Shown: piece by piece, positions 1 through 64,000 of the stretch | Position numbering within the stretch: position 1 is the first letter of the stretch | Layout of the letters: the number at the start of each line of letters is the position of its first letter | Assembly: GCA_938036435.1 (NCBI GenBank) | Contig: CALHPU010000018.1 | Coordinates: 62,001 to 126,000, forward strand | DNA from: an uncultured Pirellulaceae bacterium | Lineage (GTDB): Bacteria; Planctomycetota; Planctomycetia; Pirellulales; Pirellulaceae | DNA: 64,000 nucleotides | Direction: 5' to 3' | Notes under the pieces: generated by a model | Databases searched by the model: none | Told to the model about the DNA's origin: nothing | Seen by the model: only the letters and a program-made list of their open reading frames with translations | Program-made: the position numbers and the translations under genes

Positions 1-46
1 GGTCTGTTGGGTAGAGAGCATGTCGACCATGTTGTCCGAGTTGGAA

Positions 47-403
47 CTACCAGAAACGCCACCATGGTCTCTGCACTACCGGTCGCTGCAGAGCAACTGG
101 CCTGTCATTCAAAACATCACAAACTGCAGATTCGCCTATAACTGAGATGCGTTTTAGAATTGCGGGGTCATTGCCACGGTAATGGATGCATTGAAGTTCA
201 GCGCATTGGATTACGCGCAGCATGTCGTCAAGCTCATCGGTGTTGGACGGTTGTTTTGAAACGTAGCAATGAGCGTAGCCGTCAGGCTCCTGAGCGTATG
301 TGAACAACTCTGGCGCTTCGGCACGAGGAACGTCGCAGCAAGTGCAGCAGTCCTTCTTGACGTAGAAGTCTCCATCGACGTTTTCAGGATACGCTTCAGG
401 CAT
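47..403 (-). CDS. Ferredoxin-like cysteine-rich protein
   Basis: A 118-residue protein with a Cys-rich N-terminal part (KKDCCTCCDVPRAEAP) and two later Cys in the middle (GYAHCYVSKQP and AELQCIHYRG). The spacing resembles small bacterial ferredoxin-like proteins with one iron-sulphur cluster, in which three closely spaced Cys and one distant Cys bind the cluster. A PEL(F/V)-type stretch follows the first Cys group, as in that family. An AGG lies about nine bases before the ATG on the minus strand. The C-terminus is basic and aromatic (RPWWRFW). The cluster type and redox partner cannot be told from sequence, and no redox gene is adjacent. Confidence 0.6.
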   Translation of the reverse strand: MPEAYPENVDGDFYVKKDCCTCCDVPRAEAPELFTYAQEPDGYAHCYVSKQPSNTDELDDMLRVIQCAELQCIHYRGNDPAILKRISVIGESAVCDVLNDRPVALQRPVVQRPWWRFW

Positions 404-583
404 TTGATAGACCTGCGTTGGTCAAAGGAAGGTTTTTTACGACACCGTCGCATTCGAAACGAAGGAGGATTGAGTTAGATTTGATTGTATTATAGTGGCG
501 ACGCCGGCACCACATCGAAGGGGTGCCCACAGGGCCTCTGCATAAATACCATGTTATGTGCCCCGGCCCACTGGAGTTGATTC

Positions 584-760
584 ATGAATTTGAATTTGCC
601 GAACGATGTCAATGATTTTGTGAAGGGCCTCGTTTCCCAGGGAAGATTCAATTCCGAGGAAGATGCCATCGCTGAAGGTATTAAGTTGCTGATGGGGTGC
701 GAGCAGTTACGCAAACGAAGGTGTCGGTTTGGCTTGTTTGAGGGAACGATGCAATTCTGA
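584..760 (+). CDS. Orphan ParD-like antitoxin, possibly with a damaged C-terminus
   Basis: A 58-codon gene starting MNLNLPNDVNDFVKGLV and continuing SQGRFNSEEDAIAEGIKLL. This is the pattern of ParD/CopG-like ribbon-helix-helix antitoxins: a beta strand, then a helix, then G-R-x-x-S-x-x-x-A. A good ribosome site (TGGAG) lies seven bases before the ATG. The last 13 residues do not look like a ParD tail. The next reading frame there (NEGVGLACL) looks more like the usual GL-x-x-L tail, suggesting compensating indels. No ParE-type toxin follows: the next 200 bases have stops in every frame. It is probably a remnant or a solitary regulator. Confidence 0.5.
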   Translation: MNLNLPNDVNDFVKGLVSQGRFNSEEDAIAEGIKLLMGCEQLRKRRCRFGLFEGTMQF

Positions 761-889
761 GGGCTTTTGAATTTGGCTAGATCCGGCATGAGCTACTTGC
801 CCGCCGATTGAAGGTGGTACATGATCGACTAGCCTAATGTTGTAAACTTGATCGTCGCAACCGCCTGTTCATCGCCGGAAATAGCGCAC

Positions 890-914
890 AAAAAAAGCGT
901 CTCTTGCGAGACGC
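890..914 (-). terminator. Rho-independent terminator of the sigma factor gene
   Basis: Read on the minus strand, a perfect 7-bp stem (GCGTCTC/GAGACGC) with a 4-base loop is followed by a run of seven T. It lies 65 bases after the stop of the sigma factor gene. A second perfect 7-bp hairpin (CTGGCGA/TCGCCAG, 941-958) sits between the stop and the terminator. Confidence 0.8.
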
Positions 915-978
915 TCGTTGCCTGTATCTGAATAGAGGGGCTGGCGAAAACTCGCCAGCGGAAACAGATTGGTTCAGT

Positions 979-2667
979 TTAGTTATCCGAATCCAGCAAA
1001 TCGGCGAAGTCGATCTTCTCTTGCTGAGCTGCTTGGCGAAGCTTGATTAAGGCTCGAGCCTCGATCTGACGAATACGCTCTTTGGTCACTCCCAATTGCT
1101 CGCCAACTTCCTTGAGCGTCTGAGGCTCTTGGTTGTAGTCGAGACCGAAGCGGCTGATGATGATCTTTTGCTCGCGGTCGTCTAAGTTGTCCAAAATCTG
1201 GCTGACCTGACGTTCGCGAAGTTGCTGAGCCGATTCGAGCATACGCTGGTCGGTTCGTTGGTCCTCTTTGGACAAGAACAACTCTTCGGAGGTTGGTCGG
1301 AAGCGATCCTTTTGGCGAAATTCGCCGGGAATGGTCCGGGCAAAGTTCTTCATGATCGCCCAGCTGGCGTAAGTGCTGAATTTGTTGCCACGCGAGTAGT
1401 CGAATTTTTCAACCGCACGAATCAGCGACATGTTTCCGTCGCTGACCAGTTGGAAGAAGTCCTCGCTGGCCATCACGTGGCGTTTGGCGATCGAAACAAC
1501 CAGCCTTAAGTTGGCCTGCACGATTTGGTTTTTGACTTTCACCGCTTGATCGTAAAGCGCTTGGATCTTATCCATGTCGGCCGCACGTGCTCGCGAGGTT
1601 TCCATGTTGTCACGCAGTTTACTTGCCTGATACTTCAAGAAGTTATACTTGCGAAACAGGTATTGTTCTTGTCCGCGATCCAACAAAGCCACTTCGTACA
1701 GAGAAGCCAAATAGCGCGGCAATCCAGCAGGAGCCTTCGTTTTGCGACGCGCTTTCTCTGGTTCGGGCATTGGAGCATGAACGATTTTTTTCTCGGCCGA
1801 CTTTCGGCGAAATTCATCGTTGTCCATGAAATCTAGCGGCAGATCCATGATCAGTTGCGCCCGTACCTCATTGACAATACGGTAGATCGTCGTCTTCGTT
1901 CGGCAGTAGCGAGAAGCGATCGCTTCGGCAGATTTTCCAGCAACGAATTCGGCGTAGATGCGTTCCTTCATCTCTAGGTTCAGCGGACCAGTTTGGTCTG
2001 GGAACACGGCGATCTGAGAATTGTCAGCATCGAATTGCTTGATGGTGTATCGAATCGTTTCTACGCTGCGATTCATACTCTTGGCGATTCGACGGGTCAC
2101 CTCGGCTGGGCAACCACCGGCACGCGAAAGGCGACGAGCGCGATCGATGATCTCGATTCTGTCTTCGTTGGTCAGCTGGCTGAAACGCTCGCCACGTTGA
2201 ACCTTTTCGCGATTGGTTTTGGAAAACTGATCGACGCTTGTATGAAGGAAACCAACACGTTTGCGGCCACCGTCGAAGATAAACTTGCGACTGACCAAGC
2301 CTTGTTGACGCCAACGAGAAATGGTTTTTGTGGACACGTTAAAGCGCCTGCTAAGTTCGTCCACGGTGAAGACCGGTTGTCCAAATTCTTCTGCTTTAAG
2401 GTTTGCTGAATCAGAAAGATCTTCAATGAACGCGTGAAGGTCATTCCGCAAATCTCCACCGTCGATCATCACGATCGGGCCGGGATCCATGCGGAATCCG
2501 GTGATTCGGAAGCAGACAAACTCAAAGTTATACGTCTTGTCGACCTGAATCTCTCGTAGCAACTGCTCTGCATTGTCGATCTGTTGAATCTTCTTCTCGC
2601 GGGGCGCAAACCGAACCTGTTGATCACGCAGTGCGCTAATGGATTCACATTTGTATTGGGTATGCAT
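979..2667 (-). CDS. Sigma-70 family sigma factor with three extra N-terminal HTH segments
   Basis: A 562-residue protein. Its C-terminal half is a sigma factor: region 1.2 near 316-345, region 2 near 380-446 (NLRLVVSIAKRH, DGNMSLIRAVEKFDYSRG, KFSTYASWAI) and region 4 near 488-545 (LKEVGEQLGVTKERIRQIEA). Only about 45 residues separate regions 2 and 4, too few for an ordinary region 3. The N-terminal half holds three helix-turn-helix-like segments: 101-126 (MerR/excisionase style, FTVDELSRRFNVSTKTISRW), 183-212 and 236-268. The start has a purine-rich ribosome site (AGGTAGGA). It probably directs RNA polymerase to a promoter subset, with the extra domains adding DNA contacts; the regulon is unknown. 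It is monocistronic with its own terminator. Confidence 0.85.
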   Translation of the reverse strand: MHTQYKCESISALRDQQVRFAPREKKIQQIDNAEQLLREIQVDKTYNFEFVCFRITGFRMDPGPIVMIDGGDLRNDLHAFIEDLSDSANLKAEEFGQPVFTVDELSRRFNVSTKTISRWRQQGLVSRKFIFDGGRKRVGFLHTSVDQFSKTNREKVQRGERFSQLTNEDRIEIIDRARRLSRAGGCPAEVTRRIAKSMNRSVETIRYTIKQFDADNSQIAVFPDQTGPLNLEMKERIYAEFVAGKSAEAIASRYCRTKTTIYRIVNEVRAQLIMDLPLDFMDNDEFRRKSAEKKIVHAPMPEPEKARRKTKAPAGLPRYLASLYEVALLDRGQEQYLFRKYNFLKYQASKLRDNMETSRARAADMDKIQALYDQAVKVKNQIVQANLRLVVSIAKRHVMASEDFFQLVSDGNMSLIRAVEKFDYSRGNKFSTYASWAIMKNFARTIPGEFRQKDRFRPTSEELFLSKEDQRTDQRMLESAQQLRERQVSQILDNLDDREQKIIISRFGLDYNQEPQTLKEVGEQLGVTKERIRQIEARALIKLRQAAQQEKIDFADLLDSDN

Positions 2668-3415
2668 TGGGTCCTACCTCTCTGTTCATCTGGGCATCGC
2701 GGAACTGCCTGTTCTTTGACGCTTGAGAACGAACATTATTTCGAATCTCCTTGATCCTTCTGATTCAAATCACGGCCCTCTTTAGCTCGCTCTATTGAAT
2801 TAGTACGCTGGCCCCGAACTTAGGTTCGCGGCGGCATGGAATCTGGATTCTGTCCTTATTTAAACCTACCCCTTTAAACTGCATTTAGCTGAACTGAAAT
2901 GCGAATAACCACTGCATTGCACCTCATTGAACAAACGTCAGTTTCGCGGGTAACTATACCAAGTGTCCAGCAATTACCGTTCCAATCGTGCCAAACGTCC
3001 TCCGATTTCTCCATTTACTCGGTTTTTTTCCCATGTTTTCCTTGCGAAGGGCAAATTGTCGGTTTCGCAAAAGTGGGCCTGGGGGATCATCTTTCGGGAC
3101 GTCTGTCTCAAAATGATACAATCTTGATTCCAATTTCGTAGCGGATTAGGTCAGGAGTTGATTGGGCATCGCGGACCAGTTTTCTCGATAGCCGTACTTG
3201 CTTGTTTCAATCCGGCAAGAAATCAGCGCATGGTCATGGGGAAGCCCTGCGCCGCCGAGTGACGATCACTTCTGACTGCTTGCAATGTGCATGCAAGCAC
3301 AAGTCGCTCTGAGGCGCGTTTGGCCCAAGTTTCGTTAGAAGAATGACGAAGCTAACTCTATCTATCTCTCAGGTGCCGAGCTGCGCTGAACCCATCACAA
3401 GATTTTGGATTCAAA
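2668..3415. other. 748-bp intergenic region between divergent genes
   Basis: No convincing gene, RNA or repeat is visible. It must contain the divergent promoters of the sigma factor gene (minus) and the secreted protein gene (plus). Short open frames here have no ribosome site and no recognisable composition. Confidence 0.5.
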
Positions 3416-4861
3416 ATGAAGACCGTTTTTGATCGCGATTACTCGTTCTTTACCATGTTCAAACTGGCCGTCGTGTTGGTGCTGTCTGTGCCCTGTGCCT
3501 CAGGCTATGCTGCTGGGAAGATCGATATCAAGATCGCTGAGAATCGAGGGCTTCAACAGAAAATCGACGCGCGTTACGAGCACGAGGGAATTGTAACTGT
3601 TGACAATGCGGGCCAGTCCGAGGCCGCAGAGAAGCTCAAGATGAAAACGGTGGCTGACCTCGTCTTTCATCAACGATTGACCGGCACCGCCAAGGACCCG
3701 CAAGCAATCCGATATTATGATTCTTCTTACGGCAATTTCAACATTCACAAGGGCAAGAGCAAGGCGTCACTCGAAGACAACAATCGATTGATCGTGGCCC
3801 GGCTGAAGTCTGTGCCCGGTCAACGAATCCAGATGGCTTCGGTGCAAGATCTTCTCAACCAATCAGAACTTAACCTGATCAAGAATCCGTGCGATCCACT
3901 CACGTTCGCGGGGTTGCTCTCAAGGAAGTCAGTCGCTCCCGGAGACAAATGGGAAGCTAATAAAAACGCATTGGCCAATTTTTTGGCTGTCGACAGGATC
4001 CTGTTTACCGACGCCAAAATGATGCTCAAGACGGCTACCCGAGCCACGGCAAGAATCTATTTGCTTGGACAAGTTGATGCAACGGTAGACGATGCTGGAA
4101 CGAGTATGAAAGTCAGCGCTGTTTTTGATATCGATCGTAAGAGCAGCCAAGTTAAACAAGTCCGGTTGAGCATTAGTGAAAATCGTCAGGCCGGTCAGGT
4201 GGCACCGGGCTTTGAGGGGAAATCGCGGGTGAACATTGAGCTTCGCGGGGACGATAGTTGCAAACACTTGGAGACGGCCAATCTAAAAAGGCTCACTCAA
4301 GCACGGCGTATCAAGCAGCGTCTTCAGTGGCAGTCCGATGCCGGAAAGTTCGCGCTTGAGTACGATCCGCGTTGGAAGATGATCGCATCAGAAAACCAAG
4401 CTGCGATACTTCGTTACGTTGATGACGGTGATTTGATGGCTCAGTGTAATGTTGTGCAACTACCGTCTCGGCCGGCAAGCAAGCCGCTAACACTCGAGAG
4501 CTATCGCAAAGAGATCGAGACGATCATTCGTCCCGACAAGTCGGCCAAATTGATCGGGTCAACAAAAATTAAAACGACTCAAGGGCTCGATGCTTTTCGC
4601 GTCTCGGTCAAGGGAGTCGAAAAAGGCGTGCCCGTCAAATGGATTTACTACCATGTTGCTGCAGAAGATGGCCGCCGATTGACGTTTATTTTCACGCTTG
4701 AGCAGGAAATCGCAGACGTGTTCCAACCCTCAGATCAACGCATGGTCAACGGATTGAGCTTCTTCGTGAAGGACGCACAGCCGGCCGCGAAAATCGCGAA
4801 GAAGCCCGGAACCTCGACGAGGCGCCGCGCTAAGGCGAATCCGGCTGCCGCGCTACGCTAG
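3416..4861 (+). CDS. Secreted protein of unknown function
   Basis: A 481-residue protein with an N-terminal signal peptide (hydrophobic MFKLAVVLVLSVPCASG ending in YAA). The true start may be the second Met at 3455, which gives a tighter signal peptide. The middle part (about 60-290) is rich in beta-prone stretches. The last third (about 305-460: FALEYDPRWKMI, LDAFRVSV, WIYYHVA, LTFIFTLE, RMVNGLSFF) resembles the PsbP/DcrB-like fold of bacterial lipoproteins, judged only from its strand pattern. The C-terminal tail is basic and low in complexity (KKPGTSTRRRAK). It is likely periplasmic or membrane-associated. It precedes the nucleoside phosphorylase genes on the same strand with a 140-bp gap. 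No function is recognised. Confidence 0.75.
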   Translation: MKTVFDRDYSFFTMFKLAVVLVLSVPCASGYAAGKIDIKIAENRGLQQKIDARYEHEGIVTVDNAGQSEAAEKLKMKTVADLVFHQRLTGTAKDPQAIRYYDSSYGNFNIHKGKSKASLEDNNRLIVARLKSVPGQRIQMASVQDLLNQSELNLIKNPCDPLTFAGLLSRKSVAPGDKWEANKNALANFLAVDRILFTDAKMMLKTATRATARIYLLGQVDATVDDAGTSMKVSAVFDIDRKSSQVKQVRLSISENRQAGQVAPGFEGKSRVNIELRGDDSCKHLETANLKRLTQARRIKQRLQWQSDAGKFALEYDPRWKMIASENQAAILRYVDDGDLMAQCNVVQLPSRPASKPLTLESYRKEIETIIRPDKSAKLIGSTKIKTTQGLDAFRVSVKGVEKGVPVKWIYYHVAAEDGRRLTFIFTLEQEIADVFQPSDQRMVNGLSFFVKDAQPAAKIAKKPGTSTRRRAKANPAAALR

Positions 4862-5001
4862 ATGTCCTAACCGAGAGATTTCTTGGTGTAAAAGCCAATT
4901 GGGCACTTGAGGGCATGATCGAAGATCGGTTAATCTTTCGAGTTTCACACCACGCACCTGACTTGTTCGAAGTCAGCGTGCCCCCCAAAGCGAAAGACGA
5001 C

Positions 5002-5826
5002 ATGCTCGATCTCTACGACAAAATTCAACAGTCCATCCAGTTCATCCAAAGTAAATGGGATGTCCGTCCCCACGCGGGGATCATTCTGGGAACGGGTTTG
5101 GGGCCACTGGTTGACCAAATCGATGTGGCCGTCGCGATCGATTACGAGGACATTCCCAATTTTCCTGTGTCCACTGCACCCTCTCACAAGGGCCGTTTGG
5201 TCTGCGGAACGTTGGCGGGAAAACCGATTGTTGCAATGCAGGGACGCCTGCACATGTACGAAGGATATCCGCTAAAAGAAATCACGCTGCCGGTCCGGAT
5301 CATGAAAGCGCTGGGAGCGGAGCTGTTGATGGTTTCCAATGCCTGCGGAGGATTGAATCCTAATTTCCAGTGTGGCGACATTATGTTGATCGATGATCAA
5401 ATCAACTTGATGGGAGACAACCCGCTGATCGGGATCAACGACGATCGGCTTGGCGTGCGGTTCCCGGACATGTCTCAACCCTTCTGCGGCAAATTGATTG
5501 ATCGGGCGTTGAGCATCGCGCGCGGCGCTGATATCGTGGCCCACAAAGGTGTCTTTGTTGCTGTTTGCGGTCCTAACCTTGAGACGCGTGCTGAGTATCG
5601 TTTTCTGCGCACGATTGGTGCCGATGTGGTGGGCATGTCAACGGTACCCGAAGTTATCGTGGCCGTCCACGAACAGATGCGCGTGATAGGATTCTCAGTG
5701 ATTACTGATATGTGTCTTCCCGACGCTCTCGAAGAGGCTAACGAGAACGAAATTATCGAGATCGCCAAAACTGCCGAACCGAAGCTGACCAAATTGATTA
5801 CTGGCATCCTTGAACAGGAATCGTAA
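5002..5826 (+). CDS. Purine nucleoside phosphorylase, trimeric type, paralogue 1
   Basis: Phosphorolysis of purine nucleosides to base and (deoxy)ribose-1-phosphate, for purine salvage. It shows the family phosphate loop (IILGTGLG), MQGRLHMYEGY with phosphate-binding Arg and His, NACGGLNP, GPNLETRAEYR with the purine-binding Glu, and GMSTVPEV. The residue that is Asn243 in human PNP is Asp here (FSVITD, residue 236), as in enzymes that accept 6-amino purines, so adenosine or methylthioadenosine-type substrates are possible. The frame stays open up to an ATG at 4915, but the start at 5002 gives the usual length of 274 residues and removes an unrelated leader. It lies directly before a second PNP gene, so the pair is probably one operon. 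Confidence 0.88.
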   Translation: MLDLYDKIQQSIQFIQSKWDVRPHAGIILGTGLGPLVDQIDVAVAIDYEDIPNFPVSTAPSHKGRLVCGTLAGKPIVAMQGRLHMYEGYPLKEITLPVRIMKALGAELLMVSNACGGLNPNFQCGDIMLIDDQINLMGDNPLIGINDDRLGVRFPDMSQPFCGKLIDRALSIARGADIVAHKGVFVAVCGPNLETRAEYRFLRTIGADVVGMSTVPEVIVAVHEQMRVIGFSVITDMCLPDALEEANENEIIEIAKTAEPKLTKLITGILEQES

Positions 5827-5833
5827 TCCGCTG

Positions 5834-6652
5834 ATGGGAAATTTGAAAACGCAGACAGCCGAAGCGCACCGGTTCTTGGGTAGCCAATGGGATTCATCCC
5901 CAACGATTGGCATTATCTTGGGAACCGGCTCTGGCGAAATTGCCGACAGCATCTCTGCCGACGTCAAAATTCCTTACTCTGACGTACCTCATTTTCCGAC
6001 CAGCACTGCCATCGGCCATAAGGGGCAGTTTGTTTGTGGCCAGCTCGCGGGCGCAAAGGTGATTGCGATGCAGGGGCGTTTTCATCTGTATGAGGGATAC
6101 GACGTCGATTCTGCCACCTTGCCAGTACACGTGATGGCGGCCATGGGGGTCCGTCAATTGTTTATCAGCAACGCGGCCGGGGGAGTCAATCCGAATTGGC
6201 AGGTCGGCGATGTGATGATGATCAATAGCCACATCGATTTTATGTATCGATCTACTGTTGCCATGGGCCAGTGCAACACAGCAGGACGTCCACGCCGACG
6301 CAGCGATCAGTACGACACGGAATTAATCCAGCGAGCATTTCGACATGCGCGAGCGGCAAATTTTCCGCTGTACCAAGGCGTCTATGCTTCGATGTTGGGG
6401 CCCAATTATGAAACGCGTGCAGAATATCGCTATCTGAAAAAGATCGGTGCCGACGCAGTGGGCATGTCGACCGTCCCGGAAGTCGCGGTAGCGGCCAGCT
6501 ACGGTTTGAAAGTGATGGCGATGTCGATCATCACCAACGTTGCCAAACCGGACGTACTGGAAGAGACTTCTGGCGAGGAAGTTGTGGATGCTGGGCTGGT
6601 CGCTGCTTCGAAGTTGAAATCGATTGTCGAAGATACGATTAAGCGGTCATAA
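5834..6652 (+). CDS. Purine nucleoside phosphorylase, trimeric type, paralogue 2
   Basis: A 272-residue paralogue of the preceding gene with the same core motifs: IILGTGSG, MQGRFHLYEGY, NAAGGVNP, GPNYETRAEYR and GMSTVPEV. It keeps the Asn (SIITN, residue 235) that selects 6-oxo purines such as inosine and guanosine. The usual DHINLMG segment is changed to SHIDFMYRSTV, so the substrate pocket has drifted. The ATG at 5834 is 8 bases after the upstream stop, with AGGA 14 bases ahead; a TTG at 5810 would overlap the upstream gene. The pair probably splits purine salvage between two substrate classes. Confidence 0.88.
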   Translation: MGNLKTQTAEAHRFLGSQWDSSPTIGIILGTGSGEIADSISADVKIPYSDVPHFPTSTAIGHKGQFVCGQLAGAKVIAMQGRFHLYEGYDVDSATLPVHVMAAMGVRQLFISNAAGGVNPNWQVGDVMMINSHIDFMYRSTVAMGQCNTAGRPRRRSDQYDTELIQRAFRHARAANFPLYQGVYASMLGPNYETRAEYRYLKKIGADAVGMSTVPEVAVAASYGLKVMAMSIITNVAKPDVLEETSGEEVVDAGLVAASKLKSIVEDTIKRS

Positions 6653-6692
6653 ACACCGCAGTGATCACAGTCCGTCGAATAACCTTCAATAT

Positions 6693-7379
6693 CTAGAACG
6701 GGCGCCAATGCTCGATTGCCGGCATGAGTGTTTCGTGACCGCGGCTGTCCTTGAGAGCCAGCACAATGTCGGCCGAAATAGAGATCCGTGGCTGGTCGGT
6801 CATGTTGGGCGCGGTCGAATGCAACGTCTTGGATGGAAAGATCAGGATCTCGTCTTCAACCGTTTCCACGTACTTGCGGTTGATCGTCCGGTCATTTGTG
6901 GCTGTAAGAATCCCCAAGCCTTCTTTGGTAGACGTGAATAGCTCAGGGGCAAGTTCGTTGGGGTGTTCGGCCACGCTAAAGTAAATCCCGCCGCCATCGG
7001 CCGGTTTCTGTAAGTAATAGGCGAAACTTAGATGCGACTGCACGTGTGCGTGTTCGAAGATACGTTGTCCGGCGCGGCTGACGGTGGCCCACGAGCGCTG
7101 AAAGTACAACTGAAGTCGATCGGCATCGAGGCCAAGTTCATTCAGGTAGCGACGCACTGAGACACCGATAACATCGAACAGCGGTTCAAAAGCGTCCTCC
7201 TGAAACAGAAACTCGTGCCCGGCGGTATCACCGAGCCACGCCGATTCTTGGTCGGCAGCTGCGGGCGTACGCGCTTCATTGTCTAGAATGATACTCGAGA
7301 GTGATTTTCGCAGCTCAGGATCGATGCCCAGCGATTCTCGATAGACACTCAAACTAAACAGATCGATGAATTTGCCCAT
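6693..7379 (-). CDS. Putative 2OG-Fe(II) oxygenase
   Basis: A 228-residue protein whose C-terminal half fits the 2OG-Fe(II) oxygenase family that includes Pfam 2OG-FeII_Oxy_5. HAHVQSHLSFAYYL supplies metal-ligand histidines and a beta strand, GGGIYFS forms the turn, and ILIFPSKTLHSTAPN carries the distal His. The Arg-Ile-Ser-Ile-Ser strand after it (PRISISADI) is the usual 2-oxoglutarate contact. The substrate is unknown. The ATG at 7379 lies inside a 17-bp tandem repeat array (7374-7475) that fills the leader; a GTG directly before it is an alternative start. It is the last gene of the minus-strand run after ftsY. Confidence 0.7.
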   Translation of the reverse strand: MGKFIDLFSLSVYRESLGIDPELRKSLSSIILDNEARTPAAADQESAWLGDTAGHEFLFQEDAFEPLFDVIGVSVRRYLNELGLDADRLQLYFQRSWATVSRAGQRIFEHAHVQSHLSFAYYLQKPADGGGIYFSVAEHPNELAPELFTSTKEGLGILTATNDRTINRKYVETVEDEILIFPSKTLHSTAPNMTDQPRISISADIVLALKDSRGHETLMPAIEHWRPF

Positions 7380-7475
7380 CACAGATGTTTACCTATCACG
7401 GATGTTTACCTATCACGGATGATTGCCTATCACGGATGATTGCCTATCACGGATGATTGCCTATCACGGATTGCT
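7374..7475. repeat. 17-bp tandem repeat, six copies
   Basis: Six units of 17 bp start at 7374, 7391, 7408, 7425, 7442 and 7459. The consensus on the plus strand is GCCTATCACGGATGATT. Units 2-5 differ at only a few positions, while unit 1 covers the start codon of the oxygenase gene and unit 6 is degraded. Read on the minus strand, each unit resembles the start region of that gene with its ATG changed to ATA. The array appears to have grown by slippage of the translation start region. Confidence 0.95.
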
Positions 7476-7491
7476 CACCAAAGCTTTTGGA

Positions 7492-8541
7492 TCACTCATC
7501 GTCTGCCACGTCGAATAGTGCATCGACATAGGTTTGCACGTCGAAGGGAGCAAAATCCTCTGGCGTTTCACCCAAGCCAACGAATTTTACCGGCAACCCG
7601 AACTCCTCTCGGATAGGAATCGCGACGCCACCCTTGGCTGAACCATCCAGTTTTGCCAGTACGATTCCAGTACAGCTGGCTGCTTCGGAAAATCCACGCG
7701 CTTGCGAGATAGCATTTTGACCGGCTGTGGAATCCAGTACCAGCAGTACTTCGTGAGGTGCCTCTGGGACGACCTTTTTCATGACACGGCCAATGCGCCC
7801 CAATTCTTCCATCAGGTTGGATTGAGTTTGAAGTCGTCCGGCAGTGTCAACGATACAGATGTCGGCATTCGTTTTGACGGCCGTATCAACCGCTTTGTAG
7901 GCGACGCTGGCCGGATCGCTACCTTGCCTACCGGTAACGATTTCTGCGCCCATGCGTTGGGACCAAACGGTCAATTGTTCCACCGCGGCCGCGCGAAATG
8001 TGTCGCCGGCTCCCAGTACAACCGACTTGCCTTGTTTCTTAAAAAGGTTGACCAGTTTGGCAATTGAGGTGGTTTTGCCGGCTCCGTTGACACCTACGAC
8101 CATGATCACCGTGGGACCCTCGGTTGCCATGATGATGTCGGCCGCTTCCTGTTTCATAATTTCAGTGATTGTTTCCTTGGCCGTTTCAATCACTTCTGCC
8201 ATTTTTACGACACGCGCCCGATACTTTTTGGCAATCGAATCACGGATCTTGCCAGCGGGGCCGTTTCCCATATCGGTTTTGATCAGATGTGCAAACAGTT
8301 CTTCTAAAAACTGGTCATCGACCAGTCGCCCTTCTTCTTTGACCAGATCGCGGATGTCCGTATTAAGGACGCGCACTGTTTTTTTGAGCGCCTGTTTAAT
8401 GCCACCGAAAAAGCCCGTCTTCTTTGGTTTGTCACCTTCGGTTTGGTTGTTGTCAGAACTTACACCGGTTGTCGAGCTTTCTGCTGGGGCGTCTTCGACC
8501 GGTTCTTTTTCAGATTTGCTAAATGGGTTCCAGCGTGCCAT
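7492..8541 (-). CDS. ftsY: Signal recognition particle receptor FtsY
   Basis: The SRP receptor GTPase, which docks ribosome-SRP complexes at the inner membrane for co-translational insertion. The 349 residues carry a short charged N-terminal A region (about 1-45, acidic and Ser-rich), the N domain, and the G domain with G1 GVNGAGKTTSIAKL, the insertion-box motif DTFRAAA, G3 DTAGR, G4-like LAKLDGSAKGG and the closing GLGE. The A domain is much shorter than in E. coli. It follows nusB with an 88-bp gap and precedes the oxygenase gene. Confidence 0.97.
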   Translation of the reverse strand: MARWNPFSKSEKEPVEDAPAESSTTGVSSDNNQTEGDKPKKTGFFGGIKQALKKTVRVLNTDIRDLVKEEGRLVDDQFLEELFAHLIKTDMGNGPAGKIRDSIAKKYRARVVKMAEVIETAKETITEIMKQEAADIIMATEGPTVIMVVGVNGAGKTTSIAKLVNLFKKQGKSVVLGAGDTFRAAAVEQLTVWSQRMGAEIVTGRQGSDPASVAYKAVDTAVKTNADICIVDTAGRLQTQSNLMEELGRIGRVMKKVVPEAPHEVLLVLDSTAGQNAISQARGFSEAASCTGIVLAKLDGSAKGGVAIPIREEFGLPVKFVGLGETPEDFAPFDVQTYVDALFDVADDE

Positions 8542-8629
8542 GGGATCTTGTCGTTAGCGAGGAAAAGGGCAGGGTGATAATGGTTTGTAATTCTGAAAAT
8601 TTAGCACACAACGAGCTGTGCAAATCTAT

Positions 8630-9085
8630 TCACGGGGCTGGACTGTCCGTTTCACCAGCCCGTTGATTGTCAGTATCGCCATCATTCTTTCGTTTCATCA
8701 GCCGGTCGAGGACACCGTTAACGAATTGCGAAGACTGGTCGGTTCCGTAGCGCCGGGCCAATTCGATCGCTTCGTTGATGGCCACGCGATCCGGCGTGTC
8801 GCCAAAGAGAATTTCATACGCTCCCAGACGAAGCACGTTGCGGTCGGTGGCCGCCATTCTTCCAAGTCTCCAATTGGCGGCAATGGAGGCTAGTTTTTCG
8901 TCGATCTGTTCACGGTGTTGTGTTACGCCTTGAATCAGTTTGTTGGCGAACGCGATAAGTTTTGGATCCTCATTCAATCGCGCATTGATAAATTGAGTCT
9001 TGATTTCCGCTGGCTGGGTTGGGTTCAAGTCGTCTTGGTAGAGGACTTGTAAAACAATCGCGCGAGCTCGACGACGACGTGACAT
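8630..9085 (-). CDS. nusB: Transcription antitermination factor NusB
   Basis: A 151-residue all-helical RNA-binding protein that, with NusE (S10), loads onto boxA of rRNA leaders to prevent early termination. Family signatures are present: RRRARAIVLQVLYQDD at the N-terminus, DRNVLRLGAYEILF in the middle, and VAINEAIELARRYG followed by FVNGVLD near the end. The length is normal. It sits between ribH and ftsY on the same strand; a ribH-nusB neighbourhood is common in bacteria. Confidence 0.96.
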   Translation of the reverse strand: MSRRRRARAIVLQVLYQDDLNPTQPAEIKTQFINARLNEDPKLIAFANKLIQGVTQHREQIDEKLASIAANWRLGRMAATDRNVLRLGAYEILFGDTPDRVAINEAIELARRYGTDQSSQFVNGVLDRLMKRKNDGDTDNQRAGETDSPAP

Positions 9086-9222
9086 ACAGCAAAATTACAA
9101 AAGCAGGGTTAGGGAACTGGCAACAGTCTAATTAATCGTGGGGCAAACGAGAATTGGGGCGCTTGCCCCCGCGAGTAGAAAATCATAAGACCCGCGATTG
9201 AGAGGCTAAAGATTGAGGAGGT

Positions 9223-9699
9223 TTAGATTTTGCCAATTTCATCGAATAACTGGAGCATTTGAACGACGGCCTCGGTGGATTCGATCCCTTTATTGCCGAC
9301 GCTTCCCCCCGAACGATCCAACGCCTGCTGAAGTGTGTTACAGGTCAGAACCCCAAATCCGATCGGTACATCGTGTTCAAGACTGATTTGACCGATGCTG
9401 CTGCTGATGACGCTGTTGATGTGATGGTCGTGAGTCGTTTCGCCCTTGATCACGCAACCTAGACAGACGATCGCATCAAACTTTTTGATCTTTACCAGCC
9501 GCAACGCCGCGTGGGGCAGTTCCCACGAACCGGGAACCCAGAAAATGGAGATGCTTTCTTCTGGGACTCGGTTGCGCAGCAATGTCTCGACGGCACCATC
9601 TTTCATGTTGCCAGTGATGTTGTCGTAGTATTGCGATACGACAATTGCAAAGGTTTTATCTTCGACCGAGGCCGATTCGCCAGAGAAGTTCTTCAACAC
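9223..9699 (-). CDS. ribH: 6,7-dimethyl-8-ribityllumazine synthase (riboflavin synthase beta chain)
   Basis: Condenses 5-amino-6-ribitylamino-uracil with dihydroxybutanone phosphate, the penultimate step of riboflavin synthesis; usually a 60-mer or pentamer. The 158 residues show FAIVVSQYYDNIT, the WVPGSWELPHAAL loop, CLGCVIKGETTHDH with the catalytic His region, PIGFGVLTCNTLQQAL and a C-terminal GNKG followed by a helix. The length is normal. It is upstream of nusB (137-bp gap). No other riboflavin gene lies in the window. Confidence 0.96.
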   Translation of the reverse strand: MLKNFSGESASVEDKTFAIVVSQYYDNITGNMKDGAVETLLRNRVPEESISIFWVPGSWELPHAALRLVKIKKFDAIVCLGCVIKGETTHDHHINSVISSSIGQISLEHDVPIGFGVLTCNTLQQALDRSGGSVGNKGIESTEAVVQMLQLFDEIGKI

Positions 9700-9872
9700 G
9701 GTTACAAACTGAAAAGGAATCTATACTCAAGTAAACAATTATCCATCTTGGCATCTCATGGGTGAGCGTCTTCCATTGTCTCACACGCGCAGGGGCTTCG
9801 AGGAGACCTACAAAATGCTTCGTTGCTGACACATCTAAGGGTCAGGTTTAAAGCCAACATGCTAATTCAGAT

Positions 9873-11345
9873 TCATTCAGAATCTGGCCGGATTTTCATC
9901 AGGAATTCAGCGTTGGATTTTGCTTTCTTCAAACGCGTGGTGAGCATGTCCATTGAATCGGAGGGACTCATACTGGCCAGCATACGTCTGACCTGACAGA
10001 TGCGATCATACTCATCTTCTTCAAAAAGCTTTTCCTCCCGCCGGGTGCCGGAGCCGGCGATGTCAATCGCTGGCCAGATACGTCGTTCGACAAGCGATCG
10101 GTCCAAAACAATTTCTAGATTGCCTGTGCCTTTGAACTCTTCGAAGATCACATCATCCATGCGACTGCCGGTTTGGATCAGCGCCGTTGCCATGATCGTC
10201 AACGAACCGCCTTCTTCAATTTTTCTGGCCGAACCAAAAAAGGATTTAGGCTTCTGCATGGCATTGGCATCTAGGCCACCGGAGAGGGTTTTGCCAGATT
10301 GGGGACATTCTGAATTCCAAGCGCGTCCTAGTCGCGTGATCGAATCGAGGAAGATCACGACATCAGTTCCGCACTCCACCATCCGTTTGGCCTTTTCCAG
10401 CACCATTTCGGCGACCTGAATATGGCGTGAGGCGGGTTCATCAAAGGTCGAGCTAATGACTTCACAGCGTTCTCCTCTGACCTCCCTTTCCATGTCGGTA
10501 ACTTCTTCGGGGCGTTCGTCAATCAACAGCATAATGACATACGCTTCGGGATAATTTTTCAATGTGGCTCTTGCCATACGTTGCAGCAAGACTGTTTTAC
10601 CAGTGCGGGGAGGTGCAACGATCAATCCACGTTGGCCGAATCCGATCGGAGTCATCATGTCGATAACGCGTGTCGAAAGATCTTTTGGATCATGCTCCAT
10701 CACGATTCGTTCATTAGGATGCAACGGAGTCAGATCGTCAAAATCAACACGCCGCGAGTTCTCTTCTGGGGAGCTCTGGTTGATTGTTTCGACTCGCAAA
10801 AGCGCGAAGTAACGCTCGTTTTCTTTTGGCGGACGAATTTGACCGCGCACAACAGCACCGTTTCGCAAATTGAATTTACGGATTTGGCTTGGTGAGACAT
10901 AGATGTCATCCGGGCAGCTCAAATAGTGGTAGTTGGGACTGCGGAGGAACCCGAATCCGTCCGGTAGGATCTGCAGCGTCCCTTCGCCGAACATGATGCC
11001 CTGCGTTTTAATTTTGCCCTTAAGGACTTCGGCAATCAGATCGTGCTTATCCAGCTCGTTAGGTTCGATGCCTTGATCGGCGGCATACTTCCTCAGTTCA
11101 TCGATCGACATTTTCTGTAATGTCGTTACGTTGATCTTCTGATCATTGTCCTCATCAGGCGAAACATTTGAGTTCGGATCTTTGTCCTCGCGTGAAATTG
11201 TCTCGGCAAGCGAAAGGGGCTCGCCTCCAGATTCGATCTCTTTCAGCCGTTGGCTGACATCTGGGTCAAGTTCAGCTTGTTGCTTCTTTCGCCGCTCTTT
11301 CGAACGATGATCGTTGCGCCCCCTAGAATCTCTTTGGTAGGCCAT
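9873..11345 (-). CDS. rho: Transcription termination factor Rho
   Basis: A hexameric RNA-dependent ATPase that ends transcription of untranslated RNA. Of 490 residues, the first 85 are a charged, probably disordered extension. Then come the Rho N-terminal helical domain ([18 protein letters not shown]), the cold-shock RNA-binding fold ([20 protein letters not shown]) and the ATPase domain with Walker A (APPRTGKT), Walker B ([16 protein letters not shown]), the Q loop (SGGLDANA) and the R loop region (FKGTGNLE). The extension is longer than in E. coli, as in other lineages with added N-terminal domains. It lies 72 bp after coaE on the same strand. Confidence 0.97.
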
Positions 11346-11417
11346 AAATTATCTCCAATGCACCGGCAGTAATAAGGTAGGTAAAGCCGGATTTTGATTT
11401 TAGGCATTCCTTCGCCG

Positions 11418-12026
11418 TCAAGCAGAAATGTCCCAGTGTCTCCAAAGCCGTCTGATTTGCTGTTTCAATTCATCAATTGAGCCGGAGTTCGTTACAAAGT
11501 CTGTCGAACGTTTTCTCTTTTGTTCGAGTGACATTTGATGACTCTCCCGTCTTTCCAATTCCGTCTCCGACCAACCTCGTTCCTTCGCGCGTTGCTTTCG
11601 CACTTGCAAATCGGCATCGACAAAAACGATCTTATCGCAAAAGCGATCCCAATTTGCTTTGAACATTACCGGCGCATCGAGAACAACAGCTGGCAAATCT
11701 CCAGATGCTCTGAATTGCTTCAGGCGCTTCTGGACCAACTTACCAATCTCAGGATGCGTCAGTTGTTCAAGATATTTAAGGGCCTCGGTTGGTGAGTCAG
11801 CGTCTGATGGAAAAACGACTTTCGCCAATTCTCGGCGATCGACTTTCCCTTCAACCACGACTCGACCTCCCCACTTCTGATAAATCTGATCGACAACCAA
11901 GGGCATACAAAGAACTTCATGACCGACTTGGTCAGCGTCAACAATAACGCAGCCAAGATCTTTAAAGCACTCTGCAACCAAGCTCTTACCGCAGGCGATT
12001 CCACCAGCCAACCCAATCACAATCAT
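11418..12026 (-). CDS. coaE: Dephospho-CoA kinase
   Basis: The last step of coenzyme A synthesis: ATP-dependent phosphorylation of the 3'-hydroxyl of dephospho-CoA. The 202 residues begin with the P-loop MIVIGLAGGIACGKS, then CVIVDADQVGHEVL, LEQLTHPEI, VVLDAPVMFKANWDRFCDKI and a lid segment with Arg (RKQRAKERGWSE). The length is normal. It is followed by rho on the same strand and preceded by a 414-bp gap. Confidence 0.95.
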   Translation of the reverse strand: MIVIGLAGGIACGKSLVAECFKDLGCVIVDADQVGHEVLCMPLVVDQIYQKWGGRVVVEGKVDRRELAKVVFPSDADSPTEALKYLEQLTHPEIGKLVQKRLKQFRASGDLPAVVLDAPVMFKANWDRFCDKIVFVDADLQVRKQRAKERGWSETELERRESHQMSLEQKRKRSTDFVTNSGSIDELKQQIRRLWRHWDISA

Positions 12027-12440
12027 AGGTAGCGCTGTTGAAAAGTAGTCTTTGGCGAGAGTCGATTAACTTCATCTGACTCGAATGAGTCAAATTTCAT
12101 CAGAATCTTTCTCTGGAGAGGAGTAACGTTTTGGTTGGACAAGCTCAGGATTGAATTGAATACGCAAACCTGCAGCACCGTCGTCTCACTTAATAGAATA
12201 GCGATAATCACGTGAAAATTCTACTGAATCTTGGTGGATTGTGATAAATCCTCGATTATCCACTAACGACACCGAAGTAAGATCCCGCCTTTAGCTACTT
12301 TGGTGTGTTTGTTCGCACATTAACGTAGGTCGTTTCGTTGCAAGCACATTCCATTTTAGTTTGGGCAAACGAAAGTTATGCGCGTAGGTCGAGGTTTTTT
12401 CAACGTTCTACAAACAAAAATTCAGGACCTCTTGGCTGAA
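12027..12440. other. 414-bp intergenic region
   Basis: No gene or structured RNA is recognised. Because coaE and the SenB-like gene are on the same strand, this AT-richer stretch probably carries a promoter for coaE-rho, but no clear promoter hexamers stand out. Confidence 0.4.
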
Positions 12441-13469
12441 TTAGGTATTTCGCGGTAAGCCTGTGATCAAGCTATCTATCGCGTTGCTTTCGGTAGATTC
12501 GGCGAAGCGCTCTTTGAGTCTAGCGCCGTGATCGGAAAGCAAATTGAGAAAATCACTGTCCTGTTCTGCTTTGAACATCAGGTCGGCTAATTGCTGCCGA
12601 TTGGCGTTGCGGTAGAAGCCCGGATAGTCGTCGCCTAACAGACCGACAGTGGCGACGATTTTATGTGCGATGATTGGAACATCGTTCACGATGGCTTCCG
12701 AAAGGACTGCCGGGCCTCCCTCGAAGTGGGAGCTGAGCACCATCAAGTCGCACTGATGCAGCTGTCTAAGTGATTGTTGGTGGCTGACCGGTCCGATCCA
12801 GTCGTATCGCCGATTCTCTTTTGTCTTGCGCGTTGCTTCTCCCGCAAATGAGTCCTCCAACGCTGCTCCCCACTGAATCACATGCACACGCGATTGCTGC
12901 GGCAGAAGTCTCGCTGCCCCAGCCGCCGCCAACGGATCTTTGATGGCTCTTAGATGACCGACGACTGCTATCTTGAAGGTGTCTGGATTGCCGAACACAT
13001 TGGGAAGTGTATTAATCTCGTCCTGCGAAGGATTCACTGCCGAGGCTGACTGGGCAATGACAACTGCTTTGTCTGCGAATCGAGTGTTGACCTTACGCAA
13101 TAGCTCAAGCGATGCAGGTTCCAGCAGCACAATGCGCGTCGCGTTTTCCAATGACTCAAACGCCTGCCGAAATTTTGGCTCCGACGGATCCTTGGCAAGA
13201 TCGACGTTCAAATCGGTGCCCGTCATGATCACGACCGTCGCGATTTGAGGAAACTGCTTCACAGCGCGGACAATGGTGTGAGAGTTATGGGTGGCATGCA
13301 GCGCGATTAGTACGTCGGGGGTAGTCCTGCTGATTTCGCCTGGATCAGGTTCACAGGCTATCGTGACGTCATGGCCAAGCTCTTCCAACAGCCTTGCCCA
13401 GCGAAACGCAGTAATTTGGTTACCCTGCGTCTTGGTTCGCTGATTTGGAGTAGCGATCAAGATTTGCAT
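12441..13469 (-). CDS. senB: SenB-like selenosugar synthase (TIGR04348-type glycosyltransferase)
   Basis: A 342-residue group-1-type glycosyltransferase of two Rossmann halves. It matches the family once known as TIGR04348 and later shown to be SenB, which joins selenophosphate and a UDP-sugar to make a selenosugar for selenoneine. Signatures: NQITAFRWARLLEELGHDV, VLIALHA, VIMTGTDLN, VVGHLRAIKDPLAAA, QWGAALED, the EGGPAVLSEAI nucleotide-sugar loop, and VGLLGDDYPGFY. The ATG at 13469 matches family starts (MQILIATPN); an ATG at 13505 adds 12 unrelated residues. The expected partners SenA and SelD/SenC are not in the window, so it may act with distant genes or make another selenosugar. It follows tatC by 67 bp. 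Confidence 0.68.
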   Translation of the reverse strand: MQILIATPNQRTKTQGNQITAFRWARLLEELGHDVTIACEPDPGEISRTTPDVLIALHATHNSHTIVRAVKQFPQIATVVIMTGTDLNVDLAKDPSEPKFRQAFESLENATRIVLLEPASLELLRKVNTRFADKAVVIAQSASAVNPSQDEINTLPNVFGNPDTFKIAVVGHLRAIKDPLAAAGAARLLPQQSRVHVIQWGAALEDSFAGEATRKTKENRRYDWIGPVSHQQSLRQLHQCDLMVLSSHFEGGPAVLSEAIVNDVPIIAHKIVATVGLLGDDYPGFYRNANRQQLADLMFKAEQDSDFLNLLSDHGARLKERFAESTESNAIDSLITGLPRNT

Positions 13470-13536
13470 CGAAAAATTCAGCTTTCTATCTACCAAGACG
13501 TTCATCGGCGTTAACGAACCGAACCGCGATCATCGT

Positions 13537-14988
13537 CTACACGTCCACAGGTGGCACGTCTCCAAACGGGTTCGGATTGTAGCCCGGCATGAATCGGCAC
13601 ATGATGATGCCAAGGAAATACAGCATCGTCAGTGGGACGGCCAGCAACAGCATGCTGATCGGGTCGGCAGGTGTCAGCAACATCGCAAGCACAAAAATGC
13701 ACATCACGGCAATTCGCCACTTCGACAGATAGGCATCGATGGTGAACAATCCGATGCGATTCATAAACAACATCACCAAAGGCAATTGAAACGCGAGCCC
13801 AAATCCAAGCGGCAGGAACAACACAAAACTTAGCCAGTCATTGATCCGCATTTCAGGCGCAATCCCCAATTGTTCGTTGAAGCTGAATAGAAAGCTAAGC
13901 ACCGGGGCGAAGACGAAGAAGTACGCCAACGCGATGCCCGAAAGAAACAGAATCGTGCTGATCGGCGCGAAGTAGTGAACGTATTTCTTCTCGTTCGGAT
14001 ACAATCCCGCGGCCACAAAATCCCAGATGCAGTAAAAAATCCACGGGAAGGATATGCACAGTCCTGTCACCACACCAGCTTTCAGCCAGATGAAGAATCC
14101 GTCCGTCGCCGCCAACGATTGCGGCTCAAATGTGTTGGGCTCCCAAATCTCAAGCGGCACCAGATTCATTTTTAGCTCAGGCATCTGATCGGGAAACATC
14201 GATACGATCAACGCCCGGTTCATGCGTCGGTTGAGATTGGCTTGATCGGTTTGCCCACCGGGAGTCGTGTCGTTCCGGCTTTTATTGAGCGCCTCTTTCA
14301 ACCGAGCCAAAGGTTTCTCAGGCGGTTTTTGATACAGCGTCGTCCAGTCAGCCACCGCGGGGGTCAACGCTTCTGTGAAGGCTGCATCATCGCTGAACTT
14401 TTTCAGCCGAGTTACCGAATTGAAAATATCGAGGACAACTAGTTGGTCCTTGGCAGTGGCAGACTGTTTTTCGCCGATCGTTTTGATCTGTCGTTGCTGC
14501 GCAGCGTCGAGCGACTTGAACAATGCCGCTTGCTGAGGCTGCGATTGGTCAGCACTCTTAAGTGACTTGCATATCGCCGCAACGGAATCGACCGGTAGCT
14601 GCTTGGGCGTAAATCCATAAGGATCGATCTTGATGCCGGCTCCAAGTTCAGGAACTACCTCACGTAGAGCGTCAAGCAAATGAGCCGGATCGACGCGCAC
14701 TTGACGAGGAATGTGACCATCGGCCAGCCACGGTTGGAGTTCTGCCGGGACGTAGCCCTCACGTTCAACCATTAATTTGGTCGCGCGATTGACTCGATAT
14801 TCGCCGATCGCTTCGACCAGCGGACGATTTAGCCATTCGACGACTCGATTGGCGAACGTGAAACCAATCGCACATCCAATCGCTAGACCGATCGCCGCTT
14901 TGAAAAGGGCTTTTCGAAGGTCCTCCAAATGCTCGCCAAACGACATCCGCGTATGTTCAAAGAGGTCTTTATTGGAGTCGCCGATCAT
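13537..14988 (-). CDS. tatC: Sec-independent translocase TatC with a large periplasmic insertion
   Basis: The core of the twin-arginine translocase, which recognises RR signal peptides. Of 483 residues, the N-terminal signature FGEHLEDLRKAL and the first membrane helix (about 28-48) are normal. A hydrophilic stretch of about 210 residues (about 65-275) follows, before the remaining five helices (LKAGVVTGLCISFPWIFYCIWDF, then LSFVLFLPLGFGLAFQLP, LAMLLTPADPISMLLLAVP). Ordinary TatC has about 250 residues, so the first periplasmic loop is greatly enlarged. The insert is Ala/Gln/Lys-rich with helical character. No tatA is adjacent. Confidence 0.93.
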   Translation of the reverse strand: MIGDSNKDLFEHTRMSFGEHLEDLRKALFKAAIGLAIGCAIGFTFANRVVEWLNRPLVEAIGEYRVNRATKLMVEREGYVPAELQPWLADGHIPRQVRVDPAHLLDALREVVPELGAGIKIDPYGFTPKQLPVDSVAAICKSLKSADQSQPQQAALFKSLDAAQQRQIKTIGEKQSATAKDQLVVLDIFNSVTRLKKFSDDAAFTEALTPAVADWTTLYQKPPEKPLARLKEALNKSRNDTTPGGQTDQANLNRRMNRALIVSMFPDQMPELKMNLVPLEIWEPNTFEPQSLAATDGFFIWLKAGVVTGLCISFPWIFYCIWDFVAAGLYPNEKKYVHYFAPISTILFLSGIALAYFFVFAPVLSFLFSFNEQLGIAPEMRINDWLSFVLFLPLGFGLAFQLPLVMLFMNRIGLFTIDAYLSKWRIAVMCIFVLAMLLTPADPISMLLLAVPLTMLYFLGIIMCRFMPGYNPNPFGDVPPVDV

Positions 14989-15165
14989 CCGATGCTTATT
15001 GAAGTACGTGTTCAGGAGGAAGTTTTTTTAAGCGACGTGAACTAGTCGCAAAGGGGCATTCGCGCAATCGAACCCATCATTGATACTAACATGGGCGTAT
15101 TGAACCAACAATGATCCAAAACAGACCGCTCCTTTAAAGTCACTCTTGCTACGAACCTTATAACC

Positions 15166-16179
15166 ATGCTTAACCCTCTCTACCCGCTTCGATTTGAACC
15201 TCTCTTCCGCCGTTACATCTGGGGAGGCCGTCGGTTGGCAACAGTGCTAGATAAACCGATCGGTGATGAATCGGCAGCCGAAAGCTGGGAGGTCGTCGAT
15301 CACGGTGAGACACAGAGCGTCGTTAAGTTTGGTAATCTGGCCGGTCAAACACTTCGGCAGTTGATCGAAGCCGATGGCGAGGCCGTTTTGGGTGGCGATG
15401 TGTTGGCGGCCGTTTCTTCAGATAGTGTGCCTGACTATCTGCAAAACCGATTTCCGTTGCTTTTAAAATTCTTGGACGCCAATCGCCATCTGTCGATTCA
15501 AGTCCACCCCGATGATCAGTTTGGATCAACTTTGTCGCCTCCGGATCTTGGCAAGACTGAGGCGTGGTATGTGATGGCGGCGGAACCGGGATCTAAAATC
15601 TATGCTGGACTCAAAGAGGGCGTCGATCAGCAATCCTTTTCGGCGGCGGTGGAGCAAGGACAGACGGAATCTGTGATGCACAGTTTTGAACCGGCGGTAG
15701 GAGACTGCGTCTTTATTCCCGCCGGCACGATGCACGCAATCGGCGAGGGGTTGTTGATCGCCGAAATTCAACAGGCTAGCGATACCACGTTTCGCGTTTA
15801 CGATTGGGGCAGGGTAGGGGACGATGGAAAATCACGCCCGCTACATATCGAGCAGAGTATCGCTGCCACCGATTTCGCGCGAGGACCGGTAAGTGCGTCG
15901 CCTGCTGTGGAAGTTGAAACAGGCGTCGTGGAGCTTGTGTCGTGCGAAAAATTTGTGATGAGGCGACACCAATTGTCGGAGACCAAGTCGTTTGGTGGCG
16001 ATGGCCGGTTTCGAATCTTGGCGGTGGTCAGTGGAGAAGTGACGCTCAGCGGCGATCCCTCTGCAGCTCCACTGAAGAAAGGACAAACGGCGTTGCTTCC
16101 TGCCAAGCTAGACGCAGTGCAGGCGGCACCCGCTAGCAGCGGGGCATCAGTGTTGGAGATTTTTGTGCCGCCAACGTAG
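15166..16179 (+). CDS. manA: Mannose-6-phosphate isomerase, class I
   Basis: Interconverts mannose-6-phosphate and fructose-6-phosphate, linking glycolysis to mannose-containing polymers. A 337-residue zinc cupin of the shorter Bacillus-like class: RFEPLFRRYIWGGRRL at the start, LLLKFLDANRHLSIQVHPDD with metal-binding Gln and His, GKTEAWYV, FIPAGTMHAIGEGLLIAEIQ with the metal-binding His, and TTFRVYDWGR with the catalytic Arg. It is divergent from tatC and ends before a perfect-looking inverted repeat. Confidence 0.95.
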   Translation: MLNPLYPLRFEPLFRRYIWGGRRLATVLDKPIGDESAAESWEVVDHGETQSVVKFGNLAGQTLRQLIEADGEAVLGGDVLAAVSSDSVPDYLQNRFPLLLKFLDANRHLSIQVHPDDQFGSTLSPPDLGKTEAWYVMAAEPGSKIYAGLKEGVDQQSFSAAVEQGQTESVMHSFEPAVGDCVFIPAGTMHAIGEGLLIAEIQQASDTTFRVYDWGRVGDDGKSRPLHIEQSIAATDFARGPVSASPAVEVETGVVELVSCEKFVMRRHQLSETKSFGGDGRFRILAVVSGEVTLSGDPSAAPLKKGQTALLPAKLDAVQAAPASSGASVLEIFVPPT

Positions 16180-16181
16180 TG

Positions 16182-16223
16182 CAAGCGTCTCGCCTGTGAA
16201 GCGGTATTCAAGCGGGACGCTTG
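16182..16223. repeat. Imperfect inverted repeat after manA
   Basis: Two 12-bp arms (CAAGCGTCTCGC and GCGGGACGCTTG) with one mismatch and an 18-base loop, starting two bases after the manA stop. No T run follows on either strand, so it is not a classical terminator. The arm contains AGCGTCTCG, which also occurs in the terminators at 890-914 and 39338-39365. Confidence 0.7.
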
Positions 16224-16310
16224 AGCCACGCATGTCTTGCCGTATCTTCGCTATTTCTCTAATGAGATGGGATAGAGACAGGGAAGTAGCTCCGACCGAC
16301 GGTAAGACCA

Positions 16311-16634
16311 ATGACCAAAATCTCCATCCAAACCATCTTTCAACTGACGACATGCTTTAGTCTGCTGCTGTTGAGCGGTTGTTATTTGCCGATCCTCAAT
16401 GGGCCACCCGGTACGATTGGCATGCAGCGCTCGCGCGCGGTGTTGAACGACCCGTTTCCCAGCGACACACTCGGCCCGCCCATCGGAAGCGCGCGGCCAC
16501 GCGAGTTCGACTTACCGCTCTCCGAAGCAACCAGCTATCAAAGCCACCCCAGAGCTAGGCGTAAACGCTCTTACGGACCGACGGGATTCCTACCCCAACT
16601 CCCGCCTCCGCCGCAGCAGTTCTATCCTCAGTAG
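16311..16634 (+). CDS. Small secreted lipoprotein of unknown function
   Basis: A 107-residue protein with a clear lipoprotein signal (FQLTTCFSLLLLSGC, lipobox LLSGC), so the Cys near residue 24 should be lipidated. The rest is Pro- and Arg-rich with low complexity (GPPGTIGMQ, PPPPQQFYPQ) and has no recognisable domain. It is probably an outer-membrane-attached protein. The gene stands alone and runs convergent with the aminotransferase. Confidence 0.7.
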   Translation: MTKISIQTIFQLTTCFSLLLLSGCYLPILNGPPGTIGMQRSRAVLNDPFPSDTLGPPIGSARPREFDLPLSEATSYQSHPRARRKRSYGPTGFLPQLPPPPQQFYPQ

Positions 16635-16654
16635 ATAGGTTGTGGTCAGGAATC

Positions 16655-17767
16655 TCACGCAATCCGGTTGAGGATATCTATTCCCTCTTCCAGCTTTTGG
16701 TCGCTGACCGCATACGAGATTCTGAAGTGCGAATCCTGATCGCTGAAAATGCTGCCGGGAATCACCATCAAGTTATTTGAAATTGCTTTTTCGACAAACG
16801 CTTCGCCGTTGATACCATCAGGAAGTTTCGGGAACGCGTAAAACGCACCACCCGGTTTAACGATCTCGTATTTGTCCGCCAGTCCCGCCAGCAACCGGTC
16901 GCGTTTGGCCCGGTACTGATCGACGTAAGGCGTGACGTCTATGTCCAGCGCCGCGGCCGCCGCCCACTGTGCCGGTTGAGGTGCACACACGAAGGAAAAT
17001 TGCTGGACCTTTAGCATGGTTTGTATGATTTCTTTAGGGCCGTGTACGTAGCCCACTCGGTGTCCGGTCATTGCGTAAGTTTTTGAAAACCCGTCGATTA
17101 CAATCGCATGAGGATTATGCTTGGCCGCCGAAACGTAAGGTTCGTCATACACGAACTTGCTGTAAATCTCGTCGGACACCAAACAGATCCCGCGCTTGGC
17201 TGCCACTTCTGCGACGCCTTGGACTTCTTCTGGCGTAAAACAGATTCCGGTCGGGTTCGATGGTGTGTTGAGGATGATCATTTTGGTTTTGTCCGTGATC
17301 GCGGCCTCCAGTTTATCCATGTCCAATTTGAAATCAGGATAAATGCTAACCTTGACTGACTTACCTCCGGTCAGCTCGATAATAGCGGGGTACATCACAA
17401 AGAACGGGTCAAAGTAAATCACTTCGTCACCGGGATTGATCAACGAGAGGACCGACAAATTCAGTCCGCCGCTGGTTCCCGAGCAAACAAACACCTCGCG
17501 GTCGTCGTGGCCAAATTGCGCGTCAACTTCAGCTTGGAGTTTTTCGCGGAGCACGGGCATGCCCTGCGTCAGCGCGTATCCGTTCTTGTCGGCCTCGATT
17601 GCTTTGATATAGGCATCTTTGACTGGCCGAGGCACGGCGAAGTCGGGTTGGCCGATCGATAAATTGACGGGATCGTCCAGATTCGCTGCGAGGTCGAACA
17701 TTTTGCGAATCCCGCTGGAATCAAAATTACGCGTTCGATTGGCGATCCATTGGTCGGCTTGAGACAT
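16655..17767 (-). CDS. PLP-dependent class I aminotransferase (aspartate aminotransferase-like)
   Basis: A 370-residue fold-type I transaminase: LSIGQPDFAVP at the start, SGTSGGLNLSVLSLINPGDEV, NTPSNPTGICF with the conserved Asn-Pro-x-x-Pro-Thr-Gly, LVSDEIYSKFVYDE with the PLP ring-stacking and pyridine contacts, and GFSKTYAMTGHRVGYVHGP with the Schiff-base Lys. It probably acts on aspartate, alanine or an aromatic amino acid; the exact donor cannot be read from motifs. The ATG at 17767 begins where the family begins; an upstream frame adds 21 unrelated residues. It runs convergent to the lipoprotein gene. Confidence 0.9.
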   Translation of the reverse strand: MSQADQWIANRTRNFDSSGIRKMFDLAANLDDPVNLSIGQPDFAVPRPVKDAYIKAIEADKNGYALTQGMPVLREKLQAEVDAQFGHDDREVFVCSGTSGGLNLSVLSLINPGDEVIYFDPFFVMYPAIIELTGGKSVKVSIYPDFKLDMDKLEAAITDKTKMIILNTPSNPTGICFTPEEVQGVAEVAAKRGICLVSDEIYSKFVYDEPYVSAAKHNPHAIVIDGFSKTYAMTGHRVGYVHGPKEIIQTMLKVQQFSFVCAPQPAQWAAAAALDIDVTPYVDQYRAKRDRLLAGLADKYEIVKPGGAFYAFPKLPDGINGEAFVEKAISNNLMVIPGSIFSDQDSHFRISYAVSDQKLEEGIDILNRIA

Positions 17768-18005
17768 GTTGGTTTGTTCGCTGCAGGCAGGGAGGTAAAA
17801 ATGATATTTGGAATGTAGCACAACAGACACATATCAACAGCCAGCAATCAGGTCGCACTGGCTTTTTCCTTGCTTCGAGGGAGAAAACGCCAGTACCGCT
17901 TGTGAGAAGTTTTGAGCGAAACTAGAATCCTGAGTCAGGCGTCTTCTGGGCGGTTGAGCACATCAATCATGTTAAAAAAAGCCTTTCAAGGGCTGGCGAA
18001 TCTCG

Positions 18006-19628
18006 ATGAGTGAACTGCACCACGAATGTGGCGTCGCCGCAATCTATCACCTACCAACGGGGGCGGTCAGCCATCTGTGCCCCGGTCAAGATCTGAGAAA
18101 TGCGTCACGTCTGATCGTGCGTATGTTGTTGGACATGCAGAATCGCGGTCAGCTGTCGGCCGGAATATCCCGATACGACGCTAGCCCCGCTAATGGCCAG
18201 TTATTGGATACCTATCGCGAGCTTGGCAGTGTGCAGGAGGTCTTCCGCCTTTCGCACAGCAAAAAAGCCGAATCGCTGATGAAGGCCTACTCAGGCTCAG
18301 CGGCCATCGGGCACGTGCGTTACGCCACCTGCGGCAAAGACGACCGAAGCTACGCTCAGCCGTTTGAGAACCACCACTTTGACACGCGTCAGTGGTTCAC
18401 GTTTGGTTTCAACGGGCAACTGTCCAACTTCAATGAACTGGCCCGCGATCTGTTGGAAAATGACAACCACCACTTGGTTCGCAACTCCGACACCGAAGTG
18501 CTGATGCACGAGTTGACCAAAGAGCTGACGGCGGATCCCAACATTTCTCTGGTAAAGCTGATTCGCAATATTGCCGAGCGTCTCGATGGAGCCTATTCAA
18601 TTGCCTATCTGAATGCCAAGGGCGAAATGCTGATCGCCCGAGATCCGCTCGGGATCAAGCCCATGTGTTACGCGGTGGAGGATGGTTTGTTTGCCGCTGC
18701 CAGTGAAAGTGTGGCGCTGCTGAATCTGGGCTACAAACGCGAGTCGATCAAATCGCTCCCGCCGGGACATGCGATCACGATCATTGATGGGAAAATCAAA
18801 GTCCAGTCTTATCTGAAAGAAGATGTCCCACAGAAGAAAGCGCATTGTTTCTTTGAATGGATCTACTTTGCTAACGTTGCCAGTACGCTTGACGGTCGGA
18901 GTGTGTATCTGACGCGGACCGAGTTGGGTAAAGAGATGGCGCGACTTGAGAAAGAGTGGAATCTGTTTGAGATTGACGAAGACACCATCGTCGTGCCGGT
19001 TCCCGACACCAGCAAAGCGGCTGCCGATTCGATGGCGTTTCATTTAAAGATTCCTTCGCGCGAAGGGCTGATGCGCAATCGCTACAGTGGACGGACGTTT
19101 ATCGAATCGTCACAGGAAGACCGGGCCAAAAAAGCCAAAATTAAGTACACGCCGCTGCGTGAGGTGTTGGCGGGAAAACGCGTGGTGTTGGTGGAAGATT
19201 CGATCGTTCGGTCGACCACCATGAAAGCGCTGCTACAGCGTCTACGGGAAGAGGGTGGCGCTAAAGAGATCCACGTCCGTGTGGCGTGCCCGCCGATTGT
19301 GGCCCCGTGCTTTTACGGGATCGACATGTCGACGATCAAGCAGCTGTTTGCGCCGAATTTTTATCCGCCCGGCGAACCACTGACCGATGAGATTCAGGAT
19401 GAGATGGCCAGCGTTTTGGGCTGTGATTCGTTACGGTTCCTTCCGGTCGAATCGTTGTCAAAGGCGATCGGTATTCCACAAGACGGTCTGTGCCAAGCTT
19501 GCGTGAGCGCCAAATACCCGACGCCCGAGGGACAGCGTCTGTATCAATTGGACCGCGATACCTATCAGAATTGCGACAATTCCGAGCCGTTCGAAGACCG
19601 AGCATTTGACGCGTCGGTGAAGGCCTAA
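18006..19628 (+). CDS. purF: Amidophosphoribosyltransferase (PurF type)
   Basis: The first committed step of purine synthesis: glutamine amide transfer to PRPP. The 540 residues begin with a 7-residue propeptide (MSELHHE) before the nucleophile Cys8, then the Ntn glutaminase domain (NRGQLSAGI, GHVRYAT, GFNGQLSNF, NSDTEVLMHEL, ARDPLGIKPM). The phosphoribosyltransferase part has the PRPP loop VVLVEDSIVRSTTMKAL. Cysteines at HCFFEWIYFA, CFYGID and GLCQACVSAKYPT match the Bacillus PurF iron-sulphur ligands, so a 4Fe-4S cluster is likely. It is longer than usual PurF by about 50 residues. No other pur gene is adjacent. Confidence 0.9.
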   Translation: MSELHHECGVAAIYHLPTGAVSHLCPGQDLRNASRLIVRMLLDMQNRGQLSAGISRYDASPANGQLLDTYRELGSVQEVFRLSHSKKAESLMKAYSGSAAIGHVRYATCGKDDRSYAQPFENHHFDTRQWFTFGFNGQLSNFNELARDLLENDNHHLVRNSDTEVLMHELTKELTADPNISLVKLIRNIAERLDGAYSIAYLNAKGEMLIARDPLGIKPMCYAVEDGLFAAASESVALLNLGYKRESIKSLPPGHAITIIDGKIKVQSYLKEDVPQKKAHCFFEWIYFANVASTLDGRSVYLTRTELGKEMARLEKEWNLFEIDEDTIVVPVPDTSKAAADSMAFHLKIPSREGLMRNRYSGRTFIESSQEDRAKKAKIKYTPLREVLAGKRVVLVEDSIVRSTTMKALLQRLREEGGAKEIHVRVACPPIVAPCFYGIDMSTIKQLFAPNFYPPGEPLTDEIQDEMASVLGCDSLRFLPVESLSKAIGIPQDGLCQACVSAKYPTPEGQRLYQLDRDTYQNCDNSEPFEDRAFDASVKA

Positions 19629-19702
19629 CTGATTTAAGAATGGTCCCGAAGTAGATTCCTGATTTACCTCTAGCAATCAGCATTGTTGAGTACCGGAGGG
19701 CG

Positions 19703-19723
19703 AACGACTCGGAGAGTCGTTTT
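19703..19723 (+). terminator. Hairpin after purF, possible terminator
   Basis: Perfect 8-bp arms AACGACTC/GAGTCGTT with a 3-base loop, followed by TTTT overlapping the right arm. It lies about 75 bases after the purF stop, before a convergent gene. The T run is short. Confidence 0.5.
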
Positions 19724-19817
19724 ACGTAACTCGTTTTTCCGAGACGATTAGCCTCTAGATCGGAAAGTTATTTAGTGACAATTGCTTAGCGCAGTGGCCC
19801 TGACGGTGGCTAAGGAG

Positions 19818-20975
19818 TTACCGGCGGCGTTTCTTCTTTTTGTTTTGCTTCCTGAGTTTCGGTGCCGCTTGGGCGCGACCGCGACCACCGGATTCCTTGC
19901 GAACCGGTTTGGCTGCCTTGCCGCCTTTGCCGGTGGCTCCGCGACTGGTTGCCTTCGTTTTCTTGGCTTTTTTTGTCGCCGATTTTGTGCTGCGAGTTGG
20001 TTTCTTGGCCAACTCTTTAACCTCCGCAAGGTCGCGGGGTTTCTTGCGGTTGGCGATCGATTTCTTGGCGGCCGAGCGTCCTTTCGTTTTCTTGGTCGCT
20101 GACGCTTTCTTAAGTGCACGCAGCTCAATGGCGGTTAGCTCGCGATGAGCGCCCACTGGCAGTTCGCCAAGTCGTAGCGTACCAATCGAAACGCGCCGCA
20201 GCGTCAGAACCTTGTGGCCGATCTTGGCCAGCAGTCGGCGGATCTCACGGTTGCGCCCTTCTTGCAGGACGACCTCAATCCAGCTCGTGTCCTTGCTACG
20301 TTTGAGATACTTTGCGCTGGTGGCTTTGGCGCGTCCTTCGGCTAAGTAAACTCCATCGGTCAGCGCTTGCAGGCTTTCGCGGTTGGGGTGACCAACGACT
20401 TGGACGTGGTACTTTTTCTCGACGCCAAAACGGGGATGGGTCAAGTGGTTTGCTAGGTCGCCATCGTTGGTAACGAGAATCAATCCCTCGCTGGATTTAT
20501 CCAGCCGGCCAACGTTGTAAACGCGATTGCGAGTGTTGATCAAATCGATCACGCGCATGCGGCCAGAGGGATCGCTGCTGGTAGAGACTATGCCCGGGGG
20601 TTTGTTGAGCATGAAATACTGCAGTCGTTGCAGTTTAAGTTCGACCGCATCAACGCATACCGATTGCTTGGTCACATCAACCTTGGTACCCAACTCGACG
20701 ATTGTCTCGCCGTCGACCGAGACTCGTCCTTCGAGAATAATGGTTTCGCACTGGCGGCGACTGCCGATACCGGCGGACGCCATGACACGTTGAAGACGCT
20801 GGACGTTGGGATCCGAATCGGCCTTGGTGCGCGATCTCGTTCGGCGGGCTGGTCGTGAGGCACTCTTGGCCGCCGAGGGCCGCCGCGGCTTGCCAGATTG
20901 GCCGCGCGGAGACCGCCCTTTGGAGGCTGTTTTCGCTGATGAACGCGCATTGGAATTTGATTTTTTCTTTGCCAT
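19818..20975 (-). CDS. RluB/RsuA-type rRNA pseudouridine synthase with long basic tail
   Basis: A 385-residue protein. After a basic, Ser/Ala/Lys-rich leader (about 1-55) comes an S4 RNA-binding domain (VQRLQRVMASAGIGSRRQCE, then GRVSVDG) and a pseudouridine synthase domain with YFMLNKPPGIVST, the catalytic Asp in GRLDKSSEGLILVTNDGDL, KKYHVQVVG, and VVLQEGRNREIRRLLAKIGH. This is the RsuA/RluB/RluE/RluF family, which modifies 16S or 23S rRNA. The last 120 residues are Lys/Ala/Arg-rich and end KKKKRRR, likely a disordered RNA-binding tail. The ATG at 20975 is chosen; the frame stays open to 20999. Confidence 0.9.
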   Translation of the reverse strand: MAKKKSNSNARSSAKTASKGRSPRGQSGKPRRPSAAKSASRPARRTRSRTKADSDPNVQRLQRVMASAGIGSRRQCETIILEGRVSVDGETIVELGTKVDVTKQSVCVDAVELKLQRLQYFMLNKPPGIVSTSSDPSGRMRVIDLINTRNRVYNVGRLDKSSEGLILVTNDGDLANHLTHPRFGVEKKYHVQVVGHPNRESLQALTDGVYLAEGRAKATSAKYLKRSKDTSWIEVVLQEGRNREIRRLLAKIGHKVLTLRRVSIGTLRLGELPVGAHRELTAIELRALKKASATKKTKGRSAAKKSIANRKKPRDLAEVKELAKKPTRSTKSATKKAKKTKATSRGATGKGGKAAKPVRKESGGRGRAQAAPKLRKQNKKKKRRR

Positions 20976-21270
20976 GGCTAAATCGTAGTTATTCGCCACA
21001 CTTTGTATAGCGATTGGGCGAACTCATGGTCAATTAAAGCCCAATCCTATTTCGGACCGAGGCTCAAGAAACGGCATGCTACCCATTCGGTAGGGCCTTA
21101 GTTGAACTCACCTAGCCGATAGCACGTATCGAGGATATCAACTAAACTTGTCCACAAAGCCGCGATTTTCAACGGTCCCGCAGGACCGAATTTGTCATTC
21201 AGCCTCACAACCCATGCCATCGACCTGCCCAAACTTCTTTCTTCCGCAACCGGGCCGGTCGCCGATTAAA

Positions 21271-23472
21271 ATGGCTCGCATCGGGCTATTGGCCGCCGCG
21301 TGGGTGATGGTGGTCTGTTGTGGACTGGGGATTGCAGCCGAGAGTGCACCAGAGTCCACGATCGAAATCGGTTTCGCTCAAACGGCAAAACTTGGCCATT
21401 GGGTGCCTGTGACCTTCGCCGTGCCCGCCGGTACAGAGGCCGAAACTTTGGAGTTATCGGTGATCGACGGCGACGAATCGCCAGTGGTTTATTCGGCACC
21501 GGCAAGCCCAATGACCACAGATGCCGGAACTGCCTACCAAGGTCTTTGCCGATTCGGACGACGCTACGGCAATCTGACAGCGACGTTGGTTGGAGATGAT
21601 GGTCAATCAGTAATCAGCCAATCGATTAATCTAGAGACGGCTAACGCCAATCTCGCCTCGTCGACAGATCACCTGACGCTGCTCTTTGGTGGCAGCAAAG
21701 AACTGGAGAGTTCGCTCAAATCAACTTTTTGGATAACCACCGGTGACGCCAATTCAAGTCTTGTCCGTGTTACCGATTTTGACGCGTTACCAAACACCGA
21801 ATTGGGTTGGCAGTCGGTCGATCGTTTGATTGTTTCCTGTGCGTCAGCTGTCGGACTTGAGTCGTTGTCATCACAGCAATGGGTGGCGATCAGAAAATGG
21901 ATCGGCAGCGGCGGAAGCCTCGTCTTAATTGCGGATCCCGATAATTTGCCGCTGATCAATGAGACGCCGCTGGCTAAATTGTTTGCCCCGGCCAAAGCTC
22001 GTTTGAAAATGCTATCCTCCAGTCGGGAACTGGAGCGGTTTGTCGGTAACAGCCGTCGTCGGTTGATCAATCGGAACGAGCCCGGCATCGAGTTTGCCGA
22101 CGTTTCCCCGATTGCTGCTGACGTATCGGTCTTGTTGGCCGCCGAGGATGGTTCGCCGTTGGTGACACAAATGGCGGAGGGGTTTGGGCAAGTGAAATTT
22201 GTCGCAATTAGCCTTGAAGCACAGCGCTTGATGGACTGGCAAAGTTACAAAACGTTGCTGGAAAAAATCTTTGACAGTCGTAATCGAGATAGCTCCGTTG
22301 GTGTGACCAAACCAAGTGGAGAAGGTCCAAAAGCCGGTTCTGCGGTGACCCACTTTGGCTACGATGACATCACAGGGCAGTTGCGAGTTCCGTTGGATGA
22401 TTTTTCGACCGTCCGATTTCTGGATTTCACTTTGATTGCAATTCTGATCGCGCTGTACATCGTTTGCATCAGTGTGGGCGATTACCTTTTGCTGAATCGG
22501 TTGGTGAAAAAAATGGAGCTGACGTGGATTACGTTCCCGCTGATCGCGTTGTTGTTTTGTGGGATTGCTTGGGGGATTGCCAAGGCGACACGGCCCGCGC
22601 GGTTGCAGATTAACCAAATGGAAATTATCGACATCGATATCAACGAAGAATACTCGCGCGGCACGGCTTGGATTGATATTTATAGTCCCTCTGGTCAAAA
22701 CGTCGACGTTTCCGTCTCACCAACAACCGCAATAGGCTTAGACGTGACCAGCAGTTCGGTCACCTGGCAGGGCCTGCCGGGCGACGGGTTGGGTGGTTTA
22801 GAAACGAAAACCACAACCGGATTCAAACGCACTGGCTACCGTCAAGAAACGGGTGGCCTATCGGAAGAAGGAGGCTACCAAATTCGTCAAATGCCGTTGC
22901 AGGTATCGTCGACCCGATCGCTGGTGTCCCAATTCAAGATTCAAAATCCACCGACCATTAACAGTCAACTGAAAGTGCAACGTGACCGTTTGAGTGGCAC
23001 GGTGAAGAATCCGCTAGAGGTCACCTTGTATAATGGCAAAGTGTTTTTTGGTAATTACGTTTACCTGATGAAAAAGCCACTTCAGCCGGGAGATGTGGTT
23101 TATCTGGACACCGACTCTGATGAGAAGACAATCCGCACGGTGTTGAACCGAACGTCATCTCAAGGAACCACCGACCGCGACCTTGGCAAAACCCAAAGCC
23201 TTCCGTGGAATCCGCGTGATAGGAGTTTAACTCGCATCGCCGACATCATGATGTTTTACGAAGCGGCCGGCGGCGAAAATTATACGGGATTGACGCACGG
23301 CTATTTCTCGAAAATCGATTGCTCGCATTTGCTCAAACTGCAACGCGCTGTTTTAGTGGGACAGATCGAATCAGCCAGTAGCCTGCTGGTCGATGGCCAA
23401 GAGGTTAAAGAACTTTATGATTCAAGCGTGTCGATGGTACGTGTCGTTTTGCCAGTGGAAAGCAAAAGATGA
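21271..23472 (+). CDS. Membrane protein partner of an ABC ATPase
   Basis: A 733-residue protein from the ATG at 21271, where a signal peptide begins (MARIGLLAAAWVMVVCCGLG); ATGs at 21148 and 21214 are possible but add an unrelated leader. A large exported part comes first, with a stretch at about residues 150-230 (LIVSCASAVGLESL, VAIRKWIGSGGSLVLIADPD) like the glutamine-amidotransferase-like fold of gliding and ABC accessory proteins. Two membrane helices follow (FTLIAILIALYIVCISVGDYL and WITFPLIALLFCGIAWGIA), then a second soluble domain. Its TGA stop overlaps the start of the ABC ATPase gene by four bases, so the two are translationally coupled. It probably belongs to the transporter complex; the substrate is unknown. 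Confidence 0.75.
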   Translation: MARIGLLAAAWVMVVCCGLGIAAESAPESTIEIGFAQTAKLGHWVPVTFAVPAGTEAETLELSVIDGDESPVVYSAPASPMTTDAGTAYQGLCRFGRRYGNLTATLVGDDGQSVISQSINLETANANLASSTDHLTLLFGGSKELESSLKSTFWITTGDANSSLVRVTDFDALPNTELGWQSVDRLIVSCASAVGLESLSSQQWVAIRKWIGSGGSLVLIADPDNLPLINETPLAKLFAPAKARLKMLSSSRELERFVGNSRRRLINRNEPGIEFADVSPIAADVSVLLAAEDGSPLVTQMAEGFGQVKFVAISLEAQRLMDWQSYKTLLEKIFDSRNRDSSVGVTKPSGEGPKAGSAVTHFGYDDITGQLRVPLDDFSTVRFLDFTLIAILIALYIVCISVGDYLLLNRLVKKMELTWITFPLIALLFCGIAWGIAKATRPARLQINQMEIIDIDINEEYSRGTAWIDIYSPSGQNVDVSVSPTTAIGLDVTSSSVTWQGLPGDGLGGLETKTTTGFKRTGYRQETGGLSEEGGYQIRQMPLQVSSTRSLVSQFKIQNPPTINSQLKVQRDRLSGTVKNPLEVTLYNGKVFFGNYVYLMKKPLQPGDVVYLDTDSDEKTIRTVLNRTSSQGTTDRDLGKTQSLPWNPRDRSLTRIADIMMFYEAAGGENYTGLTHGYFSKIDCSHLLKLQRAVLVGQIESASSLLVDGQEVKELYDSSVSMVRVVLPVESKR

Positions 23473-24401
23473 TTAAGACCGAAAACCTGACAAAGAAATA
23501 CGGCGACATGTTCGCCATCAAAGGCATCGAACTGGATCTCCAACAGGGGGATCTGTTCGGTTTTATTGGTCCCAATGGTGCCGGCAAAACGACCACGATG
23601 CGCATCATCGCAACGCTGGCCGAACCGTCTTGGGGGGAGGCGTATGTTTGCAACCATTCGATTTACAGCGAGCCGAAGGAGATTCGGAAACTGGTTGGTT
23701 ACATGCCGGACTTTTTTGGTGTTTACGATGACATGAAGGTTATCGAGTACCTTGAGTTTTTTGCTGCCGCTTACCGCATCACGGGGCCCGCGCGGCGGAA
23801 GCGTTGTGACGAGATGCTAGAGATCGTTGACCTTGATTTTAAGCGCGACGCTTTCGCCAATACGCTCTCACGCGGGCAAACCCAGCGACTGGGATTGGCC
23901 AGAGTTTTGCTGCATGATCCGCAAGTGCTGCTGTTGGATGAGCCACTCAGCGGGCTTGATCCGCGCGCTCGAATCGAGATGCGGAACTTGCTGCGTAAGC
24001 TGGGGCAGACCGGAAAAACAATCATTGTCTCCAGCCACATTCTTCCTGAACTGGCCGATATTTGTAACAAAATTGGAATTATCGATCGGGGCGTGATGAG
24101 CGTTTCGGCCGAGGTATCCGAAGTGATGAAGCAGGTACGTGACCGCACCATTTTGCACGTCGGTGTTGCGGGAAAAGAAGACCAAGCGAAGCGCGTTTTA
24201 GAAGATCATCCGTTGGTAGATTCGGTCGCACAGGGCGATGGTTTTTGGGCAGTGACGTTGATCGACAATACTTCGGACTATTCCGGCATCCCAACGACGT
24301 TGGTGCAGGAGGGCTTTGCCATCACGTTGTTCCAAGAGGAAGAGATCAATCTCGAGTCGGCATTTATGGCGTTGACCAAAGGGACCGGCGCGAACTTCTA
24401 G
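23469..24401 (+). CDS. ABC transporter ATP-binding protein
   Basis: A 310-residue nucleotide-binding subunit of the ABC-2/gliding type: Walker A FIGPNGAGKTTTM, Q-loop VGYMPDFFGVYDDM, signature LSRGQTQRLGLARVLLHDP, Walker B VLLLDEPLSGLDPRAR, H-loop IIVSSHILPEL. A C-terminal domain of about 90 residues follows. The signature has Arg in place of the second Ser-Gly position (LSRGQ), a common variant. It overlaps the preceding membrane protein gene (ATGA). No permease gene follows; the upstream protein may supply the membrane part, or the permease lies elsewhere. Confidence 0.93.
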   Translation: MIKTENLTKKYGDMFAIKGIELDLQQGDLFGFIGPNGAGKTTTMRIIATLAEPSWGEAYVCNHSIYSEPKEIRKLVGYMPDFFGVYDDMKVIEYLEFFAAAYRITGPARRKRCDEMLEIVDLDFKRDAFANTLSRGQTQRLGLARVLLHDPQVLLLDEPLSGLDPRARIEMRNLLRKLGQTGKTIIVSSHILPELADICNKIGIIDRGVMSVSAEVSEVMKQVRDRTILHVGVAGKEDQAKRVLEDHPLVDSVAQGDGFWAVTLIDNTSDYSGIPTTLVQEGFAITLFQEEEINLESAFMALTKGTGANF

Positions 24402-24426
24402 TGGTCTGTCAACATTTAATTTTAGG

Positions 24427-24489
24427 GTAGCTGGATTCGCCAGAATTCAGTTCAGCAGTATAAAAGCCAAGTCTGGCGACTCCGGCTAC
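24427..24489. repeat. REP-like imperfect palindrome, copy 1 (variant)
   Basis: Terminal GTAGC/GCTAC with inner arms GTAGCTGGATTCGCCAGA and TCTGGCGACTCCGGCTAC, matching at 16 of 19 positions. It has the same layout as the copies at 34353, 36773 and 53667 (GTAGC-x-G-x-A-x-TCGC-x-AGA), so it appears to be a second subtype of one family. It sits 25 bp after the ABC ATPase stop. Confidence 0.7.
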
Positions 24490-24904
24490 GATGACACACT
24501 CTAACTTCCATCCCTGACAAACCACTAGGTTTTGAATCACCCAAACGAACGTGGTTTGCAGAGTGCCTTTTTCGAGCATGCCAAGCGATCACATTTTTTG
24601 CATTGGTGTGTCGCGATCAGCTCGAAACGAGCTTGGTTGCGTTTCTTGCACTTCTTCTTTTTGCATTTCTGCTTGCAAAGAGTCTTCACGGTATGCCTCG
24701 CCACTGGGGGAAATCGTGGACGTCGGGCACGTCAAAGAAGGCCTGTCGTCACGATGTGTACACCGGCTCTTACAAGAGAAGATCCGGCGAATTACCGTGC
24801 GTGGCTGGCGGAATCAAGAGAGGTTCTCTCGATTGGCGAGGCTTGCTGCGAGTTAGGTAATTTTGGATTGATTAGCTTTCGCTCCCCTGTATCGTAAGTG
24901 CAAC

Positions 24905-24920
24905 CTTGGTTAAAACCAAG
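24905..24920. promoter_or_regulatory. Perfect palindrome upstream of ferritin, candidate operator
   Basis: CTTGGTT-AA-AACCAAG, 7-bp arms with a 2-base spacer, 103 bp before the ferritin start. Its symmetry fits a dimeric repressor site; no specific regulator (such as Fur) is matched. Confidence 0.45.
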
Positions 24921-24928
24921 TCCAAAAG

Positions 24929-24967
24929 GCGGTCATACCATGCGGTCATAATAAGCGGTTGTACCAC
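24929..24967. promoter_or_regulatory. Three 13-bp direct repeats upstream of ferritin
   Basis: Units of 13 bp start at 24929, 24942 and 24955 with the shared core GCGGTCATA, GCGGTCATA and GCGGTTGTA. The regular spacing near a full helical turn suggests cooperative binding of a regulator or a duplicated site. They lie 56-94 bp before the ferritin ATG. Confidence 0.5.
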
Positions 24968-25022
24968 ATCAATCACTGGCATGGCTTGGCCACTAGCAAC
25001 AGAATTTTCAGACGAGAAAACA

Positions 25023-25529
25023 ATGCAATCGAAAACCGTAGAATCAGCACTTAATAAGCAAATCAACGAGGAATTGCAGTCTGCTTACGTTTACTTGGGT
25101 ATGGCTGCCGAGGCGGATCGGTTGGGGCTGCCGGGGTTCGCGAATTGGTTCAAAATGCAGTATCAAGAAGAACTGGCCCATGCCGATAAATTCTTCAACT
25201 ACATTCTTGAGCGCGATGGCGAGGTGAAACTGGACGCGTTGAAGGCGCCTGAAATCAAAGACGCAACGCCTTTGAGTTTGTTTGAGAGCGCTTTGGCGCA
25301 CGAGCAGCATATCTCCGCTTGCATTTTCAAACTGAAAGATCTGGCAAGGGCCGAATCAGATCACGCCACCGACGTCTTTCTTGAGTGGTTCGTTACCGAG
25401 CAAGTCGAAGAGGAGGCTAACGCTCGGGGAGTCATCGATCAACTGAAGATGATCGAAGGTAATAAGAACGGCCTGTTTCTGATAGATCGCGAATTGGCAG
25501 GGCGGCAGGCAGAGGAGGCCGAGGGATAA
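25023..25529 (+). CDS. Ferritin
   Basis: A 168-residue non-haem ferritin that stores iron in a 24-mer shell. It begins with LNKQINEELQSAYVYLGMAA, followed by GFANWFKMQYQEELAHADKFF with the ferroxidase Glu and His, FESALAHEQHISACI and DVFLEWFVTEQVEEEANARG with the second set of Glu ligands. It lacks Cys and Met haem-binding features of bacterioferritin. The ATG at 25023 gives the family length; a longer in-frame leader up to 24906 is unlikely because the palindrome and direct repeats lie in it. Confidence 0.95.
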   Translation: MQSKTVESALNKQINEELQSAYVYLGMAAEADRLGLPGFANWFKMQYQEELAHADKFFNYILERDGEVKLDALKAPEIKDATPLSLFESALAHEQHISACIFKLKDLARAESDHATDVFLEWFVTEQVEEEANARGVIDQLKMIEGNKNGLFLIDRELAGRQAEEAEG

Positions 25530-25719
25530 TGGGTGGCGCAAGCTCAATGGCCCTTGCTTTAGTTTGGCCAGAGGGGAAATACGAGGCGGAGCAACCGGTA
25601 CTAGCGCACAAACGGCTTGCGAGTCCTACGGAGGCAAGCAGGATGCTTACCCCACTTTTAAGCTGGAACACGGGGCTAACTCTTAGAACGAGGTAATTTG
25701 CCGCCGGGAGACAGGCTGC

Positions 25720-26067
25720 TTAGATTGCGTCTGGTCCGCGTTCTCCAGTACGGATGCGGATACAGTCCTCTAGCGGGACGACAAAGATCTTGCCGTCGCC
25801 GATTTCGCCTTCTTCGCCGCTGCGTGCCGCTTCTTGAATTGCACTGACTGTTGGTTCGACAAATTCGTCATTGACTGCAATCTGTAGCTGTACTTTGCGC
25901 CGCAGATTCAGCGTAATGTCTTCGGTCCCAACAATGTCCTGCTTGCCGTGCTGCCGGCCAAATCCCTGACAGTCCATAATCGTTAAGCGGAACACCTTAA
26001 CTTGGCTCAGAGCGATTTTGGTGGCTTCCAATTGGTGGGGCTGGATGATGGCAATAATCAGTTTCAT
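25720..26067 (-). CDS. PII-like nitrogen regulator with altered T-loop
   Basis: A 115-residue trimeric PII-family protein: MKLIIAIIQPHQLEATKIAL, CQGFGRQHGKQDI, EIGDGKIFVVPLEDCIRIRTGERG. The T-loop differs from GlnB: the usual region around Tyr51 (the uridylylated residue) reads HGKQDIVGTEDITLNLRRK and has no Tyr, so uridylylation control is not expected. Gly-Glu-Glu-Gly-Glu (SGEEGEIGDGK) enlarges the B-loop region. No ammonium transporter is adjacent; a cation antiporter gene lies immediately upstream on the same strand (24-bp gap), which may hint at another partner. Confidence 0.85.
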   Translation of the reverse strand: MKLIIAIIQPHQLEATKIALSQVKVFRLTIMDCQGFGRQHGKQDIVGTEDITLNLRRKVQLQIAVNDEFVEPTVSAIQEAARSGEEGEIGDGKIFVVPLEDCIRIRTGERGPDAI

Positions 26068-26091
26068 GCTGAATAAACCTTGTGTCGATCT

Positions 26092-27075
26092 CTAACGCGC
26101 AAACATATAAATGGAATAGCCGATGTAGACCGCGAGCATGACCGCGCCCTCGACGCGCGAGATGCTGCGGTGCGTCCGCATCAAGATCATCGACAGAACG
26201 ACTGTTGCTAACATCACAGCAAAATCGATGACACTAAGGCCGACGATTTTCACCGGCCAAACAGCCGCAGTTGCGCCGCCCACGGCCAATAGATTGAAGA
26301 TGCATGAACCTACCGCGTTGCCAACAACAATGTCACCTTCCCTGCGCCATGACGCCATGATACCCGTTGCTAGTTCCGGAAGTGAGGTCCCGAACGCAAA
26401 CAGAGATAGCGCAATGATGGCTTTGGGGACCGACAACATGATGGCAAGTTGCTCGCCACCAGCAACCAGTCGATTGGCGCCAAGGCTCAATGCTCCGATT
26501 CCAACGGCGATCAGAATCAGGTCTTTGGCGATGTCCTTCATACCGCCTTTTTGGGCCGCTTCGATTTCTTCGGGCGATAGGACTTCGTCGAGATCTCCGT
26601 CATCCTCTGTGCCCGGCGTTCGCCGTGCGTCATAGATGCTGTAAATGACGTAGGCCAAAATCCCAATGAACAACAGGATACCTTCGGTTCGCCCCAGTAC
26701 TCCGTCGTACAGCATTGCCACAAAGATCACTGAAGCGACCAGCAAGATATTCATCTCGCGCTTGATGATTTGTTCGTGAATCACCAAAGGGAACACCATC
26801 GCAGATGCGCCCAGCACCATCAGAATATTGCAGATGTTGGAGCCTACGATGTTCCCAATTGCGATGTCGCCGCCGCCGGGGGTAAGGTTGGCTTGTAGGC
26901 AGACCAGCAACTCGGGAGCGCTTGTGCCAAAGGCAACGACAGTCAGTCCGACTACTAACGGGGAGATACCCAGTTTCAGCGCGACCGAAGCGCTTCCCTT
27001 GACCAACCATTCGGCCCCGAAGTACAGCAGCACCAAACCTAGCGCGACCCAACCGAGGTTCAGCAATATTTCCAA
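26092..27075 (-). CDS. Calcium/sodium antiporter (CaCA family, YrbG-like)
   Basis: A 327-residue exchanger with two alpha repeats: GLTVVAFGTSAPELLVCL in the first half and ALSLFAFGTSLPELATGI in the second, each with the Gly-Thr-Ser-x-Pro-Glu motif that forms the cation site. Ten hydrophobic helices alternate with short loops. The conserved GNIVGSNICNILMVLG and GNAVGSCIFNLLAVGG segments follow the alpha motifs. The acidic linker (about 155-175: EDDGDLDEVLSPEEIEA) is the cytoplasmic loop. It probably exchanges Ca2+ for Na+ or K+ across the inner membrane. The PII-like gene follows on the same strand. Confidence 0.93.
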   Translation of the reverse strand: MEILLNLGWVALGLVLLYFGAEWLVKGSASVALKLGISPLVVGLTVVAFGTSAPELLVCLQANLTPGGGDIAIGNIVGSNICNILMVLGASAMVFPLVIHEQIIKREMNILLVASVIFVAMLYDGVLGRTEGILLFIGILAYVIYSIYDARRTPGTEDDGDLDEVLSPEEIEAAQKGGMKDIAKDLILIAVGIGALSLGANRLVAGGEQLAIMLSVPKAIIALSLFAFGTSLPELATGIMASWRREGDIVVGNAVGSCIFNLLAVGGATAAVWPVKIVGLSVIDFAVMLATVVLSMILMRTHRSISRVEGAVMLAVYIGYSIYMFAR

Positions 27076-27245
27076 CGCACTTACACCTGAAGAAGATGAC
27101 GAAAACAGCGGCCTAATCCGCTTTCGCCTCCAGCGGCTGCTGTTGGCGTGATCGGAGCATTGTAGCCGGGATCGTTTTCGGCGAAACAGGTCACATATTG
27201 GCGACTAAATGACCAGCCAACGATTGGCAATTCGAAGAATAAAAT

Positions 27246-27274
27246 TTGCAATGCGATCTTTTCTGGGGTACTAT
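27246..27274 (+). promoter_or_regulatory. Candidate sigma-70 promoter of the PEP-CTERM gene
   Basis: TTGCAA and TACTAT with a 17-bp spacer, 75 bp before the GTG start. An inverted repeat (GTTTGA/TCAAAC at 27283-27306) lies in the presumed leader. Confidence 0.4.
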
Positions 27275-27348
27275 TAGGAAAGGTTTGAAGTGTATATACC
27301 TCAAACTTGATAACCTTATCTGCTTTTCACCTCATTTGGATTTCTACC

Positions 27349-27996
27349 GTGACTTTCTTTAAAAAAGCCTTCGTTGTTGCCACTATTGTGATGGCCTGCA
27401 GTCCTGCATTTGTTTCTGCTCAGGATTTCTTTTTCTCCTTTGACGAATTTTCCAGAATGCCCACGGATACTGCCACCTTTTCTGAAATCGGTGATACTGG
27501 CTCTTTATACATATTTTCTGATGTAGACTTCGGATTCAACCAACTTGATCTCGACTTCTTCAACAGTGACTCAAACGTGGTTGCCTTTACGGGGGGAACC
27601 GGATTCAACTCTACGGGTGCTTTTGTTGGGGTCGATATTTTTTTAGATGAGAACGATCCAATCACAGGACCGACGGCGACAGCAAATAGGCTGTCTGCCG
27701 TTGCATTGATTGGTCCTGGACTTATCAATGGAGATACTTCCAGCCCCGATTTCCGCCCTGGAGCAAACGGTTTCTTATTGGGGCAAGTGGATTTCGAAAT
27801 CGTTGGCCCCGGAACTGCAAACTTTGACTTTGCACCTGGCGACTTTGGGATCTTTGCTTTTCTCAGCCAGCTCGACCCGAGTTTTGGATCTGGATCGTTT
27901 ACTGTCGAAGATGCCGCCAACGTTCCGGAGCCATCTTCAGCCGTTCTGTTGATCTTAGGGGGCGCCGCAGTGGCAGCTCGACGCAGAAGAGTTTAA
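27349..27996 (+). CDS. PEP-CTERM surface protein
   Basis: A 215-residue exported protein from a GTG start at 27349, which gives a clean signal peptide (TFFKKAFVVATIVMACS, cleaved after SAQ). The C-terminus is a PEP-CTERM sorting signal: NVPEPSSAVLLILGGAAVAARRRR, with Pro-Glu-Pro, a hydrophobic stretch and a basic tail. The body is Gly/Asn/Phe/Asp-rich and beta-like. Such proteins are processed by an exosortase and linked to the extracellular matrix; no exosortase gene is visible here. The upstream frame is open to 27307, but the leader is unlikely. Confidence 0.8.
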   Translation: MTFFKKAFVVATIVMACSPAFVSAQDFFFSFDEFSRMPTDTATFSEIGDTGSLYIFSDVDFGFNQLDLDFFNSDSNVVAFTGGTGFNSTGAFVGVDIFLDENDPITGPTATANRLSAVALIGPGLINGDTSSPDFRPGANGFLLGQVDFEIVGPGTANFDFAPGDFGIFAFLSQLDPSFGSGSFTVEDAANVPEPSSAVLLILGGAAVAARRRRV

Positions 27997-28073
27997 GACG
28001 ATTGATTTGCCTTCAAACTCTCGGGTTTAACTGCGGACAGGTTTGTTGTTCTCCGGCGTTGATCAGAAAGGCT

Positions 28074-28886
28074 CTACCGCCTTGGACTGAAATCGCCGCC
28101 CGAATTGAATTCTGAGGCAACACGCTTTTCGGCGGCTTCGAAGACCGAATGTGAGGAGCCGTTCACGGTCGTGATTGGTGAGAGGCTGGGCTCAACGCGA
28201 TCAACAGATCGATCTGCGTATAACGGCTGCTCCAAAGGGCCATCGATTGACGTTGGGATCTCGCCTTTGCGGGGAAGGTTGTCGATGGGGGCAAACGTGA
28301 TCGGGTTCGTGGTTGTTTTGGAAAACCACGTCGTCGGTTCAGCGAACTTTGGCTTTCCCCAAGTCTTCTTCGTTGACGGCAAGGTCAGCCCCTCGGGTTT
28401 CTTGAACAGCGAAGGTTTTTTCCAAAAAGAGGTTGCCTTCGAGGTCACGTTTTTTGCTTTTCCCCACACGGAATTATTCACCGTTGGCGACGGAATGTGA
28501 TTTTGAAAGTTCTGGCCAATGTTTTGAACGCCAGAGATTTTTGCCTCCATCTGCTCAGGCGTAATTTCATTGCCGCTTTCGTCTAGATAGATCGTTTCCC
28601 CTACCGGCACCGCGCGATCCGCGATACCAGTTGCATTATCGATCGTGTTATTGATTGGCTGGCTGACCGAATTGCCGAATCTCTCGATGGTGTTGTCGAA
28701 TTCCTTCGCTGAAGTCGCAACACGCGTTAGAGTTTTGGAAACGGCAGGAGCTGCAGTTTGGGCCACTGCCGCTGAGCTCCACGGAAACGCTTGACGGGCC
28801 GGCACTTGAGCCTGCATGTTCTGAGCGGTAGCACAAGAGATCGTTATCGCGATCAATGTTGGGACAAGGTTTTTCGAGCGTTTCAT
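28074..28886 (-). CDS. Secreted protein of unknown function
   Basis: A 270-residue protein starting at the ATG 28886 with GGAGA before it and a signal peptide (MKRSKNLVPTLIAITISCATAQ). The frame continues upstream to 29105, but that region lacks a good start. The body is low in Cys, with Thr/Ser/Asn-rich segments (WGKAKNVTSKATSFWKKPS) and no recognised domain. It runs convergent with the PEP-CTERM gene. It is probably periplasmic or surface-exposed. Confidence 0.6.
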   Translation of the reverse strand: MKRSKNLVPTLIAITISCATAQNMQAQVPARQAFPWSSAAVAQTAAPAVSKTLTRVATSAKEFDNTIERFGNSVSQPINNTIDNATGIADRAVPVGETIYLDESGNEITPEQMEAKISGVQNIGQNFQNHIPSPTVNNSVWGKAKNVTSKATSFWKKPSLFKKPEGLTLPSTKKTWGKPKFAEPTTWFSKTTTNPITFAPIDNLPRKGEIPTSIDGPLEQPLYADRSVDRVEPSLSPITTVNGSSHSVFEAAEKRVASEFNSGGDFSPRR

Positions 28887-29191
28887 CAAATTTCTCCGGT
28901 TCGCCCCACCATGGGGGTGCCAAAATCGTTTTTGTGACTTGTGTTTGGCGGTCAATGATCGGCGTCCTGTAACGAAAATTGGCATACGCCGCGTTGTGTT
29001 ACCTGACGCTGTCGTAGAGGAGATATCGGAAGAGAGCGTCGTGCGGGATGAAAGGGCGTTCTCGAATACTGGTTGCTCCGGATAGTCCGGTTGTGACAGT
29101 GGCACGCAAAGAACCAGTACACCGCAAGGAAGTGGGAAGAAGTAAAGTCTGGCTAATTGTTAAGCTTTAACAAACGCTGGCCAACAATGCA
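28887..29191. other. 305-bp intergenic region
   Basis: No gene, RNA or repeat is seen. The frame of the secreted protein gene remains open across most of this stretch on the minus strand, but it has no convincing start. The promoter of that gene probably lies here. Confidence 0.35.
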
Positions 29192-32100
29192 TTAGCGTTC
29201 TAGCATTCGTTTAACGTCAGAGATGGTCGGCACTCCTGGGAGTACCGAAATCATCTTCCCTCGATTGTCGAATACTACCGTTGCCGGCAGCACGTCCGAC
29301 CGCAGCTCTTTGTTGACCAACCGATTGAAGTTTTTTCTCTCGGTATCGCGCCAAGGCGTCGCCAAGGTGTAAGGCGGCTTATGTTTGAGGACGTACTTTT
29401 GCAGTTTATCTTTTGAATCACCTTCGTCGACAGCCGCGCCAAAAATCCCCAACTGTTCTGCCGTAAAAGTTTGTCGTAGTAATTGGAGCTGCGGAATTTG
29501 CTTGCGGCAGTTGGGGCACCAAGTCGCGACCGAGGTAAACAGGGTTAGCTGTGACTTCGGTCCGTTTGCCTTTGGCGAGGCTTTAGCTGATTTTCCTCGT
29601 GGCGAAACGGTTGTCGCGATCGGTTTGGCATCGACGAGGTACTGGCTGACTTCGAAGCCTGAGCCATCGGAGGATTCTGTTGCGTTTTCAAAGACCGTCG
29701 CCAATTGACCCGCGGTCACGTTTTCGAGGCGTTGGGTTTTGCCTGAGGGCCATTGGACTTCGATCGATTCGGCAGAATCATTTTCCCCAATACCAAACAA
29801 CAGGTAGCGTGAGTTCTGTGCCGCAAGGCCCTCTCCGCAGCGATGTTGTCGGGTTAGCGATCGTTGCGAAAGATTCACTCTCACGCGCGCACCATATCCG
29901 TCACGCGAAGTGAACTGAGTCGATGGTGTGGCCTTGCGGTTACCGCCGACTAGTTTGACGGCAATCATGTTTCGGGGATTTCCAATAGCGCTCTGCTGAT
30001 TATGGTACAGGCTCAAGACAGGCGTGTTGATATTCAATAAAGCGATGTCCTGCCAACCGTCTCGGTCATAGTCCCAGACCGCAAAGGTCCGTCCGTCTTG
30101 GGGTGTGTCGATCCCAGAGATTCCAGAAATGTCCTCGAACTCACGACCTTGGACGTTGTGAAACAGGTGGTTGCGTTCCTTGCCACTAAAAGAGAGCTTT
30201 CCTCGTTCTAAAGAGGGAAGTTTGAATCGCTTGACGTTCCGCGATTTGCCATCGACAGTGGAAGCGGTGTCCCACGACTTGTTCGACACGAGTGAAGAGG
30301 CCAGTTTTTTGTCCGACTGCACGACCGTGCGCCAATAGTTGCTTCACAAATCCATATCAACGGCAATGTCCGATGGAGCAGTATAGTAGCCACTGGTTGC
30401 GTAGATGTCTCGAAAACCGTCGTTATCAAAGTCGAGAAATTGTCCGCCCCACGACCAACCTGATTTGGCCACTGTTAGCGCTGGTTTTTTCAACCCCGAA
30501 ACCAGAGAGAATTTGCCATCGTCGAGCCGATAAAGAAAGTTTCCTTGTGCCATCTCGCGCAAGCGCGGATCGATTCCGGCGACTTGGTCGGTAATTCGTT
30601 GCCCGGCTTTACTGAACATATTGGAAATGTAAATGTCAATTTGGCCGTCGTTATCATAGTCGCCCCACGAAACTCCCATTCCAAATCCCATTCCCGTCAA
30701 ACCTGATTCAACAGTAATGTCTTTAAATCCCTGATCGCCATCGTTGCGGAAAAAATTGTCGCGGGCGTAGTCGTTTGAAACGTAGAGGTCTTGATCGCCG
30801 TCGCCATCGAAATCATTCCATGAAGCCTGAAACGACATTCGCCACAATTCCAACTGGGAGTTTTCTTTGGCGATTTTGAATTTGCCGTCACCAACGTTCT
30901 GCAACAAAAGGTTGGGGGGGCCTGCGCGATCGATAAATTGATGTGAGCTTCGATTGCGTTTGGTGACTTCTTTGGCTTGCTGTGGAGTCAAAAACAGATC
31001 GACCCACTTCGGCTTGTTACTTACTTGGAAGCGATTGGTTTCTTCGATCGGGCTGTAGGTGCTCAAGTAGATGTCCAGCAAGCCATCGTTGTTGTAATCC
31101 ACTGCAGAAATCGAGGAGACTAACGCTGGCAGGGGAAAGTCAACCAAGTCACGTGTTTTGCGCACAAACTGGCCGCCTTGGTTGACAAAATATAATGAGT
31201 TTCGTCGAGCTCTTCCCAAAAACAGATCGGGATCTCCGTCGTTATCAAAGTCGGCAAAAATTGCACTGGTTGAATCTGGAGAGATGTTCAACCCATACTT
31301 TGCTGCGACTTCCTCAAACGAACCGTTCCCTTTGTTGCGGAATAAGAGATTGGGTTGGTGTTGCATGGTGACATAGAGATCGTCGAAACCATCGTTGTCG
31401 ATATCGACAACGGCAATGCCGGGATGTTCGAGTGTTACGTCAGGAAAAAAGAACGGATAGATCTCTCCCGGCGGGAAGAAATATTCGCCACCGGTCATCA
31501 GTTTAGAGGTTAGTCGGGTATGGAAAGAATCTGTCGCGCGGTTAACGAGAGCCTTGTCCCCAAGGGCTTCCGAGAGCACGTTTCGGAATAGCATCTGAGA
31601 TGTTTCTGTCGCGCCGATGTCGACAAGCTTCCACGAGGTGATTTGCCAATCGGCATTCGCGGTGCCTTTGACGAGCGCCCAGTTGACGTCTAATTTCACG
31701 TGCAGGCTTGCCTTGAGTCCATTCTTATAATTGGCCAATCCATTAAAACCTAAAACCGATTTGAACTGGTCTTTGCGGTTCTCGTGTAATTGCCCTTTTA
31801 TAAAATAGAATTTCGCATGTTCGAAATACTCAGTCGCCTCGAATAAAACCGGCCAGAAATCAAGGCCTTCCCTCGCAACAACAGATGCTCGGTCGTTAAT
31901 GCCCCAACTGCGTGCATCGGATTGTCGGTTTGAAATGCTTGTGGCTTCAGCAGCCGTCAAAACTCCAGATACGTCGACTTCTTCGGCAAATAAACCCTTG
32001 GCCGCTGATGCGTCGGGCAGTTGGAGGTTCATGACGCTTCTCGATAGCTCGCGTAAGCGAGGTGTCAGCTCCAACAATAGTTCTTCGGAACTGACAAGCT

Positions 32101-32260
32101 TCCGGACCTCTTGATCGTTGAGTTCGTTTTTCGCCGCCTGATTCTTCGATTGCCTCGGAGCGCTGGGATGGGAGGACCAGAGATTGAAGCTGGTAAGAGC
32201 GACAATGATCAATGTCAGACCGACGATCACTGAATTCGTGTTGTTGAAATAATTGGCCAT
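29192..32260 (-). CDS. FG-GAP/ASPIC-UnbV/thioredoxin-like protein, possible selenoprotein
   Basis: One continuous 1,023-codon frame crossed by a single UGA at 30344-30346 (codon 639). Residues 10-28 form a membrane anchor. An FG-GAP/VCBS-type propeller with Asp/Asn-rich repeats (DIDNDGFDDLYV, DYNNDGLLDIYLS, DFDGDGDQDLYVS) fills about 270-638. Then come an ASPIC/UnbV domain (about 764-858, DGYGARVRVN, WPSGKTQRLENV) and a TlpA-type thioredoxin domain with Cys-Pro-Asn-Cys (915-918). The reading frame, codon use and domain order continue across the UGA (SNYWRTVVQSDKK after it), which argues against a normal stop. A SECIS-like hairpin follows the UGA (see 30313-30346). If the UGA is a stop, the downstream part would need the GTG at 30322. 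Exported, probably surface-attached; function unknown. Confidence 0.7.
30313..30346 (-). promoter_or_regulatory. Candidate bacterial SECIS hairpin after an in-frame UGA
   Basis: Reading the minus strand after the UGA (30344-30346), 17 bases precede the loop GGTC (30323-30326). The upper stem is a perfect 4-bp GCAC/GTGC. A lower stem of five pairs (TTGGC with GTCGG, three of them G-U wobbles) has one bulged A. The E. coli fdhF SECIS has a GGUC apical loop about 18 bases after its UGA, a bulged base and a lower stem, so the layout matches. The loop, the spacing and the stem are read directly from sequence; function is inference. Confidence 0.6.
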
Positions 32261-32582
32261 GGTTTGAGGATCCGACTTAGTCTTAATGACTCAACTGGCA
32301 ACGCGTTTGAGAGTTACAAAAGAGGGCCAACAGCCTTATAGCGCCATACACATTTCCGAGATGATGACTTAATTCGGAAAACTTGACGATCGACAAAGAC
32401 GTACGGTAGGGTCAATTTCGTTCAATGGCACATTGTAACCGTTTATCTTTTGTGGGGGCGACGGGCCTAATACAGAAAATGCAAAAGGCCTCGCATGAAT
32501 AGGTTTCATGCGAGGCCGAATTAATATGGTTTCACCAACCGCGACTTCTACCGGGTCGGCAAACGCAGTATCGATTAGCCGC
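32261..32582. other. 322-bp intergenic region
   Basis: It contains the terminator of the dockerin-like gene (32487-32517). The rest shows no gene or repeat; the promoter of the neighbouring minus-strand gene must lie beyond its start, in or near this region. Confidence 0.4.
32487..32517 (-). terminator. Rho-independent terminator of the dockerin-like gene
   Basis: Perfect 12-bp arms (GGCCTCGCATGA and its complement) with a 7-base loop. On the minus strand the right arm is followed by TTTT. It is 66 bases after the stop of the upstream gene. Confidence 0.85.
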
Positions 32583-33935
32583 TTACTGCCCCTGCAAAAT
32601 GGAAATGAACACTGGAATATCAGCGAAGTCGACCACACCGTTGCAGTCGCAATCGGCTTCCGCTTGGAAAATCCCTTGTTGCAAGACCGAAATGAACGGT
32701 GGGATGTCTGCGAAATCTACGACCCCGCTCAAGTCAACATCTCCTTTTAATGCGTCTCCTGCAACAAGCGACCCGATGATTGACGTGTCATCAATGAACA
32801 GAGATCCGCTGTTGGAGTTGGAACCGTCAGCGCCTCCACCGAACGACTGGACCGCAATTACGGCTCGCAGGCTAGATGCACCGGTGGGTGCTGTGCGTGT
32901 TTGCATGAATTGTGCGTACGAGTCAGTTGGAGCAATCCCCTCGTTGTTGTCGAACTGACCTCCAACGAACGCCCCGTTAACGTCTAGGAATTCAAGTCGG
33001 AACTCTGCGTCGATTCCCGCTAAATTTACGCCTTCACTGCGAGCATTAAAGGAGAAAGTGTAATCCTCTCCGGGGACGATGTCGTCGACCTGCTGAACAA
33101 AACCAGCGAACGAATTTTCGTCTCCGAGAATTGACGCCACGCCGTGACTTGATCCCGTCAAAGGGGCCGTCGTCGCGGTAGTGCCGGAGGTTGTGCCTCC
33201 GTTATCAAACGGGTTCCACTGACCGGGAGTTTGCTCGCCTGAGGCACCAATGGGATCTTCGAACGATGGGTTGGATACCAGTTCCATCACTGGGCCAGGG
33301 GTAGGTGGTTCAGTGGAGGGGGGAGGAGTTCCAATCGGTGGTCCTTGGATCGACGCGCTGTCAACAAACAGAGTTCCAGTGTCGGAGTCTGATCCATCAG
33401 CACCAGCACCGAAAGACTGAATCGCGATCACGGCTCGCAAGCTAGTTGCACCAATTGGAGCTACACGGCTTTGAGAGAAAACCGCGTACACATCAGTCGG
33501 GACAACCGGTTCGTTGAATGCGAATTGATCGCCAATGATCGCTCCGGTTGCGTCCAAGAACTCAAAGCGGAATTCTCCATCAACTCCACCTAGGGTTGCA
33601 CCTTCACTGCGCCCACTAAAGGAAAAGGTGTAGGACAATCCTTCAGTGATATTGTCGACCTGATATTGAAGACCAGCAAACGAACCTCCAGTTGCATCAA
33701 TGGTCATCGCACCATGAGTTGCACCATCCAAAGGGGCGATCGTGTTGGTGCCGGCGCCAGTTGCCCCGTCGCCAAAGAAAGGATTCCACTGATCGGAGGC
33801 AGTGTCGCCCTCTGCACCAATGGGGTCCTCGAAAGAAAGGTTTGTCGCGAGTTCTACATCTTGGGCGTTAGCCAGTGGAGTGCAAAGCATCGCGGTGAAA
33901 ACCGCCAAGCCCTTTAATACGTGTACTAATTTCAT
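32583..33935 (-). CDS. Exported protein with two repeated domains and a dockerin-like C-terminus
   Basis: A 450-residue protein with a signal peptide (MKLVHVLKGLAVFTAMLCTPL, cleaved after ANA). Two copies of a domain of about 170 residues follow, each starting with SFEDPIGA and containing FAGLQYQVDNI or FAGFVQQVDDI, separated by a Pro-rich linker (PPPSTEPPTPG). The C-terminal 60 residues hold two dockerin-like EF-hand repeats (GDVDLSGVVDFADIPPFISV and CDCNGVVDFADIPVFISIL). Dockerin-like repeats bind calcium and can mediate surface assembly. The ATG at 33935 gives the signal peptide. It is probably a secreted or surface protein. Confidence 0.75.
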   Translation of the reverse strand: MKLVHVLKGLAVFTAMLCTPLANAQDVELATNLSFEDPIGAEGDTASDQWNPFFGDGATGAGTNTIAPLDGATHGAMTIDATGGSFAGLQYQVDNITEGLSYTFSFSGRSEGATLGGVDGEFRFEFLDATGAIIGDQFAFNEPVVPTDVYAVFSQSRVAPIGATSLRAVIAIQSFGAGADGSDSDTGTLFVDSASIQGPPIGTPPPSTEPPTPGPVMELVSNPSFEDPIGASGEQTPGQWNPFDNGGTTSGTTATTAPLTGSSHGVASILGDENSFAGFVQQVDDIVPGEDYTFSFNARSEGVNLAGIDAEFRLEFLDVNGAFVGGQFDNNEGIAPTDSYAQFMQTRTAPTGASSLRAVIAVQSFGGGADGSNSNSGSLFIDDTSIIGSLVAGDALKGDVDLSGVVDFADIPPFISVLQQGIFQAEADCDCNGVVDFADIPVFISILQGQ

Positions 33936-34499
33936 TTTGTAATCCAAATGGTTAATCGAATGGGGTCTTAATTTGAAGCTGCAACGGTTCCTCGGTAGGC
34001 CGACAGTTAGCAGCAATCACAATGGAAAAGTGCCTTTTAATTCCAACCGCTCACACGCCACTACCGGCGGATAACACCTCTTCCTAACAGAATGATAAAG
34101 ATGCGAGCTAAGCTAGAAACCGGTTTCATTATTGCCTAAATGCACTTAGAAATCAATAGAACCGGAGTTGTAAATGAAAACTCGGGGGCTTTCACCAAGA
34201 AATAGCCTACATCTCTGTGGTCATTCTAACGTTACTTCGACGCACTTAGTGCTTGAGCTAACGGTGAAGCCATCCCCCATGGATAAAGGTATTTCGATTT
34301 CGATTTCCTCGTCGCAGGTTAGGGATAAGCCAATACCACCAGTTCTTCACTGGTAGCCGAAGTCGCAAGACTTTGGATCGCGAAAGAGCAAGGTTTCCAA
34401 TCTCTTGCGAGATCGGCTACACCGAATCGATCCAAGTTGGAGCGTCAAATTTAGCGAGTGCCATTGAGCGACACTTGGCCAGCTAACGCCCCGGTGGGT
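33936..34499. other. 564-bp intergenic region
   Basis: It holds the REP-like repeat copy at 34353-34420. A 60-codon frame (34174-34356) ends in the repeat, has no ribosome site and looks spurious. Nothing else is recognised. Confidence 0.45.
34353..34420. repeat. REP-like imperfect palindrome, copy 2
   Basis: Terminal GTAGCCGA/TCGGCTAC with arms of 23 bp (TAGCCGAAGTCGCAAGACTT against TCTCTTGCGAGATCGGCTA), about 18 of 23 positions complementary, around a loop of roughly 20 bases. It is intergenic, 80 bp after the metallophosphoesterase stop. Confidence 0.85.
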
Positions 34500-36545
34500 T
34501 TAGCGGGCTGGGACCAAGGTTGCCTTCTGTCCTAAAATCGCAGTCGCCGATGGGTTTGATCGATCGATCACAAACGGGCCGAGCCGCTTATCGAGATGTA
34601 ACATCAAAATGGAGTTAGGTCCGGGGGATAGCCGTCTTTGGGGAATGAACTCTGTGCCGTAGAGGGCCGTTTTTGACAAACGCACTTCGTCGATCTGTCC
34701 TGAGAAAGCGCGCGTCGGGAGGTTGCCGTTGTCTGGGTCTGCGCCGATGAACAATGACAAATCGTTACGTCTACGCTTGCCTGTACCAGCAGTTTTGCTG
34801 ACCGGTTGGCCGGCGACAAACAGCGTCACGTATTGGCCATCAAAAACACCCGCCAGATGAGTCCACTTTCCCACGGGAATTTTTTCTTTAGCTTTGGCCG
34901 AAACGTAACGCCCTCCCAAATAAATGTCGAACTGGGGAACGCCTTCGTCGGAGAACATCGAATATTCGCTGTTTTGTGTTTTGGCGACGATCGCCGAATA
35001 GCCCGAGTGAGACTTTGGTTTGACCCACGCCTCAAGTGTTATCGGACCTTCAGGGAGATCGATATCGCTCGACCGAACTTCGAGGACCGAATCGAGCCCC
35101 GATACCTCCAACGCGCGCTCAGCGGCATCGGAGAAGAAATCGGCCGGCAGTTCGCCGGGTTTCAGTTTCAACGCCACTGCCTGCTGGGGCAGTTTGACGA
35201 CTACGTTTTCGCCGACGAGCTCCGGGGTGAAGACGATTTTCGGCAGAGAAGCGATCTCGTCGGTTCCAGAGAATCGCTTCAAGCGAAAATTTGCCTCGTA
35301 CGATTGGCCGGCTTTGATTTTGATGTGTTGGTGGTCCAGCGTCGTTGCCCAACCGGATCCCGATTCGATGTCCAAGGCAAGAGTTCCCTGCACTGGATGC
35401 GGGGCAGGGTTTTCAAGCTTGAGCACCACGTCGCCTTGGCAGCTGCCATCAGCAGCGATCAACAACGCCGCGCTGGTCTGGACGGGGCGCGTTGCACGGG
35501 CCAAATCGACTTCTGCGAGGAATTCCGGGGTGAATTGTTTTGGGTCGAACACGGCTCCGACGGGAATCGCCGATACCGAAAAACTACTTTCGCGGACGGA
35601 CACCATGTTCAGATGGTGGAGGTATCCCGCGTCAGGGATATCGCCGTGAAGAAAGCCACCGGTTGTCGCGAGGGTGTAATACTCGATTCCTTTATCGTCG
35701 GGTTGGTCAAATCTCATATGGTGAATGTGGCCAGCAAAGACTGCTTTAACATTGCCGGCAGCGGAGAGTTTTTTGTGGACGACGTCCCAGTTTCCGCCCG
35801 CATAGCCTCGACCAATCCAACGCGGGTGGTGGATGAAGACAAAGATTTGGTTGGCGTTAGAGAGCCTTTCCAACGACTGGTCAAGGAACGCCAGTTGGTC
35901 CTCGGACATGATTTGCAAGCCAAAATCGTTGAAGCCTTTTTTGTTCGTTTTCGGATCGCCCTCATCGGAGTACAAGACAATAAAGCCGGTTTTTTTATGC
36001 TCGAACGAGTACCACAATGGCCCAAAATGTTCCTCGTAGTTTGCTTCATGGTGCCCTTGAGGCCTGTCCTTTCCTACCCAATAGATGTCGTGATTTCCAG
36101 CAACTGGATACCAATTCATGTTCAGCTCGGCCATGATGAATTTGTATTCTTCCATTTCCTTGATCCATTGATCGCGCTCGCTGTAGCCTTGGATTAGATC
36201 GCCGACGGTCATCACCAGATCTGGATCGATCAGGTTGGTGTCCTTGACGGCTTGGCGAAGGACTTTGAGTCCCGCGGGCTCACCACCGGTTCGATCACCG
36301 TAGATGACGAAATGGAAAACATCTTCTGACTTTGGTGGAGTCAGTGTTTGGGCGTCTTCGGGGAACTGACGGGTTGTGGTGACCTTTGCTCCTCGGGCAT
36401 CTTGAGGGCTCTGAGCCCAGATCGATGGGACACACAATTGGGAGATTGAAAAAAGCAGAACCGTGAGAAGCGGAACCGTGAGAAGCGGAACCGTGAGAAG
36501 CGGAACCGAGAGTAAAGCGAAACGGATCGTGTTGGGTCGCGCCAT
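34500..36545 (-). CDS. Secreted metallophosphoesterase with a LamG-like domain
   Basis: A 681-residue exported protein from the ATG at 36545 (MARPNTIRFALLS); ATGs at 36557, 36575 and 36584 are also in frame. The signal peptide contains VPLLT repeated in tandem. The calcineurin-like phosphoesterase part has VIYGDRTGG, TVGDLIQGYSERDQW, PVAGNHDIYW, FIHHPRWIG and AVFAGHIHHMRF, the full five-block set of two-metal ligands. The C-terminal 220 residues form a concanavalin A/LamG-like domain (TLEAWVKPKSHSGYSAIVAK, GKWTHLAGVFDGQYVTLFVAG, FSGQIDEVRLSKTALYG). The phosphoester substrate is unknown; the LamG domain suggests surface or glycan binding. Confidence 0.88.
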   Translation of the reverse strand: MARPNTIRFALLSVPLLTVPLLTVPLLTVLLFSISQLCVPSIWAQSPQDARGAKVTTTRQFPEDAQTLTPPKSEDVFHFVIYGDRTGGEPAGLKVLRQAVKDTNLIDPDLVMTVGDLIQGYSERDQWIKEMEEYKFIMAELNMNWYPVAGNHDIYWVGKDRPQGHHEANYEEHFGPLWYSFEHKKTGFIVLYSDEGDPKTNKKGFNDFGLQIMSEDQLAFLDQSLERLSNANQIFVFIHHPRWIGRGYAGGNWDVVHKKLSAAGNVKAVFAGHIHHMRFDQPDDKGIEYYTLATTGGFLHGDIPDAGYLHHLNMVSVRESSFSVSAIPVGAVFDPKQFTPEFLAEVDLARATRPVQTSAALLIAADGSCQGDVVLKLENPAPHPVQGTLALDIESGSGWATTLDHQHIKIKAGQSYEANFRLKRFSGTDEIASLPKIVFTPELVGENVVVKLPQQAVALKLKPGELPADFFSDAAERALEVSGLDSVLEVRSSDIDLPEGPITLEAWVKPKSHSGYSAIVAKTQNSEYSMFSDEGVPQFDIYLGGRYVSAKAKEKIPVGKWTHLAGVFDGQYVTLFVAGQPVSKTAGTGKRRRNDLSLFIGADPDNGNLPTRAFSGQIDEVRLSKTALYGTEFIPQRRLSPGPNSILMLHLDKRLGPFVIDRSNPSATAILGQKATLVPAR
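36454..36513. repeat. 15-bp tandem repeat inside a signal peptide
   Basis: Four units of 15 bp (AGCGGAACCGTGAGA on the plus strand) from 36454, the last one partial and diverged. On the minus strand they encode VPLLT repeats within the hydrophobic core of the metallophosphoesterase signal peptide. In-frame change in copy number would alter signal peptide length without breaking the frame. Confidence 0.9.
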
Positions 36546-36772
36546 CGAGAATTCCATGTACGAAGATTGGGACATGTTCAGCATAAGAAATTGCCGTCGC
36601 CTCGACAGGCAGCTTCATAATGTTTTCACAGGTTTTGTGAGAAGCCAGACGTTTCAGAACAAGACGGGTTAATTAAGACTGACCAATCAGTTGAGGTTGC
36701 ACCCCGCGGCTTTTGTGAGCGTCTCGCAGTGACTCGATTTTGGTGAGTTTAGATCTTTGTCACTGATTTCTC

Positions 36773-36840
36773 GTGCCCGAAGTCGCAAGATTTTGTATTT
36801 CCTGAGAGCAAACTTTCCAGTCTTTTGAGAGATCGGCTAC
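36773..36840. repeat. REP-like imperfect palindrome, copy 3
   Basis: Variant of copy 2 (CCCGAAGTCGCAAGATTTTG on the left, TCTTTTGAGAGATCGGCTAC on the right), with a diverged middle. It is intergenic, downstream of nothing in particular and 430 bp before tRNA-Thr. Confidence 0.8.
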
Positions 36841-37195
36841 GGCAAGAGGGGGGACGATGCTCGACGCGGCCGCTGCTTTGCAGGTCGGATGAATCTTTTG
36901 CTGGCATTTAGAGGTGCGGTGCCCAGCAAGTCAGGGGAACTCTCAAAATCCCAGTCTGGGGCAAATTTAGCTGTTGGCGGCCGAGAAATTGGACGAGTGA
37001 ATGGATTTAACAAACCTAAGCGGTCGCTTCTATCGGGGAGCTAATTTCGCCAAGTAGGACGTTGCGAACCAATAGCGGGCGTTGAGGGTCCATGTGCTAG
37101 GGGCGCTAGTTTGCTCAAACATTGGCGGAAATTGGCCGGATTGGGGCGTGTTTAGGTATTGGCGGTGAATCCGCCGAAAACGGAGGAAATCCGTA

Positions 37196-37223
37196 TTGCG
37201 AGTGAAAGGGAAATCTTTATAGT
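37196..37223 (+). promoter_or_regulatory. Sigma-70 promoter of the tRNA-tuf cluster
   Basis: TTGCGA and TATAGT (5 of 6 consensus) with a 16-bp spacer, 25 bp before tRNA-Thr. The position and hexamers fit a strong stable-RNA promoter. Confidence 0.55.
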
Positions 37224-37248
37224 ACTGCCTTTCAAAGATTGAACATTT

Positions 37249-37321
37249 GCCAGCGTAGCTCAGTTGGGAGAGCAGCGGTTTTGTAAACCGCAGGTCGTGG
37301 GTTCGAGCCCCTCCGCTGGCT
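37249..37321 (+). tRNA. tRNA-Thr (anticodon TGT)
   Basis: A 73-base cloverleaf with 7-bp acceptor GCCAGCG/CGCTGGC, anticodon loop TTTGTAA on stem GCGGT/ACCGC, and the T-loop GGGTTCGAGCCC. CCA is not encoded. It is the first gene of the tRNA-tuf cluster. Confidence 0.97.
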
Positions 37322-37418
37322 CTTTTTACATATAGAGAACTTTAAGCGTTCGAAAGAACCTCAAGTGACGACTTGTCCCCAGGGATAGGGCGTTTGATAC
37401 AACAAGAAGGAACATTTC

Positions 37419-37500
37419 GGGAGGGTACCGAAGCGGTCAAACGGGACAGACTGTAAATCTGTTGGCTTAGCCTTCGCAGGTTCGAATCCTGCTCCTCCCA
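37419..37500 (+). tRNA. tRNA-Tyr (anticodon GTA)
   Basis: An 82-base class II tRNA with a long variable arm. Acceptor GGGAGGG/TCCTCCC (one G-U), anticodon loop CTGTAAA in stem CAGA/TCTG, T-loop AGGTTCGAATCCT. CCA is not encoded. Confidence 0.96.
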
Positions 37501-37820
37501 CTTTTCACATTCAGGCGTTCGCATTGGGCCTGGCGATGACCGCTAACCGGATCGAGTAAGACGCAGGCAAGCCCTTCAGTGGACTTTCCTCGGACTTGTC
37601 GGCACTCTGGTCGCAAGTATCTCCAGACCCAAAAAGATTCTTGATTGGGTTTGAGTAGGGCTAGATAAAGGCCAGAATAGAGCCAAAATTTTTTGTTTTT
37701 TGGCTTGATTCTCCATTGGGCTTTTGGCCCATTTTGTTAGATTGTGCGGTTAACGACTTCGACAATCGTGCATTTGTAGTGTCATGCTCAGGGCGCGAGA
37801 GTCGTGCTGGTGAAACATCA
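37501..37820. other. 320-bp spacer between tRNA-Tyr and tRNA-Gly
   Basis: No gene is recognised. A stretch with long T and A runs (37688-37720) precedes the second tRNA pair, so a second promoter or a processing site may be here, but no clear hexamers are seen. Confidence 0.35.
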
Positions 37821-37891
37821 GCGGGTGTAGCTCAATGGCAGAGCCCCAGCCTTCCAAGCTGGTTGTGAGGGTTCGATCCCCTTCACCCGCT
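37821..37891 (+). tRNA. tRNA-Gly (anticodon TCC)
   Basis: A 71-base cloverleaf with acceptor GCGGGTG/CACCCGC, anticodon loop CTTCCAA on stem CCAGC/GCTGG, and T-loop GGGTTCGATCCCC. CCA is not encoded. Confidence 0.97.
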
Positions 37892-37920
37892 CATTTAAGT
37901 AAGTCGTTGGGCTTGTACTT

Positions 37921-37992
37921 GCTGCTGTAGCTCAGTGGTAGAGCACTTCATTGGTAATGAAGAGGTCATGGGTTCAAGTCCCATCAGTAGCT
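37921..37992 (+). tRNA. tRNA-Thr (anticodon GGT)
   Basis: A 72-base cloverleaf with acceptor GCTGCTG/CAGTAGC (one G-U pair), anticodon loop TTGGTAA on stem TTCAT/ATGAA, and T-loop GGGTTCAAGTCCC. It lies 88 bp before tuf and is probably cotranscribed with it. Confidence 0.96.
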
Positions 37993-38080
37993 TTTGTGAG
38001 TATTGAAGTAATGGTTCGGCTTTCGGGTCGATTTATTAACTTGGTTATTAATTAAGAATAAGAAGTAGGTAATCAGTCGC

Positions 38081-39277
38081 ATGGCCAAGGAAGAATTTAA
38101 AAGAACAAAGCCGCATGTAAACGTTGGAACCATTGGTCACATTGACCATGGAAAGACGACCACCACTGCGTCTATTCTTGCCGTCCAGGCAGCAAAGGGT
38201 TTGGCGGAAGCCAAGAACTATTCGGATATCGCCAAAGGTGGTACCGTTCGTGATGAAACCAAAACTGTGACTATCGCGGTTGCTCACGTTGAGTACGAGA
38301 CGGACAACCGTCACTATGCTCACATCGACTGCCCCGGTCACGCTGACTTTATTAAGAACATGATTACCGGTGCCGCCCAGATGGATGGAGCGATTCTGGT
38401 TGTTTCTGCTGCTGACGGCCCAATGCCTCAGACAAAAGAGCACGTTCTGTTGGCTCGCCAGGTTGATGTTCCAGCTTTGGTTGTCTTCCTTAACAAGTGC
38501 GATCTGGTCGACGACGAAGAGTTGTTGGAATTGGTCGAGATGGAAGTACGCGAGCTGTTGTCGAAGTATGACTTTGACGGCGACAATGTTCCAATCATTC
38601 GCGGTTGTGCTTTGCCGGCTTTGGAAGATCCTTCCAACCCGGAAAAAGCAGCCTGCATTGGCGAGCTGATGGATGCGATCGATTCGTACATCCCTGAGCC
38701 AAAGCGCGATGAGGACATGGATTTCTTGATGGCGATCGAAGACGTGTTCTCGATCGAAGGTCGTGGAACTGTGGCTACTGGTCGTATCGAGCGTGGTGTT
38801 CTGCGAACTGGCGAAGAGGTTGAGATCATTGGCTTGGAAGCTGAGCCTCGCAAAACCACTTGTACTGGTGTTGAGATGTTCCGCAAGATCCTCGACGAAG
38901 GTCGTGCCGGCGATAACGTTGGTTGCCTGCTTCGTGGTGTAAAGCGTGAGGAGATTCAGCGTGGTCAGGTATTGGCCAAGCCGGGGTCAATCACGCCTCA
39001 CAAGTTGTTCGAAGCAGAGATCTACTGTTTGAGCAAGGAAGAGGGCGGACGCCACACTCCATTCTTTAGTGGCTATCGTCCTCAGTTTTACTTCCGTACC
39101 ACAGACGTAACTGGTACCGCTAACTTGGTTGACGCAGAGATGTGTATGCCTGGCGACAACGTGAAGATTAACGTTGAGTTGCAGAAGCCGATTGCGATCG
39201 ACGAAGGTATTCGTTTCGCGATTCGCGAAGGTGGCCGAACAGTTGGTTCTGGTGTTGTTACCAAACTCAACGACTAG
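38081..39277 (+). CDS. tuf: Elongation factor Tu
   Basis: GTPase delivering aminoacyl-tRNA to the ribosome. The 398 residues show P-loop [13 protein letters not shown], the switch-I region with [17 protein letters not shown], the G3 [21 protein letters not shown]4 [12 protein letters not shown], and domains 2 and 3 ([34 protein letters not shown]). Switch I reads [21 protein letters not shown], where other EF-Tu have ERARGITIN, a visible departure in the effector loop. Length is normal. It is preceded by four tRNA genes and followed by a terminator, then tRNA-Trp and secE. Confidence 0.98.
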
Positions 39278-39337
39278 GTTTGTGCCGCAAGCGGTCTGTC
39301 GGGTTTCGGCAGGCCTGATTTAAAACAGCTAACTAAG

Positions 39338-39365
39338 AAGCGTCTCGTTTTCGCGAGACGCTTTT
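39338..39365 (+). terminator. Rho-independent terminator of tuf
   Basis: Perfect 10-bp arms AAGCGTCTCG/CGAGACGCTT with a 6-base loop, then TTTT. It lies 60 bases after the tuf stop and separates tuf from tRNA-Trp-secE. Confidence 0.85.
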
Positions 39366-39439
39366 AGTTAATTCAGAGGCTTAAGTGGGTGGCAAGGTCG
39401 CCAAGGCGAAGGTGCTGGGTTGGGCTGTTGAAGTCATCC

Positions 39440-39512
39440 AGGGGTGTAGCTCAATTGGCAGAGCACTGGTTTCCAAAACCAGCGGTTGCGGGTTCAAGTC
39501 CCTCCGCCCCTG
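39440..39512 (+). tRNA. tRNA-Trp (anticodon CCA)
   Basis: A 73-base cloverleaf with acceptor AGGGGTG/CGCCCCT, anticodon loop TTCCAAA on stem CTGGT/ACCAG, and T-loop GGGTTCAAGTCCC. Its position between tuf and secE is the standard bacterial arrangement. Confidence 0.97.
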
Positions 39513-39581
39513 CTGAGAATTATGTTGGTCGGCTGCAGTCCGTTTCAGGATGTTGCGTTTTACGACAGGTGAGGGAGATTG

Positions 39582-40019
39582 ATGAGTTCAGTTGCAAAAG
39601 AAAGTGGTAGCGGCGGCAGTTTGGTCGGCGAGCTGTTTCAGTTTGGGTTGTATAAGCCCAAGCAAGGACGGCTGGTTCGTCAGTTGACGTTTTTGTCAGT
39701 GGCCATTTTGGCGGTGCTGATCGGTCGCGAGTTCAGCTATGCTGGCATGCTGTCCAGCGGCAATTTCTGGCTGGGTGCTGTGATTGCGGTTGCCGGGATC
39801 TGGTTCGCCTACCGTGTGGTCAACTATCCGAAATTCACAGATTTTTTGATCTCAGTTCAGGCTGAGCTTAACAAGGTGACTTGGCCGAGCACTGATCAGC
39901 TCAAGCGTGCGACCGTGGTGGTGATCTTCGTGATTTTCGCCATGGCTTTGTTCCTCTATGTGTTCGATATTATTTGGACCTTCCTGTTTCAACTTCTGGG
40001 AATCCGTTACTCGGGATAA
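39582..40019 (+). CDS. secE: Preprotein translocase subunit SecE
   Basis: The small membrane subunit that clamps SecY. The 145 residues give three membrane helices, of which the last (VVVIFVIFAMALFLYVFDIIW) follows the family signature in FLISVQAELNKVTWPSTDQLKRAT. The first two helices are an N-terminal extension, as in E. coli SecE. The ATG at 39582 follows a GGGAG site. It is directly followed by nusG (9-bp gap). Confidence 0.93.
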   Translation: MSSVAKESGSGGSLVGELFQFGLYKPKQGRLVRQLTFLSVAILAVLIGREFSYAGMLSSGNFWLGAVIAVAGIWFAYRVVNYPKFTDFLISVQAELNKVTWPSTDQLKRATVVVIFVIFAMALFLYVFDIIWTFLFQLLGIRYSG

Positions 40020-40028
40020 TACAAGTCG

Positions 40029-40937
40029 ATGGCTGACGAAAACAATTCAGACGAACAACTTGACACTCAAGAGATTGCGGCTGAGGCCAATCCCTCGCAA
40101 GAGCAGGCTGCTGCTTCGGCGGTCTCTGAGGCAGACGTCTTGCCTGAGACTGAGGTGTCAGAATCAGTAGACGCCGAGGCGGAAGAGGTTGCGGAACCTG
40201 CCGACGTTGAAGGGGCCGACGACGATCAAGACGATGTCGAAGACGAAGAGCCGGAAGTTGATCCTGCTGACCTTGAGTTTTCCGCCGACGATATTGTTGA
40301 GGATGACTATGAGGAAGAGGCCGAAGAAGACGAAGACGTCAGTCCGTTAGAGGAGTTCGTCGAAGAAGCTCCTGTTGTTGACGACGAAGTTGAAATGAAC
40401 TGGTATATCCTCAAGGTTCAGGTCAACCGAGAGAAGGGGATTTGCGAGGCGCTCAAGCGACAGGTCGCGCAGGCTGGCATGGAGCATTACTTCAGTGATG
40501 TGTTGGTTCCAACCGAAGACGTGCGAGAGTTTACCAAAGCCGGCAAGCAGCGAATCACAAAACGCAAGTTGTACCCTGGCTACATTGTCGTCCGCATGGC
40601 GATTAACGATGACTCGTGGTTCCTCGTGCGTGAGACCAGCGGCATCGGAGATTTTGCTGGAGCTTCCGGTAGTCCGGTTCCGCTTTCGCAAGGCGAGATC
40701 GACCGCATCCTGCAAGCTGCTCGACCCGAAGAGCAGGGCGAAGAAGAACAAATCAAAACAGCCATTCCGTTCAAGATTGGCGAGCGTGTTCGTATCAAGG
40801 AAGGTTACTTCCAGAATTACGAGGGAGATATCTCCAACATCGATGAGCGTAATGGCCGTATCGAGGTCATGATTGATATCTTCGGCCGGCCAAACCCGGT
40901 GGACATGGATCACTGGCACGCGGAAAAAGTCGGATAG
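40029..40937 (+). CDS. nusG: Transcription factor NusG with a long acidic extension
   Basis: Binds RNA polymerase and couples it to Rho or the ribosome. Residues 1-122 form an unusual extension very rich in Glu, Asp and Ala (EEVAEPADVEGADDDQDDVE), probably disordered. The NGN domain begins near 123 (MNWYILKVQVNREKGICEAL, then VLVPTEDV, KRKLYPGYIVVRM, SWFLVRETSGIGDF) and the KOW domain ends it (IPFKIGERVRIKEGYFQNYEGDI). Ordinary NusG has about 180 residues; this has 302. It lies between secE and rplK in the usual place. Confidence 0.95.
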   Translation: MADENNSDEQLDTQEIAAEANPSQEQAAASAVSEADVLPETEVSESVDAEAEEVAEPADVEGADDDQDDVEDEEPEVDPADLEFSADDIVEDDYEEEAEEDEDVSPLEEFVEEAPVVDDEVEMNWYILKVQVNREKGICEALKRQVAQAGMEHYFSDVLVPTEDVREFTKAGKQRITKRKLYPGYIVVRMAINDDSWFLVRETSGIGDFAGASGSPVPLSQGEIDRILQAARPEEQGEEEQIKTAIPFKIGERVRIKEGYFQNYEGDISNIDERNGRIEVMIDIFGRPNPVDMDHWHAEKVG

Positions 40938-40973
40938 AAAAGGCTGGCTAAGGCGTCTGCTCAGGTTAATGGG

Positions 40974-41000
40974 TTGACAAACTGGTCAGGTAAATAGAAT
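40974..41000 (+). promoter_or_regulatory. Candidate promoter of rplK
   Basis: A perfect TTGACA and TAGAAT (5 of 6) with a 15-bp spacer, 49 bp before the rplK ATG. Confidence 0.5.
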
Positions 41001-41049
41001 TCGTGCTCAGCAAAGCACACAAATAACGAGAATTGACGAGAGAAGTCAC

Positions 41050-41475
41050 ATGGCAAAGCAGCTAACAGGTCAAGCGAAATTCCAAATCCCGGGCGGTCAG
41101 GCGACACCTGCACCTCCTGTGGGCACGTCGTTGGGTAAGTTTGGGATTAACCTTGGGCAGTTCGTCCAACAGTTCAATGACCGAACCAAAGAGTACAATG
41201 GCACGCCAATTCCGGTAATTGTAAGCGTTTACAACGATCGAACGTTCGATTTCGTCACCAAGAGCCCTCCAGCGGCGGCAATGTTGAAGGCTGCTGCGGG
41301 GATCGCGTCGGGTTCGGGTGTTCCCAACAGAACGAAGGTTGGCACGGTGACTCGCGCTCAAATCGAGGAAATCTGCACAAAGAAGATGGCCGATCTTAAC
41401 GCCAGCGACATGGATTCAGCATGTCGGATGATTGAGGGCACCGCCCGCAGCATGGGCCTACTGGTCGAAGGTTAG
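41050..41475 (+). CDS. rplK: 50S ribosomal protein L11
   Basis: Part of the GTPase-associated centre. The 141 residues begin with [23 protein letters not shown], then [34 protein letters not shown] and the C-terminal [19 protein letters not shown]. Length matches the family. It is followed by rplA after a 282-bp gap, larger than the gap in most bacteria. Expression is likely with the nearby promoter. Confidence 0.97.
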
Positions 41476-41757
41476 AGTGTTAAAAAGTAGCGGTGGCGGC
41501 GATCCGGTCGTCGGCTAGCAAGTCATCGTTTCAAAATTTGCGATTCTGGGCATCTGGCCCGGTTTTCGCCTACCGTTTTTGGGCAACATCTCTAAGATAC
41601 GCCCTTCAAAAACAAGCCCTTTGACCATTTTTCTTGGTTTCGGCCGCAAAAAACGCCGAAAACCTCGATTTGGTCGTCAGTTGTCCCAGAAAATGGGAGC
41701 TGGAACATACCGATTTGCAAGACAGAGAGCCAACCGCTTTCTCTGGAGTTGATTTAG

Positions 41758-42432
41758 ATGGCACAGTCAAAAAGATTCAAAGAACTCCTCAAAAAAGTTC
41801 CCGAGACACCCGTCGCGCTCAAAGAGGCCGTTGGGCTTTTGAAGGGCTTTGAGGGAACGAAGTTCGACCAAACCGTTGAGATCCATATGTGGTTGGGGAT
41901 TGATCCCAAGCAAGCCGACCAATTGGTTCGTGGTTCTTTGGTTCTGCCTAATGGAATCGGGAAGACTCAGAGGGTCGTAGTGTTCGCGCGTGACGCCAAT
42001 GCCGAGGCTGCAAAGGCTGCCGGTGCTGATGAAGTCGGCCAAGAAGAACTGGCCAAGAAAATCTTGGACGGTTGGTTTGATTTCGACGTTTGCATTGCGT
42101 CGCCCGACATGATGGGCGTTGTTGGTCCGTTGGGTCGTGTGCTTGGTCCTCGTAGCTTGATGCCATCACCTCGTGCTGGAACCGTCACGCCCGATGTCGC
42201 CAAAGCGGTTGAAGAATACAAAGCGGGTAAGGTTGAGTTTCGCAATGACGCCGGTGGCAACATTCACGCAGTTGTCGGCAGGTTGAGTTTCTCCGAACAG
42301 CAGTTGGAAGAAAACATTCAGGCCTTTATGAATTTCATTGATTCGCTGAAGCCAAATTCGCTAAAGGGAAATTATGTCAAAGGGATTTCACTGGCTGCCA
42401 CGATGAGCCCTGGAGTTCCTGTAGCGGCCTAA
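41758..42432 (+). CDS. rplA: 50S ribosomal protein L1
   Basis: A two-domain rRNA-binding protein of the L1 stalk; in other bacteria it represses its own mRNA. The 224 residues show [29 protein letters not shown]-like [37 protein letters not shown] with the family signature GPLGR-x-LGP, and PSPRAGTVT. Length is normal. An autoregulatory L1-binding site would be expected in the leader but none is recognised in the 282-bp gap. Confidence 0.97.
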
Positions 42433-42548
42433 ATCGGTTTTGGCATAGCTGTGGTCGCCAGATTTGCGGCTTGTTATTTGAACATCGGAACAAACGAACT
42501 CTGGCCCCTGAATTCTGGTCGGCCACGATTATTTGATAGAGAACAATC

Positions 42549-43073
42549 ATGAGTAAATACGTAAAAGACTTGCTGACCAAAGATCTGGCTGGTCGTCTAG
42601 ACGGTGTTGAAGAATGTGTCGTTGCCGATGTGATCGGTATGTCTGCTAATTCAACCAGCGATCTGCGCAAGCGACTTCGCTCAAAGGGCATCCGTTTGAT
42701 GGTTGTCAAAAACAGCTTGGCTCGCCGAGCGTTTGAAGGCAAAGCTCTGGCTCCTGCGTTTGAAGGTGTCGATGGAACTGCTGCAATTATGTGGGGCGCC
42801 GAAGACTTCGTGTCGTTGGTTAAAGAGGCAGTCGATTTAGACAAGGACGAAGAAGAGTTCGAGAAATTCTCCGCCCGTGGTGGAGTGATGGATGGCGAGC
42901 AGCTTGATGCGGCCTCCGTTGCACAGGTCAGCAAATGGCCAAGTCGTGATGAGCAGTTGAGTATGTTGGTTGGACAACTGCTTGGTCCGGGTGCTCAGCT
43001 GGCTGCCCAGCTGAAAGGCCCTGGTGGACAGCTCGCGGCGCAAATCAAGACAATAGCCGACAAAGAAGAATAA
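42549..43073 (+). CDS. rplJ: 50S ribosomal protein L10
   Basis: Anchors L7/L12 dimers to the stalk. The 174 residues carry VKDLLTKDLAGRLDGVEECV, then RKRLRSKGIRLMVVKNSLARRA and the C-terminal helix (QLLGPGAQLAAQLKGPGGQL) that binds L7/L12. Length is normal. It lies between rplA and rplL. Confidence 0.96.
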   Translation: MSKYVKDLLTKDLAGRLDGVEECVVADVIGMSANSTSDLRKRLRSKGIRLMVVKNSLARRAFEGKALAPAFEGVDGTAAIMWGAEDFVSLVKEAVDLDKDEEEFEKFSARGGVMDGEQLDAASVAQVSKWPSRDEQLSMLVGQLLGPGAQLAAQLKGPGGQLAAQIKTIADKEE

Positions 43074-43166
43074 ATTTTATCGTATTTGATCAAAAGCGTT
43101 ACTAGTTTTTAGTCAGGGGTTGGCTTCAGCAGCCAAGACTCGACTGAATTTGAAAGGTTTGATGAG

Positions 43167-43574
43167 ATGTCAGAAGAAGCAACAATTGAATTTTCCGCAG
43201 CCTCTAAGGAGCTCGGAGACAAAATCGCCGGTTTGACTTTGAAGGAAGCTCGTGAATTGAGTGAGTACCTCAAGGAAGAGCATAACATCGAAGCTGCAGC
43301 TGGCGGCGGTGTCGTGATGGCAGCCGGTGGCGGTGGTGGTGGCGAAGCTGCTGCTGAAGCCAAAACAGAATTCGACGTAATCCTAACTGGATTCGGTGAC
43401 AAGAAGTTGGACGTAGTGAAGGTCGTAAAGACAATCACAGGTGCCTCTTTGATGGAAGCCAAAAAAGCAGTCGAAAGCTGCCCTGCAACTCTTAAGGAAG
43501 GTGCTTCCAAAGAAGAGTGCGACAAAATCAAAGCTGATGTCGAAGCTGCCGGTGGTAGCGTCGAGCTGAAGTAG
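43167..43574 (+). CDS. rplL: 50S ribosomal protein L7/L12
   Basis: The mobile stalk protein that recruits translation factors. The 135 residues have the N-terminal dimerisation part, an Ala/Gly hinge (AAGGGVVMAAGGGGGGEAAA) and the C-terminal domain (FDVILTGFGDKKLDVVKVVK, then TGASLMEAKKAVESCPATLK). Length is normal apart from a slightly long hinge. It is followed by an 880-bp gap before rpoB. Confidence 0.96.
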   Translation: MSEEATIEFSAASKELGDKIAGLTLKEARELSEYLKEEHNIEAAAGGGVVMAAGGGGGGEAAAEAKTEFDVILTGFGDKKLDVVKVVKTITGASLMEAKKAVESCPATLKEGASKEECDKIKADVEAAGGSVELK

Positions 43575-44453
43575 TCGACCGGGCGGAGTGCAGTTGCTTT
43601 GCAGTTGCTCGCTTCGCGGTTGACTGTTTGCTGCAATCAAGTTTGCCGTTTTTGGCAGGCTGTGGTTTGGCGCGATTTGATCAAGCTGACCTTGGGTAGC
43701 GGGGAAGTTCGAATACTGACTTCCTGTTTTTCTTGAAAAAACATGCCCAAATACGAGAAAAATGACTGGTCCGTTAGCGGTCCGGTCTTTCTCTATTGGT
43801 GCCCAGCGATATTGGCGATTTGCTACCGGGGATGGATTCAGGTAGTCGTCAGGCAGTTTGGCGCTGAAAAGCCTTATTTTGTCGGAAATGGTGAACTTTC
43901 AAAGCTCGCCTTCGTCAGAAGCAAGGTCGATTGAATTTTGCTTAAAGCGTGCAGACAGCCAAGAACCGGTGTAGCCCCAAGCAGGGCCAGTCGGTTATAG
44001 TTTAGCTAGATTGCGGCGGCGAAATCGCCATACGAGATTCGACTGAGAAATCGTAGAGCGTTTTGGCATGAGGTTTGCCCTGAGGTGGGTTGATCTTTCC
44101 AGCCACAGTTTTGCTGATATGAAAATGCAAAAACCTGTTGTTGAACTGTTGTAAAGCAGTTCCGAGCAACGGCAAGACGGCGCCATCAGGCCCAACTTGC
44201 GACGAAGGTGCGAGACGGCCCAGTGCAATGCGAAAGCAGTCTGGTGTTTCGGCCAACGATAAGTCAAAGGTTTAATTTATTCCCCGGGAACTGAATGCGT
44301 TTCGATCGCACACTAGGCCAACCGACCGTTGGCCATACGAATGAATCTAGAAAGTGTGTTCGATTGACTGCGCTGACAGTCCGTTTCTTGAGATGTGACG
44401 ACCCTGTTCGTCGTCCCTTTAATGCCTAAATCTGATCCGGAGATTCTGCGCAC
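43575..44453. other. 879-bp intergenic region between rplL and rpoB
   Basis: No convincing gene is found. A 63-codon frame at 43743 (MPKYEKNDWSVSGPV) has weak features and no recognised family. This is much longer than the usual rplL-rpoB spacer, so an attenuator, an RNase III site or a separate rpoB promoter could lie here, but no clear terminator or promoter is seen. Confidence 0.4.
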
Positions 44454-47400
44454 ATGGCAACCCCTGTAGAACGAAGATTACAGCCGAAAACTGTACGCAC
44501 ATTTGGTAGTGGTCGTGATTATCAGATCCCACCAGATCTGACTCAAATCCAGACACAGAGTTACAAAGCGTTTTTGCAAAACGAAGGCGATCCTGATGCG
44601 CGTAAGCGTCACGGGATCGAAGGCGTGTTGCAAGAAATCTTTCCAATTAAGAGCTACGACGAAAAGTTAAGCCTTAGCTACGTGCGTTACGAGCTTGGAA
44701 AGCCGCGCTTCACTCCTGAAGAGTGCCGCCAGTTGCGTATGACCTACGGTCAGCCGTTTCGCGTGTGGCTGCGTTTGGATAAAGAGCAACCCGTCGAAGA
44801 GGAGGTCTACCTCGGTGACATTCCGATCATGATGGGCGGCGGAGAGTTTATCATCAACGGTGCCGAGCGCGTCGTGGTCAGCCAGCTGCACCGTAGCCCT
44901 GGCATCGACTTTGTTTTGGAGTCTGACACAACGACTGATCGCAAGATGCCTTCGTGCCGTGTGATTCCAGAGCGTGGAAGTTGGATTGAAGTCAACGTCA
45001 CCAAGAAAGACGCGCTAACGGTTCGAATCGATCAGAGCGGTAAATTCTCGGCGCTGACACTGCTGCGTGCGATGGATCCTAAATACAGCGAAGACTCTGA
45101 CATCTTACGTGCGTTCTACGAAACGATGAAGGTGAAAGTCGTCGACGGCCGCAGTGTTGCAAAACTCGATGGCAAAATCGCGGTGGACGACGTCATCTAC
45201 CCGGCTGGCAGTGATCGTGCTGGTGAAATTATTGTCGAAGCGGGCAAGAAAATCACTAAGGATACCGCTGAAACGATTTGCTCGTCAGCGCTCAAGGTGA
45301 TTGAGATCATGCACGCTCCAAAGTCGCCGCTGATCTTCAATTCTTTGTCCGAAGACAACACGTCCAGTCATGAAGAAGCTCTGTTGAGAATTTATCAGCG
45401 TCTGCGTCCCGGTAACCCTCCGGCGTTGGAACGCGCTCGTAAGCTGTTCCATGAGAAATTCTTCGACACCGACCGTTACCGTTTGGGGCGAGTCGGGCGT
45501 TTCCGTATTAACCGGAAACTTGGACTGAACGTCAGCGAAAAAGATATGACGCTGCGTCCGGACGACATCATGGCTTCGATCAAGTACATCCTTGATCTAT
45601 CAACGCCGGGGACCGATGCCCACATCGATGATATCGATCACCTTGGTAACCGCCGTTTGCGAACGATTGATGAGTTGGCCTGTGACGAGTTGCGGAAAGG
45701 TTTCCTCAAGCTTCGTCGCACCGTTCAAGATCGGATGACGCAAAAGGAAGTCGACGATATGACTCCGCGTTCTTTGGTTAATCCAAAGAGTATCTCGGCA
45801 GCCATCGATTACTTCTTTGGTCGTGGTGAATTATCCCAAGTGGTCGATCAAACCAACCCATTGTCACAGCTTGCTCACGAGCGTCGTCTATCGGCGCTGG
45901 GCCCGGGTGGTTTGAATCGTAAGCGTGCCGGATTTGAAGTGCGTGACGTTCACATTTCTCACTACGGTCGTATCTGCCCGATTGAGACTCCTGAGGGTAC
46001 GAACATTGGTCTGATTTCATCGATGGCGATCTACGCCAGTGTGGATGATTACGGCTTTATCGTTACGCCGTACTCGGTTGTGAAAAAGGGCAAGGTGACC
46101 GACGAGGTTCGTTGGTTGCGTGCCGATGAGGAAACCGAAGTGTACGTGTGTCCGGCTGATACACCGATTGAAAATGGAGCGATTGTTCCGAACAAGCACC
46201 TTGGTGGTAGCGTTATCGCTCGCTTCCGTGCTGACTTCGAATTAGCCAAGCCTGAAGAAGTTTCCTTCATGGATATCGCGCCGGCTCAGATGGTTGGTGT
46301 GTCGGCGGGACTGATTCCGTTCCTTGAGCACGATGACGCGAACCGCGCTTTGATGGGTTCGAACATGCAGCGTCAAGCTGTTCCGTTGTTGGTGGCTGAG
46401 CCGCCGATTGTGGGGACGGGGATGGAACGCCAAGTGGCGCAGAACTCCAGCATGATCATCAAGGCCAAGCGTGCCGGTAAGGTCGGCTACGTTGATTCAA
46501 CCGTGATCCGCATCGGGAGTGATGAGTATCCGTTGAAGAAATATGTTGGCCTCAATGAGCGTACCTGCCAAAACCAAAAGCCACTGGTTAAACCAGGCGA
46601 GAGCGTCGAAAAGGGCCAAGTCATTGCCGATGGTGCCGCGACTTACAAAGGCCAATTGGCACTTGGCCGCAACGTGTTGGTCGGGTTTATGTCGTTCGAT
46701 GGTTGCAACTACGAAGACGCGATCATCATCAGCGAAGAGCTGGTTAAGAATGACACTTACACATCGATCCATATCGAAGAGTTCGATATCGAAGTGCGTG
46801 ATACCAAGCTCGGACAAGAAGAATTCACTCGTGATATTCCCAACGTCAGCGAAAAGGCGCTTCGCAACTTGGACGATAGCGGAATCATTCGCACGGGTAC
46901 TTACGTAAAACCGGGCGATATCTTGGTCGGTAAGGTTTCTCCAAAATCGAAAACCGAATTGACTCCCGAAGAGAAACTTCTTCATGCGATCTTTGGTCGT
47001 GCTGGTGAAGACGTCAAAAACGACTCGCTGGAAGTATCGTCGGGAATCGAAGGTATCGTGATCGATACGCAGCGTTTCTCTCGCCGTATAAGTTTGTCCG
47101 ACGAAGAGCGTAAAGTTTTTGAGAAAGATTTGGCCTCCGCTGAAGAGGACGGCAACCAAGAAATCACACGCGTCTTTGGCGAGATGGTTGCCGAGATCGA
47201 AAAAGTCACCGGTAAGACACTGACCGACGAAGACGAAACGCCTTTGGTCAAAGATCAGGATCCAAAATTCGTTGCCGAAAAGGCTCAGTACTTCCGCATC
47301 AAGCAATTGACCGAAGGCATGCGTAGCGAAGACCGCATCAAGCAGGTCAAGAAAGTCTACGCGGCGCACTGGCCAATCGTTGAGCAAGCCATTGAAGCGC

Positions 47401-48188
47401 GTGATCGCCAAGTCAACAGCATGAAGCGCGGTGATGAACTTCGCAGCGGCGTGTTGCAGATGGTCAAAGTCTACATCGCGACCAAGCGTACGATTTCGGT
47501 CGGTGACAAGATGGCCGGTCGTCACGGAAACAAGGGTGTGATCTCCAAAATCCTTCCTGTGGAAGACATGCCATTCCTAGAAGATGGAACCTCGATCCAG
47601 ATCATGCTTAACCCGCTGGGCGTGCCTTCGCGGATGAACGTGGGACAGATTCTTGAGACCCATCTTGGTTGGGCCGGATCGAAACTGGGCTTTCAAGCGC
47701 TGACGCCTGTCTTTGATGGTGCCTCCGAGGAGGATATCAACAACTGCCTAGAAGAGGCTGGATTGCCACGTCATGGAAAGCACTACTTGTTCGACGGACG
47801 TACCGGAGAGCGTTGTGGTCAGGAAACGACGGTAGGTTACATCTACATGTTGAAACTGCATCACCTTGTCGACGACAAGGTTCACGCTCGCAGCACGGGG
47901 CCTTACTCGCTTATTACGCAGCAGCCACTAGGTGGAAAAGCTCGTTTCGGTGGGCAGCGTTTCGGCGAGATGGAAGTTTGGGCTCTGGAAGCTTATGGAG
48001 CCGCTTACATTTTGCAGGAACTGTTGACCGTGAAATCGGACGACGTGGAAGGGCGTACCAAGATCTACGAATCGATGGTCAAAGGCGAAAACACACTCGA
48101 GGCTGGCACGCCTGCCAGTTTCGACGTGTTGACCAACGAGATTCGCGGCCTTGCCCTGAACATGCAATTGGAAAAACGACGCGGCTAA
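44454..48188 (+). CDS. rpoB: RNA polymerase beta subunit
   Basis: A 1,244-residue core subunit forming half of the active-site cleft. Family blocks are present, including the rifampicin region ([20 protein letters not shown]) and [20 protein letters not shown]. Asp516, His526 and Ser531 (E. coli numbering) are all kept, predicting rifampicin binding. Later blocks [20 protein letters not shown] and the C-terminal [20 protein letters not shown] are normal. It is shorter than E. coli RpoB because lineage insertions are absent. It precedes rpoC by 159 bp. Confidence 0.98.
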
Positions 48189-48347
48189 ACCTGCGGTAAA
48201 CAGGTCCACTGGACATCCTGAAGGCTTGGCCCTTCAGGTTGTCATGGTCCAAAGCCCGGCTTGCCGACAACGCGGTAACTGACCGGAACATCGATTCGAC
48301 ATTCATTCCCGACATAAACACGAAAACGAAATAGGAGCTGGTGAAAT

Positions 48348-51300
48348 ATGGCGACTGCCGACCCCACCTACGATCGCATTAACGATTACGCTTCAGTGAA
48401 AATCTCTTTGGCGCGTCCCCACGACATCCGTAGCTGGTCGATGGGCGAAGTTAAAAAGCCTGAAACGATTAACTACCGAACGTACCGTCCCGAGAAAGAC
48501 GGTTTGTTCTGCGAGCGGATCTTCGGACCTGAAAAGGACTGGGAATGTGCTTGCGGTAAATATCGTGGCATGAAGTACAAGGGCATGATCTGCGATCGTT
48601 GCGGCGTGAAGGTGACGCACTCGCGCGTTCGCCGTAAACGCATGGGCCACATCGAACTGGCCGCGCCAGTGGTGCATATCTGGTTCTTCAAAGCGATGCC
48701 TTCGCGTTTGGGTAACTTGCTCAACATGAAGACCAGCAGCCTTGAGAAGGTGATCTACTTCCAAGACTATGTTGTGACCGATCCCGGCACGACCGATCTT
48801 GAGCGACAACAATTGCTCAGTGAAGAAGAATTCAAAGCGGCTCGCGCTGAATTCGGCGAGGGGAGTTTCTCTGCCAACATGGGTGCCGACGCTGTTCGGG
48901 AACTGTTAGGCGAGCTGGATTTGGTTGCTCTTTCAGACGACTTGAGAGTTGAACTGGCGGAGACAGGTTCCAAGCAAAAGCGAAAAGACTTAACGAACCG
49001 TCTGAAGATTGTTGAATCGATCCGCGACAGTGACAACAAACCAGAGTGGATGGTGCTGGATGTGATCCCCGTGATTCCGCCGGATCTGCGTCCGCTGGTT
49101 CTGTTGGATTCGGGCAACTTTGCCACCAGCGATCTGAACGATCTTTATCGTCGTATCATCAACCGCAACAACCGCTTGCGGAAACTGGTTGATCTGAACG
49201 CGCCGGAAGTGATTATCCGCAACGAAAAACGGATGCTTCAGCAGTCTGTCGACGCTCTTTTCGATAACAATCGTTGTAAGCGACCGGTTCTCGGTAGTAG
49301 TAACCGCCCGCTGAAATCTTTGACAGACATGATCAAGGGTAAGCAGGGCCGTTTCCGCGAGAACCTGCTTGGTAAGCGTGTCGATTACTCGGCCCGTTCA
49401 GTGATCGTGGTTGGTGCTCGTCTAAAGCTGCACCAATGTGGTCTGCCAAAGAAGATCGCGTTGGAACTGTTCCAGCCGTTCATCATTCGCAAGTTGAAAG
49501 AACTCGGTCACGCCGACACGATCAAGTCCGCCAAGAAAATGCTTGAGCGGAAGGACGAAGAGGTTTGGGATATTCTCGAGCAAGTGATTCGCAACCATCC
49601 GGTGATGCTTAACCGAGCCCCGACGCTGCACAGGATGGGTATTCAAGCGTTTGAGCCGATCTTGGTTGAAGGTAACGCGATTCACTTGCACCCGCTGGTT
49701 TGTAAAGGATTCAACGCTGACTTCGATGGCGACCAGATGGCCGTTCACTTGCCGCTTTCCATTGAAGCTCAAGTGGAAGCCCATACGTTGATGCTCTCGA
49801 CGAATAACATTTTCGCACCGTCAAACGGCCGTCCGATTATGAGTCCGTCGCAGGACACGGTGATGGGTTGTTACTACGTGACGTTGATGCTGCCCAATCA
49901 AAAGGGCGAGGGAATGACGTTCGCTTCTTTGGATGAAGCCGACCATGCTTTCGCGCAAGGCGTCATCGCGCTGCACGCGAAGATCAAGGTGCGGATTGCT
50001 GAAGGCCGCTACATTCGAACTGGCGAAGATGAAAAACGCATCCCTAGCCAGATAATCGAGACGTCCTATGGCCGGATCATGTTGAACATGATGTTGCCTG
50101 AGGGAATGGACTTCTACAACTACACTCTTAAGAGTGGCGATCTGGCGACTGTGATTTCGGATTGTTACCAAGGGCTAGGCCGTCGCGAGACGATTAGCTT
50201 GCTTGATGACATGAACCAATTAGGTTTCCGCGAAAGTACTCGTTCGGGTCTTTCGTTCGCGACCGATGACTTGGTCACGCCAGATGAAAAAGAAACGATC
50301 ATCGCCGAAGCTGAAAAAGATGTGATCAAGCTTCGCAAGCACTACGAGCGCGGTGTGATCACCGAAAAAGAACGCTACAACCAAGTGCTTGAGAAATGGA
50401 CCCACGCTCGTGAGGCCATCACCGGCGTCATGATGCAGGCCATGAAGGACGATGACCGTGGCGGCATGGGATATGTCAACCCGGTTTATCTAATGGCTCA
50501 CTCCGGTGCTCGTGGTGGTGTCGAACAGATTCGTCAGTTGGCAGGTATGCGTGGCCTGATGGCCAAGCCGACCGGTGAAATTATCGAGACGCCGATTAAG
50601 GCGAACTTCCGTGAAGGCCTGTCGGTTCTGGAATACTTCTCTTCGACGCACGGTGCTCGTAAAGGTTTGGCCGATACAGCGCTCAAGACAGCCGACTCGG
50701 GATACCTGACTCGTAAGCTGGCCGATGTCGCTCAGAATGTGGTTGTCACCATGGAAGATTGTGACACGACCAAGGGAATCACCAAGGGGATTATTTACCG
50801 TGGTGAGCAGGTTGAAGTTCGATTGGCGACAGCGATCAACGGTCGTGTCTCACGTCAGAACATCGTCAACCCAATTACCGATGAAGTGGTCGTTGCCGAA
50901 TCGCAAATGATCACACCTGAGATCGCCAAGAAGATCGAAGACATGGGACTTGAGAAAATTCAGGTTCGCAGCCCGATGACTTGTGACGCTCCGCTGGGAG
51001 TTTGCCGCAAGTGTTACGGCATGGACATGTCGACAGGAGACTTGGTCGAAGAAGGTATGGCTGTCGGAATCATCGCGGCTCAGTCGATCGGTGAGCCCGG
51101 TACTCAGTTGACCATGCGTACGTTCCACATTGGTGGTGTTGCCAATACATCCACCGAGAAGAATGAAGAGCGTTGTAGCAAGGGTGGAATTGCAAAACTG
51201 ATTCGTATGCGATCGGTTGTTAACGGCGATGGCGATACTGTTGTCCTCAATCGAAATGCGGAAATTGCGATCTGCGATGAACGCGGTCGTGAGCTTGAGT

Positions 51301-53648
51301 CTCACAAAATTCCAGCTGGTGCGACATTGGCGGTCACCGAAGGTGGCAAGGTCAAGGCAAAAGGCGTGCTGTGTCGCTGGAACCCGTTTGCTGCTCCGAT
51401 TCTCTCAGAGGTCGAAGGTAAAGTGCGCTTCGAAGACATCATCGAAGGCGAGACGATGCAAATGGAGCAGGAAGCTTCTGGTACGATTCGCCGTACGATC
51501 ATCGACTTCAAAGGCGACCTGCACCCGCAGATTGTCATCGAGGACAAAGAAGGTAACGCGTTGGACGTGTACTACTTGCCTGAGCGTGCCAATATTACGG
51601 TTAAAGAGGGTGCCAAGATCAAGACCGGTACCGCGATTGCAGAAACACCTCGTGAAGCATCCGGCATTTCGGACATTACCGGTGGTCTGCCTCGTGTGAC
51701 TGAGATTTTCGAAGCACGTAAACCGAAGGATCCTGCCGTGATGGCTGAGATCGACGGTACTGTCGAACTGGGTGACAAGAAGCGTGGCAAGCGTACCATT
51801 ATCGTTCGCAGCGAAAGCGGTCTTGAGGTCGAGCACTTGGTGCCGCCAGGAAAACGATTCTTGGTTCACTCGGGTGATACAGTGACCGCCGGTCAGCAGT
51901 TGATCGACGGACCGTTGGTGCCGCACGACATTCTACGTGTCTCTGGCGAAGAGGCTGTTCAGCAGTACCTTGGTCACGAGATTCAGCAGGTCTATCGCAG
52001 CCAGCGTGTTGAGATCAACGACAAGCACGTCGAGATCATCATCGCCCGGATGTTGCGTAAGGTGAAAGTTGAATCTGCCGGTGACAGCGATATGCTGCCG
52101 GGCTTGATTTGCGATCGCTTTGAATTCCAGACCACCAACGAAGAACTTGCTAAATGCGTGAAGATCACTGACAAAGGTGATAGTGATTTGAGCAAAGGTC
52201 AGGTTGTGGCACGCGACGTGTTTGAAGAGACCAACGCCAAAATTGAAACCCTCGGTGGTAAGCCCGCCAAAGCGAACAAGCCTCGTCCGGCCACTCACAG
52301 TACGCAGTTGCTGGGAATCACCAAAGCTTCGGTACAGAGCTCCAGCTTTATCTCGGCGGCCAGTTTCCAAGAGACGACGAAGGTTCTAACTGAGGCTGCT
52401 TTGGCAGGTAAAGTTGACAACTTGGTCGGTCTGAAAGAGAACGTGATTTTGGGTCACTTGATTCCAGCGGGAACAGGTTTCCGGACCTTCCAAGACTCCG
52501 AGGTTCAGTACAACCTCGAAGCGATGCGCGAGGCGGCTCTGCAGCCAACTCAATCGCTCGAAGAAAGCTTCCCGCTTTTGGAATCGGCGACTTCGACCAA
52601 TCCGCTTGCTGATGATTCAGCGAGTCCTTCGGCGGAACTGCCAAACGATTTCCTTAGCACGATGGCAGCGTCCGGTTCACTGGGTGATCTTGGTGCCGAA
52701 GTGGCTGGCGACGGAGCGACTGCTCAGGCCAGTTCCGGTTTGCTCGGTGGCGACGTTTCCACGTTGGCCGATCCTCAGTCACTCGCCGGAGACGACTTTA
52801 CTAAAATCGAAGGTGTGGGGCCAAAGATTGCGGAACTATTGAACGCGGGTGGCATTACGTCGTTTGCTCAACTTTCACAAACACCGCCAGATCACATCAA
52901 GTCGGTTCTTAACGCCGGTGGACCAAGCTACGCTAATCATGATCCGAGCACTTGGCCGGATCAAGCAATGCTGGCCGCCAACGGTGAGTGGGACCAGTTG
53001 AAAGACTGGCAAGACCAGTTGATTGGTGGCAAGATGCCTGAGGGTACCGCCGCGGCTGGTATGCCAGACGCATCTGGCATGAGTTCGCTGATGGCGGCTG
53101 ATACGGCAGCGCCTGTCGTTCCGACGACTCCAGAGGCTCCTGCTGATCAAGATGACCTGACCAAAATCGAAGGCGTTGGTCCTAAGATTGCTGAATTGTT
53201 GGGTGCCGGTGGCATCACTAGCTTTGCTCAATTGGCCAGTACTCCCACTGAACAAGTCCAGTCTATCCTCAACGCCGGTGGTCTGGCGTCACATGATCCG
53301 ACAACTTGGGCGGCTCAGTCTCAGATGGCTGCCGATGGCAAGTGGGACGAACTCAAGGTGTGGCAGGACGAACTTGATGGCGGCAAAGAAGTCACCAAAG
53401 ACGATCTGACGAAAATCGAAGGAATCGGCCCCAAGATTGCGGAAATTTTGAATGCTTCAGGCATCAACGGTTTCAAGACGCTCGCTGGCACGACGCCGGT
53501 GCAACTCAGCGCTGTTCTGGATATGGCCGAAGGTAATTTTGCCGCTCACGATCCAACCACATGGCCTCAGCAAGCTCAGATGGCTGCTGATGGCAAATGG
53601 GATGAGCTACAGAAGTGGCAGGATGAGCTCGACGGAGGTCGTGCTTAA
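48348..53648 (+). CDS. rpoC: RNA polymerase beta' subunit with HHH-repeat extension
   Basis: A 1,766-residue catalytic subunit. The zinc-binding N-terminus (CACGKYRG and [12 protein letters not shown]), the active-site loop [16 protein letters not shown] and the trigger/bridge blocks ([16 protein letters not shown]-like [17 protein letters not shown]) are normal, as is the end of the core near residue 1390. About 370 residues follow that ordinary RpoC lacks. They include an acidic linker and three repeats beginning near 1482, 1602 and 1685, each with TKIEG(V/I)GPKIAE(L/I)L, followed by a segment with (H)DP-x-TWP or similar and W-DEL-x-WQD. The repeats resemble helix-hairpin-helix modules seen in DNA-binding proteins. 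A start with AGGAG is well placed. Confidence 0.97.
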
Positions 53649-53666
53649 TAGGGAAACGAGTTGTTT

Positions 53667-53731
53667 GTAGCCGAAGTCGCAAGACTTTGGATGAATAATG
53701 GAAATCTCCAATCTCTCGCGAGATCGGCTAC
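53667..53731. repeat. REP-like imperfect palindrome, copy 4
   Basis: Same arms as copy 2 (GTAGCCGAAGTCGCAAGACT and TCTCGCGAGATCGGCTAC) with a shorter loop. It starts 19 bp after the rpoC stop, so it may also act in 3' end formation. Confidence 0.85.
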
Positions 53732-53843
53732 TAACACGACGAATCTGTCGACTGGGCAGCATGAGAGCGGGGCTTTTTCAGGCCTCCTTGACAGCTTTGC
53801 CGGTTGTTGGTGGATTCGAGGGCAGTAATGTCCGATTTAGAGG

Positions 53844-53871
53844 TTGACACTTTTGACGACATCACTATTTT
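53844..53871 (+). promoter_or_regulatory. Candidate promoter of rpsL-rpsG
   Basis: A perfect TTGACA and TATTTT (4 of 6) with a 16-bp spacer, 62 bp before the rpsL ATG, downstream of the REP-like repeat that separates it from rpoC. Confidence 0.5.
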
Positions 53872-53933
53872 TATAGGCTTCCACTTAGATCAATTTGCCG
53901 GGTTTTAGCCCCGGAACCTCCGGAAAAAAACGA

Positions 53934-54302
53934 ATGCCAACGATTAACCAGCTGATTCGCAAACGCCGCAAGCAGAAGCGAAAATTCACTAAATCTCCAG
54001 TGCTTGAGAAATGCCCTCAGAAACAGGGTGTTTGTCTCAACGTACGGACCATGACTCCTAAGAAGCCGAACTCGGCTCTTCGGAAGATCACGCGTGTTCG
54101 TCTCTCTAACGGCAAGGAAGTCACCGTTTACATCCCCGGCGAAGGCCACAACTTGCAGGAACACTCAATTGTTCTTGTCCGCGGCGGTCGAGTACGTGAC
54201 CTGCCAGGTGTTCGTTACCAAGTGGTTCGCGGTACGCAAGATACGCTGGGCGTTGAAAAGCGTAAGCAATCCCGTAGCCGTTATGGTGCGAAGAAGGGCT
54301 AG
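53934..54302 (+). CDS. rpsL: 30S ribosomal protein S12
   Basis: Decoding-centre protein of 122 residues: [40 protein letters not shown] with Lys42-Lys43 kept, and [12 protein letters not shown]. The position equal to E. coli Lys88 (GGRVKDLPG) is Arg here, a change that gives streptomycin resistance in other bacteria. The ATG at 53934 is chosen because the 13-residue open leader upstream is unrelated and a CGGAA site precedes it. It is followed by rpsG. Confidence 0.97.
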
Positions 54303-54354
54303 TCCCCTTTTCCTTTTGTAGATCGATCACACACCTTTTTGAAACAAATTTGTC

Positions 54355-54825
54355 ATGGGCAATATTACTGCCAGCCGCACTCAGTTGCGACCAGATCCAA
54401 AATTCGATTCCTTGCTGGCCAGCAAGTTCATCAACTGTCTAATGTGGGACGGGAAGAAGTCTATCGCTCAAGGCGTCTTCTATCGCGCATTGGATGAAAT
54501 GAAGAAGCGGATTCCTGATGTTGAACCTATCGAAGCATTCACGCAAGCGGTTGAAAACGTGAAGCCGTACATCGAAGTTCGATCAAAGCGCGTCGGCGGT
54601 GCTTCCTATCAGGTGCCGATGCAGGTTAGCCGTTCTCGTCAGCAGTCGCTTGCGATACGCTGGATTTTGAATGCAGTGCGTGACAAGAAAGGTCGTCCGA
54701 CTCATCTGCGTCTGGCTGACGAATTGGTTGCTGCATACAACCGTGAGGGTGCTGCGATGACCAAGCGTGAGAACACGCACAAGATGGCAGACGCGAACAA
54801 AGCGTTCGCCCACTTTGCTTGGTAG
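54355..54825 (+). CDS. rpsG: 30S ribosomal protein S7
   Basis: Head protein of the small subunit. The 156 residues show [20 protein letters not shown], the [16 protein letters not shown] block, [18 protein letters not shown] and [19 protein letters not shown]. It is 52 bp after rpsL and has a terminator 12 bases after its stop. The downstream EF-G gene therefore needs its own promoter. Confidence 0.97.
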
Positions 54826-54837
54826 AACCAAATCAAA

Positions 54838-54873
54838 AACCGCTTTGCGACTTGTTCCCAAGGCGGTTTTTTT
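54838..54873 (+). terminator. Rho-independent terminator of rpsG
   Basis: Arms AACCGCTTT/AAGGCGGTT (one wobble pair) with a 13-base loop, then a run of T (TTTTTTT overlapping). It lies 13 bases after the rpsG stop. Confidence 0.8.
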
Positions 54874-54953
54874 ATGCGCTGGCTGACGTGATGAAACAAG
54901 TTTTTCACGCGAAATTCGCCTGCGCATGAGGTCTGTATTGAGGTGTCCAGACC

Positions 54954-54983
54954 TTCAATTGGAACCTGAAATCATGTTATAAC
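54954..54983 (+). promoter_or_regulatory. Possible promoter of the EF-G gene
   Basis: TTCAAT and TATAAC with an 18-bp spacer, 40 bp before the ATG. The -35 is weak. A promoter is needed here because a terminator precedes. Confidence 0.3.
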
Positions 54984-55022
54984 CTATCTCCTGCTACCAC
55001 AAAAATTCACCGGTCCCCAACC

Positions 55023-57104
55023 ATGGCTCGTAAACTTCAAAACCTTCGCAACATCGGGATCATTGCGCACATTGATGCCGGCAAAACGACCGTCACCGAG
55101 CGCATGTTGTTTATCTCTGGAAACAAGCATCGCGTCGGAAAAGTGGACAGCGGCACGACAACCACCGATGACGATGCTGAAGAGCAGGACCGGGGCATCA
55201 CGATTTACGCGGCCTGTGTGACGTTCGACTGGAAAGACGTTCACATTAATCTGCTGGACACGCCTGGCCACGTGGATTTCACCGCCGAGGTCGAGCGTAG
55301 CTTGCGCGTGCTTGATGGGGCGGTTGTGGTGTTCAGTGCGCGTGAGGGCGTTGAAGCCCAAAGCGAAACCGTTTGGCGTCAGGCTGACAAATACAACGTG
55401 CCGCGGGTAGCGTTTATCAATAAGCTCGATCGCGAAGGAGCCGATTTCACGCGTGTGCTAGGCGAGATGAAGGATCGCCTTGGTGCGACGCCCGTTCCGA
55501 TCCAAATGCCCGTAGGTATGGGACCGGCTCATGTGGACAATCCTTTTCGAGGCATCATCGATCTGATCAAGATGCGGATGATGACCTTTGAGGAAGAAGG
55601 CAAGAACTTAAAGGAAGGCCCGATCCCTGAAGAACTGTTGGATGAGGCTCAGTTCGCGCGAGCCGAGATGCTCGAGAGTCTTTATCCACTGAGTGATAAA
55701 ATGATGGAATTGGCTTTGGGAGAGGAAGACATTCCCAACGAACTGGTGCGTGACGTCCTCCGCAAAGGAACCCTTGAGCAACAGATTCAGCCGGTGGTAT
55801 GTGGTTCGGCGTTGCACGGTATCGGCGTTCAAGGCGTTTTAGACAGCGTTAAACACTACCTGCCAAGTCCGTTAGAGCGTCCGCCGGTCATTGGTACTCA
55901 TCCGAAGAAAGAAAAGGTCACCGAAACGCGTAAGCCGGATGCCAAAGAGCCGTTTTCGGCGTTGGTGTTCAAGATCCTCCCAGCCAAGACTGGCGATCTT
56001 TACTGGGTTCGAATTTACTCTGGAGAACTCAAGGGTAACTCGCGCGTTTACTGTAGCGGCAAGGACAAAAAGGAAAACGTGGCTCAGCTTTGGCAGATCC
56101 ACGCCACACGCAAGGATCGCGATGGCCAAGTTGAATCGGTGGGCACTGGCGAAATCGTCGGCTTGATCGGTCCACGGTTTGCCGTCACCGGTGACACGTT
56201 GTGCGATCAGAAATCACCTATCCTGCTCGAATCAATCGAGTTTCCCGAGACTGTGATCGAGATGGCGATCGAGCCCGAATCGACAGGTGAGCGAGACAAG
56301 CTTGCCGAAGTGCTCGAGTTGCTCAAGCGGCAGGATCCGACTTTCAAGGCCAAGGAAAACGAGGAGACCGGTCAGACGCTAATTTCTGGGATGGGCGAAC
56401 TTCATCTGGAAGTGATCAAGAACCGGTTACTGCGTGATTTCAAGCTGAAGGTAAAGGTTTACAAACCGCGCGTGTCGTATCGAGAGACGATCAGCCAGAA
56501 AGTTGAAGTTACCGGTAAGTGTAATCGTTTGGTCAACGGTCAGCAGTTGTTTGCAAAAATCAAGTTGCGGATGGAACCGGATGACAAAACCGAATCAGGC
56601 GTCGCGCTTCGTAGCCAGTTACCCGTTGATTCTATGCCAATGGAGATGGTGCAGATCGTCAAGGACGAGATTAAAGCGCGCGGCGAAAGCGGCGGTCCAA
56701 TCGGAAGCTTCCCGTTGGCGAAAATGAAGGTGACGTTGCTCGATGCTGAAGCAACTGAGGAATCGACGCCGATGGCGTTTTCAATTGCTGCCGGCGAGGC
56801 ATTTGAGGAGGCATTAGCAAAGGCCGCGCCCATCATGCTTGAACCGGTCATGAATTTGACGGTGACGACACCAGAAGAGTACTACGGAGACTTCGTCAGC
56901 GATTTGGCTCAACGCCGTGCTCAGATTGTCAGCACTGATACACATGTTGGGTTCACAAAAATTGTTGCCCATGCACCGCTGGCCGAATTGCTCAGCTACT
57001 CCAACACCATGCGTAGCTTGAGTCAGGGCAGGGCAGGGAGCTCGATGGAGCCGCTGGCGTATTTGGAAGCACCGGAAGAAGTGAAAAAGCAGTTCGAGAT
57101 GTAG
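55023..57104 (+). CDS. fusA: Elongation factor G-like GTPase, possibly EF-G2/recycling type
   Basis: A 693-residue GTPase of the EF-G family in the str cluster: P-loop AHIDAGKTTVTERM, LLDTPGHVDFTAEVERSL, VAFINKLDREGADF and domain V (LAQRRAQIVSTDTHVG). The switch-I region (SGTTTTDDDAEEQDRGITIY) and the following AACVTFDWKDVHINLLDT resemble mitochondrial EF-G2-like proteins more than translocase EF-G (which has DWMEQEQERGITI). The tip of domain IV lacks the conserved His (LLDAEATEESTPMAF where E. coli has YDGSYHDVDSSEMAF). So it may act mainly in ribosome recycling. No Shine-Dalgarno is visible. A second EF-G would be expected elsewhere if so. Confidence 0.85.
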   Translation: MARKLQNLRNIGIIAHIDAGKTTVTERMLFISGNKHRVGKVDSGTTTTDDDAEEQDRGITIYAACVTFDWKDVHINLLDTPGHVDFTAEVERSLRVLDGAVVVFSAREGVEAQSETVWRQADKYNVPRVAFINKLDREGADFTRVLGEMKDRLGATPVPIQMPVGMGPAHVDNPFRGIIDLIKMRMMTFEEEGKNLKEGPIPEELLDEAQFARAEMLESLYPLSDKMMELALGEEDIPNELVRDVLRKGTLEQQIQPVVCGSALHGIGVQGVLDSVKHYLPSPLERPPVIGTHPKKEKVTETRKPDAKEPFSALVFKILPAKTGDLYWVRIYSGELKGNSRVYCSGKDKKENVAQLWQIHATRKDRDGQVESVGTGEIVGLIGPRFAVTGDTLCDQKSPILLESIEFPETVIEMAIEPESTGERDKLAEVLELLKRQDPTFKAKENEETGQTLISGMGELHLEVIKNRLLRDFKLKVKVYKPRVSYRETISQKVEVTGKCNRLVNGQQLFAKIKLRMEPDDKTESGVALRSQLPVDSMPMEMVQIVKDEIKARGESGGPIGSFPLAKMKVTLLDAEATEESTPMAFSIAAGEAFEEALAKAAPIMLEPVMNLTVTTPEEYYGDFVSDLAQRRAQIVSTDTHVGFTKIVAHAPLAELLSYSNTMRSLSQGRAGSSMEPLAYLEAPEEVKKQFEM

Positions 57105-57112
57105 CTGCTGGT

Positions 57113-57166
57113 CACTTACTATCGCAATAATACCGGCAACCGACTAATTCGCAGTCCTTCTTGCAG
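57113..57166. repeat. 54-bp direct repeat, left copy
   Basis: Identical to 57912-57965. It begins 8 bp after the EF-G stop. The bases beyond it (57167 onward) still resemble the acyltransferase sequence (FREDH against FSNDD in frame) before diverging, so it may be the 3' end of another, related gene. Confidence 0.97.
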
Positions 57167-57277
57167 GTGGTCCTCGCGAAATGTACGAATATGCATGAAG
57201 CTGCGTTTTCCTCACAGCGGCATTATCGCTACTATTAAGTAGCCCAACCAATACGCAAATAGACCGGTGCAGATTTC

Positions 57278-57478
57278 ATGGCCAAAGATCTTGAAGAACG
57301 AATTGAAAAAGTCGAAAAAGAAATCGAACGACTTAAAGAGCAAGCCAACGGCTCGAAACCCAAGTCTAAATGGATAATCGAGTTTTCAGGGTCATTCAAA
57401 GATGATGTCGAGTTCGATGAAATCATTCGTCTTGGCCGTAAAGAGCGCGTTAACGACCAAGTTAGCAGCGAGGAATAG
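57278..57478 (+). CDS. Probable antitoxin of a VapBC-like pair
   Basis: A 66-residue protein: an amphipathic, coiled helix at the N-terminus (AKDLEERIEKVEKEIERLKE), then WIIEFSGSFKDDVEFDEIIR and an acidic tail. Its size, charge and position directly before a PIN-domain gene (5-bp gap) fit an antitoxin. No ribbon-helix-helix or AbrB-like DNA-binding domain is visible at its N-terminus, so its fold is not established. Both genes lie between the 54-bp repeats. Confidence 0.65.
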   Translation: MAKDLEERIEKVEKEIERLKEQANGSKPKSKWIIEFSGSFKDDVEFDEIIRLGRKERVNDQVSSEE

Positions 57479-57483
57479 ACGCG

Positions 57484-57909
57484 GTGTATATCTTTGATAC
57501 AGATCATCTCAGCGTTTTGCAGAGACAGCGCGGCCCAGAATTTGAAAAGCTGATTACGCGACTTGCCGAATTAGACCAAACGCTTTTCTACACCACAATT
57601 GTGTCTTTTCACGAACAAATTAATGGCTGGACCAAGTACATAAAGAATTCGGCTCAAGCAGGAAAAACGGTGATGGGGTATTTTCGACTCGAGAAAATCT
57701 TGATTGACTTTGCCCACGCACAGGTTTTGCCGTATTCGTCGAATGCTGCAGAAATTTTTGACGAATTCAAATCGAATAAGGTTCGTGTCGCGACAATGGA
57801 TCTGCGAATTGCATCCATTGCTATCGCAAATCAAATGACTTTACTGACCCGAAATTTGGTAGACTTTGAGAGGATCCCAAACGTTTCAATTGAAGACTGG
57901 ACGAAGTAA
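57484..57909 (+). CDS. PIN-domain toxin, VapC-like
   Basis: A 141-residue ribonuclease-like PIN domain. The four acidic residues of the metal site are visible: Asp5 (FDTDHLS), Glu44 (SFHEQINGW), Asp106 (MDLRIASIAIA) and Asp127 (TRNLVDFERI). Known VapC enzymes cleave tRNA or rRNA; the target here is unknown. Start is GTG at 57484 (5 bp after the antitoxin stop), typical of a coupled pair. Its stop is 2 bp before the right copy of the 54-bp repeat. Confidence 0.85.
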   Translation: MYIFDTDHLSVLQRQRGPEFEKLITRLAELDQTLFYTTIVSFHEQINGWTKYIKNSAQAGKTVMGYFRLEKILIDFAHAQVLPYSSNAAEIFDEFKSNKVRVATMDLRIASIAIANQMTLLTRNLVDFERIPNVSIEDWTK

Positions 57910-57911
57910 GG

Positions 57912-57965
57912 CACTTACTATCGCAATAATACCGGCAACCGACTAATTCGCAGTCCTTCTTGCAG
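57912..57965. repeat. 54-bp direct repeat, right copy
   Basis: Identical to 57113-57166. It encodes the last 15 residues and stop of the acyltransferase gene (LQEGLRISRLPVLLR), plus 6 bp beyond. The unit between the two copies, measured start to start, is 799 bp. Confidence 0.97.
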
Positions 57966-59666
57966 ATCGTCGTTCGAGAAAACGGGGTAGTGTCCGGTAT
58001 CTGTGACCATTCCTGAATTGTCATGCCCTGGCTTAGGGCGGAGTACTTCGCCGTCGAAGGACATTGAAACCGTAATCGTATCGGCTTCACTGTACATGCT
58101 TTGATCAACCAGCATGTTGCTGGCCAAAGGCTGGCCCACCGTATCGGGAGTACAGAAGATTTCTCGTTGATGACAGTGGTGTTCGGTTCCCACGAAATGA
58201 AGACTGATCAATGCTCTGCCGGGTCGTGAAAACCGCCAAACTGTGTTGACCCGTGCCATGCCGCGCCGAGGAACCATCTCTGCAGCCAACAGCTCGGCTT
58301 TTTCAGTGAACTGGACGCTCTGGAATTCAGGTGAGGCAGAATCTAAAACCTTTTGTGCGGTAAACGACTTTCGGTCTGCGCGTTTATAAAGCTTCGTGAT
58401 CACCACCGGGACGAGGATTACTAGAATCAACGCATAAATGATTGGTGGCTGCGTCCGACGCTGAAAAGATTTGCCAAATGTTAAGAAAAGCGATGGGCTT
58501 GGAGAGAACTTGCCGGCATGCCATTTCAGAAGAGTTTCTTTTGCGGGAACTTCTACGAGATAGTAGAGCCATGCCGATACACCCAGGCTTAGCGCTAACG
58601 TCAGTACGGCGAAATAGACAATTGAAAAATTGGTTCCGATCCAGAATTCTTGTTTGATAAAAAGCAACAATTGGTAATGGATCATGTAAAACGCAAAACT
58701 AATTTCCCCAAGGAATACCATGACACGCGAGCCAAAGTAGCGGGAAACTAACCCAGCGGAGCGCGCGAAAACATAAATCACCGCTGCGTGAAAGAACATC
58801 CCGCCGCTGTAGGAGAACCAATAGGTCAGCGCTTGACCAGCAGTCTCGAAGCTATACAGATACCGGAATAGACCGCAGGAATAAAATAACTGGAAGCAGC
58901 CAAGGGAGAGTGCAACCAACAGCGTTTCCACAACAGTTGCTCGTGCAGTCATCTTCCAACCGCTTGTTGATTTGACGTCAGTACCAGTCGCGCTTTCGCG
59001 CGAGCGGAATACCATTCCAGCGGCCATACCGGTCATGAATTCTAGTAATCGAAACGGTGGGAAGAGTTGCACGACTTCGATCGGGTTTAAAGATGCATTG
59101 GCAATCGATTTAATCGGCGACACGGGTTCGAGCGTGGCGGCCATCCAGATCATCGCAGCAAAGGTTAGCGGAAACAGACACGCGTACTTAATACAGAACT
59201 GGCGGGACGACCCCAACAATAAGAAGGGGAACATCAGATAAAAGAACGCTTCGACAGATATAGTCCAAGCCACCCCGTTGTAACAATGAATCCAATTCAG
59301 TGTTGGGTACCAGCTTTGCAGTAATGACCAATGCGATAAAGTTCGAAGCCACGGCCAATCAGAAGGAGGTAGGAACCTCGGGGCCAGCCATGCCATCAGT
59401 AACAGGCAGGCGATGTGCAACGGCCAGATTCGGGCGAAACGGGTGAAATAGAATTTCGGTATCGTACTGCTGGTTAGTTTATCTTTGTAGACGTAGACCA
59501 GAATGAAGCCAGAGAGCACAAAGAAGAATGAGACAGCTATGCCTCCCATGGGGCCGACATTCACCTTGATGTCCATGGCCCTGACGAAGTGCTGAACAAA
59601 CACCGCCAAAGCGGCAAACGCTCTTAGTCCGGTCAATGCATCAAGTTTATTGGGGGCAGATGACAT
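57918..59666 (-). CDS. Acyltransferase family 3 membrane protein (OafA-like)
   Basis: A 582-residue integral membrane protein that probably transfers acyl groups to a surface glycan. The N-terminal LDALTGLRAFAALAVFVQHF holds the Arg and conserved His of this family, followed by GGIAVSFFFVLSGFILVYVY and YFTRFARIWPLH. About ten membrane helices follow, including FLGEISFAFYMIHYQLLLFI. A soluble C-terminal segment of about 180 residues ends LQEGLRISRLPVLLR, which is also copied at 57113-57166. The acceptor is unknown. Confidence 0.85.
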   Translation of the reverse strand: MSSAPNKLDALTGLRAFAALAVFVQHFVRAMDIKVNVGPMGGIAVSFFFVLSGFILVYVYKDKLTSSTIPKFYFTRFARIWPLHIACLLLMAWLAPRFLPPSDWPWLRTLSHWSLLQSWYPTLNWIHCYNGVAWTISVEAFFYLMFPFLLLGSSRQFCIKYACLFPLTFAAMIWMAATLEPVSPIKSIANASLNPIEVVQLFPPFRLLEFMTGMAAGMVFRSRESATGTDVKSTSGWKMTARATVVETLLVALSLGCFQLFYSCGLFRYLYSFETAGQALTYWFSYSGGMFFHAAVIYVFARSAGLVSRYFGSRVMVFLGEISFAFYMIHYQLLLFIKQEFWIGTNFSIVYFAVLTLALSLGVSAWLYYLVEVPAKETLLKWHAGKFSPSPSLFLTFGKSFQRRTQPPIIYALILVILVPVVITKLYKRADRKSFTAQKVLDSASPEFQSVQFTEKAELLAAEMVPRRGMARVNTVWRFSRPGRALISLHFVGTEHHCHQREIFCTPDTVGQPLASNMLVDQSMYSEADTITVSMSFDGEVLRPKPGHDNSGMVTDTGHYPVFSNDDLQEGLRISRLPVLLR

Positions 59667-59835
59667 GAGCGATAACTATACGGGAGACGGCTGTAGTCTC
59701 CCTATCTACCGCAATTCAATATTGACAACAATAGGAGTTAGAAGTCTCTTCCAAATCTACTAGATTGGCCAACAAAAACACGGCCAGCATTTTCGTGCTG
59801 GCCGTATCTGAAAGTTAAATTTCGGTGTCGAGGCG

Positions 59836-62727
59836 TTACTGGTTTTCTTCGTCTTCTCCGCCGCCACCGACGACTAAATCATCGCCGAGGCCACCGAATA
59901 AGATGTCGTCGCCAAAACCCCCACGAAGCTCGTCGTCGCCATCACCGCCAACAAGCTCGTCGTCGCCATCGGCACCAAATAGCAGGTCGATCCCTTCATT
60001 TCCGAACAACCGATCGTCGCCGAAGCTGCCCGCGAGACGATCGTTGCCTTCTCCTCCCGCGATCGAGTCGTTGCCTTCATCGCCGCGAGCAAAATCATCT
60101 CCGGCGCCAGCGTTAATCGTATCGTTACCCAAGTTTCCAAAAATCTGGTCGTTACCGGCAGCACCGTTGAGAAGGTCGTCGCCGAGTCCACCGATGAGGA
60201 TATCGGCACCCGCTCCGCCAACCAATGTGTCGTCGCCTTCAAGCCCGTTGAGAGTTGTGGGACGCGATCCAGTCACGATTAGCGTGTCGTCGTTTGACGA
60301 ACCAACCAAGCGGTCGATACCTGTAAAGGTTTCGTTAACCTGTCCATATTCAGCAGTCCCGGATCCGTCATCATTAATTCTCGCCGTAACGCCTACACCG
60401 ATGCCTTGAAAGGAGTTTGTGTCGAACCCAAGGCCGCCGACGATCGTGTCAGTGCCGCCGATACCAACAAAGAAGTCATCGCCTTCGCCTCCTCCCAAAA
60501 AGTCGTCGCCGGCTCCTCCATTGAGGCTGTCGTTTCCGTCGCCTCCCAATGCCCTGTCGTTTCCTCCACCGCCGCGAAGAATGTCATCGCCGTCGTTACC
60601 AATCAGCAAGTCATTTCCACCATCTGCGTTGAGGATATCGTTTCCGCCAAGGCCTCTTAACACAGTATCGATGTTTCCAGTGGCGTTAAGGATGTCGTCG
60701 TGGTCCGAGCCAGTCAAATTCTCGATGCCGACGAAATTTTCGTTGACTGTCCCATGCGAGGCAACGCCCGAACCGCCTTCGTTAACCCTCGCGATGACTG
60801 CCGAGTCAACTCCTTGAAAAGAGTTAGTGTCTGTTCCAGCGCCGCCGTCGATGGTATCTAGGCCGCCGATCCCGACGAGGAAGTCGTCGCCATTGTTGCC
60901 GTTAAGCGTATCATTGCCGGCGCCTCCATTAACAAAGTCATCGCCATTGCCGCCGTTGGCTAGGTCGCTACCGTTACCAGCGCGAAGAATGTCATCGCCA
61001 TCGTCACCATTGAGTACGTCGCTGCCTTCGCCTCCATTGAGCATGTCGTCGCCGCTTCCACCGTTGATCAAATCATTGCCGTCGCCACCACTGAGGGTGT
61101 CGTTTCCAGCGAGGCCATCGATGGTGTCGTCGCCAGCGCCGCCATTGATGATGTCATCACCTGATCCACCGACCAGCGTGTCGTCGCCGGCACCACCATT
61201 GATCGTGTTGGTATCGACCTGAAATGTTTCAACAAAGATATTGCCGTCGCCGGTGTCGCCAGCAGAGCCACTGGTAACTTCACCATTGAGGTTGCCGCCA
61301 GCGTCTCGGATGACATCGGTAATGACTGGGCCGCTTACTTGCGACACGGCATTGTGAATACTGATGGCACTCACATCACGAATCGCACCTCCCGGCAAAT
61401 CGGCGGTGCTGATGCCGTCGATATTCAGATCAGCGGAATATTCAACGCTTGCGCCGTCTACGGTAATGGTAACGGTTGCTTCTCCAGTAGCATTTGAACT
61501 AGAACCGTTGTTGGCCACTTGTGCCGAATCTAAATCGGCGGCCAGTACCAACGTTCGAACTCCATTGACCGTTGAATCGGATTGCGGGATGAGCTGCCCA
61601 CGGATCTCGCCGTCGGAGAAAGAGAACCCTGAAGTACGAACTCTAAGGTACAACTCGCCGGCTGCGGCCTCGGCCACTAAATCCGAGGGAGACTGCGGAG
61701 TCGTTAAAGAGGTCAACGGATGAGAGTTTACTGATAGGTCAAACCCAGTAACTACAGCGGTGCCGCTGATGATTGTGTCGTCACCGCCCAAGCCTGAGAT
61801 GACATCGTTTCCAAGACCACCATTGATAACGTTGTCCGAGTCGTTTCCAGTCAGTACGTCATCATTGTCGGAGCCGAACAGGTTTTCGATGCTTGTGAAG
61901 CTTTCGGTGAAAGGGCCGTCTTCGGCGGTGCCTGATCCATCAGCGGCTAGTGTTACCGTCACTCCATTGTCGGAACCGACAAACGAATTGGTGTCAGATC
62001 CGGCTCCACCTTCAATGACGTCGGTTCCGCCTCCACCGGCAAGTATGTCGTCGCCGGCGAACCCTCTAAGAATGTCGTCACCGCCGCCGCCGCGCAGTTG
62101 ATCGTCACCAGCACCACCTTCGATGATGTCTTCGCCTTCTTCGCCTAGAATAAGATCGTCACCCGAGCCACCGGTTAGCACATCGTCGCCAAAACCACCG
62201 GTGAAACTAACGCCAGATGATAAGGCTGAGACGTCGATGGTGTCGGCACCTGAGAAACCATCGACGAACAGGCTTTGAAAGATTGCTCCGTCAGCTGCAC
62301 TGGTCGCGGTAAACACGTCGTCGAAATCACCCAAGTTGAAGTTCAGGGCTCCGATCAAAGAACTTGCGTTGCTGATCGACAAAGTGTCATTGGCAGACTG
62401 CGATTGGCTGAGTACGAAATTAGAGTTTCCGACCGCATCGCCCTCTAGCACAATCGAATCGCCTCCACCCACCTGAATCTGAAGCGAGTTGGCTGTCGGC
62501 GCGCTCAAAGATACGACATCTAAATCGCCGTCGTCGGCCTGAAAAAACACCTGCCCGCCGTCTTGAATTCCAGTGGTTATAGAATTAAAAGTGACCGACG
62601 CGAGCAAGTTGCGTTGCTCAAGCGATTCAATCATTAAGAGTTGTGTGCGAGTTCTGCGCCGGAATTTTCTGTTCTTTTTCCAAACGACTGTCCGGCTAAT
62701 TCTCGAAATCCAATTGTAGTTCTTCAT
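59836..62727 (-). CDS. RTX/CHRD surface protein with LEQRNLLA-type N-terminal motif
   Basis: A 963-residue protein starting at the ATG 62727, which has a strong AGGAG site. The N-terminus is basic (MKNYNWISRISRTVVWKKNR) and leads to MIESLEQRNLLAS, a planctomycete motif at the N-terminus of many exported giant proteins. The body is made of haemolysin-type Gly/Asp-rich nonapeptide repeats (GGDGNDLINGG, GGAGDDTLVGG), with a CHRD-like domain in the middle (TSGFSFSDGEIRGQLIPQ). Ca2+-binding RTX repeats suggest secretion. The function (adhesion or matrix) is unknown. The frame is open to 62850. Confidence 0.85.
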   Translation of the reverse strand: MKNYNWISRISRTVVWKKNRKFRRRTRTQLLMIESLEQRNLLASVTFNSITTGIQDGGQVFFQADDGDLDVVSLSAPTANSLQIQVGGGDSIVLEGDAVGNSNFVLSQSQSANDTLSISNASSLIGALNFNLGDFDDVFTATSAADGAIFQSLFVDGFSGADTIDVSALSSGVSFTGGFGDDVLTGGSGDDLILGEEGEDIIEGGAGDDQLRGGGGDDILRGFAGDDILAGGGGTDVIEGGAGSDTNSFVGSDNGVTVTLAADGSGTAEDGPFTESFTSIENLFGSDNDDVLTGNDSDNVINGGLGNDVISGLGGDDTIISGTAVVTGFDLSVNSHPLTSLTTPQSPSDLVAEAAAGELYLRVRTSGFSFSDGEIRGQLIPQSDSTVNGVRTLVLAADLDSAQVANNGSSSNATGEATVTITVDGASVEYSADLNIDGISTADLPGGAIRDVSAISIHNAVSQVSGPVITDVIRDAGGNLNGEVTSGSAGDTGDGNIFVETFQVDTNTINGGAGDDTLVGGSGDDIINGGAGDDTIDGLAGNDTLSGGDGNDLINGGSGDDMLNGGEGSDVLNGDDGDDILRAGNGSDLANGGNGDDFVNGGAGNDTLNGNNGDDFLVGIGGLDTIDGGAGTDTNSFQGVDSAVIARVNEGGSGVASHGTVNENFVGIENLTGSDHDDILNATGNIDTVLRGLGGNDILNADGGNDLLIGNDGDDILRGGGGNDRALGGDGNDSLNGGAGDDFLGGGEGDDFFVGIGGTDTIVGGLGFDTNSFQGIGVGVTARINDDGSGTAEYGQVNETFTGIDRLVGSSNDDTLIVTGSRPTTLNGLEGDDTLVGGAGADILIGGLGDDLLNGAAGNDQIFGNLGNDTINAGAGDDFARGDEGNDSIAGGEGNDRLAGSFGDDRLFGNEGIDLLFGADGDDELVGGDGDDELRGGFGDDILFGGLGDDLVVGGGGEDEENQ

Positions 62728-63170
62728 GGAGTATCTCCTGTTGTTTTCGCCGAAGGAAAAATCGGGCTGGTGTTGAGCGTCTATTTGCGCGGCAGATAAG
62801 TACGGCAACGGCCTATGACCGAACTCGGTTGGAGGCGTTAGTCTGGTCAATCTGATTAAGTTGAGATTGATGCAGCAAATAGATGATCGACAGAATGATC
62901 ACAGCGCTTGATGAATCCCTCGGCGTTTGGCGACTGCAATCACGGTTGTGCAAGCAATGCAAGAGAAGGTGGGTAGGCGGGGCAACAAGTCTTGTGCCCT
63001 CCCAGCGGGCTGGTTTTGGTAAACCCTAGGGATTCTGCCGGTTTTAGTGATGAGGTGATCCTGAAGGAGCCGATGGACCAGATTGAGTCATCGTTTTTTT
63101 ACGCAACTCTGGGGCCTCAGTATGGAACTGAGACAGGTGCCCTATTTTGATCAGTGACAATGGAGTCGTC
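62728..63170. other. 443-bp divergent intergenic region
   Basis: Promoters for the RTX gene (minus) and the coiled-coil gene (plus) are expected here. A palindrome (CTCAGT/ACTGAG, 63116-63132) lies 40 bp before the coiled-coil start. Nothing else is recognised. Confidence 0.4.
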
Positions 63171-64000
63171 ATGTTTCTCGCCTATTTACCCGCTCTGTTT
63201 CTCGCTTTTTCCGGATTGGCCGTCGGCTATATCCTTTGGTATCGGGATTCTCGCCACGATGATTTTACGCGGCAAAAACTGATTTCCCAAAACATGGAAA
63301 TGAAACAGGCGCTAACGACGGCAAAAACTTCTTACGCTGCACTTGATGAACGTTTCACGCGTCAGCGCGGTCAACTGGGCGTACTACAGCAGCTGTGCGA
63401 TGACTGGTCAGCTAATCGTGAGCAAGCGGAAAAGGAACGTTTAGAGCTGGATGTCCAGCTGACCGAACGGACTCGCCAAATCGAGGGTTTGTCTGGCGAA
63501 CTTCAGGCGGAGCGCGAAAAATCGATCAAGCTTGAAGATACCGTGCACTCGATGACGCAAACTCAGCTTGAGAAAATCTCCGGCATTGAGAGCCAATGGA
63601 ACCAGAAGACGTCGGTTGCTGAAACGGCGTTGGTCCAGAGTCAGGCGGAAGTCAAATCGTTAACTGGCGATCGTGACCGACAACTGGAAAAACTTCATAA
63701 GGCCGAATCACGCATTGCTGAGTTAGAGTCAGAAATTCGTTCTAATGCCACCATTTTAGAGAACGCGAAAAAGAACGCCGGACTGGCAAAAGAGCACGTC
63801 TCGCTGGAAACGGCGCTCAAGCACAGCAAGGAATTGCTGAAGAAGTCAGAAGGACAGTGTGCTGCCGAGCGATCGGAGAAGGAAAGTTTGCGAGAGCAGT
63901 TAGAGTCTTCTAAGGCGAATTTGGCGAGTCTTCAGGAGCAAGTCGATGGACTGCACCTCGCGCACGCGGACGTCGAAACTTACAAACAGAAAGCCGAAGC
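63171..64000 (+). CDS. Membrane-anchored coiled-coil protein, partial
   Basis: An open frame running past the window end from the ATG at 63171, preceded by TGGAG at a good distance. It has one N-terminal membrane helix (MFLAYLPALFLAFSGLAVGY) and then over 250 residues of almost pure coiled coil (long Glu, Lys and Gln heptads such as EQAEKERLELDVQLTERTRQ). At least 276 residues are visible. The C-terminus lies outside the window, so its function cannot be told. It may be a scaffold or an envelope-linking protein. Confidence 0.7.
   Translation, partial: MFLAYLPALFLAFSGLAVGYILWYRDSRHDDFTRQKLISQNMEMKQALTTAKTSYAALDERFTRQRGQLGVLQQLCDDWSANREQAEKERLELDVQLTERTRQIEGLSGELQAEREKSIKLEDTVHSMTQTQLEKISGIESQWNQKTSVAETALVQSQAEVKSLTGDRDRQLEKLHKAESRIAELESEIRSNATILENAKKNAGLAKEHVSLETALKHSKELLKKSEGQCAAERSEKESLREQLESSKANLASLQEQVDGLHLAHADVETYKQKAE

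Follow-up and report, generated by a model that had tools for sequence, protein, structure and literature searches.

CRTAC1 and a group of bacterial FG-GAP/UnbV_ASPIC proteins have in common a beta-propeller that is followed by an UnbV_ASPIC domain. We know of no established biochemistry for this protein group. The consulted portions of a 2026 catalogue (PMC13188914) hold 119 prokaryotic selenoprotein families and subfamilies (its Table 1), among them UGC-containing TlpA-like selenoproteins. The same portions delimit the bSECIS hairpin by a loop of 3-9 nt with a G in the first two positions, a stem of at least 4 pairs, a spacing of 16-37 nt from the UGA and a minimum free energy (MFE) of -7.5 or lower. 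In addition, the main text of Kim et al. (2016; PMC4807772) reports selenocysteine (Sec) machinery in two of three new genomes of Planctomycetes from Porphyra.

The gene described here lies in a 64,000-nucleotide stretch of DNA from an uncultured Pirellulaceae bacterium (termed the window). Specifically, a single UGA breaks an otherwise open frame of 1022 residues on the minus strand, and mechanical ORF calling yields separate pieces of 638 and 376 amino acids. A sequence-only reading of this DNA had proposed that the frame continues across the UGA with domains on both sides, which is borne out by translation, Pfam and AlphaFold2 (see the table of features). Coding on the plus strand of the interval was considered and rejected, as its translation contains many stops. 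From base composition, the chance that the 382-codon frame after the UGA would stay open is about 6e-8, and none of 20000 shuffles was open. Furthermore, dN/dS relative to the closest relative (the usable comparison, since dS is saturated in two others) is 0.106 upstream and 0.105 downstream of the UGA. By this measure, constraint on the two parts of the gene is equal.

Features of the putative selenoprotein gene and its predicted product (window coordinates)
Feature	Position	Strand	Basis or remark
Putative selenoprotein gene; product of 1022 residues if UGA encodes Sec	29192..32260	(-)	ATG 32260-32258, stop TAA 29194-29192
N-terminal hydrophobic helix, residues 9-28, candidate membrane anchor or signal	32177..32236	(-)	Sequence and predicted helix 9-28, low-confidence stretch
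FG-GAP beta-propeller, about residues 280-760	29981..31423	(-)	Pfam FG-GAP_3; AlphaFold2; murine CRTAC1 9etn
In-frame UGA, proposed Sec codon, residue 639, motif D-L-U-S-x-x-W-R	30344..30346	(-)	TGA conserved in alignments
bSECIS hairpin (MFE structure), directly downstream of UGA in mRNA	30314..30334	(-)	MFE -8.1 kcal/mol; conservation
Apical loop GGUC, spacer 17 nt from UGA	30323..30326	(-)	Folding; loop conservation
Ser692, position tracking Sec	30185..30187	(-)	Conservation across Sec versus variant genes
UnbV_ASPIC domain, residues 788-853, including Cys808	29702..29899	(-)	Pfam
TlpA/ResA-like thioredoxin domain, residues 904-1003	29252..29551	(-)	Pfam AhpC-TSA; TlpA, ResA in PDB
CxxC motif WCPNC, Cys915 and Cys918, proposed resolving pair for Sec639	29507..29518	(-)	Sequence, conservation; putative role

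The domain architecture of the predicted protein places the proposed Sec residue on the propeller. Pfam assigns FG-GAP_3 (2.4e-41) followed by UnbV_ASPIC (8.4e-17), both over cut-off, and the best PDB match is murine CRTAC1 (9etn), by sequence profile and by fold. The C-terminal domain matches AhpC-TSA with 29.0 bits (cut-off 26); TlpA and ResA are among its PDB sequence matches, and ResA is matched also by fold. In the AlphaFold2 model (mean pLDDT 83.0), Sec639 stands at the start of helix 639-648, which is part of a loop flanked by strands 618-623 and 698-703. Thus, the FG-GAP/ASPIC-UnbV protein with a thioredoxin-like domain that had been described is indeed so built, but its proposed Sec is carried by the propeller loop and lies outside the thioredoxin domain. 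The N-terminal helix may direct export, and the protein is probably extracytoplasmic and membrane-anchored.

Alignments of related genes show that the UGA is conserved. An alignment of 30 loci (window gene included) gives 36 places at the corresponding column; 35 of them read TGA, and the remaining one belongs to a distant paralogue (27% identical) with TGT (Cys). In a set of 80 named loci, the column is occupied in 37 aligned rows (32 TGA, 3 TGC, 1 GAG and 1 GCC), which come from genomes of four phyla, and is a gap in the 464 rows that represent other FG-GAP stretches. A phylum-wide search added 20 regions. All 14 that were selected for a TGA carry it at the column, a result that tests its position and not its frequency because the regions were chosen on a TGA listed by the search; the six selected for having no stop comprise two with TGC, three with Ala, Gln or Asn, and one that lacks the block. 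Stops listed in the locus searches may include the terminal stop, and the position at the column was verified for the aligned sets.

Cys codons (TGC or TGT) occupy the column in L122, L132, L136, L030, L177 and L178, and a quick tree unites the first four of these in one clade. The check proposed earlier, for Cys or Sec at this codon in homologues, gave a TGA column and a sister clade with Cys. In the same tree, two proteins without the block group beside the Sec rows (support 82), and the placement of the Ala form L112 is unsure owing to its long branch. Forms with Glu, Ala, Gln or Asn occur alongside SelB or TGA-bearing copies in the same genome, indicating that the Sec residue is not always needed.

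The hairpin predicted earlier, with a GGUC apical loop beginning 17 nt past the UGA, is present (MFE -8.1 kcal/mol), and its loop, spacing and MFE lie within the bSECIS limits given in the consulted portions of PMC13188914. Taken alone, the fold of the window hairpin is unexceptional (z -0.30; 66 of 200 dinucleotide shuffles are at least as stable), and its significance arises only via its conservation. In each of 63 distinct genes the fold is more stable than the average over synonymous shuffles of that gene (mean z -1.48), and an MFE of -7.5 or lower is reached in 58; gene by gene, just 16 of the 63 hairpins surpass 95% of the synonymous shuffles. At least 5 of 6 stem pairs form in 57 of 62 genes (L118 was left out because its register differs), compared with a mean of 16.8 and a maximum of 23 in a synonymous null for which the shuffles, like the real data, were given the better of two registers. 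Likewise, 50 of the 63 genes have a GGTC loop at the corresponding position (synonymous null 10.2, maximum 17). One stem pair shows six standard types plus one G-G mismatch, and the paralogue in the window's own genome has the stem GTAC/GTAC versus GCAC/GTGC in the window gene. Among 11 genes that encode Cys, Glu, Ala, Gln or Asn, ten form at most 3 of 6 pairs and the Glu form has 4.

All 14 TGA regions from the phylum-wide search also fold below -7.5. Stability alone does not discriminate, since L174 (Ala) and L175 (Gln) are likewise below -7.5 in a 39 nt fold. With two registers allowed, at least 5 pairs are seen in only 5 of these 14 regions and the others fold otherwise; divergent subfamilies use other hairpins. 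The spacing to the first loop is outside 16-37 nt in three of the 14 (13 in L181, 14 in L184 and 7 in L191), and L191 has a second hairpin with its loop after 20 nt.

The family co-occurs with the Sec machinery. All 39 family carriers among 117 genomes (the window's own included) have at least one of selA, selB and tRNA-Sec, and 36 have at least two. At E 1e-60 the family is found in none of the 37 genomes scored as lacking any machinery (Fisher p 6e-9, uncorrected for kinship), a class that includes seven genomes whose tRNA-Sec match of 49.9-53.5 bits is above the Rfam cut-off of 47 and was not counted. The closest match found in these 37 genomes has no U block. Some machinery is present in the other 80 genomes, 41 of which have no family match at this E value. 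Over cut-off, selB is found in 70 and selA in 72 of the 117 genomes; 78 have a tRNA-Sec match over the Rfam cut-off, and 10 of these, whose only match was under 58 bits, were not scored as tRNA-Sec genomes. The TGA form is accompanied by SelB over cut-off in 16 of 18 genomes, the Cys form in none of three.

The complete selA, selB, selC and selD set sought by the sequence-only reading is recovered in part from the window's own assembly, which is 89.75% complete: tRNA-Sec (best match 70.3 bits, with an anticodon that reads UGA) and SelD are present, but neither SelA nor SelB was found over cut-offs. Of the lines of evidence gathered, this is the one that does not side with the selenoprotein reading, and it bears on the refuting condition set by the sequence-only reading. 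The two best SelB candidates were rejected by eye, one being an EF-Tu-sized ORF beside a tRNA on the window contig and the other a CysN/CysC-like ORF; the SelA candidate was rejected, likewise by eye, as a SufS-like enzyme. Relatives of the same genus possess both selA and selB, so an assembly gap would be the simplest reading of their absence. Two gaps would be required, because selA and selB lie on different contigs in the closest relative.

If the UGA is read as Sec, the distribution of thiols offers a view of what the residue might do. The 51 full-length Sec genes (excluding genes cut by a contig end and the 14 phylum-wide TGA regions) comprise 15 with Cys641 and without CxxC, 35 with a CxxC after UnbV_ASPIC and without Cys641, and one with Cys808 only. 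Any C-x-x-C in the tail was accepted for this count, and one gene so counted, L090, is without a thioredoxin-type Pfam match. The exclusion is between Cys641 and the CxxC after UnbV_ASPIC. Mutual exclusion of Cys641 and Cys808 was rejected, as 9 of 35 genes carry both. The pattern may in part be ancestry, because the Cys641 form clusters in one clade. With regard to variants, the Ala form L112 lacks both Cys residues at the thioredoxin columns and the Glu form L092 retains its CxxC. Residue 692 is Ser in all 51 full-length Sec genes, His or Asn in the Glu and Ala variants, and Asn or Asp in four Cys homologues.

These features suggest a mechanism in which SelB and tRNA-Sec would decode UGA codon 639 as Sec, aided by the hairpin directly behind it, and would thereby place Sec at the start of a short helix in a loop of a CRTAC1-like FG-GAP propeller. 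A thiol/selenol redox role outside the cytoplasm is likely, and we somewhat favor a mechanism in which the selenolate would be the reactive group of the enzyme. Oxidized Sec could then be resolved by a nearby thiol, which might be the Cys two residues on (U-S-C), the Cys of UnbV_ASPIC or a TlpA/ResA-like CxxC. In the window protein, the resolving thiol would be the CxxC of the C-terminal domain. A redox partner and a substrate are presumed.

Several other explanations were weighed against Sec insertion. The UGA could be a nonsense mutation or a sequencing error, in a pseudogene or in what was a single protein until recently, and the draft assembly in which SelA and SelB were not found would fit this. 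TGA recurs in 35 of 36 places across separate assemblies and several phyla, and the downstream dN/dS of 0.105 argues against decay; because the UGA is conserved across separate assemblies, we regard this explanation as refuted and its probability as negligible. Conserved stops with reading downstream occur elsewhere, a precedent for a true stop with regulated or leaky read-through, or for two adjacent genes, where the inserted residue would be incidental. The tolerance of Glu, Ala, Gln and Asn at the column in genomes with SelB or TGA copies could be taken the same way. Against it, all 35 stops at the column are TGA in the 30-locus alignment, where any stop could show (the named-loci and phylum-wide sets cannot test stop choice because their frames were cut at TAA and TAG). 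A hairpin within the published limits consulted, the absence of the family at E 1e-60 from the 37 genomes without machinery, and Cys at the column in a sister clade also make read-through very improbable. A tRNA that is a suppressor or has been reassigned might decode UGA as Trp or Cys, which would be compatible with the DNA alone. As had been pointed out earlier, UGA ends another window gene in the normal way (TGA 23470-23472 terminates ORF 21148-23472). Together with the UGA-reading tRNA-Sec of 70.3 bits, and with hairpin conservation and the association with selA and selB, which favor Sec, this leaves such decoding extremely improbable.

A different alternative accepts Sec and assigns it another task, as a propeller-borne ligand of a metal (Cu, Zn or haem type) in place of a thiol-redox nucleophile. 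Three of the first four Cys homologues have an adjacent second Cys and a His (C-x4-C-H-D). Moreover, one gene upstream of a Sec gene in L096 encodes an FG-GAP/UnbV_ASPIC protein with an SCO1/SenC domain, and a MauG-type di-haem protein is encoded upstream in L098. The position of the second Cys, however, is Arg644 in 50 of 51 Sec genes and is Thr or Ser in the two other Cys forms, and the exclusivity of U-S-C and CxxC better suits a resolving thiol. Nor do the inspected neighborhoods provide a consistent partner or function: relatives (10 neighbors scanned) show scattered redox neighbors, and window neighbors with Pfam matches include CBM_4_9, a phosphoesterase, an Na/Ca exchanger and a ferritin. 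We consider metal binding unlikely, though the most serious of the alternatives, and retain a redox role for Sec.

We are highly confident that the window gene encodes a selenoprotein in which UGA would be read as Sec. The possible new selenoprotein family raised by the sequence-only reading is supported by UGA conservation, the covarying bSECIS, Cys homologues, co-occurrence with the machinery, and constraint that is equal before and after the UGA. The window gene is one member of a large family and no isolated oddity; this is very probably a multi-copy selenoprotein family of several phyla with Sec on a propeller loop. On balance, we lean toward a broader view that these proteins constitute an uncatalogued extracytoplasmic selenoprotein superfamily, in which a propeller and not a thioredoxin-like fold would present Sec. 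It would span at least four phyla, be multi-copy in many genomes of the window's genus, include the motif subfamilies DLUSxxWR, PDGUxC, DLU[VP]PFW and DYUTYYWR, and use an exchangeable resolving thiol, placed two residues from the Sec or else within a fused thioredoxin domain. If so, it could account for a major use of selenium in these bacteria. Because ordinary ORF calling halves such proteins, as it does that of the window, Planctomycetota, Verrucomicrobiota and Acidobacteriota may harbor a widespread family that has stayed hidden. The predicted active site (Sec639, Ser692, Arg555, Trp643 and Glu695, plus a resolving thiol) is testable, and the naturally occurring forms with Sec, Cys, Glu, Ala, Gln or Asn allow one to ask what selenium does.

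In the portions of PMC13188914 consulted, no FG-GAP, UnbV_ASPIC or CRTAC1 entry was noticed in Table 1, and the words FG-GAP, CRTAC1 and Planctomycet are absent from the text; a family with Sec on a propeller would be an addition to that list. The words ASPIC and FG-GAP are similarly absent from the main text of PMC4807772, a scope outside which its candidate list (S9 Table) lies. No NCBIfam selenoprotein model scored over its curated cut-off for the window protein or six relatives.

With the catalogued selenoproteins, as the consulted portions of PMC13188914 present them, the family shares an in-frame UGA, a bSECIS within 16-37 nt and Cys homologues. The Planctomycetes described in the main text of Kim et al. 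(2016; PMC4807772) belong to the same phylum as the window. The C-terminal domain of the window protein resembles TlpA/ResA-type thioredoxins. Unlike the UGC-containing TlpA-like selenoproteins listed in those portions of the catalogue, it has an ordinary CxxC in this domain, and its proposed Sec is about 280 residues upstream in the propeller. Compared with CRTAC1-like proteins, the family is distinguished by a long propeller loop that would bear Sec, by an extra N-terminal region and, often, by a thioredoxin domain.

The in-frame UGA of this gene family is very probably read as selenocysteine (Sec). The sequence-only reading had described a single UGA within one continuous frame, and this holds for the window gene, which encodes recognizable domains on both sides of the codon. 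From the N- to the C-terminus, its product carries a hydrophobic helix, an alpha/beta region, FG-GAP repeats, a UnbV_ASPIC domain and a TlpA/ResA-like thioredoxin domain with a WCPNC motif.

Features in the window and in locus L096, a fetched region from a relative
Feature	Location	Strand	Remarks
Proposed selenoprotein gene	32260-29192	minus	UGA read as Sec, 1022 residues
In-frame UGA	30346-30344	minus	residue 639 of 1022
RNA polymerase beta' subunit	48348-53648	plus	1766 aa; lengthened at the C-terminus by a long stretch that, from about residue 1480, matches helix-hairpin-helix and DUF4332
1004-aa protein	59836-62850	minus	14 RTX-type calcium-binding stretches and a CHRD domain
FG-GAP/UnbV_ASPIC protein with SCO1/SenC domain (Pfam)	L096:1299-5045		directly upstream of a Sec gene

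The read-through protein was searched against 117 genomes (the window's own and relatives), with up to six candidates scored per genome. Matches at E 1e-60 or better were found in 39 genomes, many with multiple copies. A TGA lies inside every listed match except one N-terminal fragment, and its position was checked in 30 fetched loci. There, window gene included, the codon aligned with residue 639 is TGA in 35 of 36 places; the 36th is TGT, in a 27%-identical paralogue in locus L030. A second family copy in the window genome likewise carries TGA. Among the best 80 loci of a named-genome scan, this column is filled in 37 aligned rows (32 TGA, 3 TGC, 1 GAG and 1 GCC), and the 464 gapped rows are other FG-GAP stretches. 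These TGA forms come from Planctomycetota, Verrucomicrobiota (Akkermansiaceae, Roseibacillus), Acidobacteria and Gemmatimonadetes.

In a wider Planctomycetota sample of 149 genomes, 41 contain a match at E 1e-100. Twenty regions were fetched: 14 picked for TGA, all with TGA at the Sec column, and all six listed without a stop, which have Cys (two), Ala, Gln, Asn or, in one, no conserved block. Cys at this codon in homologues, a check proposed with the original observation, occurs in the TGC rows, in L030 and in these two regions. Genomes with the Ala, Gln or Asn forms (L174, L175, L176) also have matches listed with TGA, and these forms are possibly non-catalytic paralogues. Contigs of six genomes (G002, G006, G016, G017, G018 and G019) hold tandem runs of two or three Sec family matches. 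A further TGA subfamily (L180, L181, L190, L191) has the motif PDGU-x-C-[VL]-W, with Cys two residues after the UGA and another hairpin register.

Constraint is alike on both sides of the codon: dN/dS against the closest relative is 0.106 upstream and 0.105 downstream. Against two other relatives dS is saturated, and pN before and after the UGA is 0.22/0.26 and 0.16/0.31. The chance of an open frame as long as the downstream part is ~6e-8.

The window's own genome encodes tRNA-Sec (70.3 bits, anticodon tca) and SelD (269 bits, part of a longer ORF that by eye resembles an oxidoreductase in its N-terminal portion), but neither SelA nor SelB exceeds its cut-off in this assembly. Among the 117 genomes, SelB passes its cut-off in 70 and SelA in 72; tRNA-Sec exceeds the Rfam cut-off of 47 in 78 and reaches 58 bits, the level counted for co-occurrence, in 68. 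Each of the 39 family carriers has selA, selB or tRNA-Sec, and 36 have two or more of them (G000, G021 and G098 have one). The 37 genomes lacking all three yield no family match at E 1e-60; seven of them have a weaker tRNA-Sec match (49.9-53.5 bits), and four are matched by alignment search at E 1e-30, the closest match lacking the block around the Sec column. Of the 80 genomes that have one or more of the three, 41 gave no family match at E 1e-60. In a set of 23 named genomes, SelB exceeds its cut-off in 16 of the 18 that have the TGA form, in both that have Glu or Ala, and in none of the three that have Cys.

The SECIS-like hairpin noticed in the window gene is conserved beyond synonymous expectation in both stem and GGTC loop, but 9 of the 14 phylum-wide TGA regions fold differently. 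Of 62 genes, 57 can form at least five of the six stem pairs (16.8 expected under synonymous choice, maximum 23), and the loop occurs in 50 of 63 (10.2 expected, maximum 17). One stem pair takes six standard pair types and one mismatch across genes, and the stem of the own-genome paralogue is compensated relative to the window gene. Among 11 genes without TGA, ten have at most three pairs and one has four. The hairpin occurs in two registers, with a loop of 4 or 5; with both tested, only 5 of the 14 phylum-wide regions have at least five pairs. Passages of PMC13188914 give an MFE of -7.5 and a spacing of 16-37 nt as bSECIS limits. The MFE is -7.5 or lower in 58 of 63 distinct genes and under -7.5 in all 14 phylum-wide regions, 11 of which have first-loop spacing in range. 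In all 63 genes the hairpin is more stable than the average of that gene's synonymous shuffles; taken one by one, only 16 beat 95% of the shuffles. Because folds below -7.5 over 39 nt are also seen in two non-TGA forms, stability alone is little proof.

In a quick midpoint-rooted tree of 59 proteins, the four Cys forms group together as a single clade. The Glu and Ala forms are placed among the Sec forms, which suggests that Sec gave way to Glu or Ala inside Sec lineages; the Ala branch is long. Two proteins without the block sit beside Sec rows (support 82).

The distribution of thiols bears on function. Among 51 full-length Sec genes, 15 have Cys two residues after Sec (U-S-C) and no CxxC after UnbV_ASPIC, 35 have the CxxC without that Cys, and one has only C808, in the UnbV_ASPIC domain. 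Residue 692 is Ser in all 51, non-Ser in all six Glu, Ala and Cys forms, and Ser in one of the two block-less proteins. We read this split, and the way Ser692 follows Sec, as pointing to a selenol dependent on a thiol to resolve it. Thiol/selenol redox is the somewhat favoured role, and service of Sec as a metal ligand appears unlikely. In the redox role, the selenol of Sec639 would be resolved by a thiol either nearby or in the fused domain, and the protein may act on disulfides, peroxides or periplasmic electron carriers. A Pfam scan of eight Sec genes placed a redoxin-type domain above cut-off in five and below it in one, and gave none in L090 and L095. Scattered neighbours of Sec genes include a MauG-type protein, a SCO1/SenC fusion and planctomycete cytochromes. 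An FG-GAP/UnbV_ASPIC protein in another locus, L170, has an N-terminal sequence that by eye resembles the fusion protein of L096.

Within the searches made, the family is uncatalogued. Table 1 of a 2026 catalogue of 119 selenoprotein families (PMC13188914, passages of which cite Haft papers for families in the table) has no FG-GAP, UnbV_ASPIC or CRTAC1 family that we saw, and passage searches of PMC13188914, PMC12013277 and PMC9312934 gave neither FG-GAP nor CRTAC1. Full-text searches gave no match for selenoprotein with UnbV or selenocysteine with ASPIC; matches for selenoprotein with FG-GAP and selenocysteine with CRTAC1 were listed for human, cell or animal subjects only. Among the matches listed for selenocysteine with Planctomycetota and for broader searches, no title concerned this family, and no NCBIfam model was over cut-off for the window protein or six relatives. 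Selenoproteins are reported in Planctomycetes in passages of Kim et al. (2016; PMC4807772). In an AlphaFold2 model of the window product (24 sequences; mean pLDDT 83.0, pTM 0.85), residue 639 starts a helix (639-648) within a loop that separates strand 618-623 from strand 698-703, and the best match among solved structures is murine CRTAC1 (9etn).
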